In this document: one piece after another, positions 1 through 64,000 of the stretch
Layout: every line of letters begins with the position of its first letter
How positions within the stretch are numbered: position 1 is the stretch's first letter
Assembly (NCBI GenBank): GCA_017465505.1
Contig: JAFTWB010000024.1
Span: forward strand, 174,733-238,732
Length of the DNA: 64,000 nt
Source of the DNA: Clostridia bacterium
GTDB taxonomy: Bacteria; Bacillota; Clostridia; Oscillospirales; Acutalibacteraceae
Direction of reading: 5' to 3'
Position numbers and translations under genes: made by a program
Notes under the pieces: generated by a model
Told to the model about the DNA's origin: nothing
The model's database searches: none
Seen by the model: the letters and a program-made list of their open reading frames with translations, nothing else

Positions 1-2
1 TG

Positions 3-755
3 TTCTCCGCTAAGCTTCTGTGGCTTTTCGACCTTCTTATGAAAGGCAATAACAAAGGCTACACAAGCTTCTCCGAAATTTTCGTTTACAACCACTTTGT
101 TGCAATACTTATTCCCTTGTTCCTCATCTTTGCAATTCTTTGCAGTCTTGCCAAGGATAAAGGTGTAGAAAAGTTTGCGTTTATCGGCTCTTTTGCTCTT
201 GTGGCTGTAGGTTTTGCAGGAATTGTGGCAATGTTCATTTACTACTCTGTTATTGACACAACCTCAACTCTGGGCTCTTTCACAAGATTCTTCCGCTTTG
301 ACGAAAGATGGGGTACTCACCGAGGCTTTATGTGGATTAAGTCCTTTGAGGCATTCAAGGGCTACAACTTCTTCGAGGTGCTCTTCGGCACAGGCCCCGA
401 CACCTTCTTCAATGTGTTCAAGCCTTATTTCAAGGAGCTTTCTCAGAAATTTGGTGACGGCTCTACAAATGCAGCTCATAACGTTTACATCAACTACCTT
501 ATGACCGTAGGCGTTTTGGGTATTATGAGCTACCTCTTATTTGTGGGCTCAGCTATCACAAATGTTATCAGAAACTCCTTTAAAAACCCATTGGCTCTTA
601 TGTGTGTGGGCGTAATTGTTGCTTACGCAACTCAGGACATTGTAAACATTGCAAACCCTGTAAACACACCTTGGTTTATTATGTTCATCGCCCTTGCAGA
701 ATCTACCAGACTCAAAGCAAACTCTACGGAAAGACTTCTGGAAGAAAAGTTTTAA
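3..755 (+). CDS. O-antigen ligase-like polysaccharide membrane protein, C-terminal part
   Basis: The frame is open to the left edge, so the true start is outside the window; the first in-frame Met is at 39. What is visible is a hydrophobic protein with several membrane segments and, between them, a long polar loop ending in the motif AHNVYINYLMTVGVLG followed by another membrane span. A large extracytoplasmic loop closed by a His/Asn-containing segment is typical of the Wzy_C/O-antigen ligase family, which joins or polymerises lipid-linked glycans on the outer face of the membrane. The tail after the last span is short and charged. No glycan biosynthesis neighbours are visible downstream. It could also be a distant EpsK/Wzy polymerase; the family call is solid, the substrate unknown. 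Confidence 0.72.
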   Translation, partial: FSAKLLWLFDLLMKGNNKGYTSFSEIFVYNHFVAILIPLFLIFAILCSLAKDKGVEKFAFIGSFALVAVGFAGIVAMFIYYSVIDTTSTLGSFTRFFRFDERWGTHRGFMWIKSFEAFKGYNFFEVLFGTGPDTFFNVFKPYFKELSQKFGDGSTNAAHNVYINYLMTVGVLGIMSYLLFVGSAITNVIRNSFKNPLALMCVGVIVAYATQDIVNIANPVNTPWFIMFIALAESTRLKANSTERLLEEKF

Positions 756-819
756 ATTTCCTTTAGAGAAGATAAACCCTCACTTGCAAGTTTTTTTATT
801 GAAAATTGCAGAGATTTTA

Positions 820-849
820 TTGACAGACAAGGCTTTTTGGATGTATAAT
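820..849 (+). promoter_or_regulatory. Consensus sigma-A promoter of the F420-ligase-like gene
   Basis: TTGACA (820-825) and TATAAT (844-849) match both consensus hexamers with an 18-base spacer. Predicted transcription start is near 856, giving an 80-base leader before the ATG at 936. Confidence 0.8.
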
Positions 850-935
850 AAATCGTCTTTTTTAAATACTTATTGAGTATCTAAAGAAATCAGACAGCGT
901 CCGCTTTAAACAGGACACGAAAGGAAGTAAAAGCT

Positions 936-2117
936 ATGCATTACACCGGAGTTGTTTCAAGAGGTATCATCACCCCTATTTTTCAGGAAGGTGACGATCT
1001 TGTATCAGCTATCGTAAAGAGCATCACAGATGCTGCTGAAAACGAAAAATTTGAGCTTCAGGACAGAAACATTGTAGGCGTTACAGAGGCAGTTGTTGCA
1101 AGAACACAGGGCAACTACGCTACTGTGGATCAGATTGCGGCTGATGTACGCAATAAATTCGGCGGTGAGGACCTCGGTATTGTGTTCCCTATCCTCTCCA
1201 GAAACCGTTTTGCAATTCTTCTTCGTGCAATCGCAAAGGGTTGCAAGAAGCTTTATGTTCAGCTTTCTTACCCCTCTGACGAGGTTGGTAACTCCTTTAT
1301 CACCTACGACGCTATCGACGAAAAGGGTGTTAACCCTTACAGCGACAGCTTCGACGAGGAAGGTTTCCGCAAGGTTTTCGGCTTTGAAACAAAGCACACC
1401 TTCACAGGTGTTGACTACATCGAGTATTACAAGAGTCTTGGCGACAACATTGAAATCGTTTTCTCCAATGACCCCAGATATATTCTCAACTACACAAAAA
1501 ATGTTCTCAACTGTGACATTCACACACGCTTCCGTACTCAGCGTCTTCTTTTAGCCGCAGGTGCAGAAAAGGTTTACCGAATGGACCAGATTCTCACTGA
1601 GAGCGTTGACGGCTCAGGCTTCAACCCCCAGTACGGTATCTTAGGCTCCAACAAAGCAACAGAAGAAAAGGTTAAGCTCTTCCCCAGAGATTGCGATAAG
1701 TTCGTAACCAAGCTTCAGCAGGCTCTCCTGGAAGCAACAGGCAAGCATATGGAAGTTATGGTATACGGCGACGGCGGCTTTAAAGATCCCGTAGGCGGCA
1801 TTTGGGAGCTTGCAGACCCTGTTGTTTCTCCCGGCTACACAAGTGGTCTTGAGGGTACACCTAACGAGATTAAGATGAAGTACTTTGCCGACAACGACCT
1901 TGCAGGTCTTAAGGGTGAGGAGCTTGCAGCAGCTATGAAAGAGCTTATCAAGAAAAAGGAAAGCAACCTTGTTGGCGATATGACTTCTCAGGGCACAACA
2001 CCCAGACGTCTTACCGACCTTCTGGGCAGCCTTTGCGACCTTACCAGCGGCTCAGGCGACAGAGGTACTCCCTGTATTCTCATTCAGGGCTACTTCGACA
2101 ACTACGCAACAGAATAA
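936..2117 (+). CDS. Coenzyme F420-0:L-glutamate ligase family protein
   Basis: 393 residues, ATG preceded by AAGGAAG. The N-terminus (VVSRGIITPIFQEGDDL, then VGVTEAVVARTQGNY) fits the CofE/FbiB ligase fold, which adds L-glutamate to a phospholactyl-deazaflavin using GTP. The C-terminal part contains GDGGFKDPVGGIWELADP, a segment also typical of the bacterial branch of this family. Clostridia of this type are not known to make F420 and no other F420 gene is in the window, so the substrate is probably another carboxylate-containing acceptor; I infer an amide ligase of unknown substrate. It is a single-gene unit with its own strong promoter and terminator. Confidence 0.75.
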   Translation: MHYTGVVSRGIITPIFQEGDDLVSAIVKSITDAAENEKFELQDRNIVGVTEAVVARTQGNYATVDQIAADVRNKFGGEDLGIVFPILSRNRFAILLRAIAKGCKKLYVQLSYPSDEVGNSFITYDAIDEKGVNPYSDSFDEEGFRKVFGFETKHTFTGVDYIEYYKSLGDNIEIVFSNDPRYILNYTKNVLNCDIHTRFRTQRLLLAAGAEKVYRMDQILTESVDGSGFNPQYGILGSNKATEEKVKLFPRDCDKFVTKLQQALLEATGKHMEVMVYGDGGFKDPVGGIWELADPVVSPGYTSGLEGTPNEIKMKYFADNDLAGLKGEELAAAMKELIKKKESNLVGDMTSQGTTPRRLTDLLGSLCDLTSGSGDRGTPCILIQGYFDNYATE

Positions 2118-2123
2118 AATTTT

Positions 2124-2157
2124 ACGGACTGTGCACAACACAGTCCGTATTTTTTTC
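2124..2157 (+). terminator. Intrinsic terminator
   Basis: A perfect 10-bp stem ACGGACTGTG/CACAGTCCGT (2124-2133 and 2139-2148) followed by a T-run to 2157. Confidence 0.9.
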
Positions 2158-2186
2158 TTGATTATTCAGGGTTAAAGTAGTATACT
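2158..2186 (+). promoter_or_regulatory. Promoter of the small lipoprotein gene
   Basis: TTGATT (2158-2163), 17-base spacer, TATACT (2181-2186). It begins directly after the preceding terminator T-run. Confidence 0.7.
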
Positions 2187-2215
2187 TAGTTTATTAAATT
2201 AAAGGGGTAGATTTT

Positions 2216-2554
2216 ATGAAAAAGTCAGCAGCCTTTGTTGCTGTGATTCTTGTGCTGTGCTGTATGCTTTCAGCCTGCGGCAAAGCTTCTGAAAATCTTG
2301 AGGGAAGCTGGACTCACACAGAGGACGGTGTTTCAATCACTTTGGTGTTCAATGCTGACGGAACAGGAAAAATCGAGGCTCTCGGCGGTCTTATGTCTGT
2401 TCAGTATACTTACAAGCTTGATGGCGACACCATTGTTTTTCACGAGCTTAACCAAGAAATTCTGGGCTCAAATCCCTACACTATGAAAATAAAAGGCGAT
2501 GAACTTTCTCTTACCGCAGGCGGCGAGGTAATGGTATTCACCAAGGATAAATAA
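2216..2554 (+). CDS. Small secreted lipoprotein, DUF5640/lipocalin-like
   Basis: 112 residues. The N-terminus is a type II signal peptide with lipobox LSAC (Cys about residue 21), so the mature protein is lipid-anchored outside the membrane. The remaining 90 residues alternate short beta strands (GSWTHTEDGVSITLVFNADGTG, YTYKLDGDTIVFHE) in the pattern of small extracellular proteins annotated as DUF5640 or lipocalin-like. No catalytic motif is visible. It is transcribed alone, with AAAGGGG as ribosome binding site. Function unknown. Confidence 0.7.
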   Translation: MKKSAAFVAVILVLCCMLSACGKASENLEGSWTHTEDGVSITLVFNADGTGKIEALGGLMSVQYTYKLDGDTIVFHELNQEILGSNPYTMKIKGDELSLTAGGEVMVFTKDK

Positions 2555-2561
2555 CAAACAC

Positions 2562-2593
2562 AAAACGGAGTCACAAAAGTGACTCCGTTTTTT
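2562..2593. terminator. Bidirectional terminator between lipoprotein and tetR
   Basis: Stem AACGGAGTCAC/GTGACTCCGTT with an AAAA loop, flanked by A-run and T-run, so it can serve both convergent genes. Confidence 0.88.
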
Positions 2594-3162
2594 TATCTGA
2601 GCATATCATTTATAAGCTTCATCTGTGCCTGAACATCCTTCTCGGTAACGGGAATAATCACCGAGTGCTTGCACATACCCTCAATAATAAAGCAAATCTG
2701 CTTTGCCGCTGCCTTGGGGTCTTTGCAATGATAAACCTCTGTCTTGTTGCCCATTTTAATAAGCTCTTCAAGGATTTTCAGACAATCCTCGGCACGTTTA
2801 ACTGCAATCTCACGACCATTTTTGCCGTTGGTTGCAAACTCGGTAATGGCGTTGTCTATGCCAAAACTGTTTTCTAAAATATTATTGAGCCTGTGCTCAA
2901 GGTAAACCTCGAGGATTTTATCAGGGGCAATCTCCCCCTCACGAGCTTTCTTAAGGGAAGCAAAAGCACTTTGCTGCTCCCTTTCAATAATCGCTGTAAA
3001 AATCATTGCTGTAGAGGAATAATGCCTGTAAAGTCCACCTCTGGAAATAAACGACTCTGCACATATATCTTTCATAGTAACGGCAGTGAAGCCTCGCTCT
3101 GCAAAAAGTCTCTCAGCAGCGTCAAGTATTCTTTTATCGGTAGCCATACCCTTTGCGCCCAA
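2593..3162 (-). CDS. TetR/AcrR family transcriptional regulator
   Basis: 189 residues. The N-terminal helix-turn-helix is clear (ILDAAERLFAERGFTAVTMKDICAES followed by SRGGLYRHYSS), then an all-helical ligand domain with a Cys-containing C-terminus. The start is a TTG at 3162: GAGAGGGTG sits 6 bases upstream of it, while the internal ATG at 3147 has no properly spaced ribosome binding site. No efflux pump or other obvious target adjoins the gene, so it may regulate itself or a distant gene. Ligand unknown. Confidence 0.85.
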   Translation of the reverse strand: MGAKGMATDKRILDAAERLFAERGFTAVTMKDICAESFISRGGLYRHYSSTAMIFTAIIEREQQSAFASLKKAREGEIAPDKILEVYLEHRLNNILENSFGIDNAITEFATNGKNGREIAVKRAEDCLKILEELIKMGNKTEVYHCKDPKAAAKQICFIIEGMCKHSVIIPVTEKDVQAQMKLINDMLR

Positions 3163-3411
3163 TTTTTACACCCTCTCAGATATAGTTTTGACACACAAAG
3201 TATAGCATATCATTTTTATAAAAACTATAAAATAAGCAAAAATGACGTTTTTTTAGTAAAAAAAGCAATTTTTGCTTAATTTTTTATAAATTTAACTCTT
3301 GACATTAAAAAAGCCCTCTCTGAAACGAAAGCGGGGTTGCTAAGGACAGTTATCTTTAATAAACGCGAAATTTGGCACACAAATTTCCTGCTTGTAACAG
3401 TATAAGACAAA

Positions 3412-3452
3412 ACTACCCGAAGAAGAGAAAACAACACTCTTTTTCGGGTAGT
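3412..3452. terminator. Hairpin, terminator-like
   Basis: Stem ACTACCCGAAGAAGAG/CTCTTTTTCGGGTAGT with few mismatches, followed on the plus strand by AATTTTTA. No plus-strand gene ends here, so it may belong to the intergenic element. Confidence 0.4.
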
Positions 3453-3463
3453 AATTTTTATAT

Positions 3464-3628
3464 AGTGATATTCTGTGCTTTTCGCACAGAGTGATATTTC
3501 CCTTTCGGGAAGTGATATTGAAACCTTACGGTTTCAGTGATATTTTATTCGCCAAAAACTGCCGAAGGCAATATCACTTGAACTTTAGTTCAAATATCAC
3601 TGCGTAGCAATATCACTCGCTGCAAGGC
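3464..3628. repeat. Array of small hairpins separated by AGTGATATT
   Basis: Four copies of (A)GTGATATT in one orientation (3464, 3490, 3511, 3536 region) and then three of AATATCACT in the other (about 3570, 3593, 3609). The spacers are themselves short palindromes, for example CTGTGCTTTTCGCACAG, CCCTTTCGGGA and GAAACCTTACGGTTTC. The whole array is roughly a large inverted repeat. A related array occurs at 6765-6844. Confidence 0.75.
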
Positions 3629-3638
3629 AAATAAAACT

Positions 3639-3667
3639 GCCCAAGTGTCCTTAAGAACACTTGGGCA
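3639..3667 (-). terminator. degV terminator
   Basis: Stem GCCCAAGTGTCC/GAACACTTGGGC around TTAA. On the minus strand the stem is followed by AGTTTTATTT. It sits 21 bases past the degV stop. Confidence 0.75.
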
Positions 3668-3687
3668 ATGAGAGGGCAGTTTTAATC

Positions 3688-4548
3688 TTATTCTGTCATA
3701 AAGAGAACGCCTAAAGTAGCGGGGCCGCAATGGCTGGAAATTGTACAGCTTGCAGAGGTAACGAAAATCTCCTTGAAAATGCCCTTGCTCTTGAGGTGTT
3801 CAAGAGCAATTTTCACGATATCGTCCTTATCTGAGGAATATGTAATAAAAGCTCTGTCGGTTTTGATGTTGTCGTACTGAGCCAAAGTGTCGTCGATATA
3901 ATCTGTAATTACCTTTGTAAGCTTACCGCGATACTTCTTTGTAACGCCCATAGCACCATTTTTTGAGTTATCAACGCCAATGCAGGGTTTGAGTCCGAGA
4001 AGATTTGCACCGAAAGCCGCAACAGCAGAACATCTGCCGCCTGCCTTCATAAACTCAAGAGTATCAAGAATAAAGCTGGCGTGGTTCTTCTGGTTAAGGG
4101 CTCTTACTTCCTCAGCAATCTGCTTTGCAGGCATACCCTGCTGAGCTCTGATTGCCGCCTCAATTGTAAGAAGACCTGCGCCTGTGCTCAGTGAGCAGGA
4201 ATCAATGGTGTGAAGCTTTCCCTCAAGCTCTTCAGCAGCAAGAACGGAGCTTCTGTAGCTTACAGAAAGAGCTGAGCCAAGGCTTACATAAACGATTTCG
4301 TAACCGTCATCAATATAGGGCTTGAATGTATCAATAAGCTCCTCGCTGTTAATAGCAGCAGTCTTGGGGAGCTCTTTGGTTTCGTAGTAGTGATTGAAAA
4401 GCTCTGTAGTGGTTATGTTTACGTTATCCTCATAGGTTTTACCCCCTAAGTTTATATGCATAGGGATTGTCTTGATACCATATCTTTCGTAAAGCTCAGG
4501 GGTAAGGTCAATTGTGCTGTCAGAGAAAACTAAAACCTTGTTACTCAT
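3688..4548 (-). CDS. DegV family fatty-acid-binding protein
   Basis: 286 residues, full length for the family. Opens with VLVFSDSTIDLTPELYERYGI and has the DegV signatures ISL/VSLGSALSVSYRSS (about residues 90-104) and IDSCSLSTGAGLL. DegV/FakB proteins bind a fatty acid and present it to fatty-acid kinase FakA for phosphorylation and phospholipid synthesis; FakA is not in this window. The ATG is preceded by AAAGGAAG. Monocistronic, with its own terminator, divergent from the GH31 gene. Confidence 0.9.
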   Translation of the reverse strand: MSNKVLVFSDSTIDLTPELYERYGIKTIPMHINLGGKTYEDNVNITTTELFNHYYETKELPKTAAINSEELIDTFKPYIDDGYEIVYVSLGSALSVSYRSSVLAAEELEGKLHTIDSCSLSTGAGLLTIEAAIRAQQGMPAKQIAEEVRALNQKNHASFILDTLEFMKAGGRCSAVAAFGANLLGLKPCIGVDNSKNGAMGVTKKYRGKLTKVITDYIDDTLAQYDNIKTDRAFITYSSDKDDIVKIALEHLKSKGIFKEIFVTSASCTISSHCGPATLGVLFMTE

Positions 4549-4581
4549 AAAAAGCTTCCTTTCTCAAAAAGAAAATTTCTG

Positions 4582-4610
4582 TTGTGAAGTCGGGATAAAT
4601 ATGCTACAAT
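4582..4610 (+). promoter_or_regulatory. Promoter of the GH31 gene
   Basis: TTGTGA (4582-4587), 17-base spacer, TACAAT (4605-4610) preceded by an extended TGC. Predicted start near 4617, leaving about 70 untranslated A/T-rich bases before the ATG at 4687. Confidence 0.7.
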
Positions 4611-4686
4611 TAAATTGCAGTATATAATTATAACTATTTTATTATATACTATATTTAAAAATATTTCAATAAGGCGTGAGAACATT

Positions 4687-6675
4687 ATGACAAAAAAATA
4701 CACCTACGGCAGTCCTTTTTTTACAGGTGCTGTTGTTAAGGATTTAGCGATTGAAGCTACCCCTATCCCCTACTTTAAGGTTTGCCTTGAGGATGGCATT
4801 TCCTTTGAATATAAAATGAATGACAGGGACATTGTTTACGGCTTAGGTGAGGCTTCACGAGGCATTAACAAGCGTGGATACGTTTACGACTCTTATTGCA
4901 GTGACGATTTCTGCCATCTTGAAACCACTCGCTCTCTTTACGGTGCTCACAACTTCATCCTCATTGAAGGCGAGCAGACTTTCGGTGCTTTCTTTGATTA
5001 TCCCACAAAGATCACCTTTGACATCGGCTTTACAAAGGCAGACACACTAAAGATTTTCTGCAACAAAGCAGACATCGACGTTTATATTATTGAGGGTGAC
5101 TCTCCTCTTGAAATTGTAAAATCCTTCAGACAGCTTATCGGCAAGAGCTACATTCCTCCACGTTGGGCTATGGGCTATATGCAGAGCCGTTGGAGCTACT
5201 ATACCTCAGACGCTGTAAGAGAGGTCGCAAAGAATTACCGCAAAGAAAACATTCCTCTGGACGCAATCTTCCTTGATATCGACTATATGGAGGACTACAA
5301 AGACTTCACCATAAATAGCGAGCGTTTCGGTGACCTGCCTCAGCTTATTGAGGAAATGAAAGAGGAAGGTATCCGCCTTGTACCTATCATTGACGCAGGC
5401 GTTAAGATTGAAGACGGCTATGATATATACGAAGAGGGTTTAGAAAAAGGCTATTACTGCGTTGACAAAGACGGCAAGCCTTTCAAAGCAGGCGTATGGC
5501 CCGGACTTACCCACTTCCCCGATTTTCTTAACGAGGAAGCAGGACTTTGGTTTGGACTTAAATACAAGGCTCTCACCGACCTTGGCATTGAAGGCTTCTG
5601 GAACGATATGAACGAGCCTGCTATTTTCTATTCCGAAAACGGAATCAACCGCTTCTACGAAAAGCTTTCCGAAATTACAAACGGGGATAAGTCCGTTGAC
5701 AACTACAACAAAATCAAGGACATTGTAAATTCATTACAAAACTCTCAGGAGGACTACAACTCCATTTATCACAACGTTAACGGCAAGCTTATAAAGCACA
5801 ACGACATCCACAATATGTACGGCTACAAAATGACAGAGTGTACCGCAAAGGCTCTTAAAAAACTCCGCCCCGATGAAAGAACTCTTCTCTTCTCCCGTGC
5901 CTCTTACGTTGGTATGCACCGCTGTGCAGGTATCTGGACAGGCGACAACTTCTCCTGGTGGAGCCACATTCTCCTTGAGCTCAAGCAGCTTCCTGCTCTT
6001 AATATGTGTGGTTTCCTTTATGTGGGTGCTGATTTAGGCGGATTTGGCAACAACGCCAGCCGTGACCTTGTTTTAAGATGGCTGGGACTTGGAATTTTCA
6101 CTCCTCTTATGCGTAACCACGCCGCTCTCTGTACAAGAGATCAGGAGTGCTATCAGTTTGAAAATCCCGAAGATTTCAAGAATATAATTGACCTCAGATA
6201 CCGCCTTATCCCCTATCTTTACAGTGAGTTCTTAAAGTGTGCCGTGGAGGACAAGATGTTCTTCAAACCCCTTGGCTTTGAGTATAAGGACGACGAAATG
6301 GCAAGAAACTGTGAAGACCAGCTCTTTGTTGGTGAGGAGCTTATGATTGCCCCTGTTTACACTCAGAACGCCATTGGCAGATACGTTTATCTCCCCGAGG
6401 ATATGATGTCTGTCCGCCTTAAAGCAGGCGGAGAGCTTGAATTTGCAGAAATGGCAAAGGGTCATCACTTTGTTGAGATTCCTCTCAATGAAGTTGTATT
6501 CTTCATAAGAAGCGGCAAGTGTATTCCTCTTTGCGAGCCTGCTCTTTCCACAGACAGCCTTGATATGGACAACCTCACCTTAATCGGCTTTGATGGTGCA
6601 AGCTATGAGCTTTACACCGATGACGGTATGAGCACCGATTTAAGCAAAATTCAGAAAAAGACACTTGAAAAATAA
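4687..6675 (+). CDS. Glycoside hydrolase family 31 alpha-glucosidase
   Basis: 662 residues from the ATG at 4687; the longer open frame from 4615 would translate the untranslated leader downstream of the promoter, so I reject it. No signal peptide, so the enzyme is cytoplasmic. The barrel carries the GH31 nucleophile motif WNDMNEP (Asp about 307) and the downstream WTGDNFSWW with the presumed acid/base Asp (about 420); SRASYVGMHR precedes it as in the family. GH31 enzymes release glucose or xylose from the non-reducing ends of alpha-glucosides. The neighbourhood of starch-binding surface proteins 2 kb downstream suggests a maltooligosaccharide or isomaltose substrate, but this is inference. 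Confidence 0.93.
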   Translation: MTKKYTYGSPFFTGAVVKDLAIEATPIPYFKVCLEDGISFEYKMNDRDIVYGLGEASRGINKRGYVYDSYCSDDFCHLETTRSLYGAHNFILIEGEQTFGAFFDYPTKITFDIGFTKADTLKIFCNKADIDVYIIEGDSPLEIVKSFRQLIGKSYIPPRWAMGYMQSRWSYYTSDAVREVAKNYRKENIPLDAIFLDIDYMEDYKDFTINSERFGDLPQLIEEMKEEGIRLVPIIDAGVKIEDGYDIYEEGLEKGYYCVDKDGKPFKAGVWPGLTHFPDFLNEEAGLWFGLKYKALTDLGIEGFWNDMNEPAIFYSENGINRFYEKLSEITNGDKSVDNYNKIKDIVNSLQNSQEDYNSIYHNVNGKLIKHNDIHNMYGYKMTECTAKALKKLRPDERTLLFSRASYVGMHRCAGIWTGDNFSWWSHILLELKQLPALNMCGFLYVGADLGGFGNNASRDLVLRWLGLGIFTPLMRNHAALCTRDQECYQFENPEDFKNIIDLRYRLIPYLYSEFLKCAVEDKMFFKPLGFEYKDDEMARNCEDQLFVGEELMIAPVYTQNAIGRYVYLPEDMMSVRLKAGGELEFAEMAKGHHFVEIPLNEVVFFIRSGKCIPLCEPALSTDSLDMDNLTLIGFDGASYELYTDDGMSTDLSKIQKKTLEK

Positions 6676-6682
6676 ATAAAAA

Positions 6683-6716
6683 GCTTTAGAGGTGAGATAC
6701 ACTTCACCTCTAAAGC
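6683..6716. terminator. Hairpin after the GH31 gene
   Basis: 13-bp stem GCTTTAGAGGTGA/TCACCTCTAAAGC. The flanks are A-rich on the plus strand and T-rich on the minus strand, so it would terminate better in the minus direction; it could still protect the GH31 transcript end. Confidence 0.6.
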
Positions 6717-6736
6717 AAAAATAAAAGCCCGCCGTT

Positions 6737-6764
6737 GAGGCACCCTCCGTAAGGAAGGTGCCTC
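6737..6764. repeat. Intergenic hairpin
   Basis: Stem GAGGCACCCTCC/GGAAGGTGCCTC-type inverted repeat around GTAA. It directly abuts the hairpin array that follows and has no T-run. Confidence 0.55.
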
Positions 6765-6844
6765 AGTTATATTCGCCTTACGGCGAGTGATATTACTTCG
6801 CAGTGATATTATGCTTCGCACAGTGCTATTGTCTTTCGGACAGT
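6765..6844. repeat. Second hairpin array with AGTGATATT linkers
   Basis: AGTTATATT (6765), AGTGATATT (6786), AGTGATATT (6802) and AGTGCTATT (6822) alternate with mini-palindromes such as CGCCTTACGGCG, ACTTCGC and GTCTTTCGGAC. Same design as the array at 3464-3628. The rest of this gap (6845-6975) shows more A/T-rich sequence with partial copies such as CATATCACTTTGC and no gene. Confidence 0.7.
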
Positions 6845-6976
6845 TTTGGCACGAATATAACATCACGAAGACCGACAGGTTTTCATATCACTTTGCAATA
6901 ATGCAAAATATAACTGTGAGACCTGTCTCACGACATCACTACTTATTTGAAGGAAATGTCGTTTTCGATATAAAAA

Positions 6977-7013
6977 AACGGAGACTACTTCTTTACGAAG
7001 TGTCTCCGTTAAG
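6977..7013 (-). terminator. Terminator of the pduL-like gene
   Basis: Stem AACGGAGAC..ACTTC/GAAGTGTCTCCGTT around TTTAC, followed by a T-run on the minus strand. It lies about 55 bases beyond the stop. Confidence 0.7.
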
Positions 7014-7065
7014 CGAGGCTTCAATTATTTGAAACTTTTCAAAAGGCGGAATGTGCCTGCTGTTA

Positions 7066-7635
7066 TCAGCAGATAATCTCGCCGTCTACTGTGCCTGTTA
7101 AGCCGGCAGCGTTGGACTCATCAGTGTCGATGTGCATTGCAGGGAAGAACTTGTCGCTTACGCGGCAAACAACGTCGCCGAATGTGAGCTCTCTGCCTGT
7201 ACCCATACCAACCTTAACGGAAACAATCTGCTTGTCCTCTACGCCGAACTCAGCAGCAGCTTCGGGAGTAAGATGGATATGACGCTTTGCAGCGATAACG
7301 CCCTCAGTGATTTCAACCTCACCCATAGGGCCAACCAGCTTGCAGCCGGGTGTGCCTGCAACATCGCCGGACTCACGAACAGGAGCAGCAATGCCAAGCT
7401 TTCTGGCGTCGGTGAGAGCAACCTCAACCTGATCAGCAGGTCTTACAGGGCCGAGAATAGACATTGTAAGGTCACCTTTGGGGCCAACAACCTTAACCTT
7501 CTCTGCACAAGCAAACTGACCGGGCTGAGAAAGGTCCTTTTTGTTGGTAAGCACTGCGTCCTTACCGAAAAGTGTTTCAAGAGTAGACTGACATACGTGA
7601 ATATGTCTTGCAGAAGTTTCTACCATAATTTTCAT
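7066..7635 (-). CDS. pduL: PduL-type phosphate propanoyl/acetyltransferase
   Basis: 189 residues. Two His-rich segments, SARHIHV near the N-terminus and AAKRHIHLTP near residue 118, are the zinc ligands of the PduL fold, followed by VKVGMGTGRELTFGDV and a terminal MHIDTDESNAAG segment. PduL converts acyl-CoA plus phosphate to acyl phosphate and CoA. There is no encapsulation peptide extension and no microcompartment gene nearby, so I infer a free cytosolic phosphotransacylase that could replace Pta in acetate formation. Own promoter and terminator not fully resolved; the gene is monocistronic. Confidence 0.88.
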   Translation of the reverse strand: MKIMVETSARHIHVCQSTLETLFGKDAVLTNKKDLSQPGQFACAEKVKVVGPKGDLTMSILGPVRPADQVEVALTDARKLGIAAPVRESGDVAGTPGCKLVGPMGEVEITEGVIAAKRHIHLTPEAAAEFGVEDKQIVSVKVGMGTGRELTFGDVVCRVSDKFFPAMHIDTDESNAAGLTGTVDGEIIC

Positions 7636-7732
7636 TTTGAAATTACCACCATTTCATTAAATATTTAACAATGTTATTTTACACCCAACTGCGACAAATT
7701 TCAACTCTTTTATCCATTTTAGGAGGGATTAT

Positions 7733-8305
7733 ATGTATAAAACCTGGGAAGAATTGCAAAAAGCCTGCAATACCTGCACAAAATGCGGTCTTTGTGAGGA
7801 CAGAACCAATGTTGTTTTTGGCGTTGGCGTTAAAAATGCCGAGGTAATGTTTATTGGCGAAGGTCCGGGAGAGAACGAGGACATACAGGGCGAGCCCTTT
7901 GTAGGCAGAGCCGGAAAGCTTCTGGACAAAATGCTTGAGGCGGTGGATTTAAGCCGAGAGAAAAATATATACATCGCAAATATGGTAAAATGCAGACCAC
8001 CAAAAAACCGTGACCCAAAGCCTGAGGAAACCGAGCTTTGTATTGACTGGCTTAGGAATCAGTTCAGGCTTATGAAGCCCAAAATTGTGGTTTGCTTAGG
8101 CAGAATTGCCGCCGCTAAGCTTATTAAGCCTGACATAAAAATCACCAAAGAGCACGGAATGTGGTTTGAGAAAAACGGCACACTGATGATGGCAATGCTC
8201 CACCCTGCCGCACTTTTACGTGACCCGAGAAAAAAGCCCGAGGCGTTTGAAGATTTCCTCACCTTACAGGCAAAAATCAAGGAAATCTGCGAAAGCACAT
8301 ACTGA
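7733..8305 (+). CDS. Uracil-DNA glycosylase, family 4 (iron-sulfur type)
   Basis: 190 residues, ATG preceded by AGGAGG. The Cys cluster near the N-terminus (ACNTCTKCGLC) and the later KCRPPKNRDPKPEE...C give the four [4Fe-4S] ligands of family 4/5 glycosylases. The catalytic GEGPGENEDIQGEPFVGRAG and the C-terminal MLHPAALLRDP motif are both present. The enzyme excises uracil from DNA to start base excision repair. The following acetyltransferase gene starts 9 bases downstream and is probably co-transcribed. Confidence 0.92.
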   Translation: MYKTWEELQKACNTCTKCGLCEDRTNVVFGVGVKNAEVMFIGEGPGENEDIQGEPFVGRAGKLLDKMLEAVDLSREKNIYIANMVKCRPPKNRDPKPEETELCIDWLRNQFRLMKPKIVVCLGRIAAAKLIKPDIKITKEHGMWFEKNGTLMMAMLHPAALLRDPRKKPEAFEDFLTLQAKIKEICESTY

Positions 8306-8314
8306 GAGGCTGCT

Positions 8315-8737
8315 ATGGAAATCAGAGTTTTTCACAAGTTACCCCTTGAAGCTGTTAACATAAGAATGAATATTTTCGTTAAGGAGCAAGGTTTTTCCGA
8401 AACTCTTGAGATTGATGAAAACGAAGAGAGAGCAACCCACATCGTAGGCTTTATAGACGGCAAGCCTGCAGCCACCTCCAGATTCTTTTATGATGAAAGA
8501 AGAGGTGCTTACCTTATAAGCCGAATTGCAGTTTTGAAGGAACACAGAGGTAAAGGGCTGGGTGCACTAATAGTAAAAGCCGCCGAAGAACAAATCAGGG
8601 CTCAGAATGGCAAGACTACAGTTATTCACGCTCAGCTCAGAGTCAAGGGTTTTTATGAATCCATAGGCTACACTGCTTATGGTGATGTTGACCTTGAGGA
8701 AGGCGTAGAGCATATTATGATGAGAAAAGATTTATAA
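8315..8737 (+). CDS. GNAT family N-acetyltransferase (ElaA-like)
   Basis: 140 residues. The acetyl-CoA binding segment is ISRIAVLKEHRGKGLGALIVKAAEE with the R-G-K-G-L-G loop, followed by the terminal strand FYESIGYTAYG. The N-terminal IRMNIFVKEQGF pattern is typical of the ElaA/YjcF subgroup. The substrate cannot be read from sequence. GAGAGG precedes the ATG, and the gene follows the glycosylase by 9 bases. Confidence 0.88.
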   Translation: MEIRVFHKLPLEAVNIRMNIFVKEQGFSETLEIDENEERATHIVGFIDGKPAATSRFFYDERRGAYLISRIAVLKEHRGKGLGALIVKAAEEQIRAQNGKTTVIHAQLRVKGFYESIGYTAYGDVDLEEGVEHIMMRKDL

Positions 8738-8750
8738 AGAGCACAACAAA

Positions 8751-8773
8751 ACCCCCGAGGTTTCCTCGGGGGT
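8751..8773. terminator. Terminator shared by the acetyltransferase and the first surface gene
   Basis: Stem ACCCCCGAGG/CCTCGGGGGT with a TTT loop between convergent genes; a T-run follows on the minus strand. Confidence 0.8.
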
Positions 8774-8837
8774 AAGTTGTTTCGACAATTATATATTATC
8801 TGTCAATCAGACTGAAAGTAGAAAAGTAAAGTATAAA

Positions 8838-9674
8838 TTACTCAGTTACCTTCTTGCGAGCGAAGAAAACTACGCCAGCAGCAGCGATCATCATAGCGAT
8901 AGCTACAACAACGATTGTTGTTTCCTGACCGGAAGAAACTGCGCCACCTGTGGAAGGTGTAGCGGGAGCGTCAACTGTAGGAGCAACGGACTTCTCCTGT
9001 TCCCAAGCAACTTCTACGCCGGAATCCTTGATGAGCTTAGCTGTTGTATCCTGAGAAAGACCGAGAGCAGTGGACATATCGTCGATGATAGCCTGATCCT
9101 GCTTACCGCTATATGTTCTAGCGTCATCGAGCCAATCGTTGAGGAAGTCTGTGAAGAGCTTCTCAGCTGTAACTCCGGGGGGGAGGCAAGTACCGATGAG
9201 GTTACCGATAGATGTAACCTGCATTACGGGACCGTAGAGAGACTTATCCTGGTTCTTCCAGAAAGCAGCAACTGCTGTCTTGGAGCTATCCTGGGGGTTC
9301 TCATAGATTGTGCCATCAGCGTAAAGTGTATCGCCGTAGCAAGCAGATGTCATAATTGTGTCGTAAGTCTGAAGGCCGATATCTACGCTGAAGATTACAC
9401 CGTAGTACTCGCCGTCTGTAAGACCGCCAACCTTGGATACATCGTAGGAATAGAGCTTATCTTCAACCTTTGTGCACTTCTCCTTCTTGGACTGCCAAGC
9501 TGCGAGAGAGTCACCGCCGTATGCCCAGATGTGGCAGTATACGGAGCTGAAGTTGTTCCAATCTGCGGGAACTTCGAAATAAATTGTTGTGTCGTCAGCA
9601 GCACTTACGCCGATAACAGCAACACTAGCCATGCAAACGAGAGCAAGAGCTAAGCAAAGAATCTTTTTGAACAT
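8838..9674 (-). CDS. Secreted, C-terminally anchored carbohydrate-binding-like protein (surface gene A)
   Basis: 278 residues. Signal peptide to about residue 25 (ending VSAADD). The body begins IYFEVPADWNNFSSVYCHIW with a conserved later GDTLYADGTIYENP, a pattern of aromatic-rich strands seen in starch-binding modules such as CBM26; Trp and Tyr are frequent. A middle helical stretch (GLSQDTTAKLIKD) follows, then a Pro/Thr segment with TPSTGG, a hydrophobic span and a KK-containing tail, i.e. membrane or sortase-like anchoring. It is a paralogue of the gene at 10741-11580, sharing QVTSIGNL and AAFWKNQD. The module assignment is by pattern only. AGGAGG precedes the ATG. Confidence 0.75.
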   Translation of the reverse strand: MFKKILCLALALVCMASVAVIGVSAADDTTIYFEVPADWNNFSSVYCHIWAYGGDSLAAWQSKKEKCTKVEDKLYSYDVSKVGGLTDGEYYGVIFSVDIGLQTYDTIMTSACYGDTLYADGTIYENPQDSSKTAVAAFWKNQDKSLYGPVMQVTSIGNLIGTCLPPGVTAEKLFTDFLNDWLDDARTYSGKQDQAIIDDMSTALGLSQDTTAKLIKDSGVEVAWEQEKSVAPTVDAPATPSTGGAVSSGQETTIVVVAIAMMIAAAGVVFFARKKVTE

Positions 9675-9711
9675 TGCAATCTCCTCCTAAAAATATAAAT
9701 GTTCAGTCTGA

Positions 9712-9725
9712 GACGATATATCGTC
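9712..9725. promoter_or_regulatory. Perfect palindrome at the start of the surface gene A transcript
   Basis: GACGATATATCGTC, 14 bases, lies at the predicted transcription start, 7 bases past the -10 box. It may be an operator or a 5' stabilising structure. Confidence 0.4.
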
Positions 9726-9731
9726 ATACTG

Positions 9732-9760
9732 ATTATACACTATATATTTCAAAACTGCAA
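9732..9760 (-). promoter_or_regulatory. Promoter of surface gene A
   Basis: On the minus strand TTGCAG, 17-base spacer, TATAAT. The -35 box is embedded in CTATTGCA, shared with the promoters of surface genes B and C. Confidence 0.82.
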
Positions 9761-9824
9761 TAGTTTTGTATATTTTGTAACCAAAAAAATTAAAATTTTT
9801 ATTATAATTTATTTAGAAAAGAAA

Positions 9825-9850
9825 AAACCTTCCGATTACTCGGAAGGTTT
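9825..9850 (-). terminator. Terminator of surface gene B
   Basis: Stem AAACCTTCCGA/TCGGAAGGTTT with a four-base loop, T-run on the minus strand. Confidence 0.88.
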
Positions 9851-9875
9851 TGAAATTTTAAGTTATTGCTTAAAA

Positions 9876-10595
9876 TTAAGCGTTAGCCTTCTTGCGAAGA
9901 ACTACAACTGCAGCACCAGCCATAGCAACTACTGCGAGAACTGCGAACATAGCAACTGTGGAACCTGTGGGAGGTGTGTCGTTGCCGTCAGCAGGAGTTG
10001 TAGCTGTGGAGCCCTGAACGTCTGTTGCAGGAACAAGAGTTGTAGCCTCAGCTGTTGTAGCCTCTGTGGGAGCAACTGTTGTAGCCTCTGTGGGAGCAAC
10101 TGTTGTTGTGGGAACTGTTGCCTGTGTTGTGGGAGCAACGTAGCCTACCATAGCTTCGTCAAGAACAACTGCGTCGTTCTTCTTCTCGCTATTTGTGTAG
10201 TAGGAATCGCCGTCCTTCTCTGTCATCTCTTCGATTGTGATAGCAGCAGTAGCCTCACCATCGCCGATAGCCTTGAACTTGATCTCTACGAGTGTAGCAG
10301 CTGCCTTGAAGTCAATACCCTTAACAACGGAAGCGTTGAAGTATACTGTACCGGCAACCTCTGTGTTTACGATAGCGGAATCACCAAGGTTAGGTGTCTC
10401 ACAAGCAACAACCTCAAGAACTGCGGGATCGTATGTAACGTAGCCCTGAACGTCCTCGATGAGCTCGGGAGTTGTAAGAGTAGCTGTGTAAACATACTCG
10501 CCCTCAGCGTCAGCTGTTAATGCGCTAGCGCCAACGATTGCAAAGCTTGCGAGGCAAACAATTGCAAGTGCTAAAGTGATAATTCTCTTGAACAT
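9876..10595 (-). CDS. Cohesin-domain surface protein with anchoring tail (surface gene B)
   Basis: 239 residues from the ATG at 10595 (AGGAGG 9 bases upstream; a longer open frame to 10655 would run through the -10 box). Signal peptide to about residue 26 (ASA). One cohesin-like module, about residues 28-145: YTATLTTPELIEDVQGYV, YDPAVLEVVACETPNLGD, then AGTVYFNASVVKGIDF and ATLVEIKFKA. A Thr/Pro/Ala-rich linker with VAPTEATT repeats follows, then TPPTG, a hydrophobic span and RKKANA. Cohesins bind dockerins of secreted enzymes; here it would expose a docking site at the cell surface. The module is very similar to those at 12063 and 14480. Confidence 0.82.
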   Translation of the reverse strand: MFKRIITLALAIVCLASFAIVGASALTADAEGEYVYTATLTTPELIEDVQGYVTYDPAVLEVVACETPNLGDSAIVNTEVAGTVYFNASVVKGIDFKAAATLVEIKFKAIGDGEATAAITIEEMTEKDGDSYYTNSEKKNDAVVLDEAMVGYVAPTTQATVPTTTVAPTEATTVAPTEATTAEATTLVPATDVQGSTATTPADGNDTPPTGSTVAMFAVLAVVAMAGAAVVVLRKKANA

Positions 10596-10626
10596 TTGGA
10601 TTTTCCTCCTAAAAAATATTTTCTTC

Positions 10627-10655
10627 ATTATACAATATCTGCTCATTAAAAGCAA
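10627..10655 (-). promoter_or_regulatory. Promoter of surface gene B
   Basis: TTGCTT, 17-base spacer, TATAAT on the minus strand, with the CTATTGC context shared by genes A and C. Confidence 0.8.
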
Positions 10656-10698
10656 TAGTATTTTACAAAAAAATATTGGAATTTTTTAAAAAAACAAA

Positions 10699-10718
10699 TC
10701 CTCGGCAGTTGCCGAGGA
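10699..10718 (-). terminator. Terminator of surface gene C
   Basis: Stem TCCTCGGC/GCCGAGGA followed on the minus strand by TTTGTTTTTTT. Confidence 0.85.
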
Positions 10719-10740
10719 CTTTTTCAGTCTGTTTTAAGGG

Positions 10741-11580
10741 TTAATTTGCAGATTTTTTGCGTAAGAAAACTACAACCGCAACTGCACAAATCATCATAAC
10801 TGCGGCAACTGCAACAACTGTTGTTTCCTGACCTGAAGAAACTGCACCACCGGCTGACGGTGTTACAGGCTTGTCAACTGTGGGAGCCTGGCTCTGAGCC
10901 TTTTCCCACTTAACCTCTACGCCATTTTCTTTGATAATAGCCTCTCCCTTATCCTGAGAAAGACCGAGAGCGTTTAAGATATCGTCGATAATCTGCTGGT
11001 CAGTCTTACCGCTGTGAGTCTGGGCACTTGAGAGGTTATTCTTAAGGAAGCCCTCAAAGAGAGTTTCGGCAGTTGAACCTGAGGGAATACAAGTACCCAC
11101 AAGGTTACCGATAGATGTTACCTGCATAATAGGTCCGTAAACAGAACGGTCCTGATTTTTCCAGAAGGCAGCAAGGGCTGTCTTTGAGCTGTCGGAAGGA
11201 TTCTCATAAACTGTACCGTCGCTGTAAAGTGTGTCGCCGATACAATCGGTTGTGAGAAGTGCGTCGTAGGTCTGGAGGTCGATATCAACCACAAAAATAA
11301 GACCGTAGTTAACACCTGCCTGAAGTCCGCCTGCTTTGCTGAGGTCATAGGAATAGAGCTTGCCTTCAACCTGCTCGCAGGCACCTTTCTTTGATTTCCA
11401 GCCAACAATAGGACCTGAGCCGTCAAGATTCCAGATGTAGCAGAACACCTTGGAGTAGTTGTTCCAGTTTTCAGGAACTTCGAAATAAATTTTGTCAGCG
11501 TCAGCGGCACTGACACCAACCATGGCAATGCCTGCAACGCAGACAAGTACCAGTGCAAGACAAAGAACTCTCTTTATCAT
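10741..11580 (-). CDS. Secreted, C-terminally anchored carbohydrate-binding-like protein (surface gene C)
   Basis: 279 residues, the same architecture as the protein at 8838-9674: signal peptide (ending VSAADA), IYFEVPENWNNYSKVFCYIW module, QTYDALLTTDCIGDTLYSDG, a helical segment with GLSQDKGEAIIKENGVEVKW, then TPSAGGAVSSGQETT, a hydrophobic span and RKKSAN. The two proteins clearly arose by duplication and share the two conserved Cys of the module (Cys after VFCYIW and in DCIGDT), which could form a disulfide outside the cell. No catalytic residues are recognisable. AGGAGG precedes the ATG by 9 bases. Function inferred as surface carbohydrate binding. Confidence 0.75.
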   Translation of the reverse strand: MIKRVLCLALVLVCVAGIAMVGVSAADADKIYFEVPENWNNYSKVFCYIWNLDGSGPIVGWKSKKGACEQVEGKLYSYDLSKAGGLQAGVNYGLIFVVDIDLQTYDALLTTDCIGDTLYSDGTVYENPSDSSKTALAAFWKNQDRSVYGPIMQVTSIGNLVGTCIPSGSTAETLFEGFLKNNLSSAQTHSGKTDQQIIDDILNALGLSQDKGEAIIKENGVEVKWEKAQSQAPTVDKPVTPSAGGAVSSGQETTVVAVAAVMMICAVAVVVFLRKKSAN

Positions 11581-11635
11581 CTGATATTCCTCCTAAATAA
11601 AAAGATATTCCTTGCAAGCGTATCTCCTTGAGTCT

Positions 11636-11664
11636 ATTATATATCAACTTTATACTATTTGCAA
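11636..11664 (-). promoter_or_regulatory. Promoter of surface gene C
   Basis: TTGCAA, 17-base spacer, TATAAT on the minus strand, again with CTATTGCA around the -35 box. Confidence 0.82.
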
Positions 11665-11908
11665 TAGACCATTTAAATTTATTGAGAATTTTAAGTCCAA
11701 GAAACAATAAAAGCTTCACTTTAAAGTTAGGCACGATTACATCCAAACGCCACTCAGCCTTTACACCGCCTTCAATATGCCCTATCTCCCCACCGATTTT
11801 TCAGAAGTTGTAATCTCCCACTGTAACTACCAGTTCGGTTATCCTGGGAATAATTTTTGTGACTCCGCCGTTAACGTGCTATTCCTTCATCGCAAACCTT
11901 CCAAAAGG

Positions 11909-11985
11909 CGGAAATGCCCACCGTGGATAACGGACGGAAACGCCCACCGTGGATAACGGACGGAAATGTCCACCGTGGCTAACGG
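11909..11985. repeat. 26-base tandem repeat, three units
   Basis: Units at 11909-11934, 11935-11960 and 11961-11985, each starting CGGAAA and containing CCACCGTGG followed by ATAACGG or CTAACGG; units 1 and 2 differ at one base. No open frame or regulatory element explains it. The rest of the gap 11665-11908 is non-coding, with a fragmentary minus-strand frame (about 11700-11800) that lacks a plausible start and conserved motif. Confidence 0.85.
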
Positions 11986-11996
11986 TAAAAAGAAAA

Positions 11997-12018
11997 CTCC
12001 TCCCCATAAGGGGAGGAG
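11997..12018 (-). terminator. Terminator of surface gene D
   Basis: Stem CTCCTCCCC/GGGGAGGAG with loop ATAA and TTTTCTTTTT on the minus strand. Confidence 0.9.
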
Positions 12019-12062
12019 CAAAGCATAAAACTAAGAGTTAAATATTCTTAGATGTCTTTGAA

Positions 12063-13352
12063 TTAAGCGTTAGCCTTCTTGCGAAGAACAACAACTGCTG
12101 CTGCAGCCATAGCAACTACTGCGAGAACTGCGAAGATAGCAACGTTTGCACCTGTGGGAGGTGTATCGTTACCGCCAGCGGGAGTTGTAGCTGTGGAGCC
12201 CTGAACATCTGTTGCAGGAGCTGTGGGAGCTGCTGTGGGAGCAACTGTCTCTGTGGGAGCTACTGTTGTTGCAGGAACTGTGGGTGTGGGAGGTACGGGA
12301 ACGTCGAGTGTCTCTGTGAGAACAACTGCGTCGTTAACCTGCTCGTCGTTTGTGAAGTAGGAGTCGCCGTCCTTCTCTGTCATCTCGTTGATTGTGAGAA
12401 CGATCTCAGAAGCCTCAGCTGTGAGAACCTTGAACTCAAGAACAACGAGGCCAGCCTCTGTTGTGAAGTCCATACCCTTAACTACGGAAGCGTTGAAGTT
12501 AACTTCGCCAGCGATTTCTGTGTTGAGGATAGCAGAATCTTCGATAACGGGAAGAGTGCAGCTAACGAGCTCTAACTTAGTAGCATCGTACTTAACGAGA
12601 GCCTGAACGTCCTCGATAAGAGCAGGAGTCTTAAGTGTAGCTGTGTATGTAACAACATCGTCTACGAGAGCTGTGTAGTCTGTGCCAGCAACTGTGATAG
12701 TAGCTGCCTCAACTGCAGGCTCAGAAGGAGTTGTTGTGTCTGTGTTCTCAACAGGAACGGGAGCCTCGAAGTAGCTCTGCTGATTGAAGTAAACAGCGCC
12801 CTTCTCAGGTGTGTAGCCGTACTCGCCGTTGCCGTAGTAGTAGAACCACTCACCAGCGAATGTGGACTTACCGCTGAAATCGTTAACTTCTGTCTTGGAC
12901 TCGTCAACAACGTAGATCATCTCGTCGAAGCTGGGAAGACCTTCAGGATAGTTAGCGCTCTCATCGGGATCATAATACTCAGAACCGATGTTCTTTGTCT
13001 GATATGCTGCTGTGTAGATAGCCTGCTCAGCGTCTGTGCCGCCGTCGATAGCGTTGTTCCAGATGATTGTTGTAACGTCAGCATTTACATCATAGTAGTA
13101 AATGTTTTCAACATCTGTCTTGTTTGCTACATAGCCGGGCCATGCGTCGCACTTGCCAGTGCCTTCCCACCAGTAAATACCAGCGGTTGTTGCGTACTCG
13201 TTGTACCAGGTCTCAGGCATAGAGAAATAGTATCTGTTGTAGCCATCTTCCTTAGCAGGAAGCTCAGCTGCAGAAACAGAAGCCATAGCCATTGTACCCA
13301 TAGAGAGTACGAGAACTGCTACCAAAATAACGCTCATAAGTTTTTTGGACAT
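12063..13352 (-). CDS. Starch-binding-type module plus cohesin surface protein (surface gene D)
   Basis: 429 residues. Signal peptide to about residue 29. Residues 35-200 form an aromatic-rich carbohydrate-binding-like region: RYYFSMPETWYNEYATTAGI, YWWEGTGKCDAWPGY, and FAGEWFYYYGNGEYG, resembling CBM26-type starch modules. Residues about 220-345 are a cohesin-like module (YTATLKTPALIEDVQALV, GEVNFNASVVKGMDF, NEMTEKDGDSYFTN). A Thr/Pro linker, TPPTG, a hydrophobic span and RKKANA end the protein. A protein that binds both starch and dockerins would hold enzymes and substrate together at the cell surface. AGGAGG precedes the ATG. The CBM family assignment is the uncertain part. Confidence 0.82.
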   Translation of the reverse strand: MSKKLMSVILVAVLVLSMGTMAMASVSAAELPAKEDGYNRYYFSMPETWYNEYATTAGIYWWEGTGKCDAWPGYVANKTDVENIYYYDVNADVTTIIWNNAIDGGTDAEQAIYTAAYQTKNIGSEYYDPDESANYPEGLPSFDEMIYVVDESKTEVNDFSGKSTFAGEWFYYYGNGEYGYTPEKGAVYFNQQSYFEAPVPVENTDTTTPSEPAVEAATITVAGTDYTALVDDVVTYTATLKTPALIEDVQALVKYDATKLELVSCTLPVIEDSAILNTEIAGEVNFNASVVKGMDFTTEAGLVVLEFKVLTAEASEIVLTINEMTEKDGDSYFTNDEQVNDAVVLTETLDVPVPPTPTVPATTVAPTETVAPTAAPTAPATDVQGSTATTPAGGNDTPPTGANVAIFAVLAVVAMAAAAVVVLRKKANA

Positions 13353-13383
13353 TTTGAATTCCTCCTATAAAATAGTACTATTT

Positions 13384-13402
13384 GCTGAATGCATTATTCA
13401 GC
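13384..13402 (-). promoter_or_regulatory. 5'-leader hairpin of surface gene D
   Basis: GCTGAAT/ATTCAGC inverted repeat with a five-base loop in the untranslated leader, between the -10 box and the ribosome binding site. Perhaps stabilises the mRNA 5' end. Confidence 0.4.
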
Positions 13403-13408
13403 AGTCTT

Positions 13409-13437
13409 ATTATATACCACTTATATGGAAAAATCAA
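13409..13437 (-). promoter_or_regulatory. Promoter of surface gene D
   Basis: TTGATT, 17-base spacer, TATAAT on the minus strand. The context TGCTTGATTTTT is the same as in the promoter of surface gene F. Confidence 0.82.
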
Positions 13438-13492
13438 GCACTAAAGTTACAATAAATCAACGCTTTTTTAGCTAATATTGCACAAAAATAAA

Positions 13493-13514
13493 AGCCGACT
13501 CCGGGGAGTCGGCT
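13493..13514 (-). terminator. Terminator of surface gene E
   Basis: 10-bp stem AGCCGACTCC/GGAGTCGGCT with T-rich tail on the minus strand. Confidence 0.88.
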
Positions 13515-13528
13515 AAGTTGGTGCAGGG

Positions 13529-14293
13529 TTAATCTTCTTTCTTTTTCTTTGCAACTGCAATAATTACAACAGCAACAAGAGCAAGCACTACAACACCGCC
13601 AATAACAAAAAGTGCTGTGTTACCGCCGTTGCCGTCATTATCATTGTCGGAGCTGTTGCCTGACTGCTGAGCAGGCTTCTTGGGGGCTTCTGTGGGCTTG
13701 ATACCTGAGCCTGTACCCTCAACGTTGTTTGCAAAGTCGCCCTTGTCAAACTCGCCTTCAACTGCGGCGTCAACCTTATCAGCGTCTGCAAGAATGGGAG
13801 TTTCAGTAGCAATAGCTACATTGTTATCAACAGAAAGGCTGTATGTAAGGGTGTAGTCGTAGATGTTAACAAGGTCGATATCATAGAGGTACTGAATGAG
13901 GTACTCAATGTTTGTCTGGCCTTCTTCTATAACTGTAAAGGTAAGCTTTGCAACTTCTTTAGCCTCTTTAAAGCTCTGGCCGTTGATATCGGAGTGGTTG
14001 AAGTAAATCACGCCGTCGCCCTGATTGTTGGCGTTAACAGTGGCAGAGGGGAAATTTTTAAGGTCAACATTCTTAAGCTCAAGGTGATTTGTGTCGAACT
14101 TGAAAATCATCTGAATACCAACAACGTCCTGCTTGTAGGACTCAAGGTAAAGTGTGTAATCAACAGTTGAGCCAACAGGAGCATCAACACCGTTAACTGT
14201 GGAAGCAGGTGCGGCAAATGCACAAAGCATTGAGGTAATCATCAAAACACAGGTAAGCATACCTGCAATTGAAATCTTAAATATACGTTTCAT
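13529..14293 (-). CDS. Divergent cohesin-like membrane-anchored surface protein (surface gene E)
   Basis: 254 residues. Signal peptide to about residue 28 (CAFAAPA). Residues 35-165 show a cohesin-like beta-sandwich pattern: APVGSTVDYTLYLES, VVGIQMIFKFDTNHLELKNV, GVIYFNHSDINGQSFKEA, AKLTFTVIEEG. It is clearly divergent from the three close cohesins of this cluster, so it may bind a different dockerin or serve another role. A charged/Asn-Gly-rich linker leads to a strong hydrophobic span and the tail KKKKED, without the TPPTG motif of its neighbours, pointing to simple membrane anchoring. AGGAGG precedes the ATG. Confidence 0.72.
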   Translation of the reverse strand: MKRIFKISIAGMLTCVLMITSMLCAFAAPASTVNGVDAPVGSTVDYTLYLESYKQDVVGIQMIFKFDTNHLELKNVDLKNFPSATVNANNQGDGVIYFNHSDINGQSFKEAKEVAKLTFTVIEEGQTNIEYLIQYLYDIDLVNIYDYTLTYSLSVDNNVAIATETPILADADKVDAAVEGEFDKGDFANNVEGTGSGIKPTEAPKKPAQQSGNSSDNDNDGNGGNTALFVIGGVVVLALVAVVIIAVAKKKKED

Positions 14294-14331
14294 AATATCT
14301 TCCTCCTAAGAAAATATAATTATTAGATTTT

Positions 14332-14360
14332 ATTATAACACAAAGATTTTTAAATTACAA
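14332..14360 (-). promoter_or_regulatory. Promoter of surface gene E
   Basis: TTGTAA, 17-base spacer, TATAAT preceded by TGT on the minus strand. Confidence 0.8.
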
Positions 14361-14405
14361 GTAGGTTAGCGATTTACATTAACTGGGCTTTTCTCAAAAG
14401 AAAAA

Positions 14406-14432
14406 CGCCCCTTCGGGAGGACCGAAGGGGCG
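14406..14432 (-). terminator. Terminator of surface gene F
   Basis: 11-bp stem CGCCCCTTCGG/CCGAAGGGGCG with TTTTTCTTTT on the minus strand. Confidence 0.9.
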
Positions 14433-14479
14433 GAAAAGCATAAATTAAGTTGATTTAATTTTTAAATAAACTTTAATAA

Positions 14480-15907
14480 TTAGCCGTTAATCTTCTTGCG
14501 AAGAACTACAACTGCACCAGCAGCCATTGTGAGTACTGCGAGTACTGCGAAGATAGCAACTGTGGAACCTGTGGGAGGTGTATCGTTGCCACCCTGGTTG
14601 GGAGTTGTAGAAGTTGTACCCTTAACATCTGTGGGAACTACAACTACTGTTGTAGCCTCAGCTGTAGCTGTTGTAGCTTCTGCTGTAGCTGTTGTAGCCT
14701 CTGTTGTGGGAGCAACTGTTGTAGGAGCAACTGTTGTGGGAGCAGTTGTTTCTTCCTGAACGAAGAGAGACTCAGTAACTACTACTGCGTCGTTCTTCTG
14801 CTCGCTGTCTGTGAAGTAAGAGTCGCCGTCCTTCTCTGTCATCTCTTCGATTGTAAGAGCGATCTCAGAGTAAGTGTCGTCAACAACTGCGAACTTGATC
14901 TCAACGAGAGTAGCCTCAGTTGTGAAGTCGATACCCTTAACTACAGAAGCATTGAAGTAAACTGTGCCTGCGAGCTCTGTGTTGATGATAGCGGAATCAC
15001 CAAGGTTGGGAGCTACGCAATCAACAACTGTGAGCTTTGCAGCGTCGTAAGAAACGAAGCCCTGAACGTCCTCGATGAGAGCAGGAGTCTTGAGTGTAGC
15101 TGTGTAAACGATCTCCTCGCCTACTGTTACATCATACTCTTTGCCATCAACTACAACGCCGTTGCCCTCTGCAGGAGCAGCTGTTGTCTCAACAGGAGCA
15201 GCAGTTGTCTCAACGGGCTCTGCAACTGTTGTCTCAACGGGAGCAGCTGTTGTCTCAACGGGCTCTGCAACTGTTGTCTCAACAGGAGCAGCTGTTGTCT
15301 CAACGGGCTCTGCAACTGTTGTCTCAACAGGAGCAGCTGTTGTCTCAACGGGCTCTGCAACTGTTGTTTCAACGGGAGCAGCTGTTGTCTCAACAGGCTC
15401 TGCAACTGTTGTTTCAACGGGAGCAGCTGTTGTCTCAACAGGAGCAGCTGTTGTCTCAACGGGAGCAGCTGTTGTTTCCTGTGTAGCGGGCTCAATGATA
15501 TCAAGAAGAGCCTTTGTGCCGTCAAAGCCGATGATAACTGTGGAACCATCAACTGTTACTGTTGCAACAGCGTTAGCACCACCGTACATAGCGTCGCCTT
15601 CGAGGTTGAAGTCGCCGTTATCCCATGCACCGCCGGTTGTAACCTTGAAAGCATACTCACCAGCTGCAACGTTCTCATAAACTTTCTCGTAGATACCCTT
15701 ATCAGCATTGAAGGTCATCTGGTTTGCTGTGTCAGAGGGATCCCAACCTGTACCAGTGTTACCAGCACCGCAAAGCTCAGGAACACCTGCAACAACGTGC
15801 ATTGCACCGTCCTCAAGAGCATTGAAAGAAACGATAGCTACTGTTGTCATTGCCATAACCAGCACTGCTGCGAGAACAACGCTGATTATTTTCTTTGTCT
15901 TAGACAT
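14480..15907 (-). CDS. X25-like starch module, repeat linker and cohesin surface protein (surface gene F)
   Basis: 475 residues from the ATG at 15907 (AAGGAGG upstream); the open frame to 15982 would run through the promoter. Signal peptide, then residues 37-140 resemble the X25/pullulanase-type module (VVAGVPELCG, GTGWDPSDTANQMT, GIYEKVYENVAAGEYAFKV, GGAWDNG). Residues 144-249 are a low-complexity linker built from ETTAAPV and five 15-residue units ETTVAEPVETTAAPV. Residues about 255-375 are a cohesin-like module (YTATLKTPALIEDVQGFV, AGTVYFNASVVKGIDF). A second Thr/Ala linker, TPPTG, hydrophobic span and RKKING finish the protein. Likely a surface scaffold that binds starch and docks enzymes; the long linker would extend it from the wall. 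Confidence 0.83.
   Translation of the reverse strand: MSKTKKIISVVLAAVLVMAMTTVAIVSFNALEDGAMHVVAGVPELCGAGNTGTGWDPSDTANQMTFNADKGIYEKVYENVAAGEYAFKVTTGGAWDNGDFNLEGDAMYGGANAVATVTVDGSTVIIGFDGTKALLDIIEPATQETTAAPVETTAAPVETTAAPVETTVAEPVETTAAPVETTVAEPVETTAAPVETTVAEPVETTAAPVETTVAEPVETTAAPVETTVAEPVETTAAPVETTAAPAEGNGVVVDGKEYDVTVGEEIVYTATLKTPALIEDVQGFVSYDAAKLTVVDCVAPNLGDSAIINTELAGTVYFNASVVKGIDFTTEATLVEIKFAVVDDTYSEIALTIEEMTEKDGDSYFTDSEQKNDAVVVTESLFVQEETTAPTTVAPTTVAPTTEATTATAEATTATAEATTVVVVPTDVKGTTSTTPNQGGNDTPPTGSTVAIFAVLAVLTMAAGAVVVLRKKING
15161..15478 (-). repeat. Coding tandem repeats of the surface gene F linker
   Basis: Five near-identical 45-base units flanked by shorter 21-base units, encoding Pro/Thr/Val/Glu/Ala repeats. 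Unit-to-unit changes are mostly silent third-base changes. Such repeats readily change copy number. Confidence 0.85.
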
Positions 15908-15949
15908 AATATTTTCCTCCTTTAATTTTATGCTTTTATAAGCAATACA

Positions 15950-15978
15950 ATTATAAAACAAGGTTTTATAAAAATCAA
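15950..15978 (-). promoter_or_regulatory. Promoter of surface gene F
   Basis: TTGATT, 17-base spacer, TATAAT on the minus strand, with the GCTTGATTTTT context shared with gene D. Confidence 0.82.
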
Positions 15979-16117
15979 GCACTTTTTCCTATTTTTTTGA
16001 ATAAATCAGCCTATATTTTGCGATTATTTCTGTAAGATATGACAAAATGTAGGATTTGTCTACTATTGTAATATTTTTGTAACCGCCAGATGAACCGTTT
16101 GTTACCTATAAGAGAAA

Positions 16118-16144
16118 AAATCCCCCTCAGAAAGAGGGGGGATT
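16118..16144 (-). terminator. Terminator of the transcarboxylase-like operon
   Basis: Stem TCCCCCTC/GAGGGGGGA with a T-run of seven on the minus strand, six bases past the last stop. Confidence 0.9.
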
Positions 16145-16149
16145 TGAGA

Positions 16150-17550
16150 TTAAACGGGGTAAATTTTCTGCTCGAAATCAAGCATATCGGAGTTAACACC
16201 CAACTGTGCCTCGCGACGCTTCTTGAAGAAGTCAGCGGCTACCTTGGGGAACATTGCGTAGGAGAGAACATCCTCTTCCTGCACAGTGTACTGAGCTGCC
16301 TCAGCCTTGAGCTTTTCAAGCTCAGGAGCAATAAGGTCAGCAGGGCGGCAGTTAACAGGCTCCATATCGCCGATAATCTTCTTTCTGAAGTCGGGGTCAA
16401 TGGGCATAGGAGTTGTACCGTACTTGCCTGCAACCATATCCTTGAACTCGTTGGTGCACATCTTGTATCTTTCCCCTGTAATTACGTTGAACACTGCCTG
16501 AGTACCAACAATCTGAGATGTGGGAGTAACAAGAGGAGGATAGCCTGAGTCCTCACGAACTCTGGGAACTTCCATAAGAACCTCGGTAAGCTGGTCTTCC
16601 TTACCTGCCTGCTTAAGCTGAGAAAGAAGGTTTGAAAGCATACCGCCGGGCACCTGATAAATAAGTGCGTTTGCGTCTGTGGCAAGCATTTTGGGGTCTA
16701 AAAGACCTGACTTGATGTACTTGTCACGGAGAGTCATAAAGTAATCTCTTACTTTTGTAAGAGCTACAAGGTCAATGCCTGTGTCATACTCGCTGCCTGC
16801 AAGTGCGGCTACCATAGACTCGGTAGGAGCGTGAGATGTGCCAAGAGCGAGAGGGCTTATGGCGGTGTCAATCATATCTGCACCTGCCTCGATACCCTTT
16901 AAAAGACACATTGAAGCAAGACCTGATGTATAGTGAGTGTGAACCTGTAAGGGCAGGTCAACTTCCTTTTTAATTGCCTTAACAAGCTTTTCGGTGTTGT
17001 AAGGAGTAAGGAGAGCCGCCATATCCTTGATACAGATGGTGTCTGCACCTGCGTCAGCAATACGCTTTGCGTACTCAACGTAGTATTCGTCGGTGAAAAC
17101 AGGGCCTGTGGTGTAGCTGATGGCCACCTGGACCTCTGCCTTCTCCTTTTTGGCGGCATTTATTGCACTCTTAAGATTCTTGATGTCGTTAAGTGCATCG
17201 AAAATTCTTAAGATATCAATACCGTTTGCAACGGAACGCTGAACAAAATACTCAAGAACATCGTCAGCATAGTGACGATAGCCCAGCATATTCTGACCAC
17301 GGAACAACATCTGAAGCTTTGTGTTGGGACAATTGTCACGGATAGTGCGAAGTCTCTGCCAGGGGTCTTCGTTAAGAAAACGCAGGCAGGAGTCAAATGT
17401 AGCACCACCCCAGCATTCCAGTGAATAGAAGCCGATTTTATCAAGCTCGGGAAGAATGGGAAGCATTTCATCCAGAGTCATACGAGTTGCCAGAAGGGAC
17501 TGATGAGCGTCTCTTAAGGCAGTTTCGGTAATTTTAATCTTCTTAGCCAT
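16150..17550 (-). CDS. oadA: Oxaloacetate decarboxylase alpha / transcarboxylase 5S-like subunit
   Basis: 466 residues. The carboxyltransferase TIM barrel begins ITETALRDAHQSLLATRM with the metal-binding Asp of LRDAHQS; the other metal ligands are in QVHTHYTSG and the catalytic lysine in DTICIKDMAALL. A helical C-terminal PYC_OADA domain follows (ALIYQVPGGMLSNLLSQL). There is no fused biotinyl domain, as in transcarboxylase 5S; the carrier is the next gene upstream. The protein moves CO2 between carboxybiotin and pyruvate/oxaloacetate. AAGGAG precedes the ATG. It is last in a three-gene operon with no OadB sodium pump. Confidence 0.92.
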   Translation of the reverse strand: MAKKIKITETALRDAHQSLLATRMTLDEMLPILPELDKIGFYSLECWGGATFDSCLRFLNEDPWQRLRTIRDNCPNTKLQMLFRGQNMLGYRHYADDVLEYFVQRSVANGIDILRIFDALNDIKNLKSAINAAKKEKAEVQVAISYTTGPVFTDEYYVEYAKRIADAGADTICIKDMAALLTPYNTEKLVKAIKKEVDLPLQVHTHYTSGLASMCLLKGIEAGADMIDTAISPLALGTSHAPTESMVAALAGSEYDTGIDLVALTKVRDYFMTLRDKYIKSGLLDPKMLATDANALIYQVPGGMLSNLLSQLKQAGKEDQLTEVLMEVPRVREDSGYPPLVTPTSQIVGTQAVFNVITGERYKMCTNEFKDMVAGKYGTTPMPIDPDFRKKIIGDMEPVNCRPADLIAPELEKLKAEAAQYTVQEEDVLSYAMFPKVAADFFKKRREAQLGVNSDMLDFEQKIYPV

Positions 17551-17560
17551 AATGTACTCC

Positions 17561-17956
17561 TTATGCGAGAGTTACAAGAGTTGCACCTGTTTCAACAGTA
17601 GCACCATTTGAAACATCAACACTGGAAACTGTACCGTCCTGGGGAGCAGGAATTTCGTTTTCCATCTTCATAGCCTCTAAAACAGCAACTGTGTCGCCCT
17701 TCTTAACCTGCTGACCAACAGAAACCTTAACGGAAAGGATTGTGCCGGGCATAGGAGCGGCTACTTTTACAGAGCCCTGTGTGCCTGCAGGCTTTGCAGC
17801 AGGTGCAGCAGCTGCGGCAGGAGCAGGAGCCGCTGCAGGTGCAGGTGCTGCAGCAGGTGCAGGAGCAGCAGTACGAACAGGAGCAGAGCCGCCTGCAACC
17901 TCTTCAACCTGAACATCATAGGAAACGCCGTTTACTGTGATAATAAGATTTTTCAT
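17561..17956 (-). CDS. Biotin carboxyl carrier protein (1.3S-like)
   Basis: 131 residues. Short N-terminal strand-rich segment, an Ala/Pro linker at about residues 25-57, then a biotinyl domain with EAMKMENEI; Lys97 is the expected biotin attachment site. It carries activated CO2 between the two carboxyltransferases encoded on either side. CGGAGG precedes the ATG, and it ends 10 bases before the oadA-like start, so translation of the operon is compact. Confidence 0.92.
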   Translation of the reverse strand: MKNLIITVNGVSYDVQVEEVAGGSAPVRTAAPAPAAAPAPAAAPAPAAAAAPAAKPAGTQGSVKVAAPMPGTILSVKVSVGQQVKKGDTVAVLEAMKMENEIPAPQDGTVSSVDVSNGATVETGATLVTLA

Positions 17957-17977
17957 TTTATTTTACCTCCGTTTTAA

Positions 17978-19243
17978 TTAAAGGGTTGTGTGCTTTTTGG
18001 GAAGAGCAGTTTCACGCTTGGAAGAAAGAATATCCAGAGCACTTGTAAGTCTTGCTCTTAAATCAGCAGTTGCTACGCAGTCGTTGATAAAACCGTACTG
18101 AGCGGCATTTTTTGCAGAAAGCTCTGTGCCGATAAATTCCTCAATGAGCTTGTCCTGCTCTGCTACAGGGATACTGAGCTTGTCCCCAAGCATAATGTAT
18201 GCGGCAGCTTCGGGCTTAACAGGAGAAATAACCGCACCCTCAAGAGCAAAAGAAGCGTCTGCGTTACCTACTGTTGCAAGGTAAACCGCACCAACTGCCT
18301 TGCCTGTGATAACTGCAATCTTGGGAGCAGTCGCCTCACTGTAAGCAGAGAGAACCTTCTTTGCACCGCCTACGCACTTAAATCCTGAAGCGTCAACTGC
18401 GGTAACAACGGGAATGGAGAAAGCGTCACAGAACTTAACGAATTTTGTGATTTTCTTTACGTCGTCTTTTTCCAGAGTTTTGCCTTCTGTCTTGACAACG
18501 CCCACAACATTACCCTCAAGGCGGGCAAAGTAAACTGAGCTTGCCTCACTGCCACTCCAGAGTTCAAGGGTTGTGTTTGCGTCAAAAGCAGACATAAAAT
18601 CAGTTGCTTCATTTACCTCAACTTCAAGAGCTGAAGGAGTGAGAGCAAGATTGTTGGAAGGCAGATATGTAACAAGTGCCTTTGCGGCCTCAATAGCAGC
18701 GGCCTCGTCCTTTTCGCAGATAGCACCGCAGCAGCAGGGCTTTGCAGTGGGCTCAAGTGCAATAACTGCGTCCTCTGTTCTGATAACAAAGTCAGCATTT
18801 GCTGCAAGAAGTGCGGTTGTGCCTACGCAGTTACCTAAAACTACGGAAATCTGAGGAACAACGCCTGAAAGCTTTGAAGAAAGGGAGAGAAGCTTTCCGA
18901 GAGCGTCCAAGAGCATATTACCCTGAGCAAGTCTTGCACCCTTGCTGTTGTAAAAACCAACAACAGGAGCACCGATTTTCAGTGCCAGCTCGTAGATGTA
19001 AGTAAGCTTCTTTGCCTGGGCAACGCTCATTGCACCGTCAGCCTCGGTAACATCCTGACAGAAAGCACAAACTGCCATACCGTCAACATAGCCGTAACCG
19101 CAAACCGCCTCGGCAAGAGATTGGTCGCCAAAGCCTGCATTTACCTCGGTAAATACACCGCCGTCGAAAAACTGTGCAAGGGTGGCAACTGCCTTATTCT
19201 CGGCAGAGCGAGCCTTGATTTCGTTATTATTTTCAATGCTCAT
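17978..19243 (-). CDS. Divergent acyl-CoA carboxyltransferase (12S/MmdA-like)
   Basis: 421 residues, shorter than the usual 500-520. Two crotonase-like halves are recognisable: SKGARLAQGNMLLD matches the SGGARIQEG region of acyl-CoA carboxyltransferases, and DASGFKCVGGAKKVLSAYSEATAPKIAVIT matches the second-half motif. The second oxyanion segment reads GKAVGAVYLAT where family members usually have a GGAY motif, so the acyl-CoA specificity or even activity may be altered. The N-terminal region is shortened. It leads the operon, has a consensus promoter, and with the two downstream subunits would form a transcarboxylase-type complex. It could also be a decarboxylase subunit lacking a membrane partner. 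Confidence 0.78.
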   Translation of the reverse strand: MSIENNNEIKARSAENKAVATLAQFFDGGVFTEVNAGFGDQSLAEAVCGYGYVDGMAVCAFCQDVTEADGAMSVAQAKKLTYIYELALKIGAPVVGFYNSKGARLAQGNMLLDALGKLLSLSSKLSGVVPQISVVLGNCVGTTALLAANADFVIRTEDAVIALEPTAKPCCCGAICEKDEAAAIEAAKALVTYLPSNNLALTPSALEVEVNEATDFMSAFDANTTLELWSGSEASSVYFARLEGNVVGVVKTEGKTLEKDDVKKITKFVKFCDAFSIPVVTAVDASGFKCVGGAKKVLSAYSEATAPKIAVITGKAVGAVYLATVGNADASFALEGAVISPVKPEAAAYIMLGDKLSIPVAEQDKLIEEFIGTELSAKNAAQYGFINDCVATADLRARLTSALDILSSKRETALPKKHTTL

Positions 19244-19288
19244 AAGTAACCTCCGTTAGAGTATGAATTAAGCATAAATCCAAATTGT

Positions 19289-19317
19289 ATTATACTATCA
19301 TTTTTATGTCTTTACAA
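19289..19317 (-). promoter_or_regulatory. Promoter of the transcarboxylase-like operon
   Basis: TTGTAA, 17-base spacer, TATAAT on the minus strand. Confidence 0.8.
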
Positions 19318-19334
19318 GTCACTTTACAGGATTT

Positions 19335-19763
19335 TTACAATGATTTTGAATCTTTTTCAGCGTTACAGCAACAAGTGTTTGAAAAAATCTTGTTAAGGTA
19401 AAGAACAAGGTATTCGCCGCTCTTTATAAACTCAAACTTTTTCAGAATATCAAAGTAAGCCTTGTCCCCTACGCACAAAGACCAGCAGTCCTTGTTAAAG
19501 GCATAGGAGCCTGCGGCACGGATTAAAATTTCCACAAGTCCCAGCTCGTTAACAGTAAGAGGGGTATACTCTTTACCCTCTTCTCTTTTAAGAGACTTGT
19601 TGATGTCAAGGCTCATTTCAAGAATCTCATAGCTTGATTTAAAAGGAGCCAGAGCAATATAGCCTATCTCCTTGTCCTCCTCACGCATAATGAGGTAAGC
19701 GGCATTTTCTCTGCCGTACTGATTTATCAGTGAGGGGTTATCTGTGGGTTTTACTGTAATCAT
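19335..19763 (-). CDS. Hypothetical GNAT-like protein
   Basis: 142 residues with good ribosome binding site (AAGGTGAT), 4 bases after the rluB stop, so it is the last gene of that operon. Sequence features: N-terminal AAYLIMREEDKEIGYIALAPF, then a helix beginning GLVEILIRAAGSYAFNKDC and a final strand with FIKSGEYLVLYLNKIF. This strand/helix order resembles a degenerate acetyltransferase fold but the acetyl-CoA binding loop is absent. The C-terminus has a CCC cluster. Function unknown. Confidence 0.65.
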   Translation of the reverse strand: MITVKPTDNPSLINQYGRENAAYLIMREEDKEIGYIALAPFKSSYEILEMSLDINKSLKREEGKEYTPLTVNELGLVEILIRAAGSYAFNKDCWSLCVGDKAYFDILKKFEFIKSGEYLVLYLNKIFSNTCCCNAEKDSKSL

Positions 19764-19767
19764 TTTA

Positions 19768-20511
19768 TCACCTTATATGTCTTGAGGGATTGGGGTCGGC
19801 AGTGAGCTTTTTCACTTCATCGGCAGTAAGGTCACGCCAGTCGCCCTGTTTGAGCATACCCAGCTTAACCTGACCAATTGCAACTCTCTTAAGACGGGCA
19901 ACCTCAAGCCCCAGCATTTCGCACATACGACGAATCTGACGGTTTCTGCCTTCTCTTAAAACGATTTCAAGAACTGTCCTGCCCTCTTCCTTTTTTACAA
20001 CTCTTACTTCAGCAGGAGCAGTTTTTCTGCCGTCCAGCATCATACCTGTTTCAAAGGTAACAATCTGCTCTTCGGTAATAGAGGGGCGGATGGTTACACG
20101 ATAAACCTTATAGATGTCCTTTTTAGGATGGGTAATAAGGTTTGCAAACTCGCCATCGTTGGTAAAAAGAAGCATACCTTCGCTATCCTTATCAAGTCTG
20201 CCTACGGGATAAACTCTCTCGGGAATATCCTTGATAAGCTCCGCAACACATCTTCTGCCTCTCTCGTCGCTCATTGTGGTAATAAAACCTCTGGGCTTGT
20301 GAAGCATAATGTAGCGGTGCTTTGGCTTAGCGGCGGCAGTGACACGCTTGCCGTTTACAAAAACTTTGTCCTTGTAAGGGTCAACCTTGTCGCCAATCTG
20401 TGCAATTTTTCCGTTCACCTTAACAGAGCCTGCGTTAATAAGCTCCTCGCTCTTTCGTCTGGAGGCAACTCCGCAGTCTGCAAGCATTTTCTGAAGTCTA
20501 ACTAATGCCAT
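19768..20511 (-). CDS. rluB: Pseudouridine synthase, RluB type
   Basis: 247 residues. S4 RNA-binding domain at the start (RLQKMLADCGVASRRKSEELI), then the catalytic domain with VYPVGRLDKDSEGMLLFTNDG containing the active-site Asp, and the RluB/RsuA-type GRNRQIRRMCEMLG. The enzyme converts a uridine of 23S rRNA domain V to pseudouridine. It starts 5 bases after dacF and follows the conserved Firmicutes order scpA-scpB-...-dacF-rluB. Confidence 0.93.
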   Translation of the reverse strand: MALVRLQKMLADCGVASRRKSEELINAGSVKVNGKIAQIGDKVDPYKDKVFVNGKRVTAAAKPKHRYIMLHKPRGFITTMSDERGRRCVAELIKDIPERVYPVGRLDKDSEGMLLFTNDGEFANLITHPKKDIYKVYRVTIRPSITEEQIVTFETGMMLDGRKTAPAEVRVVKKEEGRTVLEIVLREGRNRQIRRMCEMLGLEVARLKRVAIGQVKLGMLKQGDWRDLTADEVKKLTADPNPSRHIR

Positions 20512-20516
20512 ATTTT

Positions 20517-21638
20517 TCAGTCCCTATTAAATATTGCCCTTATAAACCGAGTAAAAAAGTTCGGCGAGGGCTTTTCCGTGACGGTACTGCTTGCTGTTAT
20601 TCTTACCTCAGCAAGCTCTTTGCCGTCAAGAGTGTATGTGATTTTGCCTACCCTGTCCCCTGCTTTTACGGGAGCAAAGACAAAGTCAGGCAAATAAATC
20701 TGCTTTTTTATTTCTTTTATGCGGTTTGCAGGTACAAAAACCGCCACCGCTTCGTCTGCACTTGCGTATAAAAATTCCTGCTCTGCACCTGAAAGCTTCA
20801 CCTTAAAGCTTTCATTTCTGTCGTCAAAGGCGACTTGGGTGTAAAGGGAGAATCCGTACTCATAGAGAGCCTTATGGTCAGCCCAATCATCGGGAGCGTT
20901 TAAGGTTACGGCAATAAGATTCACGCCGTCCTTTCGGGCTGATGAAACCAGACATCTGCCTGCTTTTTGGGTATACCCTGTCTTACCGCCTGTGCAGTAA
21001 GAGTAGTTTCTTAAAAGGCGGTTATGATTTAAGTAAGTGCTCACCTTATTTTCGGGATAAACAAACTCCACCGTTTTCTCTGTGCAGGCAGTAAGAGAAG
21101 CAAAGCTCTCGTTTTTCAGAGCCTGTGCCATTAAAAGTGCCATATCATAGGCCGAGGAGTAATGATTATCGTCGTCAAGTCCGCTGGGAGTGACAAAGCT
21201 TGTGTTTTTCATCCCGATTTCTTCCGCTCTCAGATTCATAAGCCTTGAAAAATTTTCAAAGCTTTTTCCAATATGTAAGGCGGCGGCATTGGCGGCGTCG
21301 TTGCCCGAGGACATCATCATCCCCGTGGCAAGGTCAGATAGCCTGAGCTTATCTCCGACTTTAAGGTACATTGAGCTGCCTTCTGCTATCATTTTCTCGG
21401 TAAAGGTCACAACCTCATTTTTCTTTTCTGCCTGCTCCAAAGTCAGAAGGGTGGTCATAATCTTGGTTGTGCTCGCCATTTTCATTTTTTCATTTTCGTT
21501 TTTGGCACAGAGCACCACCCCTGTGTCTGCGTCCATAAGAATGTGAGCCTGAGCAGAAGTGCCAAGAGCCTCGACATTTATACCAAAGAAACAAAAAACA
21601 AAAGAAAAGCAAAGAATAAAAGAAACCGTCTTTTTCAT
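20517..21638 (-). CDS. dacF: D-alanyl-D-alanine carboxypeptidase
   Basis: 373 residues with signal peptide. The three serine-DD-peptidase motifs are in order: STTK (Ser about 56), SGN in MMSSGNDAA, and KTGYT. A C-terminal beta domain follows (PBP5_C-like) and a terminal TRFIRAIF amphipathic helix that would hold the protein on the outer membrane face. It trims the terminal D-Ala of peptidoglycan stem peptides; position next to ytfJ and scpAB suggests the sporulation-associated DacF group. The ribosome binding site AGGGGTG lies inside the 3' arm of a hairpin (21643-21671), so translation may be controlled by that structure. Confidence 0.9.
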   Translation of the reverse strand: MKKTVSFILCFSFVFCFFGINVEALGTSAQAHILMDADTGVVLCAKNENEKMKMASTTKIMTTLLTLEQAEKKNEVVTFTEKMIAEGSSMYLKVGDKLRLSDLATGMMMSSGNDAANAAALHIGKSFENFSRLMNLRAEEIGMKNTSFVTPSGLDDDNHYSSAYDMALLMAQALKNESFASLTACTEKTVEFVYPENKVSTYLNHNRLLRNYSYCTGGKTGYTQKAGRCLVSSARKDGVNLIAVTLNAPDDWADHKALYEYGFSLYTQVAFDDRNESFKVKLSGAEQEFLYASADEAVAVFVPANRIKEIKKQIYLPDFVFAPVKAGDRVGKITYTLDGKELAEVRITASSTVTEKPSPNFFTRFIRAIFNRD

Positions 21639-21642
21639 AAAA

Positions 21643-21671
21643 ACACCCCTGTAAAATCTATGCAGGGGTGT
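21643..21671 (-). terminator. Hairpin covering the dacF ribosome binding site
   Basis: Stem ACACCCCTG/CAGGGGTGT; on the minus strand it is followed by TTTTT directly before the dacF ATG. It looks like an intrinsic terminator for ytfJ and at the same time sequesters the dacF Shine-Dalgarno sequence. Confidence 0.7.
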
Positions 21672-21683
21672 ATTATTTATTAC

Positions 21684-22103
21684 TTAAAAAATCTCGTCGT
21701 CTGCGATTTCTGCAGGTTCATTACTTTCCTTCTTATCCTTGGAGAAAAGCTCCTTAACCTTGTCAAACATCTCGGGAACCATACCAACGATTCTGTCCAC
21801 AGGGCCGTCGTACTTGTCAACAGAAATAAACTTCACGTCGCCCTTGTAAATGGAAAGAAAGCCTACGGGACGGATAGTAACACCTGCACCACTGCCGCCG
21901 CCGAAAGCAGGCTGAGCGTTTGCAGTCTTGGGACGGATGTCAGAGCCGCCTGAAGCAAAGCCGTAGCTTACCTTTGACACAGGGATAATAACTGTGCCGT
22001 CGGGAGATGTGATAGGATTGCCGATAATGGTGTTAACATCCACCATCTGCTTGATTTTTTCTAAAGTTGTGTCCATAAGTCCGTTAATGGGATGGTCGCT
22101 CAT
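21684..22103 (-). CDS. ytfJ: GerW/YtfJ family sporulation protein
   Basis: 139 residues. Characteristic opening HPINGLMDTTLEKIKQMVDVNTIIGNP, then a Gly-rich segment FGGGSGAGVTIRPVGFL. YtfJ (GerW) is a forespore protein needed for proper germination in Bacillus. It overlaps the end of the upstream DUF2953 gene by four bases, so the two are translationally coupled. The C-terminal tail is Lys/Glu-rich. Confidence 0.92.
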   Translation of the reverse strand: MSDHPINGLMDTTLEKIKQMVDVNTIIGNPITSPDGTVIIPVSKVSYGFASGGSDIRPKTANAQPAFGGGSGAGVTIRPVGFLSIYKGDVKFISVDKYDGPVDRIVGMVPEMFDKVKELFSKDKKESNEPAEIADDEIF

Positions 22104-22774
22104 TTTTTATTCTCCTTTGCGTGTTTGGGATTTTTACCCAGAGTAATAAGCAGGTTTTCAGCCTCAACGCCGTGCTCGGCAATAACCATAACCGCCTTTG
22201 TGATTTTGATATTTGCCAGTATAGAAGCGTCAATGGAAGAATCAGCTCCGTCGCTGAAATCTGCATTTAAGTTTATATTATATTTTTTCACATCATAGGC
22301 ATTGCTTACAACAGCACCCACAATGGGATAAATAACAGAGTTTGCGTAGCCGTAGATAATCGCCGTATCGGCGGCGTCCTCGCCTACTATGTTCATATTT
22401 ACAGTTAAGTCTTTGATGGTTGCCACCTGAATAAAGCTTTTCAGAAGATTCCAGGTGTTCTGAATACTGAGCTTTAGCACCTCAAGAAAGCCGCTTACGC
22501 CTTTATTTTCAAGGATACCTTCCAGAGTTGCGTCCTCGTCGTATTTAAGCTCCTTGCCTTTTTTTAGGAGCTTTTCTTCCTTCAGGTACTTGTTGGACTC
22601 CTCATCAGGCAATAGCACATATTTAAACCAAAGATAATGTACCGAAAGCCTTACTTTATTGTCCGAGTCGCTGAAAGAAGCTTTTATCACAAGGGGTACA
22701 TTCAGAAGCCCCACAATCAGGGCGATAAAGGCGATTACCCCTAAAACTATATATAATGCTGTCAAGGTAATCAC
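22100..22774 (-). CDS. DUF2953 domain membrane-associated protein
   Basis: 224 residues: one N-terminal membrane span (ALYIVLGVIAFIALIVGLL), then a beta-strand-rich body, LSVHYLWFKYVLLPDEE, a helical middle and the motif AIIYGYANSVIYPIVGAV. This combination next to ytfJ is typical of DUF2953 proteins, which are conserved beside ytfJ in spore-formers. The molecular role is unknown. Four-base overlap with ytfJ. Confidence 0.75.
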   Translation of the reverse strand: MITLTALYIVLGVIAFIALIVGLLNVPLVIKASFSDSDNKVRLSVHYLWFKYVLLPDEESNKYLKEEKLLKKGKELKYDEDATLEGILENKGVSGFLEVLKLSIQNTWNLLKSFIQVATIKDLTVNMNIVGEDAADTAIIYGYANSVIYPIVGAVVSNAYDVKKYNINLNADFSDGADSSIDASILANIKITKAVMVIAEHGVEAENLLITLGKNPKHAKENKK

Positions 22775-22784
22775 ACTCCATAAA

Positions 22785-23429
22785 TTACTGAGCGGTAGCT
22801 TCCTCTATAATCTCCTCAGCAGTGGCAGTTATAACCTCATCATTTTCAGGTGTGTCAAAAATGCTGAGCTGACCGTCATTCTCTGTCTTCTCCTGACTTT
22901 CTTCGCCCTGCTCACCTGTTTTTTCCGGAGGCTCGGGTAAATCGTCAAGACTACTTAGAGAGAAGCACCTGAGAAAATTCTCCGTAGTGCCGTAAATAAG
23001 AGGTCTGCCGGGAAGCTCAAGTCTGCCTTTTTCTTCAATAAGGTCCTTGGTTGTAAGGCTTCCGATAACGCCAGAGCAGTCAACACCTCTGACCTGCTCT
23101 ACAAAAGCCTTTGTAACAGGCTGGTTATAAGCAATAACTGCCAACACCTCAAGAGCCGCCTGAGAAAGAGGTGCGTTTCGCCTTAAATCCATAACTGTGC
23201 GGATTTCCTTGGCATATTCCTTCACGCTTACCATCTGATAAGCATTTTCAAGCTTTATGATTGTTATACCACGCTGAGCGGCGATATATTCAGCCATAAG
23301 CTCATCTGTAAGCTTTTCGGCTTCTTTTTTTGTAAGCTCCAAAGCTGCCGCAATTCGCTCTACGGTAACAGAATCTCCGCTGGCAAAAAGGATTGCCTCT
23401 ATTGCACATTTAAAATTTCTTTCGCTCAT
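22785..23429 (-). CDS. scpB: Segregation and condensation protein B
   Basis: 214 residues. Two winged-helix domains: IEAILFASGDSVTVERIAAAL at the start and LAVIAYNQPVTKAFVEQVRGVDCSGVIGSL in the middle, then RPLIYGTTENFLRCFSLSSLDDLP. ScpB dimers bind ScpA in the SMC condensin complex that compacts and segregates chromosomes. The Glu-rich tail after residue 165 is probably disordered. Overlaps scpA by four bases. Confidence 0.95.
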   Translation of the reverse strand: MSERNFKCAIEAILFASGDSVTVERIAAALELTKKEAEKLTDELMAEYIAAQRGITIIKLENAYQMVSVKEYAKEIRTVMDLRRNAPLSQAALEVLAVIAYNQPVTKAFVEQVRGVDCSGVIGSLTTKDLIEEKGRLELPGRPLIYGTTENFLRCFSLSSLDDLPEPPEKTGEQGEESQEKTENDGQLSIFDTPENDEVITATAEEIIEEATAQ

Positions 23430-24166
23430 CTTTTCTTCTCCTCCAACATTCTCACAACGGCGGTATCGCCATCGCCGTCAACCACAACCCTTTTACCCTT
23501 TACAAGCTCTAAAACTGCCAGGAAGGTTGCCACCAAGTCGCTTTTGCCGTCACAAGCGTCAAAAAGCGAGGAATAGCTGACGTTTTTCTTATGCCAGAGG
23601 CGACGCATAACACGGATAATTCTGGAGTTAACGGAGATAATCTTCCTCTCCACAATACCCGAAAATGCCTCTTTTGGCGGAGGAAGCTTTCTCTTTCCTC
23701 TGCCTACGGCAGTTGTATAGGCCTTGGCAATATCCATTGGCGGATGAATACGGTTGTAGGTCAGGTCGTACTCCACAGGAGAAGGCTGACGCACAAAGGT
23801 GTCAAAGCTGACAAGTGTAGCCAGCTTAGCTGCGGCTTCACGGCACTGCTGGTATTCAATAAGCTGACCCTGAAGCTCTCTTTTAAGCTCCTGAGCTTCT
23901 TCCTCGTACTTAGGCAAAAGCATAACGGACTTGATATAAACAAGACGTGACGCCATCTCAAGAAACTCGGAAGAAATGTCCATATCAAGCTCTTCCATTT
24001 TGCCAATCTGCTCAAGATACTGGTCTAAAAGCAAGGAAATCTTGATGTCGTAAATATCTATTTTGTTCTTGGAAATAAGAAGCAACAGCAAATCAAGAGG
24101 ACCTTCAAAGGCGTCTAATTTGTAATTAAGCTGTGCAGATGTATCACCCAAAAAGGTCACCTCCAA
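23426..24166 (-). CDS. scpA: Segregation and condensation protein A (kleisin)
   Basis: 246 residues. YKLDAFEGPLDLLLLLISKNKIDIYDIKI is the N-terminal kleisin segment that binds the SMC neck; FLEMASRLVYIKSVMLLP follows. The C-terminal winged helix (VSYSSLFDACDGKSDLVATFLAVLELVKGKRV) contacts the SMC head. Together with ScpB and SMC it forms condensin. It follows the membrane protease gene by 6 bases. Confidence 0.95.
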   Translation of the reverse strand: MEVTFLGDTSAQLNYKLDAFEGPLDLLLLLISKNKIDIYDIKISLLLDQYLEQIGKMEELDMDISSEFLEMASRLVYIKSVMLLPKYEEEAQELKRELQGQLIEYQQCREAAAKLATLVSFDTFVRQPSPVEYDLTYNRIHPPMDIAKAYTTAVGRGKRKLPPPKEAFSGIVERKIISVNSRIIRVMRRLWHKKNVSYSSLFDACDGKSDLVATFLAVLELVKGKRVVVDGDGDTAVVRMLEEKKR

Positions 24167-24172
24167 ATTTTT

Positions 24173-24862
24173 TTAGCCCAGACCAAAAAGCCACAGGCAG
24201 GCAGGGTTATAAAGAAGACAAAGCTTCATAAAGAAATCATTGAACAAATCAAGGATACCCGAGCGTGAGAAAAGGAAAATTGCAGCATAAATAAGGATAA
24301 AGGAATAACGCTCAAGCTTATACATAAAGTTTACAGCTTTGTCGGGTAAAAATGCGTATAAAATCTTACTGCCGTCAAGAGGCGGAAAAGGGATAAGGTT
24401 AAACACCGCCAAAGACACGTTTATGGCAAGGAAGTTCAAAAGGAAAATAACAAAGTAATATCCAAACTCGCTTGAGAGAATCTCGGGCTTAAAATTGATA
24501 ATACCCACCAGAGAAACACCGGCTAGAAAGCCGCAGGCAAGGTTTGAAAGAGGGCCAGCCAAAGCTGAAAGAGCCATACCAACCTTAGGGTTTTTGAAGT
24601 TTCTGGGGTCTATGGGAACAGGTCTTGCCCAGCCGAAGCCGAAAAGCAAAAGACAAAGTGCACCCAGAGGGTCAACGTGAGCAAGGGGGTTGAAGGTAAG
24701 CCTTCCTCTGTATTTAATTGCCTTATCGCCCAAAAGATACGCCGCACCTGCGTGGGCGAATTCGTGAATAGGCAGAATCAGAAACACAACAAAAAGTATT
24801 GCAAGAATCTGCACAAGGGCACTTTCCAAAGAAAGGGAGCCTCTGAGAAGCTGAAACAACAT
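24173..24862 (-). CDS. Site-2 protease family (M50) membrane protein
   Basis: 229 residues with about five membrane segments. The zinc site HEFAH is at residues 33-37 within LILPIHEFAHAGAAYLLGD, and the second motif NLIPFPPLDGSKIL supplies the Asp ligand. It belongs to the short, PDZ-less YwhC-like group of rhomboid-like intramembrane metalloproteases, commonly upstream of scpA in Firmicutes. Substrate unknown. Leads the scpA-rluB operon. Confidence 0.9.
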   Translation of the reverse strand: MLFQLLRGSLSLESALVQILAILFVVFLILPIHEFAHAGAAYLLGDKAIKYRGRLTFNPLAHVDPLGALCLLLFGFGWARPVPIDPRNFKNPKVGMALSALAGPLSNLACGFLAGVSLVGIINFKPEILSSEFGYYFVIFLLNFLAINVSLAVFNLIPFPPLDGSKILYAFLPDKAVNFMYKLERYSFILIYAAIFLFSRSGILDLFNDFFMKLCLLYNPACLWLFGLG

Positions 24863-24939
24863 AAAATATCACCTTCAAAAGTTTTAAAGCAATGGGCAAA
24901 TACTACCCGATTTTAGAGTAAATAAACTATTACAGAGTA

Positions 24940-24968
24940 ATTATATAATAAACCTTTGAAAAAAACAA
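24940..24968 (-). promoter_or_regulatory. Promoter of the M50-scpA-scpB operon
   Basis: TTGTTT, 17-base spacer, TATAAT on the minus strand. It lies back to back with the rpmB promoter. Confidence 0.6.
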
Positions 24969-24988
24969 GAAAACTTTTTGAAAAACAC

Positions 24989-25017
24989 TTGCATTTTATT
25001 TTATTTTCTGCTATTAT
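24989..25017 (+). promoter_or_regulatory. rpmB promoter
   Basis: TTGCAT, 17-base spacer, TATTAT with an extended TGC just upstream. Confidence 0.72.
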
Positions 25018-25063
25018 AACAGAGTTACAAAAGAAATTATGCCTTTTAAGGAGGTGCAAACGC

Positions 25064-25252
25064 ATGGCAAAATGTGATTTCTGTGGTAAAGATGTTAAAT
25101 TCGGCATCAAGGTTTCCCACTCACACAGACGCTCAAACAGAACTTGGAAGCCCAATGTTCAGAGGGTAAAGGCAATCGTTGACGGTTCTCCCAAGCACGT
25201 TTATGCTTGCACCCGTTGCTTGCGTTCAGGCAAGGTACAGAGAGCTATCTAA
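25064..25252 (+). CDS. rpmB: 50S ribosomal protein bL28
   Basis: 62 residues from the ATG at 25064, which has AAGGAGGTG nine bases upstream; the longer open frame from 24956 runs through the promoter. The sequence starts AKCDFCGKDVKFG and ends CTRCLRSGKVQRAI, so both CxxC pairs of the zinc-binding form are intact. The zinc-free form that many bacteria use under zinc limitation is not in the window. Transcribed alone. Confidence 0.96.
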   Translation: MAKCDFCGKDVKFGIKVSHSHRRSNRTWKPNVQRVKAIVDGSPKHVYACTRCLRSGKVQRAI

Positions 25253-25264
25253 TCATTAAAAAAA

Positions 25265-25292
25265 GCTTCGGCTTCTTTCGGGAAGCTGAAGC
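25265..25292. repeat. Hairpin after rpmB
   Basis: AGCTTCGGCTTC/GGAAGCTGAAGC inverted repeat without T-run, between rpmB and its main terminator. Confidence 0.45.
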
Positions 25293-25312
25293 AACTATGA
25301 TTACAAACTCAG

Positions 25313-25342
25313 CCGAAAGCTATAAAGCTTTCGGTTTTTTTG
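25313..25342 (+). terminator. rpmB terminator
   Basis: Stem CCGAAAGC/GCTTTCGG with TATAAA loop and a run of eight T. Confidence 0.88.
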
Positions 25343-25449
25343 TTATCGTTGGCGATTCCGCCTTTATATAACTTCTATATAACCGAAACCCAGCTTAACG
25401 GCGGGATTTTAAGTTTGTTTATATTAAAATGCACCCAATGTGTGCCACC

Positions 25450-25533
25450 TTCACGTTTGCGTAGCAAATACTTCATAACGCAGTTACTTCATACGCCAAG
25501 GGGGTACTTCATTTGCCGCAAGGTAAACTTCAT
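25450..25533. repeat. Array of short hairpins with ACTTCAT linkers
   Basis: Four copies of ACTTCAT at 25470, 25486, 25506 and 25527, spaced 16-21 bases, separated by short semi-palindromic pieces such as TTTGCGTAGCAAA and TTGCCGCAAGGTAA. Organised like the AGTGATATT arrays but with a different linker. Nothing else is seen in the gap 25343-25535. Confidence 0.65.
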
Positions 25534-25535
25534 TA

Positions 25536-25566
25536 AAAAGCCGAGGATTTTTCAATCCTCGGCTTT
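25536..25566 (-). terminator. alaS terminator
   Basis: Stem AAAAGCCGAGGATT/AATCCTCGGCTTTT with T-run on the minus strand. Confidence 0.9.
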
Positions 25567-25578
25567 TATCATAATATA

Positions 25579-28209
25579 TTATGCTAATTTTTCTTTAACA
25601 GTATTTACAAATGCAGCGAGAGCCTCATCCACCTTTGAAGCGTCCTTACCGCCTGCCATAGCCATATCGGGCTTACCGCCGCCGTTACCGCCTGTGAGCT
25701 GAGCTGCTGCCTTAACAAGCTCGCCTGCCTTTATGCCCTTTGCGATTACGTCCTTACCAATTGCACAGGCAAAGGTAAGCTTTGCGCCATTTACACTTGC
25801 AAGTAAAACAGCGCTGGACTGAGACTTGTCGGTTACTCTCTGGCACATTGTCTTGAGCATTTCGCCTTCAACGCCTTCAAATTTCTCTGTGAGAACTTTA
25901 ACACCGCCTATAACCTGAGCCTCATCAATGAGAGAATCCATCTGGTAAGCAACCATCTTCTGCTCAAGCTCTGATATCTTCTTGTCCTTTGCCTTAATAT
26001 CCTCGGCAATTCGCTCACAGCTTGCAGCCAAATCGTTTGCAGAGTTAATCTTAAGTGCTGCTGCACTTCTTGCAAGCTCAAACATAGTATTTTCAAGCAT
26101 TCTGAGAACGCCTCTGCCTGTTACTGCGTCAATTCTTCTTACACCTGCGGCAACAGAGCCTTCCTGACGGATTTTAAAGAGGCAAAGCTTTGCAGTATTG
26201 TCAACGTGAGTACCGCCGCAAAGCTCAACGGAGAAGTCCCCTGCCTTAACAACGCGTACTACGTCACCGTATTTTTCACCAAAGAGTGCCATAGCACCCA
26301 TTTTCTTAGCCTCTGCAATAGGCATTTCGGTGGAGGTAACATCATAAGCCTTGAAGATTTCTTCGTTAACCATAGACTCAACATCTGCAAGCTCTTTTGC
26401 TGTAAGAGCAGAGAAGTGTGTAAAGTCAAATCTTACAGAGCCCTCTGTTACCAGCTGGCCTGCCTGCTCAACGTGATTTCCAAGAACCTTTCTCAAAGCT
26501 GCCTGTAAAAGGTGAGCGGCTGTGTGGTTACGCATAATGGAAGCTCTGCGTTCTTTATCAATGATAGCCTTTGCGCAATCATCAACTGCAAAGCTGCCCT
26601 TCTTTACAACACCTGTATGCATAAAGATACCTGCAGGGTCTTTGGTAGTATTTGTTACTTCAAACTCGGTTTCGCCGATAAGGATAACACCTGTGTCGCC
26701 TACCTGTCCGCCGCTCTCTGCGTAGAAAGGTGTTTTATCGAGAACAACAATTGCCTTATCGCCTTCAGCGGCAGCATTCTCACGCTCACCGTTTACTACT
26801 AAAGCCAGGATTTTTGCGTCACATTCATCTTCTGTGTAACCCACAAACTGTGTAGCAGAAACATCTGCAAGGTCGACGCTTTCGGAAAGCCAAGCGTCTG
26901 CGCCTGCGTCTTTTCTTGCGTCCCTTGAACGTCTTTTCTGCTCTGCAAGGAGCTCATAGAAACGTTCTGTATCAACCTTAATGCCTTTTTCTGCAAGAAT
27001 TTCTTTTGTAAGGTCAACAGGGAAACCAAAAGTATCGTTGAGCTTGAAGGTATCTTCACCTGAGAGAGTCTTGATATCGCCCTTTGTAATGATATCATCA
27101 AGCATTGCAAGACCCTGCTCAATTGTCTTTGCGAAGTTATCCTCTTCAACTCTGATGAGCTTTTTAATAAACTCTTCTTTCTCCTTAAGCTCGGGGTAAG
27201 CACTTTCGTTTTCCTTGATAACTGTGGAGCAGATTTCAGAAAGGAAAGGCTTGTTGTAGCCTAAGAGTCTGCCGTGACGGGCAGCACGTCTTAAAAGTCT
27301 TCTTAAAACGTAGCCTCTGCCTTCGTTTGAAGGCATAACGCCATCACCAATCATAAAGGTAGTACTTCGGATATGGTCAGTAATAACACGGAGGGAAATA
27401 TCCTTGCTTGGGTCTTCGCCGTATTTAACACCTGTAACCGCACTGATGTGCTTCATAATATTCTGAACTGTGTCAACAAGGAAAAGGTTGTCCACACCCT
27501 GCATTACACAAGCAAGACGCTCAAGACCCATACCTGTGTCGATGTTGGGGTGCTCAAGGGGTGTGTAGTTGCCGTTTCCGTCGCTTTCAAACTGAGTGAA
27601 AACAAGGTTCCATACTTCTACAAAGCGGTCACACTCACAGCCTACCTTACAGTCAGGAGAGCCACAACCCTTCTCCTCGCCTCTGTCAAAGTAAATCTCA
27701 GAGCAGGGGCCGCAAGGACCTGAGCCGTGCTCCCAGAAGTTATCCTCTTTGCCCATACGAACCATATGAGAGGGGTCAACGCCACGCTCTTTTGTCCAGA
27801 TGTCGTAAGCCTCGTCGTCATCCTGATAAACGGAAACGTAAAGAAGCTCCTTGGGCATTTTGAGAACCTCTGTGAAGAACTCCCAAGCCCACTCTGTAGC
27901 CTCTCTCTTAAAGTAGTCACCAAAAGAGAAGTTACCAAGCATTTCGAAGTATGTACCGTGACGTGCGGTAATACCAACACGCTCAATATCAGGTGTACGG
28001 ATACACTTCTGGCAAGTTGTAACTCTTGTTCTGGGAGGAGTAACCTCACCTGTAAAATATTTTTTCATAGGTGCCATACCGCTGTTGATAAGCAGCAGGC
28101 TGTTGTCATCTTTGGGAATAAGAGGGAAGCTCTGAAGTCTTAAGCAGCCTTTGCTTTCCATAAACTTCAAAAAGCTTTCTCTTAATTCGTTAACGCCCAT
28201 CCATTCCAT
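25579..28209 (-). CDS. alaS: Alanyl-tRNA synthetase
   Basis: 876 residues, full length. N-terminal class II catalytic domain (FLKFMESKGC, LLINSGMAPMKKYFTG, RHGTYFEMLGNFSFGDYFK), a tRNA-recognition helical domain, the editing domain with HTAAHLLQAALRKVLG and CGGTHVDNT zinc ligands, and the C-terminal C-Ala domain ending in a Gly-rich GGNGGGKPDMAMAGG. It charges tRNA-Ala and deacylates Ser/Gly-tRNA-Ala. Its transcript begins with a T-box leader (28252-28490), so expression rises when tRNA-Ala is uncharged. AAGGAAG is six bases upstream of the ATG. Confidence 0.97.
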   Translation of the reverse strand: MEWMGVNELRESFLKFMESKGCLRLQSFPLIPKDDNSLLLINSGMAPMKKYFTGEVTPPRTRVTTCQKCIRTPDIERVGITARHGTYFEMLGNFSFGDYFKREATEWAWEFFTEVLKMPKELLYVSVYQDDDEAYDIWTKERGVDPSHMVRMGKEDNFWEHGSGPCGPCSEIYFDRGEEKGCGSPDCKVGCECDRFVEVWNLVFTQFESDGNGNYTPLEHPNIDTGMGLERLACVMQGVDNLFLVDTVQNIMKHISAVTGVKYGEDPSKDISLRVITDHIRSTTFMIGDGVMPSNEGRGYVLRRLLRRAARHGRLLGYNKPFLSEICSTVIKENESAYPELKEKEEFIKKLIRVEEDNFAKTIEQGLAMLDDIITKGDIKTLSGEDTFKLNDTFGFPVDLTKEILAEKGIKVDTERFYELLAEQKRRSRDARKDAGADAWLSESVDLADVSATQFVGYTEDECDAKILALVVNGERENAAAEGDKAIVVLDKTPFYAESGGQVGDTGVILIGETEFEVTNTTKDPAGIFMHTGVVKKGSFAVDDCAKAIIDKERRASIMRNHTAAHLLQAALRKVLGNHVEQAGQLVTEGSVRFDFTHFSALTAKELADVESMVNEEIFKAYDVTSTEMPIAEAKKMGAMALFGEKYGDVVRVVKAGDFSVELCGGTHVDNTAKLCLFKIRQEGSVAAGVRRIDAVTGRGVLRMLENTMFELARSAAALKINSANDLAASCERIAEDIKAKDKKISELEQKMVAYQMDSLIDEAQVIGGVKVLTEKFEGVEGEMLKTMCQRVTDKSQSSAVLLASVNGAKLTFACAIGKDVIAKGIKAGELVKAAAQLTGGNGGGKPDMAMAGGKDASKVDEALAAFVNTVKEKLA

Positions 28210-28251
28210 AGTGAACTTCCTTTCTATATGCTATATTTCTGTTTTAGAATA

Positions 28252-28490
28252 ATAAAAAAGCCTTTGTCCCTTAAAACAGGGACAAAAGCTTAAACTTCTG
28301 CGGTACCACCCCGATTGGCAAGCTAAAAAAAGCTCACCCTCTCAAGATTCCTTAACGCGGAAAACGCCCCATTCATCACAGGGAGCTCAGGGCTGGCTGT
28401 TAAGTTTACCTTAAGGTACATTTCAGCAAGCTGTACCCTCTCTGAGTAAGGCAAAGGTTAACTCGACCCGTCAACGCCATAATGTATTAA
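28252..28490 (-). promoter_or_regulatory. T-box leader of alaS
   Basis: On the minus strand the antiterminator carries the T-box core GGTGGTACCGC (complement about 28300-28311), which pairs with the uncharged tRNA acceptor end. It is followed by a terminator with stem TTTGTCCCT/AGGGACAAA and a T-run (28253-28275). Upstream, a long stem-I region contains the AGAGAGGGTAC-type segment. A GCT within GAGCTC near 28384-28386 could be the alanine specifier, but I could not align the specifier loop with certainty. Confidence 0.9.
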
Positions 28491-28510
28491 AACACAAATT
28501 TCCTTTATTG

Positions 28511-29740
28511 TCAATGCTTTTTGACTCTCAGCATTGAGCCTTGAGGAATATTTTTGTCAGTTGTAAGAGTTAATCTCTCCATAGGATGAGGTGTACTCTC
28601 CACCCTCTCCCCTTTTTCGTTTACAAGGGAGATAGCTTTTGTTTCAAAGGCATAGCCCGAAGGAGGAAGAACATCCAGAGTATCGCCTACGAAAAATTTA
28701 TTTCTCTGAGTTATAACACTCTCAAGCTCATTTGACTCCTCACAGAAAGCAACCAAATCGTAATGACGGATATAACCGCCGCTCTCAGTGTTTTGACCGG
28801 GCTCTGTGCCGAAATAAAAACCTGTGCTGTACGCACGGTGGCTGATTTTCTCCAGCTCTTCCTTAATCCAGGGGCTGAGCTTATAATCCTCGCCTTTATA
28901 CGCCAGGTACTCGTCCACCGCCTTACGGTAAGCATTTGTGGCAACAGCGGTATAGTAAGCGGTTTTTGCTCTGCCTTCGATTTTAAGGCTGCTTACTCCT
29001 GCCTTAATAAGCTCAGGGATATGCTCAATCATACACATATCCTTGGAGTTATAAAGATAAGTGCCGCCGTTTTCCTCTTCAACAGGAAAGAACTGACCCT
29101 CTCGGTTTTCTTCATAAAGATGATACTTCCATCTGCAAGGCTGAGCACAGTCGCCACGATTTGCGTCCCTGCCTGTAAGATAGCTGGAAATAAGACATCT
29201 GCCTGAGAAAGACACACACATAGCACCGTGAACAAAGCACTCAATTTCAAGGTCCTTGGGAGTTTTTGCTCTGATTGCGGCAATTTCCTCAAGGCTAAGC
29301 TCTCTGGCAAGCACAACTCTCTCGGCACCCATATTGTAAAATGCCTTTGCACTTTCGTGATTTACAATACCTGCCTGAGTTGAGATGTGACGTGCCACCT
29401 TGGGAGCGTACTTTTTGGCAAGCTCGAAAACTCCCAAATCGGCAATAATAAAGGCGTCTACCCCAACGCTTTCAGCATACTGCAAAAACTGAGGCATTCT
29501 GTCAATCTGGTCATATCTGGGCAAGGTGTTGCAGGTAAGGTACAGCTTTTTGCCCATTGCGTGAACCTTTTGAGCCGCTTCTTTCAAGCCCTCTGCGTCA
29601 AAGTTTTTTGGAGATGTACGCATACCAAACTCGGTATACGCAAGGTACACTGCGTCTGCACCGAATCGCAGAGCCGCTTCAAGGGCTTCCATATCTCCTG
29701 CAGGAGATAAAACCTCTGTTATAAGTTTATTTTCATTCAT
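28511..29740 (-). CDS. U32 family peptidase / TrhP-like tRNA hydroxylation protein
   Basis: 409 residues. ITEVLSPAGDMEALEAALRFGADAVYLA opens a TIM barrel, and the U32 signature ECFVHGAMCVSFSGRCLISS with following GDCAQPCRW supplies the cysteines. A C-terminal barrel domain (FFVGDTLDVLPPSG) completes the long form. Members such as TrhP (YrrO/YegQ) are needed for 5-hydroxyuridine formation in tRNA anticodons; protease activity is doubtful. Its ATG overlaps the mltG stop by one base. Confidence 0.88.
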   Translation of the reverse strand: MNENKLITEVLSPAGDMEALEAALRFGADAVYLAYTEFGMRTSPKNFDAEGLKEAAQKVHAMGKKLYLTCNTLPRYDQIDRMPQFLQYAESVGVDAFIIADLGVFELAKKYAPKVARHISTQAGIVNHESAKAFYNMGAERVVLARELSLEEIAAIRAKTPKDLEIECFVHGAMCVSFSGRCLISSYLTGRDANRGDCAQPCRWKYHLYEENREGQFFPVEEENGGTYLYNSKDMCMIEHIPELIKAGVSSLKIEGRAKTAYYTAVATNAYRKAVDEYLAYKGEDYKLSPWIKEELEKISHRAYSTGFYFGTEPGQNTESGGYIRHYDLVAFCEESNELESVITQRNKFFVGDTLDVLPPSGYAFETKAISLVNEKGERVESTPHPMERLTLTTDKNIPQGSMLRVKKH

Positions 29741-31152
29741 CAGCTTAAACCTGCCGCCATAAGATTTGCCTGGTGCTGACTCATAGTTTCAGCATAGTAA
29801 GAGGTAACTGTGCCATCATCACTTGTGCCGTGGCAGAAGTAGAAATAGTTAGTAGAATTTGGGCAAACCGCAGCAGTAATTGCGTCTAAGCCTGCGGAAC
29901 AGATTGCACCGGGAGGCAAGCCCTCACTCTCGTAGGTTTCGTAAGCACTCTTAAAGGTTTCTCTCATATCCTCTGGGATTTCCTCGTAGGAGTGGTAAGG
30001 ATAAAAATGAGTAGAGTCCATACCAAGGGTATAAATATCCATAGATGCACCACGCTCAAGTCGATTATGGATAACAGAGCTTACGTTATACATATCTTCC
30101 TTATTCGCCGCCTCTCCCTGAACAATGGAAGCGATGTTTACAATATCATCAATTGTGGTATTGTTTCTTGCGGCGTAGTCCTGAATTGTCATCTTTTCGC
30201 TGTAACCTGCAAGCTCGTACTTGTCAACACATACCTTCTGATTGAAGTTGTTGAGGAAACGCTCAATTGTAAGAGCAGGGTCTTCATCAACGTAAAACTC
30301 GTAAGTATCGGGGAAAAGATAACCCTCAAGCTTATAGAGTCTGTCTTCCTTTGCCTCGATATCAGCAATAAAGGAGTAATCCTCGTCAAACTCTGAGCTG
30401 TTGCAAAGCTGTAAGAATTTTTCCTTATCTGCAGTTACACCTGCGTCATATAGCTTATCAGCAATGTCAACCACATTCATACCCTCGTTAAACTGGAGAG
30501 TAATAGTGGTCTGGCGGTTATCGATGTTTCTCAGGTAGTTTACAACGCCGAGATAGTCCTTGTTTGTGGCAACCTCGTAAACACCGGGCTCGATTTCGTC
30601 ATCCTTACCTGTAAGACCTAAAAACAGTGAGAAGAACATAGCAGAGTCCACCACGCCTTTAGCCTCAAGCTTTTTGGCGATATCCTCTGCGTCGTCACCC
30701 TTGGCGATAATGATATTTACCATTTCCTCGTCAGTGCGGTAAACGGCAAAAAGGTCGTTAAAGCCTGTAATAAAGAGCTCGGACACCACAGCAGAGAGGA
30801 TTATAATAAGCAAAAGCCAGGCAATGCGGAAAACTTTCTTGTTTCTTCCGGATTTAATTTTCTGAACCTTTTTGGCTTCTTTTTTCTCAGCTCTCAAAGC
30901 TTTCCTGGAGTCACGCTCAATCTGGGCACGGGTTGACTCGTTGCTGAAAGATGTAATCTCATTTGAATCCTCTGAAGCAGTACTTTTGACTGCTTGATTC
31001 TCGGAAGCCTTAGAGAAAACCTTTGTATCATCCTCAGCACCTTCACCGCTGTTGATGTTAAGCCTGAAACCCTCTGCCTTCTGGCGGCGGTAAAGCTCAA
31101 CCTGCTGATTGTTTTCGTTTTCAATTTTGTTGTTAGGATTCATTTCGCTCAT
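29740..31152 (-). CDS. mltG: Endolytic murein transglycosylase
   Basis: 470 residues. A cytoplasmic N-terminal region of about 120 residues rich in Lys/Glu/Ser, one membrane span (IAWLLLIIILSAVVSELF), a LysM-like region, then the YceG domain with LEGYLFPDTYEFY, SIVQGEAANKEDMYNVSSVIHNRL (catalytic Glu) and the C-terminal PNSTNYFYFC. MltG cuts nascent glycan strands and so sets their length. The N-terminal cytoplasmic tail is long and may interact with partners. Co-transcribed between the cyclo-ligase and U32 genes. Confidence 0.93.
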   Translation of the reverse strand: MSEMNPNNKIENENNQQVELYRRQKAEGFRLNINSGEGAEDDTKVFSKASENQAVKSTASEDSNEITSFSNESTRAQIERDSRKALRAEKKEAKKVQKIKSGRNKKVFRIAWLLLIIILSAVVSELFITGFNDLFAVYRTDEEMVNIIIAKGDDAEDIAKKLEAKGVVDSAMFFSLFLGLTGKDDEIEPGVYEVATNKDYLGVVNYLRNIDNRQTTITLQFNEGMNVVDIADKLYDAGVTADKEKFLQLCNSSEFDEDYSFIADIEAKEDRLYKLEGYLFPDTYEFYVDEDPALTIERFLNNFNQKVCVDKYELAGYSEKMTIQDYAARNNTTIDDIVNIASIVQGEAANKEDMYNVSSVIHNRLERGASMDIYTLGMDSTHFYPYHSYEEIPEDMRETFKSAYETYESEGLPPGAICSAGLDAITAAVCPNSTNYFYFCHGTSDDGTVTSYYAETMSQHQANLMAAGLS

Positions 31153-31170
31153 AGCTACTGTCCTTTCCTG

Positions 31171-31755
31171 TTAGGATTTAATCTCCCTGAAAAAATTTTC
31201 TGTAACTATTATGTCCACAGGAATATCAAAGGGGTCTGTAGGAAGTGTAAGCCTTAAAAAGCTGTTGTAGCAAAGGCCCACGCTTTTTCCTTTGAAACCC
31301 TTTAAAAACCTGTCGTAATATCCGCCGCCCCGTCCAAGGCGAAAACCCTTCGCGTCAAAAGAAAGCGCAGGCACAACGCAGAGGCTTTTCTCTGTGGGGG
31401 TAGCTTTTTTGCATTTATCCGTATCGGGCTCTTTAAGTCCGTACTTGCCTTCTTTAAGGTCATCCAAAGAGCTTATGAAGTAAAACTCCATAGTATTCTT
31501 ATCACAGCACTTGGGCACTGCCACCTTTTTTCCGTTTACAAAAGCGGCGTGGATAATACCTAAGGTGTCGGGCTCAGGCTCAACGGAAACATAGGTGAGT
31601 ATCATATCTGCCTGAGAGTATTCTTTGGAGCAAAGAATACGGCTTTGAATTTCATAGTCCATCTTCCGTCTGTACTCAAGAGTAAGGCCGCTACGCATTT
31701 CTTTAAAGCGGCTTCTCAGCTCTTTTTTGTTCAGATTTTCTTCATTTACACGCAC
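31171..31755 (-). CDS. 5-formyltetrahydrofolate cyclo-ligase
   Basis: 194 residues from a GTG start at 31755 with AAGGAG eight bases upstream. Lys-Arg-rich N-terminal helix (KKELRSRFKEMRSGL), then the conserved VVPALSFDAKGFRLGRGGGYYDRFL nucleotide-binding motif. It makes 5,10-methenyl-THF from 5-formyl-THF using ATP. The start overlaps the DJ-1 gene end by ten bases. Location beside thyX and tmk fits folate and thymidylate metabolism. Confidence 0.93.
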   Translation of the reverse strand: MRVNEENLNKKELRSRFKEMRSGLTLEYRRKMDYEIQSRILCSKEYSQADMILTYVSVEPEPDTLGIIHAAFVNGKKVAVPKCCDKNTMEFYFISSLDDLKEGKYGLKEPDTDKCKKATPTEKSLCVVPALSFDAKGFRLGRGGGYYDRFLKGFKGKSVGLCYNSFLRLTLPTDPFDIPVDIIVTENFFREIKS

Positions 31756-32294
31756 TGCATTGACTCCTTAAGTGCCTTTGCCACGCTTTCTCCTTTAAGC
31801 TCGGTGATGATTTCTGCGGCAAAGTCAATGGTAGCTCCCGGACCTTTGGAAGTAATCACACGACAATCCTTAACAGCAGGAAGCGGAGAAAGGGTTGCAC
31901 CCTTAAGCTCGCTTTCAAAACCCGGGTAGCAGGTAGCGTTTTTGCCCTCTAAGATACCCTTATGACCGAGAATCTGAGGAGCGGCACAAATTGCAAAAAT
32001 ATAGAGATTATTTTCTACGCAATAGTCCAGTGCCTTATTGACGCCCTCTGACTCTTCAAGGTTAACAGTACCGGGCATACCGCCGGGTAGGATTACACCT
32101 TCCATATTCTCAAAATCAATTTCTTCCATAGCCATATCAGCCGCAACATAAATAGAGTGAGCACCTTTTACAAGGTTAAGCTGTGCCTTATTTACACACA
32201 CGGTTGCAACTTCAACTTCGGCACGTCTTAACATATCAACTGTGGTGATAGCTTCGATTTCTTCAAAGCCTGTTGCAAGAAAACAGTAAAACAT
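31746..32294 (-). CDS. DJ-1/PfpI family protein (YajL-like)
   Basis: 182 residues. FLATGFEEIEAITTVDMLRRAEVEV is the family N-terminus; the nucleophile elbow AICAAPQIL places Cys103, and TSKGPGATIDFA provides the conserved C-terminal segment. DJ-1-like proteins act in protein or nucleotide deglycation and redox protection; the exact activity is debated. Located in the thymidylate/folate operon. Confidence 0.93.
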   Translation of the reverse strand: MFYCFLATGFEEIEAITTVDMLRRAEVEVATVCVNKAQLNLVKGAHSIYVAADMAMEEIDFENMEGVILPGGMPGTVNLEESEGVNKALDYCVENNLYIFAICAAPQILGHKGILEGKNATCYPGFESELKGATLSPLPAVKDCRVITSKGPGATIDFAAEIITELKGESVAKALKESMQCV

Positions 32295-32303
32295 ACAAAC
32301 ACC

Positions 32304-32978
32304 TCAATTAAAAACTTCCATAGCTTCTTTATAAACCTTCTCAGAAATCTCCTCAATAGTATAGGGGTTTTCACCGTCACTGCACTGAATCACGGTCCAG
32401 CCCAGCTTTTCTGCGGCGAAGAGAGCATTTCCTCTGCAAATCTTGAGAAAATCCACGTTCTTTTCGTGAAGGTCCTTTTTGCTTTCGTCGCCCTCATATC
32501 GCTTTGACATAAGCTTCTGAGAAATCTCTGTAGGCATATCAAGGTAAATAACCTTGTCGGGCTTTGGAAGTCCCATTTTATTAAACTCAAAATCCACAAG
32601 CCAGCTTAAGAAAACTTCCTTTTCTTCACCCTCAAGCTTTGAAAGCATATACACCGCATTGGAAGTGGTGTAGCGGTCAAATACGAAGTTCACACCGCCT
32701 TCAAAATCCTCTTTCCAGTTTTTCAGGTAGCTTGCGATTCTGTCTACAGCATAAAAGGAAGACGCTGCGTAAGCATTCACCGCCATAGGGTCGTCAGAAA
32801 ATTCTCCTCCCAGATACATTTTCACAAGAGCGGAGCTCTGGCTGTCGTAATCGGGAAAAGAAAGTCTTTTTATCTTAAAATCTTCTGATAATCTGTCACA
32901 AAGAAGTCTTGCCTGAGTGTTTTTTCCCGAGCCGTCAAGCCCCTCTATAACAATTATCTTACCCTTATTATTTTCCAT
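32304..32978 (-). CDS. tmk: Thymidylate kinase
   Basis: 224 residues. P-loop IEGLDGSGKNTQ (Asn where Thr or Ser is most common), the DRY-type segment FVFDRYTTSNAVYML, and a lid region with KRYEGDESKKDLHEKN. It phosphorylates dTMP to dTDP. It overlaps thyX by 11 bases, so dTMP synthesis and its first phosphorylation are encoded together. Confidence 0.92.
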   Translation of the reverse strand: MENNKGKIIVIEGLDGSGKNTQARLLCDRLSEDFKIKRLSFPDYDSQSSALVKMYLGGEFSDDPMAVNAYAASSFYAVDRIASYLKNWKEDFEGGVNFVFDRYTTSNAVYMLSKLEGEEKEVFLSWLVDFEFNKMGLPKPDKVIYLDMPTEISQKLMSKRYEGDESKKDLHEKNVDFLKICRGNALFAAEKLGWTVIQCSDGENPYTIEEISEKVYKEAMEVFN

Positions 32979-33768
32979 ATTTCGCTCTTACTTCCTTAAT
33001 TTTTCCGCAGGTCATATTGCCCTCGGGACAAGCTCCTCTGAGGCAAGAAGGACCGCTGTTTTTGAAAAGTGTGGGAGCAACCTCTTTGCAAAGAAGGAGC
33101 ATTTGCTCTGCTACCTCTCTGATTTCCCACTGAGCACGGTTGCAGCAGCGGTGAGCAAAGAAATTCTCAAGGCTTCTTACGTTAAAGGTACACACAATCT
33201 TGGTAGTACAGGCATTAGGCAGAAGGTACCTTGCGTCCTCGTTTGCCTTTTTAATAAATGCAGAGCACTTTGCCTTGTTTTCTTCCTTGTAAGCAGCGAT
33301 AATCTCCTCGTCACTGCCCTCATACTCTTTGCCTGTTTCGGCCTTGATATATTTAACCGCAAGAGCGTCGCGGATTTCTGAATAAGCCTGACGCTGAGCA
33401 GAGATTATTTTGTCGTATATAGCCAGACATCTTTCATCCTCAGCAATTTCGGGAGGAGTCACAAACTCAAAGCTGTTGCCGTCAACATAACGCTGGGATT
33501 GCTGGCTGTAAGAAGCAATGCGGTGACGTACAAGCTGATGAGAGCAGGCACGGGAGATACCCTCTACGCCAAAGGTAAAGGTAGCGTGCTCTGTGGGGCT
33601 GGCGTGGCCTAAATTTGCCAACATTTCTACAAATGAAGCAGTTTTTTCAGGTGTTAGCCCCTCTTTTATATCTTTGATATCAGACGGCGAATAGCAAAGC
33701 TTAGCCGCCATAGCCACAACCTCTTCTGGGTTGGGAGTGTGACAAAGTAAGGTTACCTTGGGTGCCAT
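32968..33768 (-). CDS. thyX: Flavin-dependent thymidylate synthase
   Basis: 266 residues from the ATG at 33768 (TGGAGG upstream; the open frame to 33828 extends into the promoter). The ThyX motif appears as RHRIASYSQQSQRYV. ThyX methylates dUMP with methylene-THF and FADH2/NADPH, so this organism does not depend on ThyA plus DHFR. First gene of the operon thyX-tmk-DJ-1-cyclo-ligase-mltG-U32. Confidence 0.95.
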   Translation of the reverse strand: MAPKVTLLCHTPNPEEVVAMAAKLCYSPSDIKDIKEGLTPEKTASFVEMLANLGHASPTEHATFTFGVEGISRACSHQLVRHRIASYSQQSQRYVDGNSFEFVTPPEIAEDERCLAIYDKIISAQRQAYSEIRDALAVKYIKAETGKEYEGSDEEIIAAYKEENKAKCSAFIKKANEDARYLLPNACTTKIVCTFNVRSLENFFAHRCCNRAQWEIREVAEQMLLLCKEVAPTLFKNSGPSCLRGACPEGNMTCGKIKEVRAKYGK

Positions 33769-33818
33769 AGTTTTCCTCCAATCAGGACAAAAGTACATAT
33801 TATCCCATATTCTTTTTA

Positions 33819-33847
33819 ATTGTAACACATATCAGCACAAAAATCAA
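33819..33847 (-). promoter_or_regulatory. Promoter of the thyX operon
   Basis: TTGATT, 17-base spacer, TACAAT with TGT just before it, on the minus strand. Confidence 0.72.
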
Positions 33848-33852
33848 CGGCA

Positions 33853-33882
33853 AAAACGGCAGACCGTACAGCCTGCCGTTTT
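33853..33882 (-). terminator. Terminator after the holin gene
   Basis: Stem AAAACGGCAG/CTGCCGTTTT on the minus strand, with T-run, five bases past the holin stop. Confidence 0.88.
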
Positions 33883-33886
33883 ACTG

Positions 33887-34315
33887 TTATTTGTCGCTCT
33901 CGGATTTGTCTTTTAACTGCAAAAGCACGTTCTTAAGCTTTTTGGGAAGGGGTATTACCTTGGCGGCGTTTTCCAGAACCGACAACCCCTCATTTGCTAT
34001 GAAAAAAAGAATTGTCATCTCTCTTAAGGGAAGCCCCTGGGGGAGAATCCTCTGTAAAGCCACTGCAACCCCAACCACCAGAAGCATAATCACCTTTTTG
34101 ATTATGCCTTTGTAGCCTATAGCACTGGAAAGCTTTTTCTCGTAAGCCGCACTTATAACCCCTGTGACATAGTCCACAACAATAAGAATGATAAGGGTCA
34201 CAAGCAAACTGTCAAAGCCGCCGAGAAATTTTGAAACATAGCCGAAAATTGCGGCGATTACTGCGGAAAAGGTAAACTTTGCCGCCGACACACCTGTGCT
34301 GAAAGGATTATACAT
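33887..34315 (-). CDS. Phage-type holin (phage_holin_4/TcdE-like)
   Basis: 142 residues from the ATG at 34315, which has GCAGGTG six bases upstream; a TTG at 34330 is possible. Three hydrophobic segments: VSAAKFTFSAVIAAIFGYV, LLVTLIILIVVDYVTGVISAAY, and VIMLLVVGVAVALQRIL. The DYVTGVISAAYEKKLSSAIGYKGI pattern is the hallmark of the Clostridium/phage holin family that also includes TcdE. The gene overlaps the lysin gene end by eight bases, the classic lysis-cassette arrangement. It would form membrane holes for the lysin. Confidence 0.92.
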   Translation of the reverse strand: MYNPFSTGVSAAKFTFSAVIAAIFGYVSKFLGGFDSLLVTLIILIVVDYVTGVISAAYEKKLSSAIGYKGIIKKVIMLLVVGVAVALQRILPQGLPLREMTILFFIANEGLSVLENAAKVIPLPKKLKNVLLQLKDKSESDK

Positions 34316-35231
34316 CAAAAACACCTGCAATCTCTTTCTGCAAAGCAGTTGCGTCCTTGATATTTACCGCTCCGTCGCCGTTTACATCTCCCACCACAGG
34401 CAAGCTGTCAAGAATCTGCTGATACATCCTTCTTACAAAAACAAGGTCAATCTCCTCATTTTCTTCAAGAGAGAGTGCCTTTTTCATCTGCAAAATTGCA
34501 GCATTGGTCATTCTGCCCTTTTTGTTATCAATGGGCGAAATACTCTGGCTGATAACTCCAAGCCTTTGGGAAATCATCAGAATACTCTGCAAAAGAGCAG
34601 TTTCAAAATTCTCTTCAGGCTTTTCTTCAGGCTTCTGCACAGCTTTTACCAGCTTGGGATTATAAATAATATTCATATCCACATTGCCGCTTATGCCATC
34701 TATTTTGGCGCTTGAAGTATACTGCCACATATCGCACTCAAACTCTGGCACGTCATTATACTGGGCAAGCCAGATATAGTAAGTGCCGTAGAGGGTTTTG
34801 TAATCAAGGTAGTTTTCAAACCAGTTTGCATTGGCGTAAACTCCCACACGATAGCCTTCCGTAAGGAGAAGAGCCATAAAAGTCTTTGCCATTTTTGTGA
34901 GAGTTTCTTTGCCAAGGTCTGATTGGGAGTTGTCCTCCATATCGTAAAACACGGGAAGCTCAAACTCCTTGTTTCCAAGAACAGAGATACAGGCTTTCGC
35001 CTCTCTATTTGCGTCCTCAACGCTGTCTGCGTAAGAGTACCAGTAAGCTCCCACATTAAGCCCTGCTTTTTTTGCCTCGGTATAGTTTTTTTCAAACATA
35101 CTGTCCTTCTGAGCAGAATTTCTGCCAAAGCCTGCACGAAGCACAACGCAGGAAACCCCCTGTGCCTTTACTTTTTCAAAGTCCACATCACCTTGCCACT
35201 CGGAAACATCTATACACTTAATTTCTGCCAA
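34308..35231 (-). CDS. GH25 lysozyme (endolysin) with a single dockerin-like repeat
   Basis: 307 residues, TTG start with AGGAGGTGA. No signal peptide, as expected of a holin-dependent endolysin. Residues 1-205 are a GH25 barrel: CIDVSEWQGDVDFEKVKAQG, catalytic FYDMED, AQYNDVPEFECDMWQY. Residues 205-280 are a charged helical linker. The C-terminus GDVNGDGAVNIKDATALQKEI is one EF-hand-like dockerin repeat with the DxNxDGxxxxxD calcium loop; the second repeat of a normal dockerin is missing. It cuts muramic acid bonds in peptidoglycan. Confidence 0.92.
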   Translation of the reverse strand: MAEIKCIDVSEWQGDVDFEKVKAQGVSCVVLRAGFGRNSAQKDSMFEKNYTEAKKAGLNVGAYWYSYADSVEDANREAKACISVLGNKEFELPVFYDMEDNSQSDLGKETLTKMAKTFMALLLTEGYRVGVYANANWFENYLDYKTLYGTYYIWLAQYNDVPEFECDMWQYTSSAKIDGISGNVDMNIIYNPKLVKAVQKPEEKPEENFETALLQSILMISQRLGVISQSISPIDNKKGRMTNAAILQMKKALSLEENEEIDLVFVRRMYQQILDSLPVVGDVNGDGAVNIKDATALQKEIAGVFDV

Positions 35232-35243
35232 ATTATCACCTCC

Positions 35244-35957
35244 TTATATACCGAAACTTTTTTTATCCGTTGCAAGATTTCTTTCTCGCTCTGTGTCGGT
35301 GAGCATTCTGTCATAAACTCTTATGCAGGCGATTTCGCCCTGAAGCCTATAGGAATAAGCAGCGTTATTATATCTTGCACCAATAACAGGATAGGTAGGA
35401 TTGGCAATATTGCCCCCTGTTGCACCTTTCTGGCAGTAAACACCATTCTGATAAAGAGAGTAGTTGTTGATGTCATCCCCACCGTAAACTACCGAATAGC
35501 TGGCAAGCTGGTCAACCTTACTGACAAGAGAGGCGTTCTGCTCGTTACAGGTAGCACATTTAAAACCGTTTGAGGAAGGTCTGTACCATAAGCCTGCGGC
35601 AAAGGAGGAATAAACAGCATTGCCTTTGCCTAAGAAAACCCCCTGAACATTCTGGGTGTCGTTCAGTTTACATACAACCTCAATGGTTCTTTCTTTAAGT
35701 CCTGAAAGAATTCCGCAAGAAGCCACAGACTGAGCTTCCTTGATTCTTCCGCAAGAAGAAACTCCGTCAAAGGTGATTACAGAGTTTCCTGTATAAACAG
35801 ACTCCAGCTCTGCGTACTGACCTCTTAAGTTTGAGTCGTTCCAGACTCTTGTGTCTGACACCTTCATTAAAGGCTCACTTCCGTCGAGGTAAAGTACCAG
35901 CCCTTCTCTCACATAATCCGGCAAGGTTTCAGGAAAAGAAGCCGCCCTCTTTCTCAT
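35244..35957 (-). CDS. LamG/concanavalin-A-like lectin domain protein of phage-type module
   Basis: 237 residues from the ATG at 35957, two bases after the stop of the upstream gene (TAAAATG), so likely coupled; a GTG start at 35975 is possible. The sequence LYLDGSEPLMKVSDTRVWND, VITFDGVSSCGRI, RTIEVVCKLND and GEIACIRVYDRMLTDTERERN is the Laminin_G_3 pattern of a jellyroll lectin. In phages such domains sit at the tips of tail fibres and bind host glycans. No signal peptide. Confidence 0.72.
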   Translation of the reverse strand: MRKRAASFPETLPDYVREGLVLYLDGSEPLMKVSDTRVWNDSNLRGQYAELESVYTGNSVITFDGVSSCGRIKEAQSVASCGILSGLKERTIEVVCKLNDTQNVQGVFLGKGNAVYSSFAAGLWYRPSSNGFKCATCNEQNASLVSKVDQLASYSVVYGGDDINNYSLYQNGVYCQKGATGGNIANPTYPVIGARYNNAAYSYRLQGEIACIRVYDRMLTDTERERNLATDKKSFGI

Positions 35958-35958
35958 T

Positions 35959-37173
35959 TTACTCAAGAGCCACACCTCTTGACACAGCGTTGAGATAATT
36001 TCCGTCGTACCAGAAAATTACGTTATAGATTTTATTTGTCTGAGGCACAAGACAGATACAACTAACACTCCCCTGATTTGCCGTTGTAACATCGTCACCG
36101 CTCCATTTTACAGAAGCAGGACAGCTGAGGCTTGTGGCAGGGCTGGCGGATTTGAAAACCAGCGAACATTCAAAATTTTCGCTGAAGCTTTCAGGAAGAC
36201 TGAGAGTCATATTCTGGGCATATTCCGAAAGCCTGAACTCTGTCTTATCTTCAAGAGTAATATCAGGATTTGACGCCATAACCTTTTTGACAGAAACTTC
36301 TTCTTCGTACTTTCTGTCAAGCATTGAAGCAGTGATTGACCCCTGAGGGGTTTCATCACAGGAAACAAGGGTGGAGCTGCCCTTGGCATAATACCAACGC
36401 TCACCGTTAGTAAGGTTTACAAGGAGAAGTCCTGTAAGGTTTATGTCTGTAACTGCAAGGAAGCTACCCTCACCTACCACTGCTTTGATGGGAGAAAGTC
36501 CTGAAAATTCCACCCTGTAAACCGTATCAGCGGCAGAGCTGTCTTTTAAGATTGAGTCAAAATAATCGTAGCCTGCAACTGAGGCTCGGGAGTTTTTCTC
36601 CCAGTAGCTTCTGTCAAGCTTTTCAGGGGTAACCACGCCGTCAGGCAGGCTAAAGGTTGAAGAAACACCGCTGTCTTCGTACTTTTCGCTTTCAATGTTG
36701 TAGACATACCAATTGCCGTTTTCTCCCACATAGGGCATTTTGGCAGAGGCAGCCTGCATTTTTTGGTAAAGGTCGTTGAGGGTTTTCTCGTAGCTTAAAA
36801 ACTCTGAGTTTGAATTTTTAAACTCTTCATCTTCCTCGGTACTAATACCGACCACGAAAATATCAGAGGTTGTGTGGTAAACCTCTTCCTCTTCTGAAAA
36901 CGCCTTAATCTGAGCTTTTACAATTCCGCTTTTGAAAATATGGTCTTCCTGAATATCCCAGGTAAGAATTGTACCCTCGCTGCTGACAGTTGCAGGAAGT
37001 ATAAAGTGGTTGTGTCTGCCGTCGTCAAAGGTAAGGTAAAGACGATAGAGCCATCCGCTTTGGGGTGCAGAGCGGATTAAGAATTTTTTCTGAGCGTGAA
37101 GGTTGTCCCCTGTAAAACCGAGAAAACGTTCACCCTCGGGGATGGTGAGTATTCCATCCGAAATTGTTATCAT
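35959..37173 (-). CDS. Phage baseplate/tail-fibre-like protein
   Basis: 404 residues from the ATG at 37173 (GGAGGTG upstream; the open frame extends to 37197 without a ribosome binding site). The first 100 residues form a beta-rich domain (GERFLGFTGDNLHAQKKFLIR, HNHFILPATVSSEGTILTWDI) resembling baseplate upper protein N-termini. A heptad-like helix (FLSYEKTLNDLYQKMQAASAK) follows and then strand-rich fibre repeats. No signal peptide. It leads the four-gene module ending with the holin. Confidence 0.6.
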   Translation of the reverse strand: MITISDGILTIPEGERFLGFTGDNLHAQKKFLIRSAPQSGWLYRLYLTFDDGRHNHFILPATVSSEGTILTWDIQEDHIFKSGIVKAQIKAFSEEEEVYHTTSDIFVVGISTEEDEEFKNSNSEFLSYEKTLNDLYQKMQAASAKMPYVGENGNWYVYNIESEKYEDSGVSSTFSLPDGVVTPEKLDRSYWEKNSRASVAGYDYFDSILKDSSAADTVYRVEFSGLSPIKAVVGEGSFLAVTDINLTGLLLVNLTNGERWYYAKGSSTLVSCDETPQGSITASMLDRKYEEEVSVKKVMASNPDITLEDKTEFRLSEYAQNMTLSLPESFSENFECSLVFKSASPATSLSCPASVKWSGDDVTTANQGSVSCICLVPQTNKIYNVIFWYDGNYLNAVSRGVALE

Positions 37174-37205
37174 AAAAACACCTCCACTAAGGGGCATAAA
37201 AAAAG

Positions 37206-37235
37206 AAAAAATTGCACTAAAACGTGCAATTTTTT
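37206..37235 (-). terminator. uvrA terminator
   Basis: Stem AAAAATTGCAC/GTGCAATTTTT; runs on both sides, 17 bases past the uvrA stop. Confidence 0.85.
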
Positions 37236-37252
37236 CAAGTGACTTAAAAATT

Positions 37253-40075
37253 TTATAAAATTTTCTTCAAAAATGCTCCTGTGTAGGACTCTTCGCACTG
37301 AACAATCTCTTCGGGAGTTCCCTGAGTAATAACAGTACCGCCGCCGTCGCCGCCTTCAGGGCCAAGGTCGATTATATGATCCGCCGTCTTAATAAGGTCA
37401 AGGTTATGCTCAATAACAACCACCGTATTACCTGCGTCCACCAGCTTCTGAAGAACCTCAATAAGCTTGTGAACATCGGCAGTGTGAAGTCCCGTGGTAG
37501 GCTCGTCCAGAATATAGACCGTCTTGCCTGTGCTTCTTTTTGAAAGCTCTGTGGCAAGCTTCACTCTCTGAGCTTCACCGCCTGAAAGAGTGGGAGCAGG
37601 CTGGCCGATTTTAATGTATCCCAAGCCAACGTCGCAGAGAGTCTTGAGCTTACGCTCGATTTTAGGCATATTCTGGAAAAATTCCCTGCCCTCTTCGGCG
37701 GTCATTTCCAGAACATCATAAATAGACTTGCCTTTATATTTAACCTCAAGGGTTTCGTGATTATACCTTCTGCCCTTGCAGACCTCACAAGGCACATAAA
37801 CGTCAGGGAGAAAATGCATTTCGATTTTGATAATTCCGTCGCCTTCACAGCTTTCACATCTTCCTCCTTTTATATTAAAGGAGAATCTGCCTGCGGAGTA
37901 ACCTCTCAGCTTTGCCTCCTGAGTCTGGGCAAAAAGCTCGCGTATATCGGTGAAAACTCCTGTGTAAGTGGCAGGGTTTGAACGTGGAGTCCTGCCGATA
38001 GGGCTCTGGTCAATGGCAATTACCTTGTCTAAGTTTTCCATACCCTCAATTTTTTTGCACTTGCCGGGCTTAACCTTTGCTCCGTTAAGCTCACTTGCAA
38101 GAGCCTTATAGAGAATTTCATTTACAAGGGAGGATTTGCCCGAGCCCGAAACACCTGTAACGCAGATAAACTTACCCAAAGGAAAATCAACGTTGATATT
38201 CTTCAGGTTATTCTGCTTTGCACCTACTACTCTCAGCTTTTTGCCGTTGCCCTTTCGTCTGATTTCAGGCACAGGCACACATCTTTTTCCGCTTAAGTAC
38301 TGACCTGTAATGGAAGCTTCCACCTCCATAATCTCCTGAGCAGTACCCTGAGCAATAATCTCGCCGCCGTGAACCCCTGCACCGGGGCCGATATCTATAA
38401 TATGGTCAGCCTCAAGCATTGTGTCGGTGTCGTGCTCCACCACAATTACGGTATTTCCTAAATCACGCAGCCTCTTAAGAGTATAAAGAAGCTTTTCGTT
38501 ATCCCTTTGATGAAGTCCGATACTGGGCTCGTCAAGGATATATAAAACACCTGTGAGAGAGCTGCCTATCTGGGTAGCAAGGCGGATTCGCTGGCTCTCT
38601 CCACCTGAGAGAGTGCCTGCTGTACGAGAAAGGGTGAGGTATCCAAGTCCTACATTTTTTAGGAAGGTAAGCCTCTCTCTTATTTCCTTCACAATAGGAG
38701 CGGCTATGAGCATATCACGCTGACTAAGCTCAGCAGTTTCTACAAACTCCAGAGCCTTGTCCACGGACAAATCACAAAACTCAGCGATATTTATGTCGCT
38801 TACCGTAACACCCAGAGCAACCTTTGAAAGCCTCTGGCCGCCGCACTCGTCGCAGGGAATTGAAGACATAAAGCCTTCGATTTCTTCTTTAATCCAGTTG
38901 CTGTTGGTCTGGTGGTAACGTCTGTCAAGATTATTGAGCACACCCTCAAAAGGAGCATAATACTCCTGATTTTTTCCAAAGGGAGTATTGCGGACAAGTC
39001 TGATTTTCTCTCCCTTTGTACCGTAAAGAAGAATATCAACGATTTTTTCATCCAAATCGCAGATAGGCGTATCAAGAGAAAAGCCGTAATACTCGCTTAA
39101 GCCCTTGTAATACATATAAGCAATTGTGTTGCCTTCCATAGCCCAGCCGCCTGCTTTGATACCGCCCTGAGCAACGCTTTTATTCTTATCAGGAATAATT
39201 CTGTCAGGGTCAAGACGCATAAACACACCCAGACCTGTGCACTTGGGGCAAGCTCCGTATGGTGCATTAAAAGAAAACATTCTGGGAGAAAGCTCATCAA
39301 TACAAGCTCCGTGATCAGGACAGGCGTAGCTCTGAGAAAAGAGAATATCTTCCTTGTCGGGGATATTCACAACAACAAGGCCATTTGTCAGCTTGGAAGC
39401 GGTTTCAATGCTATCCGCAAGACGGGAGCGGATGTCACTCTTCATAACCAGACGGTCAACAACCACTTCAATACTGTGCTTTTTATTCTTCTCAAGCTTG
39501 ATGTCCTCAGACAAGTCGTACATTATGCCGTCCACCCTTACTCGGGCAAAACCGCCTTTTCGGGCAGCTTCCAGCTCTTTTGTGTGTTCGCCTTTTCGGG
39601 ATCTTACAACAGGAGCCAGAATCTGAAGTCTTGTGCCTTCTTCAAACTTAAAAATCTTATCCACAATCTGGTCCACAGACTGGGTTTTTATTTCTCTGCC
39701 GCAAACAGGACAGTGAGGCACACCCACTCTGGCATATAGCAGACGCAGGTAGTCGTAAATCTCCGTAACCGTGCCCACTGTTGAGCGAGGGTTTTTGGAT
39801 GTGGTTTTCTGGTCAATAGATATAGCAGGAGACAGTCCGTCTATGGAGTCAACATCGGGCTTGTCCATCTGCCCTAAGAAAAGCCTTGCATAAGAGGACA
39901 AAGACTCCACATAACGCCTCTGACCCTCAGCATAAATTGTATCAAAGGCAAGGGAAGATTTGCCCGAGCCCGAAAGGCCTGTCATAACCACAAGCTTGTC
40001 CCTTGGAATGTCTACATCTACATTTTTAAGGTTGTGTTCTCTGGCACCACGCACCGTAATTTTATCCTGTGGCAC
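37253..40075 (-). CDS. uvrA: Excinuclease ABC subunit A
   Basis: 940 residues from a GTG start with GAGGTG upstream. Two ABC ATPase modules: Walker [15 protein letters not shown] near residue 31 and [15 protein letters not shown] in the second half, with LSGGESQR and LSGGEAQR signatures. The zinc-finger cysteine sets ([41 protein letters not shown]) are intact. UvrA dimers scan DNA for bulky lesions and load UvrB. Monocistronic here; uvrB and uvrC are elsewhere. Confidence 0.98.
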
Positions 40076-40103
40076 AGTATCACCTCTATATATTTAATAT
40101 ACT

Positions 40104-40140
40104 AAAAAACGGGTAACGGGCATTTTCGTCCGTTACCCGT
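40104..40140 (-). terminator. Terminator after ftsH
   Basis: Perfect 11-bp stem ACGGGTAACGG/CCGTTACCCGT with TTTTTTAG on the minus strand. It ends the rnj-to-ftsH gene run. Confidence 0.92.
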
Positions 40141-40168
40141 AATTAAATTTTTGCAAGTTATTGCTTAA

Positions 40169-42127
40169 TTATTCAGCCTCTTCTGTGTCAGCCTCAGTCG
40201 AAGGAACAAAAGTACCCTTCATCATTGCGTCGAAGTCCTCGCCGCTCATCTTCTCATTAGCCATAAGGTAAGCTGCAACCTCGTGGAGCTTATCCATATA
40301 CTTGTTGAGGATGTCTTCGGTACGCTTGTAACTCTCTGCTACAATGCGATAAACCTCTTCGTCAATCTTAGCAGCAGTAGCCTCGGAGTAATCCTTGGTC
40401 TGAGCCATATCACGGCCAATGAAAACCTCGCCGCCGCTTGCACCATAGTTGATAGGTCCTAAGAGGTCAGACATACCGTACTTTCTTACCATATTTCTGG
40501 CAGTAGCGGTAGCCTTTTCAATGTCGTTACTTGCACCTGTGGAAATATCCCCAAGCACCAGAGCCTCGGCAACACGTCCGCCTAAACAAACCACAATATC
40601 CTCTTCCATTTCCTTCTTGCTCTTGTAAGACCTGTCTTCAGTGGGAAGGGGCATTGTGTAGCCGCCTGCCATACCTCTGGGGATAATTGAAATCTGATGA
40701 ACAGGGTCCTGAGTTTCACACTCATAGAAAGCAAGAGCGTGACCTGCCTCGTGGTAAGCGGTAAGCTTCTTTTCTTTCTCGTTCATTACTCTGGATTTCT
40801 TCTCGGTACCAACCACAACCTTGATGGTTGCCTCTTCTACCTCTTCCATAGTAATTGCTTTTTTATTCTTTCTTGCGGCAAGAAGTGCTGCCTCGTTGAG
40901 AAGATTCTCAAGGTCTGCACCTGTAAAGCCTGCTGTTGTCTTTGCAATGGTCTTAAGCTTAACGTCGGGAGCAAGAGGCTTCTTTCTTGCGTGAACCTTA
41001 AGGATAGCCTCACGTCCGTTAATGTCGGGATAACCTACCATAACCTGACGGTCAAATCTGCCGGGTCTGAGCAGTGCAGGGTCAAGGATGTCGGGACGGT
41101 TGGTAGCCGCAATAACAATAACACCCTCATTTGCACCGAAGCCGTCCATCTCAACCAACATCTGGTTAAGGGTCTGCTCTCTTTCGTCGTGACCGCCGCC
41201 AAGGCCTGTGCCTCTCTGTCTGCCTACTGCGTCAATCTCGTCGATGAAGATGATACAGGGCGAATTTTTCTTGGCGTGCTGGAACAAATCTCTTACTCTG
41301 GAAGCACCTACGCCCACAAACATCTCAACGAAGTCAGAACCTGAGATTGAGAAGAAGGGTACACCTGCCTCACCTGCAACTGCACGGGCAAGAAGGGTTT
41401 TACCTGTACCGGGAGGGCCTACAAGAAGAACGCCCTTGGGAATTTTTGCACCGAGCTCGTTGTACTTTTCGGGGTTTTTAAGGAACTCAACAATTTCCTC
41501 GAGCTCTTCTTTCTCTTCGTCTGCGCCTGCAACATCCTCAAAGGTAGTCTTGCGTTTCTCGTCGGTCTGGTCCTTGAACTTTGCCTTACCGAACTGCATT
41601 TCCTTACCGCCAAGACCGCCGCCTGCGTTAATCTTCTTCATAATAATGAACCAGAAGATAACCAGAGCCGCAATAAGCAGGAAGGTGGGAATCATATCAA
41701 TCCAGAAGGAATTGTTCTTGGCAGGGGTATAGTCGTACTCAAGCTGCTCATCAGGGTGAGCCTCATTGTAAGCAAGAACGTAGTCGTTAACCTCGTTGTA
41801 GAAAAGGTCAACACTGGCAAGAGTATACTTGATCTTTTTAAGACCGTCCTCGTTTACGTCGTTTTTAGGCGGAAAAAGAGGATTGGAATTTGACGAATCT
41901 TTATCTTCTCCGTCATCCACAACCAACATTTCCAGCTTACCTGAGCCAACGTCAACGGTAAACTCTCTTACCTGCTCTGTTTTAAAGTAGTTTACAATAT
42001 CGGAAAATGTATATTCGGGGGTTTTTGAACCGCTTAAGAGAACGACAATTCCGATAATCAGCAGAACAGGGATACCAAGATAAACTATCAGCTTTAAAGC
42101 TGAGCTTTTGTTGTTTTTATTCTGCAA
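40169..42127 (-). CDS. ftsH: ATP-dependent zinc metalloprotease FtsH
   Basis: 652 residues, TTG start with AAGGAGTG nine bases upstream. Two membrane spans (about 12-30 and 138-160) flank an extracytoplasmic domain. AAA module with [16 protein letters not shown], then second region of homology [20 protein letters not shown], and the zinc site HEAGH. FtsH degrades misfolded membrane proteins and regulators. The C-terminus is acidic. It is the last gene of the run tilS-hpt-ftsH, the usual Firmicutes order. Confidence 0.97.
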
Positions 42128-42169
42128 TTAAATTCACTCCTTAGTTTATTATGTTATATTTGAACTCAT

Positions 42170-42706
42170 TTATGAATAAACAGACCTCTTGAGAATACCC
42201 ACATAGGGAAGATTTCTGTAATTTTCTGCGTAATCCAGTCCGTAACCTATAACAAACTCGTCGGGGATTTCAGCACCAACGTAGTCAACAGGAATCTGAA
42301 CAACTCTTCTGTCAGGCTTACTTAAAAGAGTGCAGATTTTAACCGAGTTAACACCCTTTGCCTGAAAATATTTGAGAATAAATGCCAGGGTATTGCCGCT
42401 GTCAATAATATCTTCAACAATAAGCACATCCATACCCTCAACAGGCTGAGAAACGTCCTTGATAAGATTGACTCTGCCCGATGTTTCGGTGGATGAGCCG
42501 TAGCTTGAAACACAGATAAAATCAATTTTGCAGTCAATGGAGAGCTCTTTCATAAGGTCAGCCATAAACATAACACTGCCTTTTAAAAGCCCCACCAGAA
42601 GAAGCTTTTTGCCCTTATAATCTTCGCTTATTCTGTCTGCCATAGCCTTGACCATATTCTTAAGCTCTGCCTCGCTTATAAGCACTCTTTCGCAATCCTT
42701 ATGCAT
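42170..42706 (-). CDS. hpt: Hypoxanthine phosphoribosyltransferase
   Basis: 178 residues. The PRPP-binding loop VLIVEDIIDSGNTL is near residue 95, preceded by KKLLLVGLLKGSVMFMADL and FICVSSYGSSTETSG. It salvages hypoxanthine and guanine to IMP and GMP. The start codon overlaps the end of tilS by eight bases. Confidence 0.95.
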   Translation of the reverse strand: MHKDCERVLISEAELKNMVKAMADRISEDYKGKKLLLVGLLKGSVMFMADLMKELSIDCKIDFICVSSYGSSTETSGRVNLIKDVSQPVEGMDVLIVEDIIDSGNTLAFILKYFQAKGVNSVKICTLLSKPDRRVVQIPVDYVGAEIPDEFVIGYGLDYAENYRNLPYVGILKRSVYS

Positions 42707-44036
42707 AATCCTTATCCTCTCTGATTTCTATGTATATACCCTTAAAGCCTGTGTATCTGCCTTTTTCAGACACACCTATTTCCTCTGCCCAGAGAATTTC
42801 ACCCTCTGATTCAAGCAAAAGAAAGGTATCTCTGAGTTCTGAGGGAACTTTAAGCTCATTCTGAAGCTTACGCAAATCCTTGGAAATTCCACGATTCTGA
42901 GGATAAAACCTATCCCCTGCCTTGCGGCTACGTAATTTTGCGTCGGTTTTTATTTTATCACAGGAAATCACCTTTGATGATAATTTTCTGTGAACAATTT
43001 CTTTTTCGTCCAGTTCATATATAAAATAGCTTTTACCCATATAGGAAAAGCTCATATCAGCAGAAAAGGGAAACTCTCCCCTTTCTTCTTTTACCAAGGG
43101 CGTAACTCTCAGCAAGCCTTGCTTTACCACAACGGCACAGCCCTTGCCTATATTTACCGCTCCGCCTGTACCCAGGCAAGTCTTTATAAGCTCAATGTGT
43201 TTGTGCTCTGCACCATAGCCTGACTTTTTAATAAGAAGCTTAAGTGCAAAACTTAAAAGCGCAGGATGAGAACATCTGAGCACCTCTGTGTCAAAGCCGA
43301 AACCTCTCTGAGCCTTTGAAAGAAGAGCCTCTGCCTGCTGCGTCATAAAATCTGCCACACCTGAAAGGTCATCTCTGAGCCTTATGAAGTTTTCCTCAGC
43401 TCCGTTGTTGACTTCCTTAAGAGCAGGGACTGCTTTGTGACGGATTCTGTTGCGGTTACATACATCTGCCTGAAAATTTGTGCTGTCCTGCACAAAAGGC
43501 AAGCCTTTCGCCCTTACATAATCTTCAACCTCAGCCCTTGTAACATCAAGAAGGGGGCGGATGAAATTATCTCTTTTATAAGGGATTGAGCACAAGCCCG
43601 AAAGCGAGGTGCCTCGGGCAATATTCATAAGAGCAGTTTCCAGTGCGTCGCTGGCGGTGTGAGCCGTAGCCACCTTAGCCCCCATTTGCACAGAAAGCTC
43701 TTTAAAAAACTCATATCTCACATCTCTGCCCACTGTTTCAAAGCCCTCTTTTCTCTGGATAGAGAGCTTTAAAACATCAACGCTTTTCACAAAAAGCTCA
43801 ACGCCTCTTTCCCTGCAAAGCTTTCTTACAAAAGCCTCGTCAGCGTCAGACTCTTCGCCTCTGAGATTATGATTGACGTGAGCCGCCATAATCTCAATAC
43901 AAAGCTCATCTTTCAGAGAAAGGAGCAAATCAAGCAGACTCACCGAATCCGCTCCTCCTGAAAGGGCAACAATAACCCTGTCGCCTTTGCATATAAGGCC
44001 GTGGGCACAGATTGTGTTTAAAACTTTATTATTCAC
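42699..44036 (-). CDS. tilS: tRNA(Ile)-lysidine synthetase
   Basis: 445 residues from a GTG at 44036, chosen because CGGAG lies seven bases upstream, whereas the TTG at 44042 has it almost adjacent. N-type ATP pyrophosphatase motif VIVALSGGADSVSLLDLL, then AHVNHNLRGEESDADEAFV and the RNRIRHKAVPAL region. It converts C34 to lysidine in tRNA-Ile, letting it read AUA. The C-terminal domain includes RKAGDRFYPQNRGISKDLRKL. Overlaps dnaB by eight bases. Confidence 0.94.
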   Translation of the reverse strand: MNNKVLNTICAHGLICKGDRVIVALSGGADSVSLLDLLLSLKDELCIEIMAAHVNHNLRGEESDADEAFVRKLCRERGVELFVKSVDVLKLSIQRKEGFETVGRDVRYEFFKELSVQMGAKVATAHTASDALETALMNIARGTSLSGLCSIPYKRDNFIRPLLDVTRAEVEDYVRAKGLPFVQDSTNFQADVCNRNRIRHKAVPALKEVNNGAEENFIRLRDDLSGVADFMTQQAEALLSKAQRGFGFDTEVLRCSHPALLSFALKLLIKKSGYGAEHKHIELIKTCLGTGGAVNIGKGCAVVVKQGLLRVTPLVKEERGEFPFSADMSFSYMGKSYFIYELDEKEIVHRKLSSKVISCDKIKTDAKLRSRKAGDRFYPQNRGISKDLRKLQNELKVPSELRDTFLLLESEGEILWAEEIGVSEKGRYTGFKGIYIEIREDKDYA

Positions 44037-45402
44037 GACCAAGCTCCGGTGAGGTAAACCTCATAAATTCACCCTGCCAGTGAAGCTTCACTGTACCTGT
44101 TTCGCCGTGACGGTTCTTTGCAATAAGGCACTCGGCAGAGTTCTGGTCCACTTCTGAGTTGTCGCCGCCGATTACCTTGTTTTTATCGTAATAAGCCTCT
44201 CGGTAAAGGAAAAGGATAATATCTGCGTCCTGCTCGATAGAACCCGAATCTCTCAAATCGGAAATCTGGGGACGATGGTCTTCTGCTCTCTTTTCACTGG
44301 CTCGGGAAAGCTGTGAGAGGCAGATAACAGGCACGGAAAGCTCCTTAGCCAGCACCTTAAGGTTTCTTGTAATTTCGGAAATTTCGTTAACTCGGTTGTC
44401 GGTGTGTCTGCCTGTACTCATAAGCTGCAAATAGTCGATAACAACAAGGTCGATGTTCTTAAGACGTCTGAGCTTTGCCTTCATAGCAGGCACACTGATA
44501 CCAGGGGTATCGTCAAGATACATATCGCATTTTGAAAGGACGTCGCCTGCGGAGATAATCCTCTGCCATTCCTCGTCGCTGAGCTTACCAGTTCTCAGCT
44601 TTGTACCTCCTACAAGGGATTCAGAGGAAAGCAAACGGGAAGCCAGCTGGTCCTTGGTCATTTCCAAAGAGAAGAAGGCAACCGTCTTGTTGGATTTCAA
44701 AGCAACGTTTCGTGCGATGTTAAGGGCAAATGAGGTTTTACCCATACCGGGACGTGCGGCAAGAATAAGAAGGTCACTTCGGTTAAGACCTGTGGTAATT
44801 CGGTCAATTTCACCGATACCCGACGGAATTGGCTTTAAAGCCTCGTCATCCTTATTGAGAGCGTCCAGTCTGTCAAAGGTTTTGAGAATAACCTCGTCAA
44901 GCCTCTGAAGTCCCTGAATACTCTTGCCTCTGCGGATATCGAAGATAAGCTGCTCTGCCGAATCCACCAGAAGCTCTGCTTCCAGCTCATTGGCGGTAGC
45001 CTCGTCCATAATCCGTCTTGCGGCATAAATAAGCTGACGTTTGTCGTAATTATCCCTTACAAGCTTTGCATAAACCTCAACGTTAGAGATAGAGGGGCAA
45101 TTCTCCACCAGAGCCGCCATATAGGTTTTTCCCTCTGTGGGGTCAAAGTTTTTCTCCCTTTTAAGCTCCTCGTAAAGAGTAACAAAGTCAATGGAAAGCC
45201 CCTGAGTAAACATAGTAAGCATAGTTGAATAAATCAACCTGTGCATAGACATATGGAAAAGGTCGGGCTTTGTGAGGATTTCGGCAACCCTGCCGAAGCA
45301 CTCGGGCTCATAAATAATAGCACCCAGCACCGCCTGCTCAGCCTCAGGGCTGTAAGGAAGGCTCAAGCCGTCATATTCGGTTTTGACAATATTATTTGCC
45401 AT
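44029..45402 (-). CDS. dnaB: Replicative DNA helicase
   Basis: 457 residues. N-terminal DnaB domain (EAEQAVLGAIIYEP), then RecA-like motor with AARPGMGKTSFALNIA, VVIDYLQLM and RENRVNEIS-type helicase loops; no intein. It unwinds DNA at the replication fork. AAGGAC precedes the ATG. The order rplI-dnaB downstream of gdpP is conserved in Firmicutes. Confidence 0.98.
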   Translation of the reverse strand: MANNIVKTEYDGLSLPYSPEAEQAVLGAIIYEPECFGRVAEILTKPDLFHMSMHRLIYSTMLTMFTQGLSIDFVTLYEELKREKNFDPTEGKTYMAALVENCPSISNVEVYAKLVRDNYDKRQLIYAARRIMDEATANELEAELLVDSAEQLIFDIRRGKSIQGLQRLDEVILKTFDRLDALNKDDEALKPIPSGIGEIDRITTGLNRSDLLILAARPGMGKTSFALNIARNVALKSNKTVAFFSLEMTKDQLASRLLSSESLVGGTKLRTGKLSDEEWQRIISAGDVLSKCDMYLDDTPGISVPAMKAKLRRLKNIDLVVIDYLQLMSTGRHTDNRVNEISEITRNLKVLAKELSVPVICLSQLSRASEKRAEDHRPQISDLRDSGSIEQDADIILFLYREAYYDKNKVIGGDNSEVDQNSAECLIAKNRHGETGTVKLHWQGEFMRFTSPELGRE

Positions 45403-45427
45403 TTCAATGCGTCCTTTAACTAAAAAA

Positions 45428-45871
45428 TCAGAGGGCTTCTACCTCAATCTGAAGAGCGGCACTAATGCCTGTGTAAAGCTTGATTTCAGCCTTGAAAGTA
45501 CCTACAGACTTGATATCGCTCATAGAAATCTTTCTCTTGTCAATATCAAGACCCAGCTTGTTTTTGATTTCGGCACTTACTTCCTTGGAAGTGATACTGC
45601 CGAAGAGCTTACTGCCCTGACCTGCTTTTGCCTTGATTAAAATGGTTTTGCCGTCAAGCTTTTCCTTAGCGGCATTTGCAGCCAGAATATCCTGCTCTGT
45701 CTTGTACTTTTTGGAGTTCTCTGCGTTTTTGAACTCGTTCATAACCTGATTGTTAACTTCCTTGGCAAGACCCTTGGGAATAAGGAAATTTCTTGCGTAA
45801 CCGTCGGAAGCGTTAACCATCTCGCCTTTTTTACCAAGGGACTTAACGTCCTGCAATAAAACTAATTTCAT
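45428..45871 (-). CDS. rplI: 50S ribosomal protein bL9
   Basis: 147 residues. [32 protein letters not shown]-type N-terminal domain (read from 45871), a long connecting helix and a C-terminal domain containing [27 protein letters not shown] precedes the ATG. Between gdpP and dnaB in the same operon. Confidence 0.97.
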
Positions 45872-45889
45872 ATATAATAACCTCCTGAT

Positions 45890-47827
45890 TTATGCGTCAA
45901 TGGCTTCGATAAGCCTTGTAACAGCCTCTTCAAAGCTGCAATCCTTAAGCTGAGCCGCCGCCATTGTGTGGTGACCGCCACCGCCCAGAGCTTCCATAAT
46001 CACCTGAACGTTTCTCTTGCCGAAGCTTCTGGCAGAAACGTTTACAGTGCCTTCGTTGCTCCGATACATTACAAAGGAAGCTGTAACCCCCTTGATAAGC
46101 AGAAGCTCATCAGCGGCTTTGGCAGCTAAAAGCCTTACGTCGCTGACTTCCTGCTGAACAAGAACAATGGCACATTCCTTGTAAATTTTTGCGTTTGAAA
46201 TAAGCTGATATTTGTTTATGTAACTTTCAATTGAATCTGCAAAATGCTGACGGATAGCAATGGTATCCGCACCTTTTTTGCGAAGGTAAGCGGCAGTTTC
46301 AAAAGCAGATGAACCCACGCCCACCACAAAATTCTTTGTGTCCAGAATAATACCTGAGAGCAAGGCCTCTGCCTCGGGTTTACCCAAGGGGTCACCCTCG
46401 AAATTGTCGATAATACTTGTGCAGAGCTCAGAGGCCGAAGAAGCACCGGGCTCATTTAAAAATACAACTGCGTCTTCAATGTGATCCACCTGACGACGGT
46501 GATGATCTATAACAATGCAAGCACCGCACTGCTCATAAAGACGTTTATCCTCAAGCATATTGACGGTCTGGGTATCCACAATAATCAGCAAAGTCTTGGG
46601 AGTTATCTGGGTAAGAGCCTGCTGAGGACTTACAAAGATACCCTCGCCTCTGTCCGCCTTATACTTATCAATAAGGGTTTTGGCCATTGAGGTTTCATAG
46701 TTAAGAGCGATACAGGCTTTTTTGTTAAGAGAGCGGGTTACGCCTCTGTACATTCCGATAGCCGCACCAACACAGTCAAGGTCAGAAAATCTGTGGCCTG
46801 TTATAACCACCTTGTCACACTCAGCCACGGCATTTGCCACGGAGTCAGCAATCATTCGGGTTCTTACCTTGGTCTGCTTTTCAACGCCTACAGACTTACC
46901 GCCGTAGAAGTCAAAATCCTTGCCTGTGGCAACTGCCACCTGATCTCCGCCTCTGCCCAGAGCCATATCAAGGGCACGTTTGGCTGAGGACTGGCTTTTT
47001 CTTAAGTTCTTTTCACCTCTGCCGATACCGATGGAAAGTGTCGCCTCGATATCTCCCATCTTAATCTGATGAATCTCATCAAGGATATCAAACTTACTTT
47101 CCATTATCTTTTTAAGCTCACGCTCTTCAAAGATAATCATATAGCGGTTACCTGCCAGCTTTCGGTACAGGGCGTTTCTGTCAGCCGCCCATTTCTGCAA
47201 GGCGTCCTCAACGTGAAGAACAATGTGGGCACTTTCCTCTTCAAACTCGTCAATAAAAAGCTCACGGTTATCAAAAACAATGAGAGCCACAGACTGGCGT
47301 GTAGCCTTATACTCTGCGTCAATCTTCTTATAGTAGGTGTCATCGAAGAAATAAAGCACCTTGCCTGTGCCTGTGTCGGCACCAAAGGCAGTCAGAAGCT
47401 TGTCGCCGTATTTAACGGCAGTACCCTGATTCTTTACAATGTCAGCCACATCGGCTGAGAAGAATTTGTAGTCAATATGTACCCCCAGAAGACTCTCCTC
47501 GGGGCAGAAAAGCTTTTTGAACGCCTGATTATAAAAGACGATTTCGTCTTCACTGTTAAGCACAGCCACGGGAAAGTTCAACCTGTCGGAATACGCTGTG
47601 TCTGCGTTTCTGATATTCTTAACGGAATTTCTCACGGAAAACTGAACGTAACGGGCAAACAAAAAGTAAAGTATTATTGCCGCGATAACCGCCACAAGAG
47701 CAATTGTACCCTGAATGAAAAACAGGTTAAGGTCGTAAAAAGCGGCAACAACAGCAAGTGCCATCATAGCAACTGCAAAGAGCACCAGATACGGCACGGT
47801 ATGAGCAAATTTATTTTTCATATCCAT
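45890..47827 (-). CDS. gdpP: Cyclic-di-AMP phosphodiesterase GdpP
   Basis: 645 residues. Two N-terminal membrane spans (12-55), a PAS-like segment (FPVAVLNSEDEIVFYNQAFKKLF), a degenerate GGDEF domain (ATLSIGIGRGEKNLRKSQSSAKRALDMALGRGGDQV), then the DHH domain with VITGHRFSDLDCVGAAIGMY and VIDHHRRQ, and DHHA1 with EALGGGGHHTMAAAQL. The full catalytic set for splitting c-di-AMP to pApA is visible. It lowers c-di-AMP, which controls potassium and osmotic balance and beta-lactam tolerance. Confidence 0.95.
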   Translation of the reverse strand: MDMKNKFAHTVPYLVLFAVAMMALAVVAAFYDLNLFFIQGTIALVAVIAAIILYFLFARYVQFSVRNSVKNIRNADTAYSDRLNFPVAVLNSEDEIVFYNQAFKKLFCPEESLLGVHIDYKFFSADVADIVKNQGTAVKYGDKLLTAFGADTGTGKVLYFFDDTYYKKIDAEYKATRQSVALIVFDNRELFIDEFEEESAHIVLHVEDALQKWAADRNALYRKLAGNRYMIIFEERELKKIMESKFDILDEIHQIKMGDIEATLSIGIGRGEKNLRKSQSSAKRALDMALGRGGDQVAVATGKDFDFYGGKSVGVEKQTKVRTRMIADSVANAVAECDKVVITGHRFSDLDCVGAAIGMYRGVTRSLNKKACIALNYETSMAKTLIDKYKADRGEGIFVSPQQALTQITPKTLLIIVDTQTVNMLEDKRLYEQCGACIVIDHHRRQVDHIEDAVVFLNEPGASSASELCTSIIDNFEGDPLGKPEAEALLSGIILDTKNFVVGVGSSAFETAAYLRKKGADTIAIRQHFADSIESYINKYQLISNAKIYKECAIVLVQQEVSDVRLLAAKAADELLLIKGVTASFVMYRSNEGTVNVSARSFGKRNVQVIMEALGGGGHHTMAAAQLKDCSFEEAVTRLIEAIDA

Positions 47828-47853
47828 TCACCAATATATAGGGATAAGAGGGC

Positions 47854-49836
47854 TTAAACCTCCATCAGAATAGGAAGAATCATAGGATATCTGCCTGTTT
47901 TCTGGCTGATAAGCTGAGAAACACCATCTTTAACTTTATTTTTGATTGTACCCCATTCCTGAATACGTCTGTCGGCACAATCCTCCAGAATAGCAAGGGA
48001 TAGCTTGCGGACCTCGTCCAGCAGGCTTTCGCTTTCCTTAACGTAAACAAAGCCTCGGGATACAACATCAGGGCCGCTGACAACGTGACCGTCGTAAACA
48101 TCAAGGGACGCAACAATGGTAATAAGGCCGTCCTGACCCAAGTGGCGTCTGTCCCTGAGAACAATGCTTCCGACATCACCTACGCCAAGACCGTCAACAA
48201 ATACCTGTCCTGCGGGAACAGTCTGAGCTTCTTTGATAAAATTCTCGTGAAGCTCCACACATTTGCCGTTGTCGCCGATGTAAACGTTTTCTTTGGGCAT
48301 ACCCAGAGCCACTGCCAGATCCCTGTGCTTTCTCAGGTGCTTCTGCTCACCGTGAACCGGGATAAAGTATCTGGGCTTTGTAAGAGAGTGAATAATCTTC
48401 AGCTCTTCCTGACAGGCGTGACCTGAAACGTGAACCTCGTACATAGATTCATAAATAACCTTACAGCCTCTCTTTAAAAGCTCGTCAACAAGATTTCCCA
48501 CTGTTCGCTCATTACCGGGAATGGGGTTGGCAGAAATGATAATAAAGTCACCCTCGCCAACGCTTACCTTTCTGTGGTCAGAGTAAGCCATACGGCTCAG
48601 AGCCGACATAGGCTCGCCCTGACTGCCTGTGGTAATAAGGACAATCTCGCCCTGAGTATAGCGGTTGAGCATATCAATATTGATTAAAATTCCCTCGGGA
48701 ATATTAAGGTAGCCCAGCTCTCCTGCAACGCTCATATAGTTGAGCATACTTCTGCCTGAGAAAGCAACCTTTCTGCCGTATTTCTGAGCACAGTTGATAA
48801 TCTGCTGCACACGGCTTACATTTGAAGCAAAGGTAGCGATAATTATACGCTTGCCTTCAGCCTCTTTGAAAAGGTTGTCAAAGCTTGCCATAACGGTGGT
48901 TTCCGAAGGAGTGTTACCGGGTCTGGAGGCATTGGTACTGTCAGCCATAAGACAGAGCACACCCTCATCCCCAAGTCTTGCAAAGGCGTTAAGGTCAATG
49001 GGCTTGCCCTCGGTGGGAGTATAGTCAACCTTAAAGTCACCTGTGTGAACAATTGTACCTGCAGGAGTGTGCAGGGCAATTGCCAGAGAATCAGGGATTG
49101 AATGGTTAACGTGGATAAATTCAATTTCAAAAGAGCCAAGACGCACTCTGCTTCCTGCCTTAACATCTCTTAAGTCGGGATTTTTAGGCAGAGAATGCTC
49201 CTTAAGCTTGTTGTCAATAAGACCTACCGCCAGAGGAGAAGAGTAAATAGGTGCACTGAGCTTTGAAAGAAGATAAGGCAAACCACCGATGTGGTCCTCG
49301 TGGGCGTGGGTGATGATGATACCTCTGAGCTTATCCTTGTTCTGCTCAACATAAGTAAAATCAGGGATAACAAGGTCAACACCCAGCATATCGCCGTCAG
49401 GAAAAGCCATACCGCAATCCACCAGCACCATATCACCCTCACACTCAAATAAGGTCATATTCTTGCCGATTTCGTTAAGACCACCCAAAAATGCAACCTT
49501 AACAGAGGGCTTTGTTTTTTCTATAAACTCATCGGCATATTTCTTTTTGCCGTTTGTATTCTTGTAAGATTTTTTGTAGGCAGGCTTTTTCTGAGATTTT
49601 GGTGCTTTTTTTCCGTTAACACTGTAGCCCAGAAAATCACTGCCGTCTGTGCTTAAAAACTCATCCTCGGGCTTTTGTGTAAAGTCAGCCGCAGGCTTTG
49701 TCTGCTTCTTCTCTTTGGGCTTATATGCCTTATAGGGCTTTTTGCCCTTTTTACCCTGAGCCTTGTCGAAGCTTTTTGATGCCTGCTGAGTCTTTTTCTT
49801 ACTCTTTTGGGATGATTCATTTGTATTATTGCTCAC
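47854..49836 (-). CDS. rnj: Ribonuclease J
   Basis: 660 residues, GTG start with GGAGG upstream. The metallo-beta-lactamase core has ITHAHEDHIGGLPYLL and VHTGDFKVDYTP, the beta-CASP domain TFASNVSRVQQII and the C-terminal VHVSGHACQEELK. Residues 1-108 are an unusually long, Lys/Gln/Ser-rich basic tail before the enzyme proper (VKVAFLGGLNEIGKN), absent from Bacillus RNase J1. RNase J performs 5' exonuclease and endonuclease mRNA and rRNA processing. First gene of the rnj-gdpP-rplI-dnaB-tilS-hpt-ftsH run. Confidence 0.95.
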   Translation of the reverse strand: MSNNTNESSQKSKKKTQQASKSFDKAQGKKGKKPYKAYKPKEKKQTKPAADFTQKPEDEFLSTDGSDFLGYSVNGKKAPKSQKKPAYKKSYKNTNGKKKYADEFIEKTKPSVKVAFLGGLNEIGKNMTLFECEGDMVLVDCGMAFPDGDMLGVDLVIPDFTYVEQNKDKLRGIIITHAHEDHIGGLPYLLSKLSAPIYSSPLAVGLIDNKLKEHSLPKNPDLRDVKAGSRVRLGSFEIEFIHVNHSIPDSLAIALHTPAGTIVHTGDFKVDYTPTEGKPIDLNAFARLGDEGVLCLMADSTNASRPGNTPSETTVMASFDNLFKEAEGKRIIIATFASNVSRVQQIINCAQKYGRKVAFSGRSMLNYMSVAGELGYLNIPEGILINIDMLNRYTQGEIVLITTGSQGEPMSALSRMAYSDHRKVSVGEGDFIIISANPIPGNERTVGNLVDELLKRGCKVIYESMYEVHVSGHACQEELKIIHSLTKPRYFIPVHGEQKHLRKHRDLAVALGMPKENVYIGDNGKCVELHENFIKEAQTVPAGQVFVDGLGVGDVGSIVLRDRRHLGQDGLITIVASLDVYDGHVVSGPDVVSRGFVYVKESESLLDEVRKLSLAILEDCADRRIQEWGTIKNKVKDGVSQLISQKTGRYPMILPILMEV

Positions 49837-49938
49837 AATTTTCCTCCATTTTCCTATTAAAATATGTATTTATGTGTGTCGCCTTGTCCGCCGCAGCCGA
49901 AACAAGACATAATATCCGAATCTAATTATACAGTGTAT

Positions 49939-49967
49939 ATTGTACCTTTTCCGGGTGTCTATGTCAA
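49939..49967 (-). promoter_or_regulatory. Promoter of the rnj operon
   Basis: TTGACA, 17-base spacer, TACAAT on the minus strand. It leaves a leader of about 95 bases before the rnj GTG, containing a possible GC-rich hairpin (TCCGCCGCAGCCG region) but no recognised riboswitch. Confidence 0.75.
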
Positions 49968-50068
49968 GTGAACATTGTACTTTTCTACTATGGGCTGTAA
50001 GTTTTCTTATTATTCATTTTTATAAAGAATCAAAATAATATCTTTGATAAAAAACACACAAATAATTG

Positions 50069-50096
50069 TTGCAAATAAGCAATTTGGTGTTATAAT
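50069..50096 (+). promoter_or_regulatory. Promoter of rnhA-nifS-nifU
   Basis: TTGCAA, 16-base spacer, TATAAT with an extended TGT before it. Confidence 0.75.
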
Positions 50097-50129
50097 ATAG
50101 GGTGAGTATTTTTGAGTTGGAGGTTTGCT

Positions 50130-50564
50130 TTGAAAAAGGTTGATATTTACACCGACGGTGCCTGCTCGGGCAATCCCGGCCCCGGTGGCTGGGGTGCAAT
50201 TCTTTGCTACAACGGTGTGGAAAAAGAAATTTCAGGCGGCGAGCCTCACACCACAAACAACAGGATGGAGCTTCTGGGGGTTATCACTGCACTTTCTATG
50301 CTTAAAGAGCCCTGTGAAGTTACCCTTTACAGCGACAGCCAGTACGTCACCAACGCAATGACTCGCGGCTGGGCACAGAAGTGGAAAGCTCAGGGTTGGA
50401 TGCGTACCAAGAAAGACCCTGCTCTCAATGCAGATTTATGGGACAAGCTCCTTAATCTCTGCAACACCCACAAAGTAACCTTTGTCTGGGTAAAGGGTCA
50501 CAACAACCATCCTATGAACGAAAGGTGCGACAGGCTTGCTGTTGCAGCTTCACAAAACCAATAA
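50130..50564 (+). CDS. rnhA: Ribonuclease HI
   Basis: 144 residues from the TTG at 50130, which has TTGGAGG six bases upstream; an upstream in-frame TTG at 50112 has no ribosome binding site. [22 protein letters not shown], the ELLGVITAL Glu region, YSDSQYV and the C-terminal [11 protein letters not shown] give the four acidic catalytic residues and the His loop. It removes RNA from RNA-DNA hybrids. Followed 25 bases later by nifS. Confidence 0.96.
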
Positions 50565-50589
50565 TGCATTTATATATAAAGGAGAATTT

Positions 50590-51768
50590 ATGAGAAAGGT
50601 ATATGCCGACAACGCCGCCACAACGGCTTTGTCAGAAAAAGTTCTTAACAAAATGTTGCCTTACCTTACCGAGGTATACGGCAACCCCTCAAGCCTTTAT
50701 CAGATAGGCTCAATTGCCAAGGACGCTGTTGAAGAGTCCCGTCAGACAGTTGCTGACTTAATCGGTGCTGAGCACGCTTCTGAAATTTTCTTCACCTCAG
50801 GTGGAAGCGAAAGCGACAACTGGGCAATCAAAGGTGTTGCTTCAGCTCTTGCAAAGAAAGGCAAAAAGCACATCATCACTTCAAAATTTGAGCACCACGC
50901 AGTGCTTCACCCCTGTGAGGCTCTTGCAAAGCAAGGCTTTGAAATCACCTACCTTGACGTTTACGAAAACGGCATTGTAAAGCCCGAGGACGTAAAGGCA
51001 GCCTTGAGAGAAGACACTGCTCTTGTTACAATTATGTACGCAAACAACGAAATCGGCACAATTCAGCCTATTGCCGAAATCGGTAAAATATGCAGAGAGG
51101 CAAAGGTGCTTTTTCACACTGACGCAGTTCAGGCTATGGGCAATGTTCCTATTAACGTAGTAAACGATAACATCGACCTACTTTCTTTAACTGCTCACAA
51201 GTTCCACGGCCCCAAGGGCGTTGGTGCTCTTTATGTAAGACGTGGCGTGCGTCCTGACATTCTTATTGACGGCGGAGCACAGGAAAGAGGCAGACGTGCA
51301 GGCACAGAAAACGTTGCAGGTATCGTTGGTCTTACAGAGGCTCTTAAAATTGCAGTTGAAACTATGGAGGAGCGTAAAGAAAAGCTCACCGCAATGCGTA
51401 ACCGCCTGATTGACGGACTTCTCAAAATTGAGCGTTCAAGACTCAACGGCGACAGAGATTTACGACTCCCCGGCAATATGAATATGTGCTTTGAAGGAAT
51501 TGAGGGCGAGAGCTTACTTTTAAAGCTTGACCTTGCAGGAATCAGTGCTTCCTCAGGCTCTGCCTGTACTTCAGGCAGCCTTGACCCCAGCCACGTGCTT
51601 TTAAGCATTGGTCTTCCCCACGAAATTGCCCACGGCAGTTTAAGAATTTCTCTCTCTGACAATAATACCGAAGAGGATGTTGACTATATACTCCAGACTG
51701 TTCCCGGTATTGTAGAATATTTAAGAAGCTTCTCTCCCCTTTGGGACAAAATCAAAAGCGAAAACTAA
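50590..51768 (+). CDS. nifS: Cysteine desulfurase NifS
   Basis: 392 residues from the ATG at 50590 (AAAGGAG upstream). Opens [23 protein letters not shown], pyridoxal-phosphate lysine in [18 protein letters not shown], mobile-loop cysteine in [17 protein letters not shown]. It takes sulfur from cysteine and hands it to the scaffold encoded next. Form with short SGSACTSG loop belongs to the NifS/IscS group. Confidence 0.96.
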
Positions 51769-51782
51769 TGGAGGTTTAAAAT

Positions 51783-52226
51783 ATGGCATATTCAGAAAAG
51801 GTTATGGACCATTTCGCAAATCCCCGCAATGTTGGCGAAATTCCTGACGCTTCAGGCGTTGGCGAGGTTGGCAACTCCAAGTGCGGCGACATTATGAGAA
51901 TGTACATTAAAGTTGAGGGCAATGTTATTACCGACTGCAAGTTCAAGACTTTCGGTTGCGGTGCGGCTATTGCTACCAGCTCAATGGCAACAGAGCTTAT
52001 CAAGGGCAAGACCATTGACGAAGCTTTAAAGCTTACAAACAAGGCTGTTATGGAAGCTCTGGACGGACTTCCTGCAGTAAAGGTGCACTGCTCTGTTTTG
52101 GCTGAGCAAGCAATCAAGGCTGCTCTTTCCGATTATTACACCCGTCTTGGTGTTGATCCCGAGCCTATTGTAGGCAAAATTCAGGAGTGCGACCACGAGC
52201 ACGGTTGCAGCTGTGAATCCCACTAA
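51783..52226 (+). CDS. nifU: Iron-sulfur cluster scaffold NifU-like
   Basis: 147 residues. YSEKVMDHFANPRNVGEI, then the three scaffold cysteines in SKCGDIMRMYI, FGCGAA and VHCSVLAEQAI. After the IscU-type domain comes a short tail, CDHEHGCSCESH, rich in Cys and His that could bind metal. It builds Fe-S clusters with sulfur from NifS. Ribosome binding site GGAGG; 14 bases after nifS. Confidence 0.95.
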   Translation: MAYSEKVMDHFANPRNVGEIPDASGVGEVGNSKCGDIMRMYIKVEGNVITDCKFKTFGCGAAIATSSMATELIKGKTIDEALKLTNKAVMEALDGLPAVKVHCSVLAEQAIKAALSDYYTRLGVDPEPIVGKIQECDHEHGCSCESH

Positions 52227-52234
52227 TAAACAAA

Positions 52235-52261
52235 AACGCCCGAGGCACAGCCTCGGGCGTT
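52235..52261. terminator. Bidirectional terminator nifU / nrdR
   Basis: 11-bp stem AACGCCCGAGG/CCTCGGGCGTT between convergent genes. Confidence 0.92.
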
Positions 52262-52274
52262 TCATTTTATATGT

Positions 52275-52730
52275 TTATTTACTGCTGTCAAGCTTGTTGA
52301 GCTCTTCACGGAATGTGCCGATATCGGCAAAATTCTTGTAAACAGAGGCAAAGCGGATGTAAGCAACATCGTCAAGACCTCTCAGTGCGTCCATAGCCAG
52401 CTCGCCAATTTTGTCAGAAGTAACCTCTCTGTCAAGACCGCTCTGGAGCTTGGACTCAATAGCGTCAATACAAGCTTCAATCTGATCCATTGAAACAGGA
52501 CGTTTTTCGCAAGCTCGCAAAAATCCCCCCATAAGCTTGGAACGATTAAAAACTTCTCTGGATTTATCACGCTTAACAACAACCACAGGCACAGTTTCAA
52601 TAACCTCGTGAGTTGTAAAACGCTTGCCGCAGCCAAGACATTCTCTGCGGCGGCGGATTCTTTCACCGTCATCCGCAGGACGGGAGTCTATAACCTTGCT
52701 TTCGTCAAAGCTACAATAAGGACATTTCAT
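52275..52730 (-). CDS. nrdR: Transcriptional repressor NrdR
   Basis: 151 residues, typical size. Zinc ribbon CPYC and CLGCGKRF around the N-terminal RRRECLGC, then the ATP-cone VVVKRDKSREVFNRSKLMGGF. NrdR senses ATP/dATP and represses ribonucleotide reductase genes, which are not in this window. AGGTG precedes the ATG. Confidence 0.96.
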   Translation of the reverse strand: MKCPYCSFDESKVIDSRPADDGERIRRRRECLGCGKRFTTHEVIETVPVVVVKRDKSREVFNRSKLMGGFLRACEKRPVSMDQIEACIDAIESKLQSGLDREVTSDKIGELAMDALRGLDDVAYIRFASVYKNFADIGTFREELNKLDSSK

Positions 52731-52771
52731 AGGTTCACCCCATATATAGTAGTTGCAATTTTATATTATAG

Positions 52772-52799
52772 ATTATAACACAATATTTGACAATTGCAA
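52772..52799 (-). promoter_or_regulatory. nrdR promoter
   Basis: TTGCAA, 16-base spacer, TATAAT with TGT immediately upstream, on the minus strand. Confidence 0.7.
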
Positions 52800-52830
52800 G
52801 TTAATAAATGATAACAAAAGGTTACAGGCT

Positions 52831-53265
52831 TTACACTTTCCTGTTTTTGTTCTTATTATTGTCTTCTTTAATATCCCCTGCCAGACCTATGGCTGTGAAA
52901 ATCACGCCTACAATGGCAAGAGCACAAAAAAGAAAAGCAATGGCAATCTTATCTGTGGCAGTAGAAAAAGTCATCCATATCCTGTAACCCCACAAAATAA
53001 GCCCCAGTACAATAAGAATCAGGTCTGTGCCGTTTCTTTCTTTTTTCAGGTACATAACAACTAAAACTATATAGCCCAAAATTGAAGACCAGTTAAGATA
53101 CAAAAAATTTTCTAAGGTTCGCTCGCCAACCACAAGATTGTAGAGATATACGATAAATTGCAACGTAAACGCCACAATTCCCACGGTGTAAAAGCCCTTG
53201 CAGTACTTAATACTCACACAAATCACCATATGCATTTTACTACATCTGAAAGCTTTAGTCAACAA
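52831..53265 (-). CDS. Hypothetical four-span membrane protein
   Basis: 144 residues from a TTG at 53265 preceded by CGGAGG nine bases upstream; an ATG at 53235 lacks a clear ribosome binding site, so the start is uncertain. Four hydrophobic segments: GIVAFTLQFIVYLYNLVV, SILGYIVLVVMYLK, LILIVLGLILWGYRIW and IAIAFLFCALAIVGVIFTAIGLA. The tail is Lys/Asn-rich. I do not recognise the family. The Shine-Dalgarno overlaps the terminator hairpin of the upstream M56 gene. Confidence 0.5.
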   Translation of the reverse strand: MLTKAFRCSKMHMVICVSIKYCKGFYTVGIVAFTLQFIVYLYNLVVGERTLENFLYLNWSSILGYIVLVVMYLKKERNGTDLILIVLGLILWGYRIWMTFSTATDKIAIAFLFCALAIVGVIFTAIGLAGDIKEDNNKNKNRKV

Positions 53266-53268
53266 AGA

Positions 53269-53293
53269 AAACCTCCGATTTACTCGGAGGTTT
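53269..53293 (-). terminator. Terminator of the first BlaI/M56 pair
   Basis: Stem AAACCTCCGA/TCGGAGGTTT; T-rich on the minus strand. Confidence 0.85.
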
Positions 53294-53302
53294 CATTATA
53301 AA

Positions 53303-55345
53303 TTATAATCCGTAGCCCAGTACAAACCTGTCCCCTGTTTCAAAGGGTATATCCTCGGGGACTTTCTGGCTACGCTGAAGGGTCAGTGCCATACTGAACT
53401 CGTAAGTGTCCCCATCTTTGATAAAGCAGTAATATGTACCATATACACTGTTATCCACGCAAAGCTCGAGGACATTACCCTCAACTTTGTAATTGCCTGA
53501 AATCAGGCGGCTGGTTTTTATCTCAGAATAGGCGTCGCCCTGCTCCTGAAATTCATCTGTTTCGTAAATCAGAGTGAAGGTTTCCATATTTTCATTAAGA
53601 GCAAAGTAAGTGCCGGGAAACCACAAATCCATATTCCCCGATTTGTAAACATAGACCTTGTCGGCAGTGGATTCTTTTATATAGTAAGCTCCGCCGTCCC
53701 CTGAATAAATCACATAGGGGTGGCTCTGATACGCCTCCAAAAGCTCAAGATTGAGAACATAGGTCAGCACAGGCGGGTCACTGTCCATATCTATAATATC
53801 AGAATATCTGACCCTCACCTTATCTCCGACTACAGGCTCGTAGGTTGTGGGAGTAAGGTGCTTTCGGCTCAGACGTACTTCCTCGAAAGTGTTGTTGCTA
53901 ACGGTTTCACCCTTTGCAGGAGAAACCACAATGTACTTTTCGTTAAGCTCCACAACCTCAGCGTTAAAGGTGGGATAAAAGTCGTTTACCTGGGGAGTAA
54001 CGCCAAAATGTGCACAGGCAAGCTTATAAGCTGACGCCTTCTGGTCGTTGAAATACCCGGGAGTATAAAGCACACTGTCCCGAAGCTCCTTGGGAAAGGT
54101 GTCGTAAAGCCACAGAACACCTCTTCTGTCGGGAGTGTTTTCGTACTCCAGAAGCTCAAAGCTGTCCTCGGTTTTCTCAAAAGTAAGCTTTACAGGCTCG
54201 TAGGTGTGCCTGCTAAGCTCAACTCCTCTGTCAGTTTTCTCATACTCACCGTAAAACGCCCATATATAGGCGGTTATATCCTTTTTAAAGGTAACAGTTT
54301 TAAGCTCCACGTAGTTTTCTACGCAGAAAAAGCCCTCAGAATCAGATGTTTTGTTATTAGTAACAATAGCCTGTGAAATACACTCTTCAAGAGTGAGCGG
54401 CTTCTGCTCTTTTGCCTCTGCCACGGGATTTGTGAGAAAGCCCAAGGCGATAACAAGAACCAGCAGAACCGAAACAACACAAATCCAGAAGGTAGGCTTT
54501 TTGTAATTAAGCACAGTTTTTACTCTGTTCTTTACCCCTACCTCACCAAAAGCTACGGGACAAGCCCTGAGTCTTTTTGACGGAAGTGAAAGCTTTAAAA
54601 GCACCTCGGAGTATGCCTTTTTGCCGTTATCATCCATTTTACTGATAACCCGTTCATCACAGGCACTTTCAATATCTCGGCAAAGAAAAATATATGCAAC
54701 CCAAACAAGAGGGTTAAACCAGTGCAGGGAAAGTATTAAATACCCTAAAGGCTTTATAAGGTAGTCGCGACGCTTTATATGAGCGTTTTCGTGGGCAATT
54801 ACAAAGCTTTTTTCATACTCTGTCAGTGAAGACGGAATATAAATCTTAGGTTTTATAAAGCCAAGCACGAAGGGAGAAGCAATGTAGTCGTTAATAAAGA
54901 CAACGCCGTCTGTGGTTAAAGACGCCGAAACACTTTTCTTAAGACGAAAATAGCTTACCAGACTGATAATAAGCATTACTGCAAATCCCACCGCCCATAT
55001 AAAAGCGGCGACCAAGGAGATTGCCTGCAAAGGGTTAATACTTGCTCCTGCAGGGGAAGCAAGCGTGTTTGAAATAATGGTGGTTTTGTCTGTAACCTGC
55101 TCAGCACTTACATAGCTGAGTTGAGTAAGAATCACTTCCTGTGAAACAGGATTTGAGCTGGGAATAAGGCTTAAAACACTTTCAAAGCTGAAAGGGCACA
55201 GAAGCCTCAGCCCCACAAGTCCCCACAGGGCGCAGACAAATGCCCTGGGGACTTTTTTGAGCAAGGGTCTTACAACAAGCAGAGCAATAATAAGCCAACA
55301 GGACACAAGACTCATATTGAGAAGTTCAAAGAAAAAGTCTGTCAT
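53303..55345 (-). CDS. M56 (BlaR1/MecR1-like) membrane sensor peptidase, copy 1
   Basis: 680 residues. Membrane spans near 10-27, 36-50 and 108-132, then the cytoplasmic zinc protease with HENAH (about 185-189) and WFNPLVWVAYIFLCRDIESACDE, a fourth span (about 285-307, VSVLLVLVIALGFL) and a 370-residue extracytoplasmic part rich in beta strands. In BlaR1 that part is a beta-lactam-binding domain with SxxK; no such motif is seen here, so a different signal is sensed. On signal, the protease cleaves the partner repressor encoded immediately upstream (stop and start codons adjacent). Confidence 0.88.
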   Translation of the reverse strand: MTDFFFELLNMSLVSCWLIIALLVVRPLLKKVPRAFVCALWGLVGLRLLCPFSFESVLSLIPSSNPVSQEVILTQLSYVSAEQVTDKTTIISNTLASPAGASINPLQAISLVAAFIWAVGFAVMLIISLVSYFRLKKSVSASLTTDGVVFINDYIASPFVLGFIKPKIYIPSSLTEYEKSFVIAHENAHIKRRDYLIKPLGYLILSLHWFNPLVWVAYIFLCRDIESACDERVISKMDDNGKKAYSEVLLKLSLPSKRLRACPVAFGEVGVKNRVKTVLNYKKPTFWICVVSVLLVLVIALGFLTNPVAEAKEQKPLTLEECISQAIVTNNKTSDSEGFFCVENYVELKTVTFKKDITAYIWAFYGEYEKTDRGVELSRHTYEPVKLTFEKTEDSFELLEYENTPDRRGVLWLYDTFPKELRDSVLYTPGYFNDQKASAYKLACAHFGVTPQVNDFYPTFNAEVVELNEKYIVVSPAKGETVSNNTFEEVRLSRKHLTPTTYEPVVGDKVRVRYSDIIDMDSDPPVLTYVLNLELLEAYQSHPYVIYSGDGGAYYIKESTADKVYVYKSGNMDLWFPGTYFALNENMETFTLIYETDEFQEQGDAYSEIKTSRLISGNYKVEGNVLELCVDNSVYGTYYCFIKDGDTYEFSMALTLQRSQKVPEDIPFETGDRFVLGYGL

Positions 55346-55708
55346 TTATTTCCTTCCTATACGGTCAATCATTTCTTTAATCTCTGCTATTTCTGCCTCG
55401 CTTAATTCCTTGCGTTTTGTAAACGCCGCAATAAACTGAGGCAGGGAGCCTTCAAAGGTCTCCTCAACGAACTTTTCGCTCTGAAGTGCGAAGAAGTCCT
55501 CTTTTGAAATCTGCGAAGTAACCACACTTCGCTCATTCTTGAAAATGCCACGTTCGCTGAGTTTTTTCAGCACAGTGTAGGTGGTGGACTTTTTCCAGTT
55601 AAGCTCTTTCTCACAAAGCTTAACCAGATCCCCCGACGAAATAGGCTCGTTCTGCCAGATAAGGTCTGCAAAGCGAGACTCTACAACGCCTAATCTTTTG
55701 TCTTCCAT
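55346..55708 (-). CDS. BlaI/MecI family repressor, copy 1
   Basis: 120 residues. Winged helix ADLIWQNEPISSGDLVKLCE, WKKSTTYTVLKKLSERGIF, then a dimerisation helix region with QLF-like FAALQS and EETFEGSLPQFIAAF. BlaI proteins bind paired TACA/TGTA-type sites and are inactivated by their M56 partner. AAAGGAG precedes the ATG; the M56 gene starts right after its stop. Confidence 0.92.
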   Translation of the reverse strand: MEDKRLGVVESRFADLIWQNEPISSGDLVKLCEKELNWKKSTTYTVLKKLSERGIFKNERSVVTSQISKEDFFALQSEKFVEETFEGSLPQFIAAFTKRKELSEAEIAEIKEMIDRIGRK

Positions 55709-55755
55709 TTTACAATCTCCTTTAGAGGTCTATCAGTCATCGACTCTCTTTTTAT

Positions 55756-55784
55756 AGTCTAACCTCTGAAGTGTGATTTGTCAA
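55756..55784 (-). promoter_or_regulatory. Promoter of BlaI/M56 pair 1
   Basis: TTGACA, 17-base spacer, TAGACT on the minus strand. The -35 and -10 resemble those of pair 2, but I see no long palindrome here, only AGAGGT and ACCTCT about 30 bases apart. Confidence 0.68.
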
Positions 55785-55811
55785 GAGCTTTGCAGAAATT
55801 CTGGCAAAAAA

Positions 55812-55847
55812 TTACCCTCACACTTCATTTACGAAGCACGAGGGTAA
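55812..55847 (-). terminator. Terminator of BlaI/M56 pair 2
   Basis: Outer stem TTACCCTC/GAGGGTAA with an inner ACTTC/GAAG stem and a T-run on the minus strand. Confidence 0.85.
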
Positions 55848-55857
55848 GAGGTTCATT

Positions 55858-58002
55858 TTATTTTACGCTCAACTGCCAAGGGCCTTCAAACACCGCTTTA
55901 TGGGAAAGATAAACATCATAATTTTTGCCGTCAGTGCTATAGGGAAAATCATCAATAAAAGCTGACGCCTCCTTGTCAAAGACAAAGCCCTTGTCGGTTA
56001 AATCAAAGAAAAACTCTTTACCGTCGGGGTCTTCAATAAAAAAGTGACGGCGGTTTTCCTCAATGCCGTTGATTTTAAGTCTGTTATCTTCAAGCTCAAA
56101 AAAGCCAACAATGCAGAAAGAATCGGTATAGGCAAAGTTTGCGTATCCTGTGGAATAATCCAGCACCAGATAGGGAGAGAAATTATAGGGATAAGAATGG
56201 CTTGAGCCCTCAGAAATATTCTCAGGCGGCATATAGGTTTCGGGAGAATAGCGGTAAACCTCAATGTTATCCGTGTTTTCCTCATAAGCGGTTATGTAAG
56301 CAACATCCTGCTGAGAGTTTTGAGTATAAACCCGATAAAAATCCAAATCATAAGCCTCAATTCTGTCAAACACCTTTTCCCTCAGGCTTACAAACTCAGT
56401 TGAGATAAAGGGCGGGTCGCTGTCCTCTATATGGGGCAGGTAGTTAACGTTTATTATATCACCCTCAAGAAAATCCGTATCGCATTTAGATACATAGATT
56501 TTTTCATAGCTTTCTCCCATAATCACCTCATATTCAACAGGCTTTACAAGGTAATGCTCATCTGTAACAGCTATAATCTCGCCTGAAAATCGTGGATACT
56601 CTCCTACTTCCGGTTTAAGCGGCTTTGCCTCAATGGAAAAATGCTCCAGTGCCATTTTCTCCACCTCATCACTAAGGCTATCCTGAGTTGTACCGTTAAA
56701 TACTCGGTTATGAAGCTCAGTGGGGAATTTCTCCTTGATATCGGTTGCATACAAATCACCGTCCCGAGGAATCCAGAACTCCTCCAACGTATAAGAGTTG
56801 TCGCTCATCTTCTTTACGGTTATGGCGGCAGGATAAAGTCCATAGGAGCCTTCTTCAAGTTCATTGTCTTTCTCGGCAAACGCTCCGGAGCAAACCCACA
56901 TATAATAGGTGGTGTAGGTGCTTCTGGTTTCTTCTGTAAGAAGAATCTCGTGAGCCTCACAGACAAAATATTGTGAAGAGAAATTGCTCTCTTCCTGCTC
57001 TAAAATAACCTGATGAATGAGCTCTTCGGGAGTTTCAAAACCCACAGGCTTTTTCTTAACAGGGTCGGTCATAAAGAACACCGCCACAAGAGAAATCACC
57101 AACAAAGCAGAAATAATAATCCACAAAGCAGGCTTTTTGTAGCTCAGCACATTTTTAACTCTGCTTTTTACGCTGACTTCGCCAAAAGCAACAGGACAAG
57201 CCGTAAGCAAGTGCCTGGGAGCACTGCAACTGAGCAAGGTAAAAGAGTAAAATTTCTTTTCCTCTGTGCTCATTTTTCTTATAACATACTCATCGCAGGC
57301 ACCCTCTATATCTCTGCACAAAAGTGCGTAGGCAAGCCACACAAGAGGATTGAACCAATGAACACTCAGCACCATATAACCCAGAGGCTTCCAGATATGG
57401 TCAAGCCTTCTGATATGTGCTTTTTCGTGAGCAACAACCACCCTCTGCTCATCTTCCTTAAGGTGGGACGGCAGATAAATCTTAGGTCTTATAACACCCA
57501 GAATAAAGGGTGATTTTATGCCGTCGCAGCGGTAAATATTGCCCTCTTTATGAAGGCAGACAACCATACTTTTGCGAAGTCTTATGTAGCTTATAACACT
57601 CAGCACACCCATAACCCCCACACCGCCTGCCCAGACATAAGGCACAGACTTTAATGCAAGGCCGAGGTAATCAATCTCTACATTTTCCTTCTGAGTAACT
57701 ATCACAGAGCCCGTCTGGGTTTTGTAGGCGACGGTATCTTTGTCAATTGTCTCAAATTCCGAAATACCCTGAGAAATTTCTGCCTGCTCAGTGATTTTTG
57801 TCACAGGGTCAGTATCAGGCACAAGGCTGAGCCTGCTCTCAAAGGTAAAGGGACAAATAAGCCTGAGTCCCACCAAAGCCCAGAGAATACAAAGCAAGGC
57901 TTTAGGTGCTTTCTTGAAAGCAAACCTCACAAGAATCACCGCCAGAATCAGAAGAGAGGACGCAAAGCTCATATTAAGAAGGGTAGTGAAAAACTCATTC
58001 AT
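55858..58002 (-). CDS. M56 (BlaR1/MecR1-like) membrane sensor peptidase, copy 2
   Basis: 714 residues from the ATG at 58002, six bases after GGAGGG (a TTG at 58008 is adjacent to the ribosome binding site and unlikely). Same layout as copy 1: hydrophobic N-terminus (ALLCILWALVGLRLICPFTFESRLSLVPD), zinc motif HEKAH, WFNPLVWLAYALLCRDIEGACDE, a span LLVISLVAVFFM, and a large strand-rich sensor of about 380 residues. The sensor is different from that of copy 1 in sequence but has parallel segments (VEKMALEHF, VDDYPRFSGEII), and again no SxxK penicillin-binding site. Confidence 0.88.
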   Translation of the reverse strand: MNEFFTTLLNMSFASSLLILAVILVRFAFKKAPKALLCILWALVGLRLICPFTFESRLSLVPDTDPVTKITEQAEISQGISEFETIDKDTVAYKTQTGSVIVTQKENVEIDYLGLALKSVPYVWAGGVGVMGVLSVISYIRLRKSMVVCLHKEGNIYRCDGIKSPFILGVIRPKIYLPSHLKEDEQRVVVAHEKAHIRRLDHIWKPLGYMVLSVHWFNPLVWLAYALLCRDIEGACDEYVIRKMSTEEKKFYSFTLLSCSAPRHLLTACPVAFGEVSVKSRVKNVLSYKKPALWIIISALLVISLVAVFFMTDPVKKKPVGFETPEELIHQVILEQEESNFSSQYFVCEAHEILLTEETRSTYTTYYMWVCSGAFAEKDNELEEGSYGLYPAAITVKKMSDNSYTLEEFWIPRDGDLYATDIKEKFPTELHNRVFNGTTQDSLSDEVEKMALEHFSIEAKPLKPEVGEYPRFSGEIIAVTDEHYLVKPVEYEVIMGESYEKIYVSKCDTDFLEGDIINVNYLPHIEDSDPPFISTEFVSLREKVFDRIEAYDLDFYRVYTQNSQQDVAYITAYEENTDNIEVYRYSPETYMPPENISEGSSHSYPYNFSPYLVLDYSTGYANFAYTDSFCIVGFFELEDNRLKINGIEENRRHFFIEDPDGKEFFFDLTDKGFVFDKEASAFIDDFPYSTDGKNYDVYLSHKAVFEGPWQLSVK

Positions 58003-58004
58003 TT

Positions 58005-58367
58005 TCAACCCTCCTCGTAGGAGTCAATCATTCTCCTTATCTCAGAAATCTCCTCTTTTGAAAGAGTTTTGTTCTTGGTAAAAGCCGCAAGAAACGCAGG
58101 CAAAGAGCCTTTGAAGGAATCCTCCACAAATTCCTCGCTTTGACGAGAGTAAAATTCCTCACGAGAAATAAGCGCCTTAACAGTGGAACTGTCGTTCACA
58201 AAAAATCCTCTGTCGCAAAGACGCCTGAGCACAGTGTATGTAGTAGATTTTTTCCAGTTAAGCTCACTTTCGCAAAGCTTAACCAGCTCCATAGAGCTGA
58301 GAGGCTCATTTTTCCAGATAATATCCGCAAACTGAGCCTCAATCGCTCCTAATCTGTAATCGCTCAT
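58005..58367 (-). CDS. BlaI/MecI family repressor, copy 2
   Basis: 120 residues, close paralogue of the one at 55346-55708: ADIIWKNEPLSSMELVKLCE, WKKSTTYTVLRRLCDRGFF, EDSFKGSLPAFLAAF. It is preceded by AGGAGG and a promoter that overlaps a perfect palindrome, the likely operator for autorepression. Ends three bases before the M56 start. Confidence 0.92.
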   Translation of the reverse strand: MSDYRLGAIEAQFADIIWKNEPLSSMELVKLCESELNWKKSTTYTVLRRLCDRGFFVNDSSTVKALISREEFYSRQSEEFVEDSFKGSLPAFLAAFTKNKTLSKEEISEIRRMIDSYEEG

Positions 58368-58406
58368 AAAAATACCTCCTATGGGAATTCAGGATATCCT
58401 GTATTT

Positions 58407-58429
58407 ATAGTTTACATTATGTAAACTAT
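58407..58429. promoter_or_regulatory. Operator palindrome of BlaI/M56 pair 2
   Basis: Perfect 23-base palindrome ATAGTTTACAT-T-ATGTAAACTAT. It covers the promoter spacer and -10 box and contains the TACA/TGTA half-sites preferred by BlaI/MecI repressors. Confidence 0.8.
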
Positions 58430-58437
58430 TCTGTCAA
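58409..58437 (-). promoter_or_regulatory. Promoter of BlaI/M56 pair 2
   Basis: TTGACA, 17-base spacer, TAAACT on the minus strand; the palindrome lies between and over the -10 box, so repressor binding would block polymerase. Confidence 0.75.
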
Positions 58438-58475
58438 GAGGTATTTTACAATTTGTAGACTAAACTTTATTTTTA

Positions 58476-59258
58476 TTATAAATTTCTTTTTATAGACTCC
58501 AGAGCACATTTTTCTATCCTGCTGACCTGTGCCTGAGATATTCCCACAAGCTGAGCCACCTGCATTTGGGTTTTACCTTTAAAGTAGCGAAGCTGTAAAA
58601 TCCGCTTTTCTCTTTCGCTGAGCTTTGCTATTGCTTCTTTAATGCTTATTTCCTCAAGCCAGCTTACGTCGTCGTTTTTATCTCCCACCTGGTCCATAAC
58701 GTAAACAGTGTCGTTTCCGTCTGAAAACACGGGCTCATAAAGAGAAACAGGCGCCACCACCGACTCAAGAGCCATTACCACGTTTTCCTTGGGGATGTTC
58801 ATAATCCCTGCTATTTCTTCAATGGTGGGTTCTTTGCCTCTTTGAGTTGTGAGCTTTTCTTTAATCTGCATTGCGTGATATGCTGTGTCCCTGAGGCTTC
58901 GGCTTACCCTTACCGCACCCGAATCCCGAAGATGACGCCTGATTTCGCCAATAACCATAGGCACGCAATAGGTGCTCAGCTTCACACCTCTGTCGCACTC
59001 AAAATTGTCAATGGCTTTAATAAGCCCTATTACCCCCACCTGAAAAAGGTCGTCGGGATTCTCCCCTCGGTTGACAAACCTCTGCACCACAGACAAAACA
59101 AGGCGTAGATTTCCCTGCACCATTTTATCTCTGGCTCTCTTTTTTTCTGCCTCAGTGCCGTTTTTCATAACTTCAAGAAGTGCCTGCTTTTCCTTTTCGC
59201 TGAGAACTTTCAGATTTGCGGTATTTACTCCGCAGATTTCAACCTTACCGTACTGCAC
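58476..59258 (-). CDS. sigG: Sporulation sigma factor SigG
   Basis: 260 residues, GTG start. VEICGVNTANLKVLSEKEK matches the SigG N-terminus, region 2 is NLRLVLSVVQRFVNRGENPDDLFQVGVIGLIKAIDNFECDRGV, region 4 has LQLRYFKGKTQMQVAQLVGISQAQVSRIEK. SigG directs late forespore genes including germination and DNA-protection proteins. Its usual neighbour sigE/spoIIGA is not adjacent. A G-run and hairpin just upstream (59265-59305) precede the start. Confidence 0.95.
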   Translation of the reverse strand: MQYGKVEICGVNTANLKVLSEKEKQALLEVMKNGTEAEKKRARDKMVQGNLRLVLSVVQRFVNRGENPDDLFQVGVIGLIKAIDNFECDRGVKLSTYCVPMVIGEIRRHLRDSGAVRVSRSLRDTAYHAMQIKEKLTTQRGKEPTIEEIAGIMNIPKENVVMALESVVAPVSLYEPVFSDGNDTVYVMDQVGDKNDDVSWLEEISIKEAIAKLSEREKRILQLRYFKGKTQMQVAQLVGISQAQVSRIEKCALESIKRNL

Positions 59259-59264
59259 ACAAAA

Positions 59265-59305
59265 ACCCCCGTCAAATACTTTTACTTTAGTATTGACAGA
59301 GGTTT
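59265..59305 (-). terminator. Terminator of the Rieske oxidoreductase gene
   Basis: Imperfect stem GTCAAATACT/AGTATTGAC extended by CCCCC/GGAGG-type pairing; TTTTTG on the minus strand. It directly precedes sigG. Confidence 0.65.
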
Positions 59306-59310
59306 TATTT

Positions 59311-60609
59311 TTAATTCATTTTCAAATCTCCATTGGCAGGACCTGAAAGAACTTTTCCCTCTTCTGAAAACCTTGAGCCGTGGCAGGCACAGTCCCAGCT
59401 GTGCTCTGCTTTGTTATACTTAAGGGCACAGCCAAGGTGAGGACATCTTCTGGTTGTGGGATAAAGCAGATTTTTGGCAGATTCAAAGCCGTTTACCACA
59501 ATCTGAGGCTTTAAAATACTTCTGGAAGGAGAAAACACATTAGCATAATCCTTCTTTTCGCAAAGAATCTCTCCGCTTATTATTTGGGCACTGACCAGAG
59601 AGGAAGTCATCCCCCATTTATTAAACCCTGTGCAAACGTACAAATCGGGAGTATTACGGGAGTAATTGCCGATATAAGGGATAGAGTCAAGACTTATGGT
59701 ATCCTGAGCCGCAAAGGCAAAAGCTTCCTGAGCTTCTGTAAAATATTGATTCTTAAAAGCTCTCAGCTCATTATAGCTTCCGCCTGTTTTTCCTGTGCGG
59801 TGACCGCCTCCACCAAGGAGAAAAAATTCACCGAAGGAGCTGAAGGACATTCCCTTTTTGTCGTCATCCACATACATATCCCGAAGCTTTTCAGCACCCT
59901 TCAAAGCAAGAGTATAGGAACGATGCTGATAAAGTTTGAGAAAATAGCTTCCGTGTTTGTTTATAAAAGGAAAGTGAGTGGCAACAACCACCTTTTTGGC
60001 TTTAATTTTACCTTTATCTGTAATTGCCCTGGTGCCCTTAAGCTCTCTTACCCAAGTGTTCTCGAAGATTTTAAGCCCTTTTGTCAAAAACTCTGCAAGC
60101 TTCAAGGGATTAAACTGAGCCTGATTGTCAAAGCCGATTGCCCCTGAAGCAGTGACGGGCAAGGGCAAAACTTCGGAATAAATATAGGGCACGTTCAGTA
60201 TTTCAAGAGCTTTGGCTTCCTCTTTTAGCTTGTTTAAATTAAAGCTATAAACAAAATTTGCTTTTTCCTCAAAAGCACATTCTGCCGCTTTGCAAAGCTT
60301 TTTAAGAGAATTTACCGCCTGAGAATTTGCCTCATAATACATCTGAGCATACTCTTTGCCGTAGGACTTCAGAATTTTACTGTAAATAAGCCCGTGCTGA
60401 GCGGTAATCTTTGCCGTTGAATGTGCGGTGGTATGAGAGCAAATCCGCCCTTTTTCAACCACCACACAGTCCACCCCTCGCTCCTTCAGAAAGAAAGCTG
60501 TCAGTAGCCCCGAAAGTCCTGCACCGATTATAAGCACATCGGTACAGATTTCACCTTTGAGCTCATCAAAAGAAGGCAAGGTAAAGCTTTCCTGCCATAA
60601 AGATTTCAT
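59311..60609 (-). CDS. FAD-dependent oxidoreductase with C-terminal Rieske domain
   Basis: 433 residues from the ATG at 60609, which follows the stop of the small upstream gene by one base (TGATATG); the longer frame has no ribosome binding site. N-terminal FAD-binding DVLIIGAGLSGLLTAFFLKERGVDCVVVEKG, TTAHSTAKITAQHG, and KVVVATHFPF; C-terminal Rieske cluster ligands CPHLGC and CACHGSRF. Fusions of glycine-oxidase-like flavoproteins with a Rieske center are known, with unknown substrates; it probably oxidises an amine or hydroxy compound and passes electrons to the Fe-S center. Confidence 0.88.
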   Translation of the reverse strand: MKSLWQESFTLPSFDELKGEICTDVLIIGAGLSGLLTAFFLKERGVDCVVVEKGRICSHTTAHSTAKITAQHGLIYSKILKSYGKEYAQMYYEANSQAVNSLKKLCKAAECAFEEKANFVYSFNLNKLKEEAKALEILNVPYIYSEVLPLPVTASGAIGFDNQAQFNPLKLAEFLTKGLKIFENTWVRELKGTRAITDKGKIKAKKVVVATHFPFINKHGSYFLKLYQHRSYTLALKGAEKLRDMYVDDDKKGMSFSSFGEFFLLGGGGHRTGKTGGSYNELRAFKNQYFTEAQEAFAFAAQDTISLDSIPYIGNYSRNTPDLYVCTGFNKWGMTSSLVSAQIISGEILCEKKDYANVFSPSRSILKPQIVVNGFESAKNLLYPTTRRCPHLGCALKYNKAEHSWDCACHGSRFSEEGKVLSGPANGDLKMN

Positions 60610-60610
60610 A

Positions 60611-60814
60611 TCAGTGTCGTTTCTTTCTGAAATCCTCTTTGTCAGCGGCGGTAAAATCCATATCGCTTTCCATATTTTCCACGCCGAGGTCGTTGTCCAC
60701 ACCGCTGAAAATTGGGAGAATTTCGTTCATATTATTAAAAGGCACTGCGTGATAAGACCTGATATAAGGCACAATCCCACCCATATCGTCTTTTCGCCAT
60801 TTCTTTTCTTCCAT
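60611..60814 (-). CDS. Small acidic protein translationally coupled to the Rieske oxidoreductase
   Basis: 67 residues from the ATG at 60814, with GAGGTGATTAAA as an excellent ribosome binding site; the longer open frame upstream runs through a terminator. The sequence starts EEKKWRKDDMGGIVPYIRSYHAVPFNNMN and contains two acidic stretches (NDLGVENMESDMDF). It has no membrane span. The gene ends one base before the oxidoreductase start, so the two are surely translated together; it may be a partner or a regulator. Too small for confident family assignment. Confidence 0.65.
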   Translation of the reverse strand: MEEKKWRKDDMGGIVPYIRSYHAVPFNNMNEILPIFSGVDNDLGVENMESDMDFTAADKEDFRKKRH

Positions 60815-60880
60815 TTTAATCACCTCTACCCTAGTATGGGTCAGGACAGCAAAAAAATTCAGGAAAGTAAAGGCACGAAA

Positions 60881-60908
60881 AAAGCTATCAACAATTGTTG
60901 ATAGCTTT
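60881..60908 (-). terminator. Terminator of the lipoprotein gene 60927-61652
   Basis: Perfect palindromic stem AAAGCTATCAAC/GTTGATAGCTTT with T-run on the minus strand. Confidence 0.88.
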
Positions 60909-60926
60909 AAGGCATATATTAAGGTA

Positions 60927-61652
60927 TTATAAGTTTTCCAGAAACCCTGTATCATAGACCAGGTCTTTAAGCTCAGGGATAAACATATTGTTTTCTTCGT
61001 CCCTGAAAGCGTAAACACAGTAGCCCACATTTTTGGCAAAGCCTATGGTACTTGGCATTGAATCAAAGATTTCATTACAGGTTTTGCTTTTGGGAAGGAT
61101 GTTAAAATCCGCTTTGCTCTGAAGGTCATCCAAACCGTAAAAAAGCAGATATACATTTATAACTGTGCAGCTTTCGTCATCCAGCAAAATATACTCGCAA
61201 AAGCCACCGTCCTCAACATCCTTGCTCCAGGACAAAATATAGGCAGGATACTCAAAGATATCCTCAAGAAAAACAGGCTTGTTAACCTGACCATTATATG
61301 TAATGGAAAAATCACCTATTTTATTCTTGAAGTCTGTGAATTTATCCTCATCCAGCTTGTAGGAAAAATAAATTCCGTAATCATCATAATCAATGACTTG
61401 AGCCCAGTAATACTCAAATTCAAGGAGATTTTCGGGAGCTTCCCTTGGAAAAAGCAACATATATGAGCAATACATATACTCTCCCCAGCCAAGAAGAGTT
61501 TCTTTCTGACCTGCTTTAGTGAAGGTTTTGTTGGCCTCATATACATTATCGTATATCATATGATAATCTTCAACCGTGCTATAAGTCTGCACACACCCTG
61601 CCATAGAAAAGCAGAAAATAAAAACCAGAAGAACGCAAATAAACTTTTTCAT
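60927..61652 (-). CDS. Hypothetical lipoprotein
   Basis: 241 residues from the ATG at 61652 (AGGAGG upstream; the open frame to 61682 lacks a site). Signal peptide with lipobox SMAGC (Cys near residue 20), so it is anchored outside the cell. The body is strand- and aromatic-rich (WGEYMYCSYMLLF, YDDYGIYFSYKLDEDKF, YILLDDESCTVINVYLLFYG). I recognise no domain or catalytic motif. Own terminator; promoter not resolved. Confidence 0.72.
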   Translation of the reverse strand: MKKFICVLLVFIFCFSMAGCVQTYSTVEDYHMIYDNVYEANKTFTKAGQKETLLGWGEYMYCSYMLLFPREAPENLLEFEYYWAQVIDYDDYGIYFSYKLDEDKFTDFKNKIGDFSITYNGQVNKPVFLEDIFEYPAYILSWSKDVEDGGFCEYILLDDESCTVINVYLLFYGLDDLQSKADFNILPKSKTCNEIFDSMPSTIGFAKNVGYCVYAFRDEENNMFIPELKDLVYDTGFLENL

Positions 61653-61869
61653 ACATCTCGCCTCCTGAGTTGATAATAACACATTCTATTTTATTAGTCA
61701 ACCGTGAAAACAATAAATTCTTATTGTGTTTTTGAATATACCTTTTAAGACGATCCTATCTTTACGACAGTTTTATAAAATTATAATTTTATATGTCACC
61801 CTTTTAAGTTTTTTAAAGCCTGTATTTAAGCGTTTTTTAAAGTTTTCTAAAAAAATTTTTATTAAAACA

Positions 61870-61901
61870 GTTATCTTGTTATCTTGATAAACTAAGATAA
61901 C
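61870..61901. promoter_or_regulatory. Operator-like repeats upstream of the AAA ATPase
   Basis: GTTATCTT occurs twice in tandem (61870-61877, 61878-61885) and its inverse AAGATAAC at 61894-61901, giving a symmetrical site over the promoter -35 and spacer. Confidence 0.7.
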
Positions 61902-61912
61902 TATGATATACT
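61884..61912 (+). promoter_or_regulatory. Promoter of the AAA ATPase gene
   Basis: TTGATA, 17-base spacer, TATACT; overlapped by the operator-like repeats. Confidence 0.78.
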
Positions 61913-61940
61913 ACTATTGAAAGAGTTTAGGAGGTGCATT

Positions 61941-63710
61941 ATGGATATAGTTCAGCTCAGATATATCAAGGAGTGGATTTCACAACTTCCACCCGGAAAT
62001 ATCACTTACAAAACTATTAAAGGTAAAAAATATCCTTACTATCAATGGACTGAAGATGGCAAGCAACACGGCAGAAGAGTCAAAGACGACGAGCTTGCAG
62101 AGCTTACCGAAAAAATAGAGCAAAGAAAAACTTTGGAGAAAAAGTTAAAGGACTCAGGAGCTACTACGGACTTGTTGGATGAAAAATTCTTTTTCTCTTC
62201 CGTAAAGACAGACAAAGAGTTGCTTGACTTTGTAGCACCTGTAAAAAACTTAAAAAAGCGTATTTGCTATAAAAATCTTCACGAATATATTTACGGCAAC
62301 AGCACCGACAGAGTATTTATTCTGTACGGACTGAGAAGAACCGGTAAAACCACTTTAATCCGCCAGCTTATAGCCGAAATGTCTGAAGAAATGCTAATGC
62401 AGACTGTATTTATGCAAATCAATTCGTCCATCGACCTTGCTAAACTGAACATCGACCTTAAGCAACTTTCAAAGATGGGTTATCGTTATGTGTTCATTGA
62501 TGAAGTTACTTTGATGAACGATTTTATCGATTGTGCCGCTTTATTTTCTGATGTGTATGCATCAAGCGGTATGAAGATTGTTTTATCAGGTACTGACTCT
62601 TTAGGCTTCCTTTTCTCAGAAGATAATGAGCTTTACGACCGTTGTTTTATGACTCACACAACATTCATTCCTTATGCAGAATTTGAAAATGTGTTGGGAA
62701 TCAAAGGCATAGACGAGTACATTCGCTATGGCGGTACAATGAGCCTTGGCGGTATAAACTACAACCAATCGGGAATGACTTTTGCTACTAAGGAGAGTAC
62801 AGCAGAGTACATCAACAGTGCTATTGCACGAAACATTCAACACTCACTCAAGAACTATCAGAACGGCGAACACTTCCGTAATTTGATTGAGCTTTACGAT
62901 GCAAATGAACTGACAAGTGCTATTAACAGAATCGTTGAGGACATCAATCACAGATTCACTATTGAGGTTCTGACAAAAGATTTTGTATCAAGTGATTTAT
63001 CACTCTCAGCTAAGAATTTATTGCGTGACAGAGAACAATCTAATGATGTCATGTACCGTGTTGATAAGCACGAAGTCACAGAAAATCTAAGAAAACTTCT
63101 TGAAATTAAAAACAAATCTGAGCAGTCGGTTAACATAACCGAGGCTCATAAAACTGAGATAAAACAGTACCTTGATATGCTTGATTTAACAGTGGAGCTT
63201 GAAACTGTTTCTATGACAAACTTAAATAAAAAAGAAAAACGCACAGCAATTTCTCAGCCTGGTATGCGTTATGCTCAAGCTGAAGCTTTGATAAAAACAC
63301 TGATGCGTGATGATGTTTTCCGTATGCTTTCTTTGACAGAAAGAAACTATGTTACTGAGAGAATTCTCAGTGATGTTAGAGGCAGAATGATGGAAGATAT
63401 TGTTTTACTTGAAACAAAAATGGCTAAACCAAATTGCGAAGTTTTCAAAGTTGTTTTCGCAAAAGGTGAGTTTGATATGGTGGTTTTCGACCCTGAAAAA
63501 GCGAACTGCTCCATCTATGAAATCAAACACAGCACTAAAGCAGTACCCGAACAATACAAACATCTTGCTGATGAAACAAAGTGTGAAGAAACAGAATTTC
63601 GCTTTGGTAATATCACAGGAAAGTATGTAATTTATCGTGGCGAGTCACACGAAACTAATGGTATCCGATACGTAAATGTAGAAGAATATCTGAGAAATCT
63701 CGTTAATTGA
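61941..63710 (+). CDS. AAA ATPase of the AAA_14/DUF4143 type with an N-terminal DUF6788-like segment
   Basis: 589 residues from the ATG at 61941 (AGGAGGTG upstream). Residues 1-70 (YIKEWISQLPPGNITYKTIKGKKYPYYQW, then a Lys/Glu-rich helix) resemble small DUF6788-like proteins. The ATPase follows: Walker A FILYGLRRTGKTTLIRQL, Walker B YVFIDEVTLM, sensor GTDSLGFLFSE. A C-terminal part with DMVVFDPEKANCSIYEIKHSTK, YKHLADETK resembles the nuclease-like DUF4143 end (DxK pattern EIKHS). Such proteins are common and poorly characterised, often linked to mobile DNA. The DNA here is A/T-richer than the neighbouring genes. Confidence 0.78.
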   Translation: MDIVQLRYIKEWISQLPPGNITYKTIKGKKYPYYQWTEDGKQHGRRVKDDELAELTEKIEQRKTLEKKLKDSGATTDLLDEKFFFSSVKTDKELLDFVAPVKNLKKRICYKNLHEYIYGNSTDRVFILYGLRRTGKTTLIRQLIAEMSEEMLMQTVFMQINSSIDLAKLNIDLKQLSKMGYRYVFIDEVTLMNDFIDCAALFSDVYASSGMKIVLSGTDSLGFLFSEDNELYDRCFMTHTTFIPYAEFENVLGIKGIDEYIRYGGTMSLGGINYNQSGMTFATKESTAEYINSAIARNIQHSLKNYQNGEHFRNLIELYDANELTSAINRIVEDINHRFTIEVLTKDFVSSDLSLSAKNLLRDREQSNDVMYRVDKHEVTENLRKLLEIKNKSEQSVNITEAHKTEIKQYLDMLDLTVELETVSMTNLNKKEKRTAISQPGMRYAQAEALIKTLMRDDVFRMLSLTERNYVTERILSDVRGRMMEDIVLLETKMAKPNCEVFKVVFAKGEFDMVVFDPEKANCSIYEIKHSTKAVPEQYKHLADETKCEETEFRFGNITGKYVIYRGESHETNGIRYVNVEEYLRNLVN

Positions 63711-63741
63711 ATCAACAAAAACAAAACAGAATAATCAAAAC

Positions 63742-63783
63742 AAAACCAGCTTCTTATCACTAGTATGATAGAAAGCTGGTTTT
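63742..63783 (+). terminator. Terminator of the AAA ATPase gene
   Basis: Stem AAACCAGCTT..CTATC-type pairing with AAGCTGGTTT around CACTAGTATG; TTTTAG after it. Confidence 0.75.
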
Positions 63784-63834
63784 AGTTTCTTATTAAGTTA
63801 ATATGTAAAGTTTATTGGCTATATTAGTAAAGTA

Positions 63835-64000
63835 TTATTCATAATCTTCGTCATAATCTTCATCTTCATCATAATCGTATTCGCCAAAATCATCTTCGAA
63901 ATCTTCATGAAGATAGTCGAGAGCAAACTCTTCAAGCTCGTATTCTGACAGATTGTATATCAAGCTTAGTGCCAATTCCTGAAGCTCAGATTTTGATAAA
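63835..64000 (-). CDS. Acidic C-terminus of a gene running off the right edge
   Basis: A minus-strand frame open from the window edge to a TAA at 63835-63837, 55 codons. It reads ...LSKSELQELALSLIYNLSE, then LEEFALDYLHEDFEDDFGEY and ends in Asp/Glu/Tyr-rich DEDEDYDEDYE. The periodic Leu suggests a helix before the acidic tail. No start or family is visible. It is convergent with the ATPase gene. Confidence 0.6.
   Translation of the reverse strand, partial: LSKSELQELALSLIYNLSEYELEEFALDYLHEDFEDDFGEYDYDEDEDYDEDYE

Follow-up and report, generated by a model that had tools for sequence, protein, structure and literature searches.

The six consecutive minus-strand open reading frames at positions 8838-15907 of the window (the whole 64,000-nucleotide stretch of clostridial DNA that was analysed, from a Ruminococcus-like gut bacterium) very probably encode the surface end of an amylosome of the Ruminococcus bromii type. 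Amylosomes of this type are central to the breakdown of resistant starch, and the comparison published for R. bromii rests on five strains (PMC5814915); the present locus adds related gut species, in which the anchoring set is clustered. How might such a set work? Sortase anchoring of g2, g4 and g6, and perhaps of g1 and g3, would put these proteins on the envelope, where g5 would be placed by membrane anchoring, and the N-terminal modules would hold starch. Every exposed cohesin would capture a single protein out of some 60 that bear dockerins, which would make attachment a shared, slot-limited exchange and not a fixed scaffold. An adaptor protein with both a cohesin and a dockerin, encoded on contig C6 of the same genome, could let one slot hold a second protein in series.

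The open reading frame calls bear out the run of six genes proposed in the initial annotation, and all the genes, modules and stems given here lie on the minus strand. The longest product, that of g6 (14480..15907, 475 aa), consists of a signal peptide, an X25 module, a long Thr/Pro/Ala linker, a cohesin and a PPTG-type anchor. The g5 protein (13529..14293, 254 aa) has a signal peptide, a divergent cohesin and a transmembrane segment with a Lys tail, g4 (12063..13352, 429 aa) a signal peptide, a module of CBM26 fold, a linker, a cohesin, a Thr/Pro linker and a PPTG-type anchor, and g2 (9876..10595, 239 aa) a signal peptide, a cohesin, a Thr/Pro linker and a PPTG-type anchor. The remaining two, g3 (10741..11580, 279 aa) and g1 (8838..9674, 278 aa), combine a module resembling domain 1 of Sas20 (Sas20d1) with a C-terminal hydrophobic anchor. 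By eye, all six N-termini are signal-peptide-like and all six C-termini consist of a hydrophobic segment followed by a basic tail, just as first described; residues 403-428 of g4 are modelled as a helix by AF2. The Thr/Pro linker once ascribed to all six is present in g2, g4 and g6 but not in g1, g3 or g5. The wall anchors also hold in part, in that a PPTG-type sortase-like motif is found at the C-terminus of g2, g4 and g6 only, but none of the six proteins reaches the cut-off of the Pfam and NCBIfam anchor models. Degenerate motifs occur in g1 (PSTGG) and g3 (PSAGG), a sortase-like motif is absent from g5, and four sortases scoring above cut-off are encoded in the same genome. From signal peptide, transmembrane segment and motif we infer that the cohesin proteins g2, g4, g5 and g6 are attached to the cell.

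The cohesins fall into three similar modules and a divergent fourth, as had been noticed from the letters: compared with that of g6 (14756..15157, residues 251-384), those of g4 (12297..12698, residues 219-352) and g2 (10146..10520, residues 26-150) are 63% and 67% identical, whereas that of g5 (13811..14218, residues 26-161) is 23% identical. Over the wider module the g2, g4 and g6 cohesins share 53-62% identity. Among the six proteins the Pfam cohesin profile PF00963 exceeds its cut-off (24.1 bits) only in g5, with 43.3 bits; the other three fall below it and are recognised as cohesins only through their own profile or by structure comparison. Sequence searches of the PDB with g6 or g5 as single query gave no usable match, and g4 reached 7urp at E 0.11 as a single sequence and at E 4e-6 as a profile. 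Two of these proteins also have an aromatic N-terminal module, for which a starch-binding type had been suggested: that of g6 (15533..15754, residues 52-125) matches X25 by profile (PF22058, 35.4 bits, cut-off 27), and that of g4 (12792..13277, residues 26-187) has a predicted fold resembling CBM26, though hmmscan gave no g4 match to CBM26 (PF16738). Thus the modules of the cluster do find cohesin and starch-binding counterparts, by profile or by fold. The own genome, which is 84% complete, holds six cohesins, one per open reading frame, and no multi-cohesin scaffoldin, a feature of cellulosomes, was found in it.

These features resemble the R. bromii amylosome (Sca1-Sca5) as described in PMC5814915 and PMC9112005, where scaffoldins have one or two cohesins, some with sortase signals, where X25 modules occur on scaffoldins and where one protein has both a cohesin and a dockerin. 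The cohesin fold is nearest to that of Sca5, and six cohesins is also the number given for strain L2-63 (PMC9112005). The present system differs in gathering six surface genes, four of them for one-cohesin proteins, in one cluster, and in having Sas20d1-like modules anchored beside the cohesins and, in relatives, fused to them. The sca cluster of R. flavefaciens likewise groups its scaffoldin genes and keeps their order while strain sequences diverge, but belongs to a cellulose system (PMC3197198).

What, then, would be docked? Dockerins were found at 62 places of the genome, 61 of them above the family cut-off, and these lie in 60 open reading frames; for L2-63, PMC9112005 gives 27 dockerin proteins. 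There are thus 60 dockerin frames to six cohesins, with a nearly uniform dockerin motif. Dockerin-bearing candidate amylases are present elsewhere in the genome: 4 of the 60 match GH13, 17 carry CBM26 and 2 carry X25. A dedicated starch-docking role is supported by this, but the cargo is wider than amylases, since 15 of the 60 carry LRR_5 and two each carry papain-like C1, CHAP, CotH, MucBP or GH25 domains, in keeping with protease-, CotH- and lysozyme-like proteins. This breadth favours the first alternative, a general-purpose surface display whose cohesins would accept a mixed cargo that includes proteases and LRR proteins, with starch as just one ligand among several; nearly all the dockerins have one motif, and therefore all the dockerin proteins could use the same slots. 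Against it stand the CBM26 modules on the dockerin proteins, and the alpha-glucan-binding kinds to which the identified N-terminal modules belong, both in the cluster and in the g6 position of relatives. General display is possible but less probable than not, and the amylosome reading is preferred.

The second alternative concerns g1 and g3. Their proteins are 64% identical, so the paralogy initially proposed stands, but their modules (9105..9602, residues 25-190 in g1; 11008..11508, residues 25-191 in g3) score 27.9 and 24.1 bits for CBM26 in hmmscan, both under the cut-off of 28.1; a genome-wide profile scan gives the g1 site 30.5 bits, above cut-off. A profile built from g1, g3 and three relatives matches Sas20 domain 1 at E 8e-26, which appears the better identification, and "CBM26-like" thus understated what is a known, structurally solved kind of starch-binding module. 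Of the eight ligand residues of the Sas20d1 maltotriose-binding platform, five are identical in g1 and g3, two are conservative changes and one is T152P; this and Y60W are the substitutions reported for RBR_02940, the wall-anchored homologue of R. bromii L2-63, printed also as RBR_09240 (PMC9112005). Sas20 itself has a dockerin, whereas g1 and g3 end in a hydrophobic anchor and sequence comparison found neither cohesin nor dockerin in them. Might they be independent starch adhesins that merely sit beside scaffoldins? PMC9112005 judged the R. bromii homologue, which lies among unrelated genes, unlikely to join the amylosome. Here, however, the genes lie within a scaffoldin cluster, three syntenic relatives fuse the module to a cohesin and anchor inside the same cluster, and the own genome has it in a dockerin protein (contig C11), so independence is rather improbable. 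The natural fusions connect surface proteins of the Sas20d1 type to the cohesin system, and as far as profiles and predicted folds go, g1, g3, g4 and g6 all carry modules predicted to bind alpha-glucans.

Comparison between species suggests that several cluster cohesins have been replaced or reshaped while the dockerins are largely unchanged. The dockerin consensus D-A-T-x-I-Q-K is identical in both repeats across four species (59, 33, 19 and 17 dockerins; one of 129 rows removed as gappy), sampled at nearly all places in the window genome and at the best-scoring loci only for roe deer (30), sheep (15) and SIG571 (15). The SIG571 motif is looser, with T in 76% at repeat 2. In six orthologous roe deer-sheep pairs the median identity is 74% for the dockerin and 75% for the rest; the five other species comparisons had 3-8 pairs, and pairs below 50% identity, or with fewer than 80 codons beyond the dockerin, were left out. 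In two SIG571 pairs the dockerin (46%) is clearly less similar than the remainder of the protein (61% and 65%). Co-evolution with the cohesins was not seen in the known motif, which is constant in the four species. The pattern in R. flavefaciens is the opposite, with the ScaC cohesin region conserved and part of the dockerin varying (PMC3197198).

One tentative reading is that the cohesin is an exchangeable cassette, with orthologous surface proteins swapping segment types (A, B and C, differing by a loop of 0, 4 or 16 residues) by transfer and gene conversion, the starch modules, anchors and dockerin motif remaining in place. It is held no more firmly because, of the four such cohesins in the sheep cluster, one is unswitched and because divergence is also seen in the adaptor cohesins, which lie outside the cluster. 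The adaptor differs throughout, at 44-49% identity over its full length and 39-49% in the cohesin for five pairs excluding roe deer-sheep, which reach 69% and 66%. That divergence would suit fast amino-acid change in place under relaxed or diversifying selection, as would the dS of the g4 cohesin between roe deer and sheep (1.18), not above that of the four flanking genes (1.03 together), and the identical same-amino-acid codons of anchor (26/30) and cohesin (40/56), which do not differ significantly (p 0.18). Elevated dS was dropped as proof of replacement, since dS in flanking genes is comparable or higher. Change in place is nonetheless rather unlikely. The groups for the AU tests were picked after a first tree had been seen. 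Flanking genes place sheep beside roe deer (99/98), and for them a sheep+SIG571 grouping is rejected (AU p 0.0055). The 12 cohesins tested, a set omitting roe_sc, roe_g2b and shp_sc, instead show a split between window+roe deer and sheep+SIG571 (100/100), with roe deer+sheep rejected (AU p 0.011). Between roe deer and sheep, identical same-amino-acid codons also make up more of the g4 N-module (124/141) than of the g4 cohesin (40/56; Fisher p 0.010), and in the adaptor and lipoprotein cohesins, as in the flanking genes, these two are the closest pair.

If cassette exchange is correct, docking specificity would not drive cohesin change; candidate drivers would be surface attack by phage or antibody, or the exclusion of sister-species dockerin proteins through contacts beyond the known motif. 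The mosaic supplies orthologues, paired between the roe deer and the sheep MAG, with which to ask if cohesin change alters docking partners. A literature search on cohesin exchange inside genes or cohesin-dockerin gene conversion found nothing relevant; transfer of whole sca clusters is raised in PMC5748583. The sheep g2, g4 and g6 cohesins share 66-80% identity among themselves and 54-66% with those of SIG571, whose g6 begins at a contig end; they are therefore not copies of the SIG571 cohesins, which speaks to some extent against MAG chimerism. The g4 N-module alone leaves the four species unresolved (roe deer+sheep 52/25, alternatives not rejected), and the pattern in g5 is different again (2:2 columns 0, 2, 6). 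In a 25-row tree the long-branched shp_sc falls on the window+roe deer side, and the 19 g2, g4 and g6 cohesins need 8 species-label changes (8 species) and 10 gene-position-label changes (3 positions). Complete homogenisation within species is unsupported, as the g2 cohesin of the window has that of roe deer as its sister (98/96); neither species' cohesins form a single clade, and a set marked as one whole side of a branch was obtained only for SIG571 (three cohesins) and for one goat species (two). Not every cohesin need be evolving fast, since that of the lipoprotein is better conserved than the remainder of its protein.

Terminator-like stems, all consensus matches only, begin 15-65 nt downstream of each of the six stop codons, at 14406..14432 (g6), 13493-13514 (g5), 11996-12019 (g4), 10696-10721 (g3), 9824-9851 (g2) and 8751-8773 (g1). 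Such sites number 24, against 6.6 (sd 2.5) in shuffled sequence, and with a stem behind every stop each gene may have a transcript of its own.

The cluster (8838-15907) is filled by six consecutive minus-strand genes with anchor-type ends, as the initial annotation had described, of which g6 is transcribed first and g1 last. The g6 protein combines an X25 starch-binding-type module, a linker, a cohesin and an anchor, g4 an aromatic module, a cohesin and an anchor, and g2 a cohesin and an anchor; g5 has a cohesin of a different kind, a transmembrane segment and a Lys tail, and g1 and g3 each have an anchored module resembling the starch-binding domain 1 of Sas20 (Sas20d1). Comparison establishes these fold and family assignments, with Pfam alone recovering the g5 cohesin and the g6 X25 but leaving the CBM26 earlier proposed for g1 and g3 under the cut-off. 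As a terminator-like stem lies 15-65 nt beyond each gene and five of the six are preceded by promoter-like sites (consensus matches only), each gene may have its own transcript.

A scan of named genomes for the g5 family gave eight loci, every one from a MAG; the hosts named are sheep (rectum, one locus), roe deer (cecum, one) and goat (three), and the titles of SIG571, S2A_St_36 and UBA7075 give no host. Sheep (L065), SIG571 (L066, where the g6 end is missing) and roe deer (L067) have the cluster in synteny with the window, all sharing the UDG, GNAT and GH31 flank, and the opposite flank consists of carboxylase genes in L065 and L021 (a stretch of genome G026), as in the window. The order g6-g5-g4 is kept at six loci; L068 is a contig of 3.2 kb, and the neighbour of g5 in L072 has the g4 module but yielded no cohesin. 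Fusions of Sas20d1, cohesin and anchor occur at three of the eight loci. The starch module carried at the g6 position varies, with X25 in the window and L070, CBM26 in roe deer, sheep and L071, and both in L024 (same contig as L069). R. bromii is presumably a member of the same genus, following GTDB.

Identity across the window, roe deer, sheep and SIG571 sequences is 80-90% for the g4 N-module and 83-98% for the g1 module, but 37-54% for the g4 cohesin. Cohesins of the same gene across species (g2, g4 and g6 only) have a median identity of 47% (37-68, 15 pairs), against 64% (53-80, 10 pairs) for paralogues inside one species (Mann-Whitney p 0.001, the pairs not being independent). A 12-row cohesin tree, omitting the fusion and extra cohesins of roe deer and sheep, separates sheep and SIG571 from window and roe deer (100/100); the AU test rejects a grouping of the roe deer with the sheep rows (p 0.011) and also g4-only and g6-only clades. 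A tree of four flanking proteins (1182 columns) instead pairs roe deer with sheep (99/98), and these proteins reject sheep with SIG571 (AU p 0.0055). As controls outside the cluster, the most similar adaptor (cohesin plus dockerin) cohesins are those of roe deer and sheep, and the same holds for the lipoprotein cohesins; in most pairs of orthologous proteins the dockerin has not been swapped. The pattern is consistent with a mosaic in which cohesins may have been exchanged; no earlier report of such exchange was found in the parts of the literature consulted, including passages of PMC5748583 and PMC3197198.

Counting against this mosaic reading, the sheep fusion cohesin groups with window and roe deer, on a long branch (25-row tree), the window and roe deer g2 cohesins form a sister pair, g5 has a pattern of its own, adaptor cohesins are likewise divergent, and the named relatives are MAGs. 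SIG571 and one goat species show clear within-species homogenisation, which is likely in sheep too and not seen in the window or roe deer cohesins; synonymous sites do not tell exchange apart from fast change.

By module content the cluster is classed with the R. bromii amylosome, and differs from it, as described in the parts of PMC5814915 and PMC9112005 consulted, in its clustering, its anchored Sas20d1-like proteins inside the cluster and the fusions seen in relatives. The binding, anchoring and competition that we infer would most likely have g1, g3, g4 and g6 grip starch and the cohesins of g2, g4, g5 and g6 act as single slots at the cell surface, which dockerin proteins would take in exchange and the adaptor would lengthen.

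The dockerin proteins sought elsewhere in the genome were present, at 62 places (61 above cut-off) within 60 ORFs. Of these, 56 have D-[ASV]-T-x-x-Q-[KR] in each of their two repeats, three in one repeat and one in none. Four sortases are also encoded. There are about ten dockerin ORFs per cohesin in this 84% complete genome, and cell attachment would go largely via the cluster. Within the best 25 of 41 families (Pfam, E 0.001), CBM26 occurs in 17 of the 60 ORFs, LRR_5 in 15, GH13 in four and X25 in two, with two matches each to papain-like, CHAP, CotH, MucBP and metallophosphatase families; given the LRR_5 and these last matches, the docking system may have roles beyond starch. The dockerin-like protein L095:691-1725 (contig C19), with the common motif in neither repeat, could be the partner of the different g5 cohesin.

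Outside the cluster, a cohesin lies on a small protein whose start resembles a lipobox (by eye) at L206:1465-2106 (contig C27 of the same genome), L025:3326-4072 and L027:1118-1846, adjoining a cyclophilin-like lipoprotein gene in all three genomes, and is a possible membrane-tethered docking slot. Cohesin proteins 571-601 aa long, encoded in the roe deer, sheep and SIG571 genomes (L203:598-2310, L189:556-2358, L186:574-2349), start like the adaptor and continue with the cohesin and a long uncharacterised C-terminal region; none of them was found to carry a dockerin. Two GH25 lysozyme-like ORFs, at 34308-35099 (minus strand) of the window and G000 C10:1091-2008, end in a single half-dockerin repeat with the common D-A-T-x-x-Q-K motif, and genomes G026 and G084 also have short half-dockerin-type matches within open frames of 313-326 aa.
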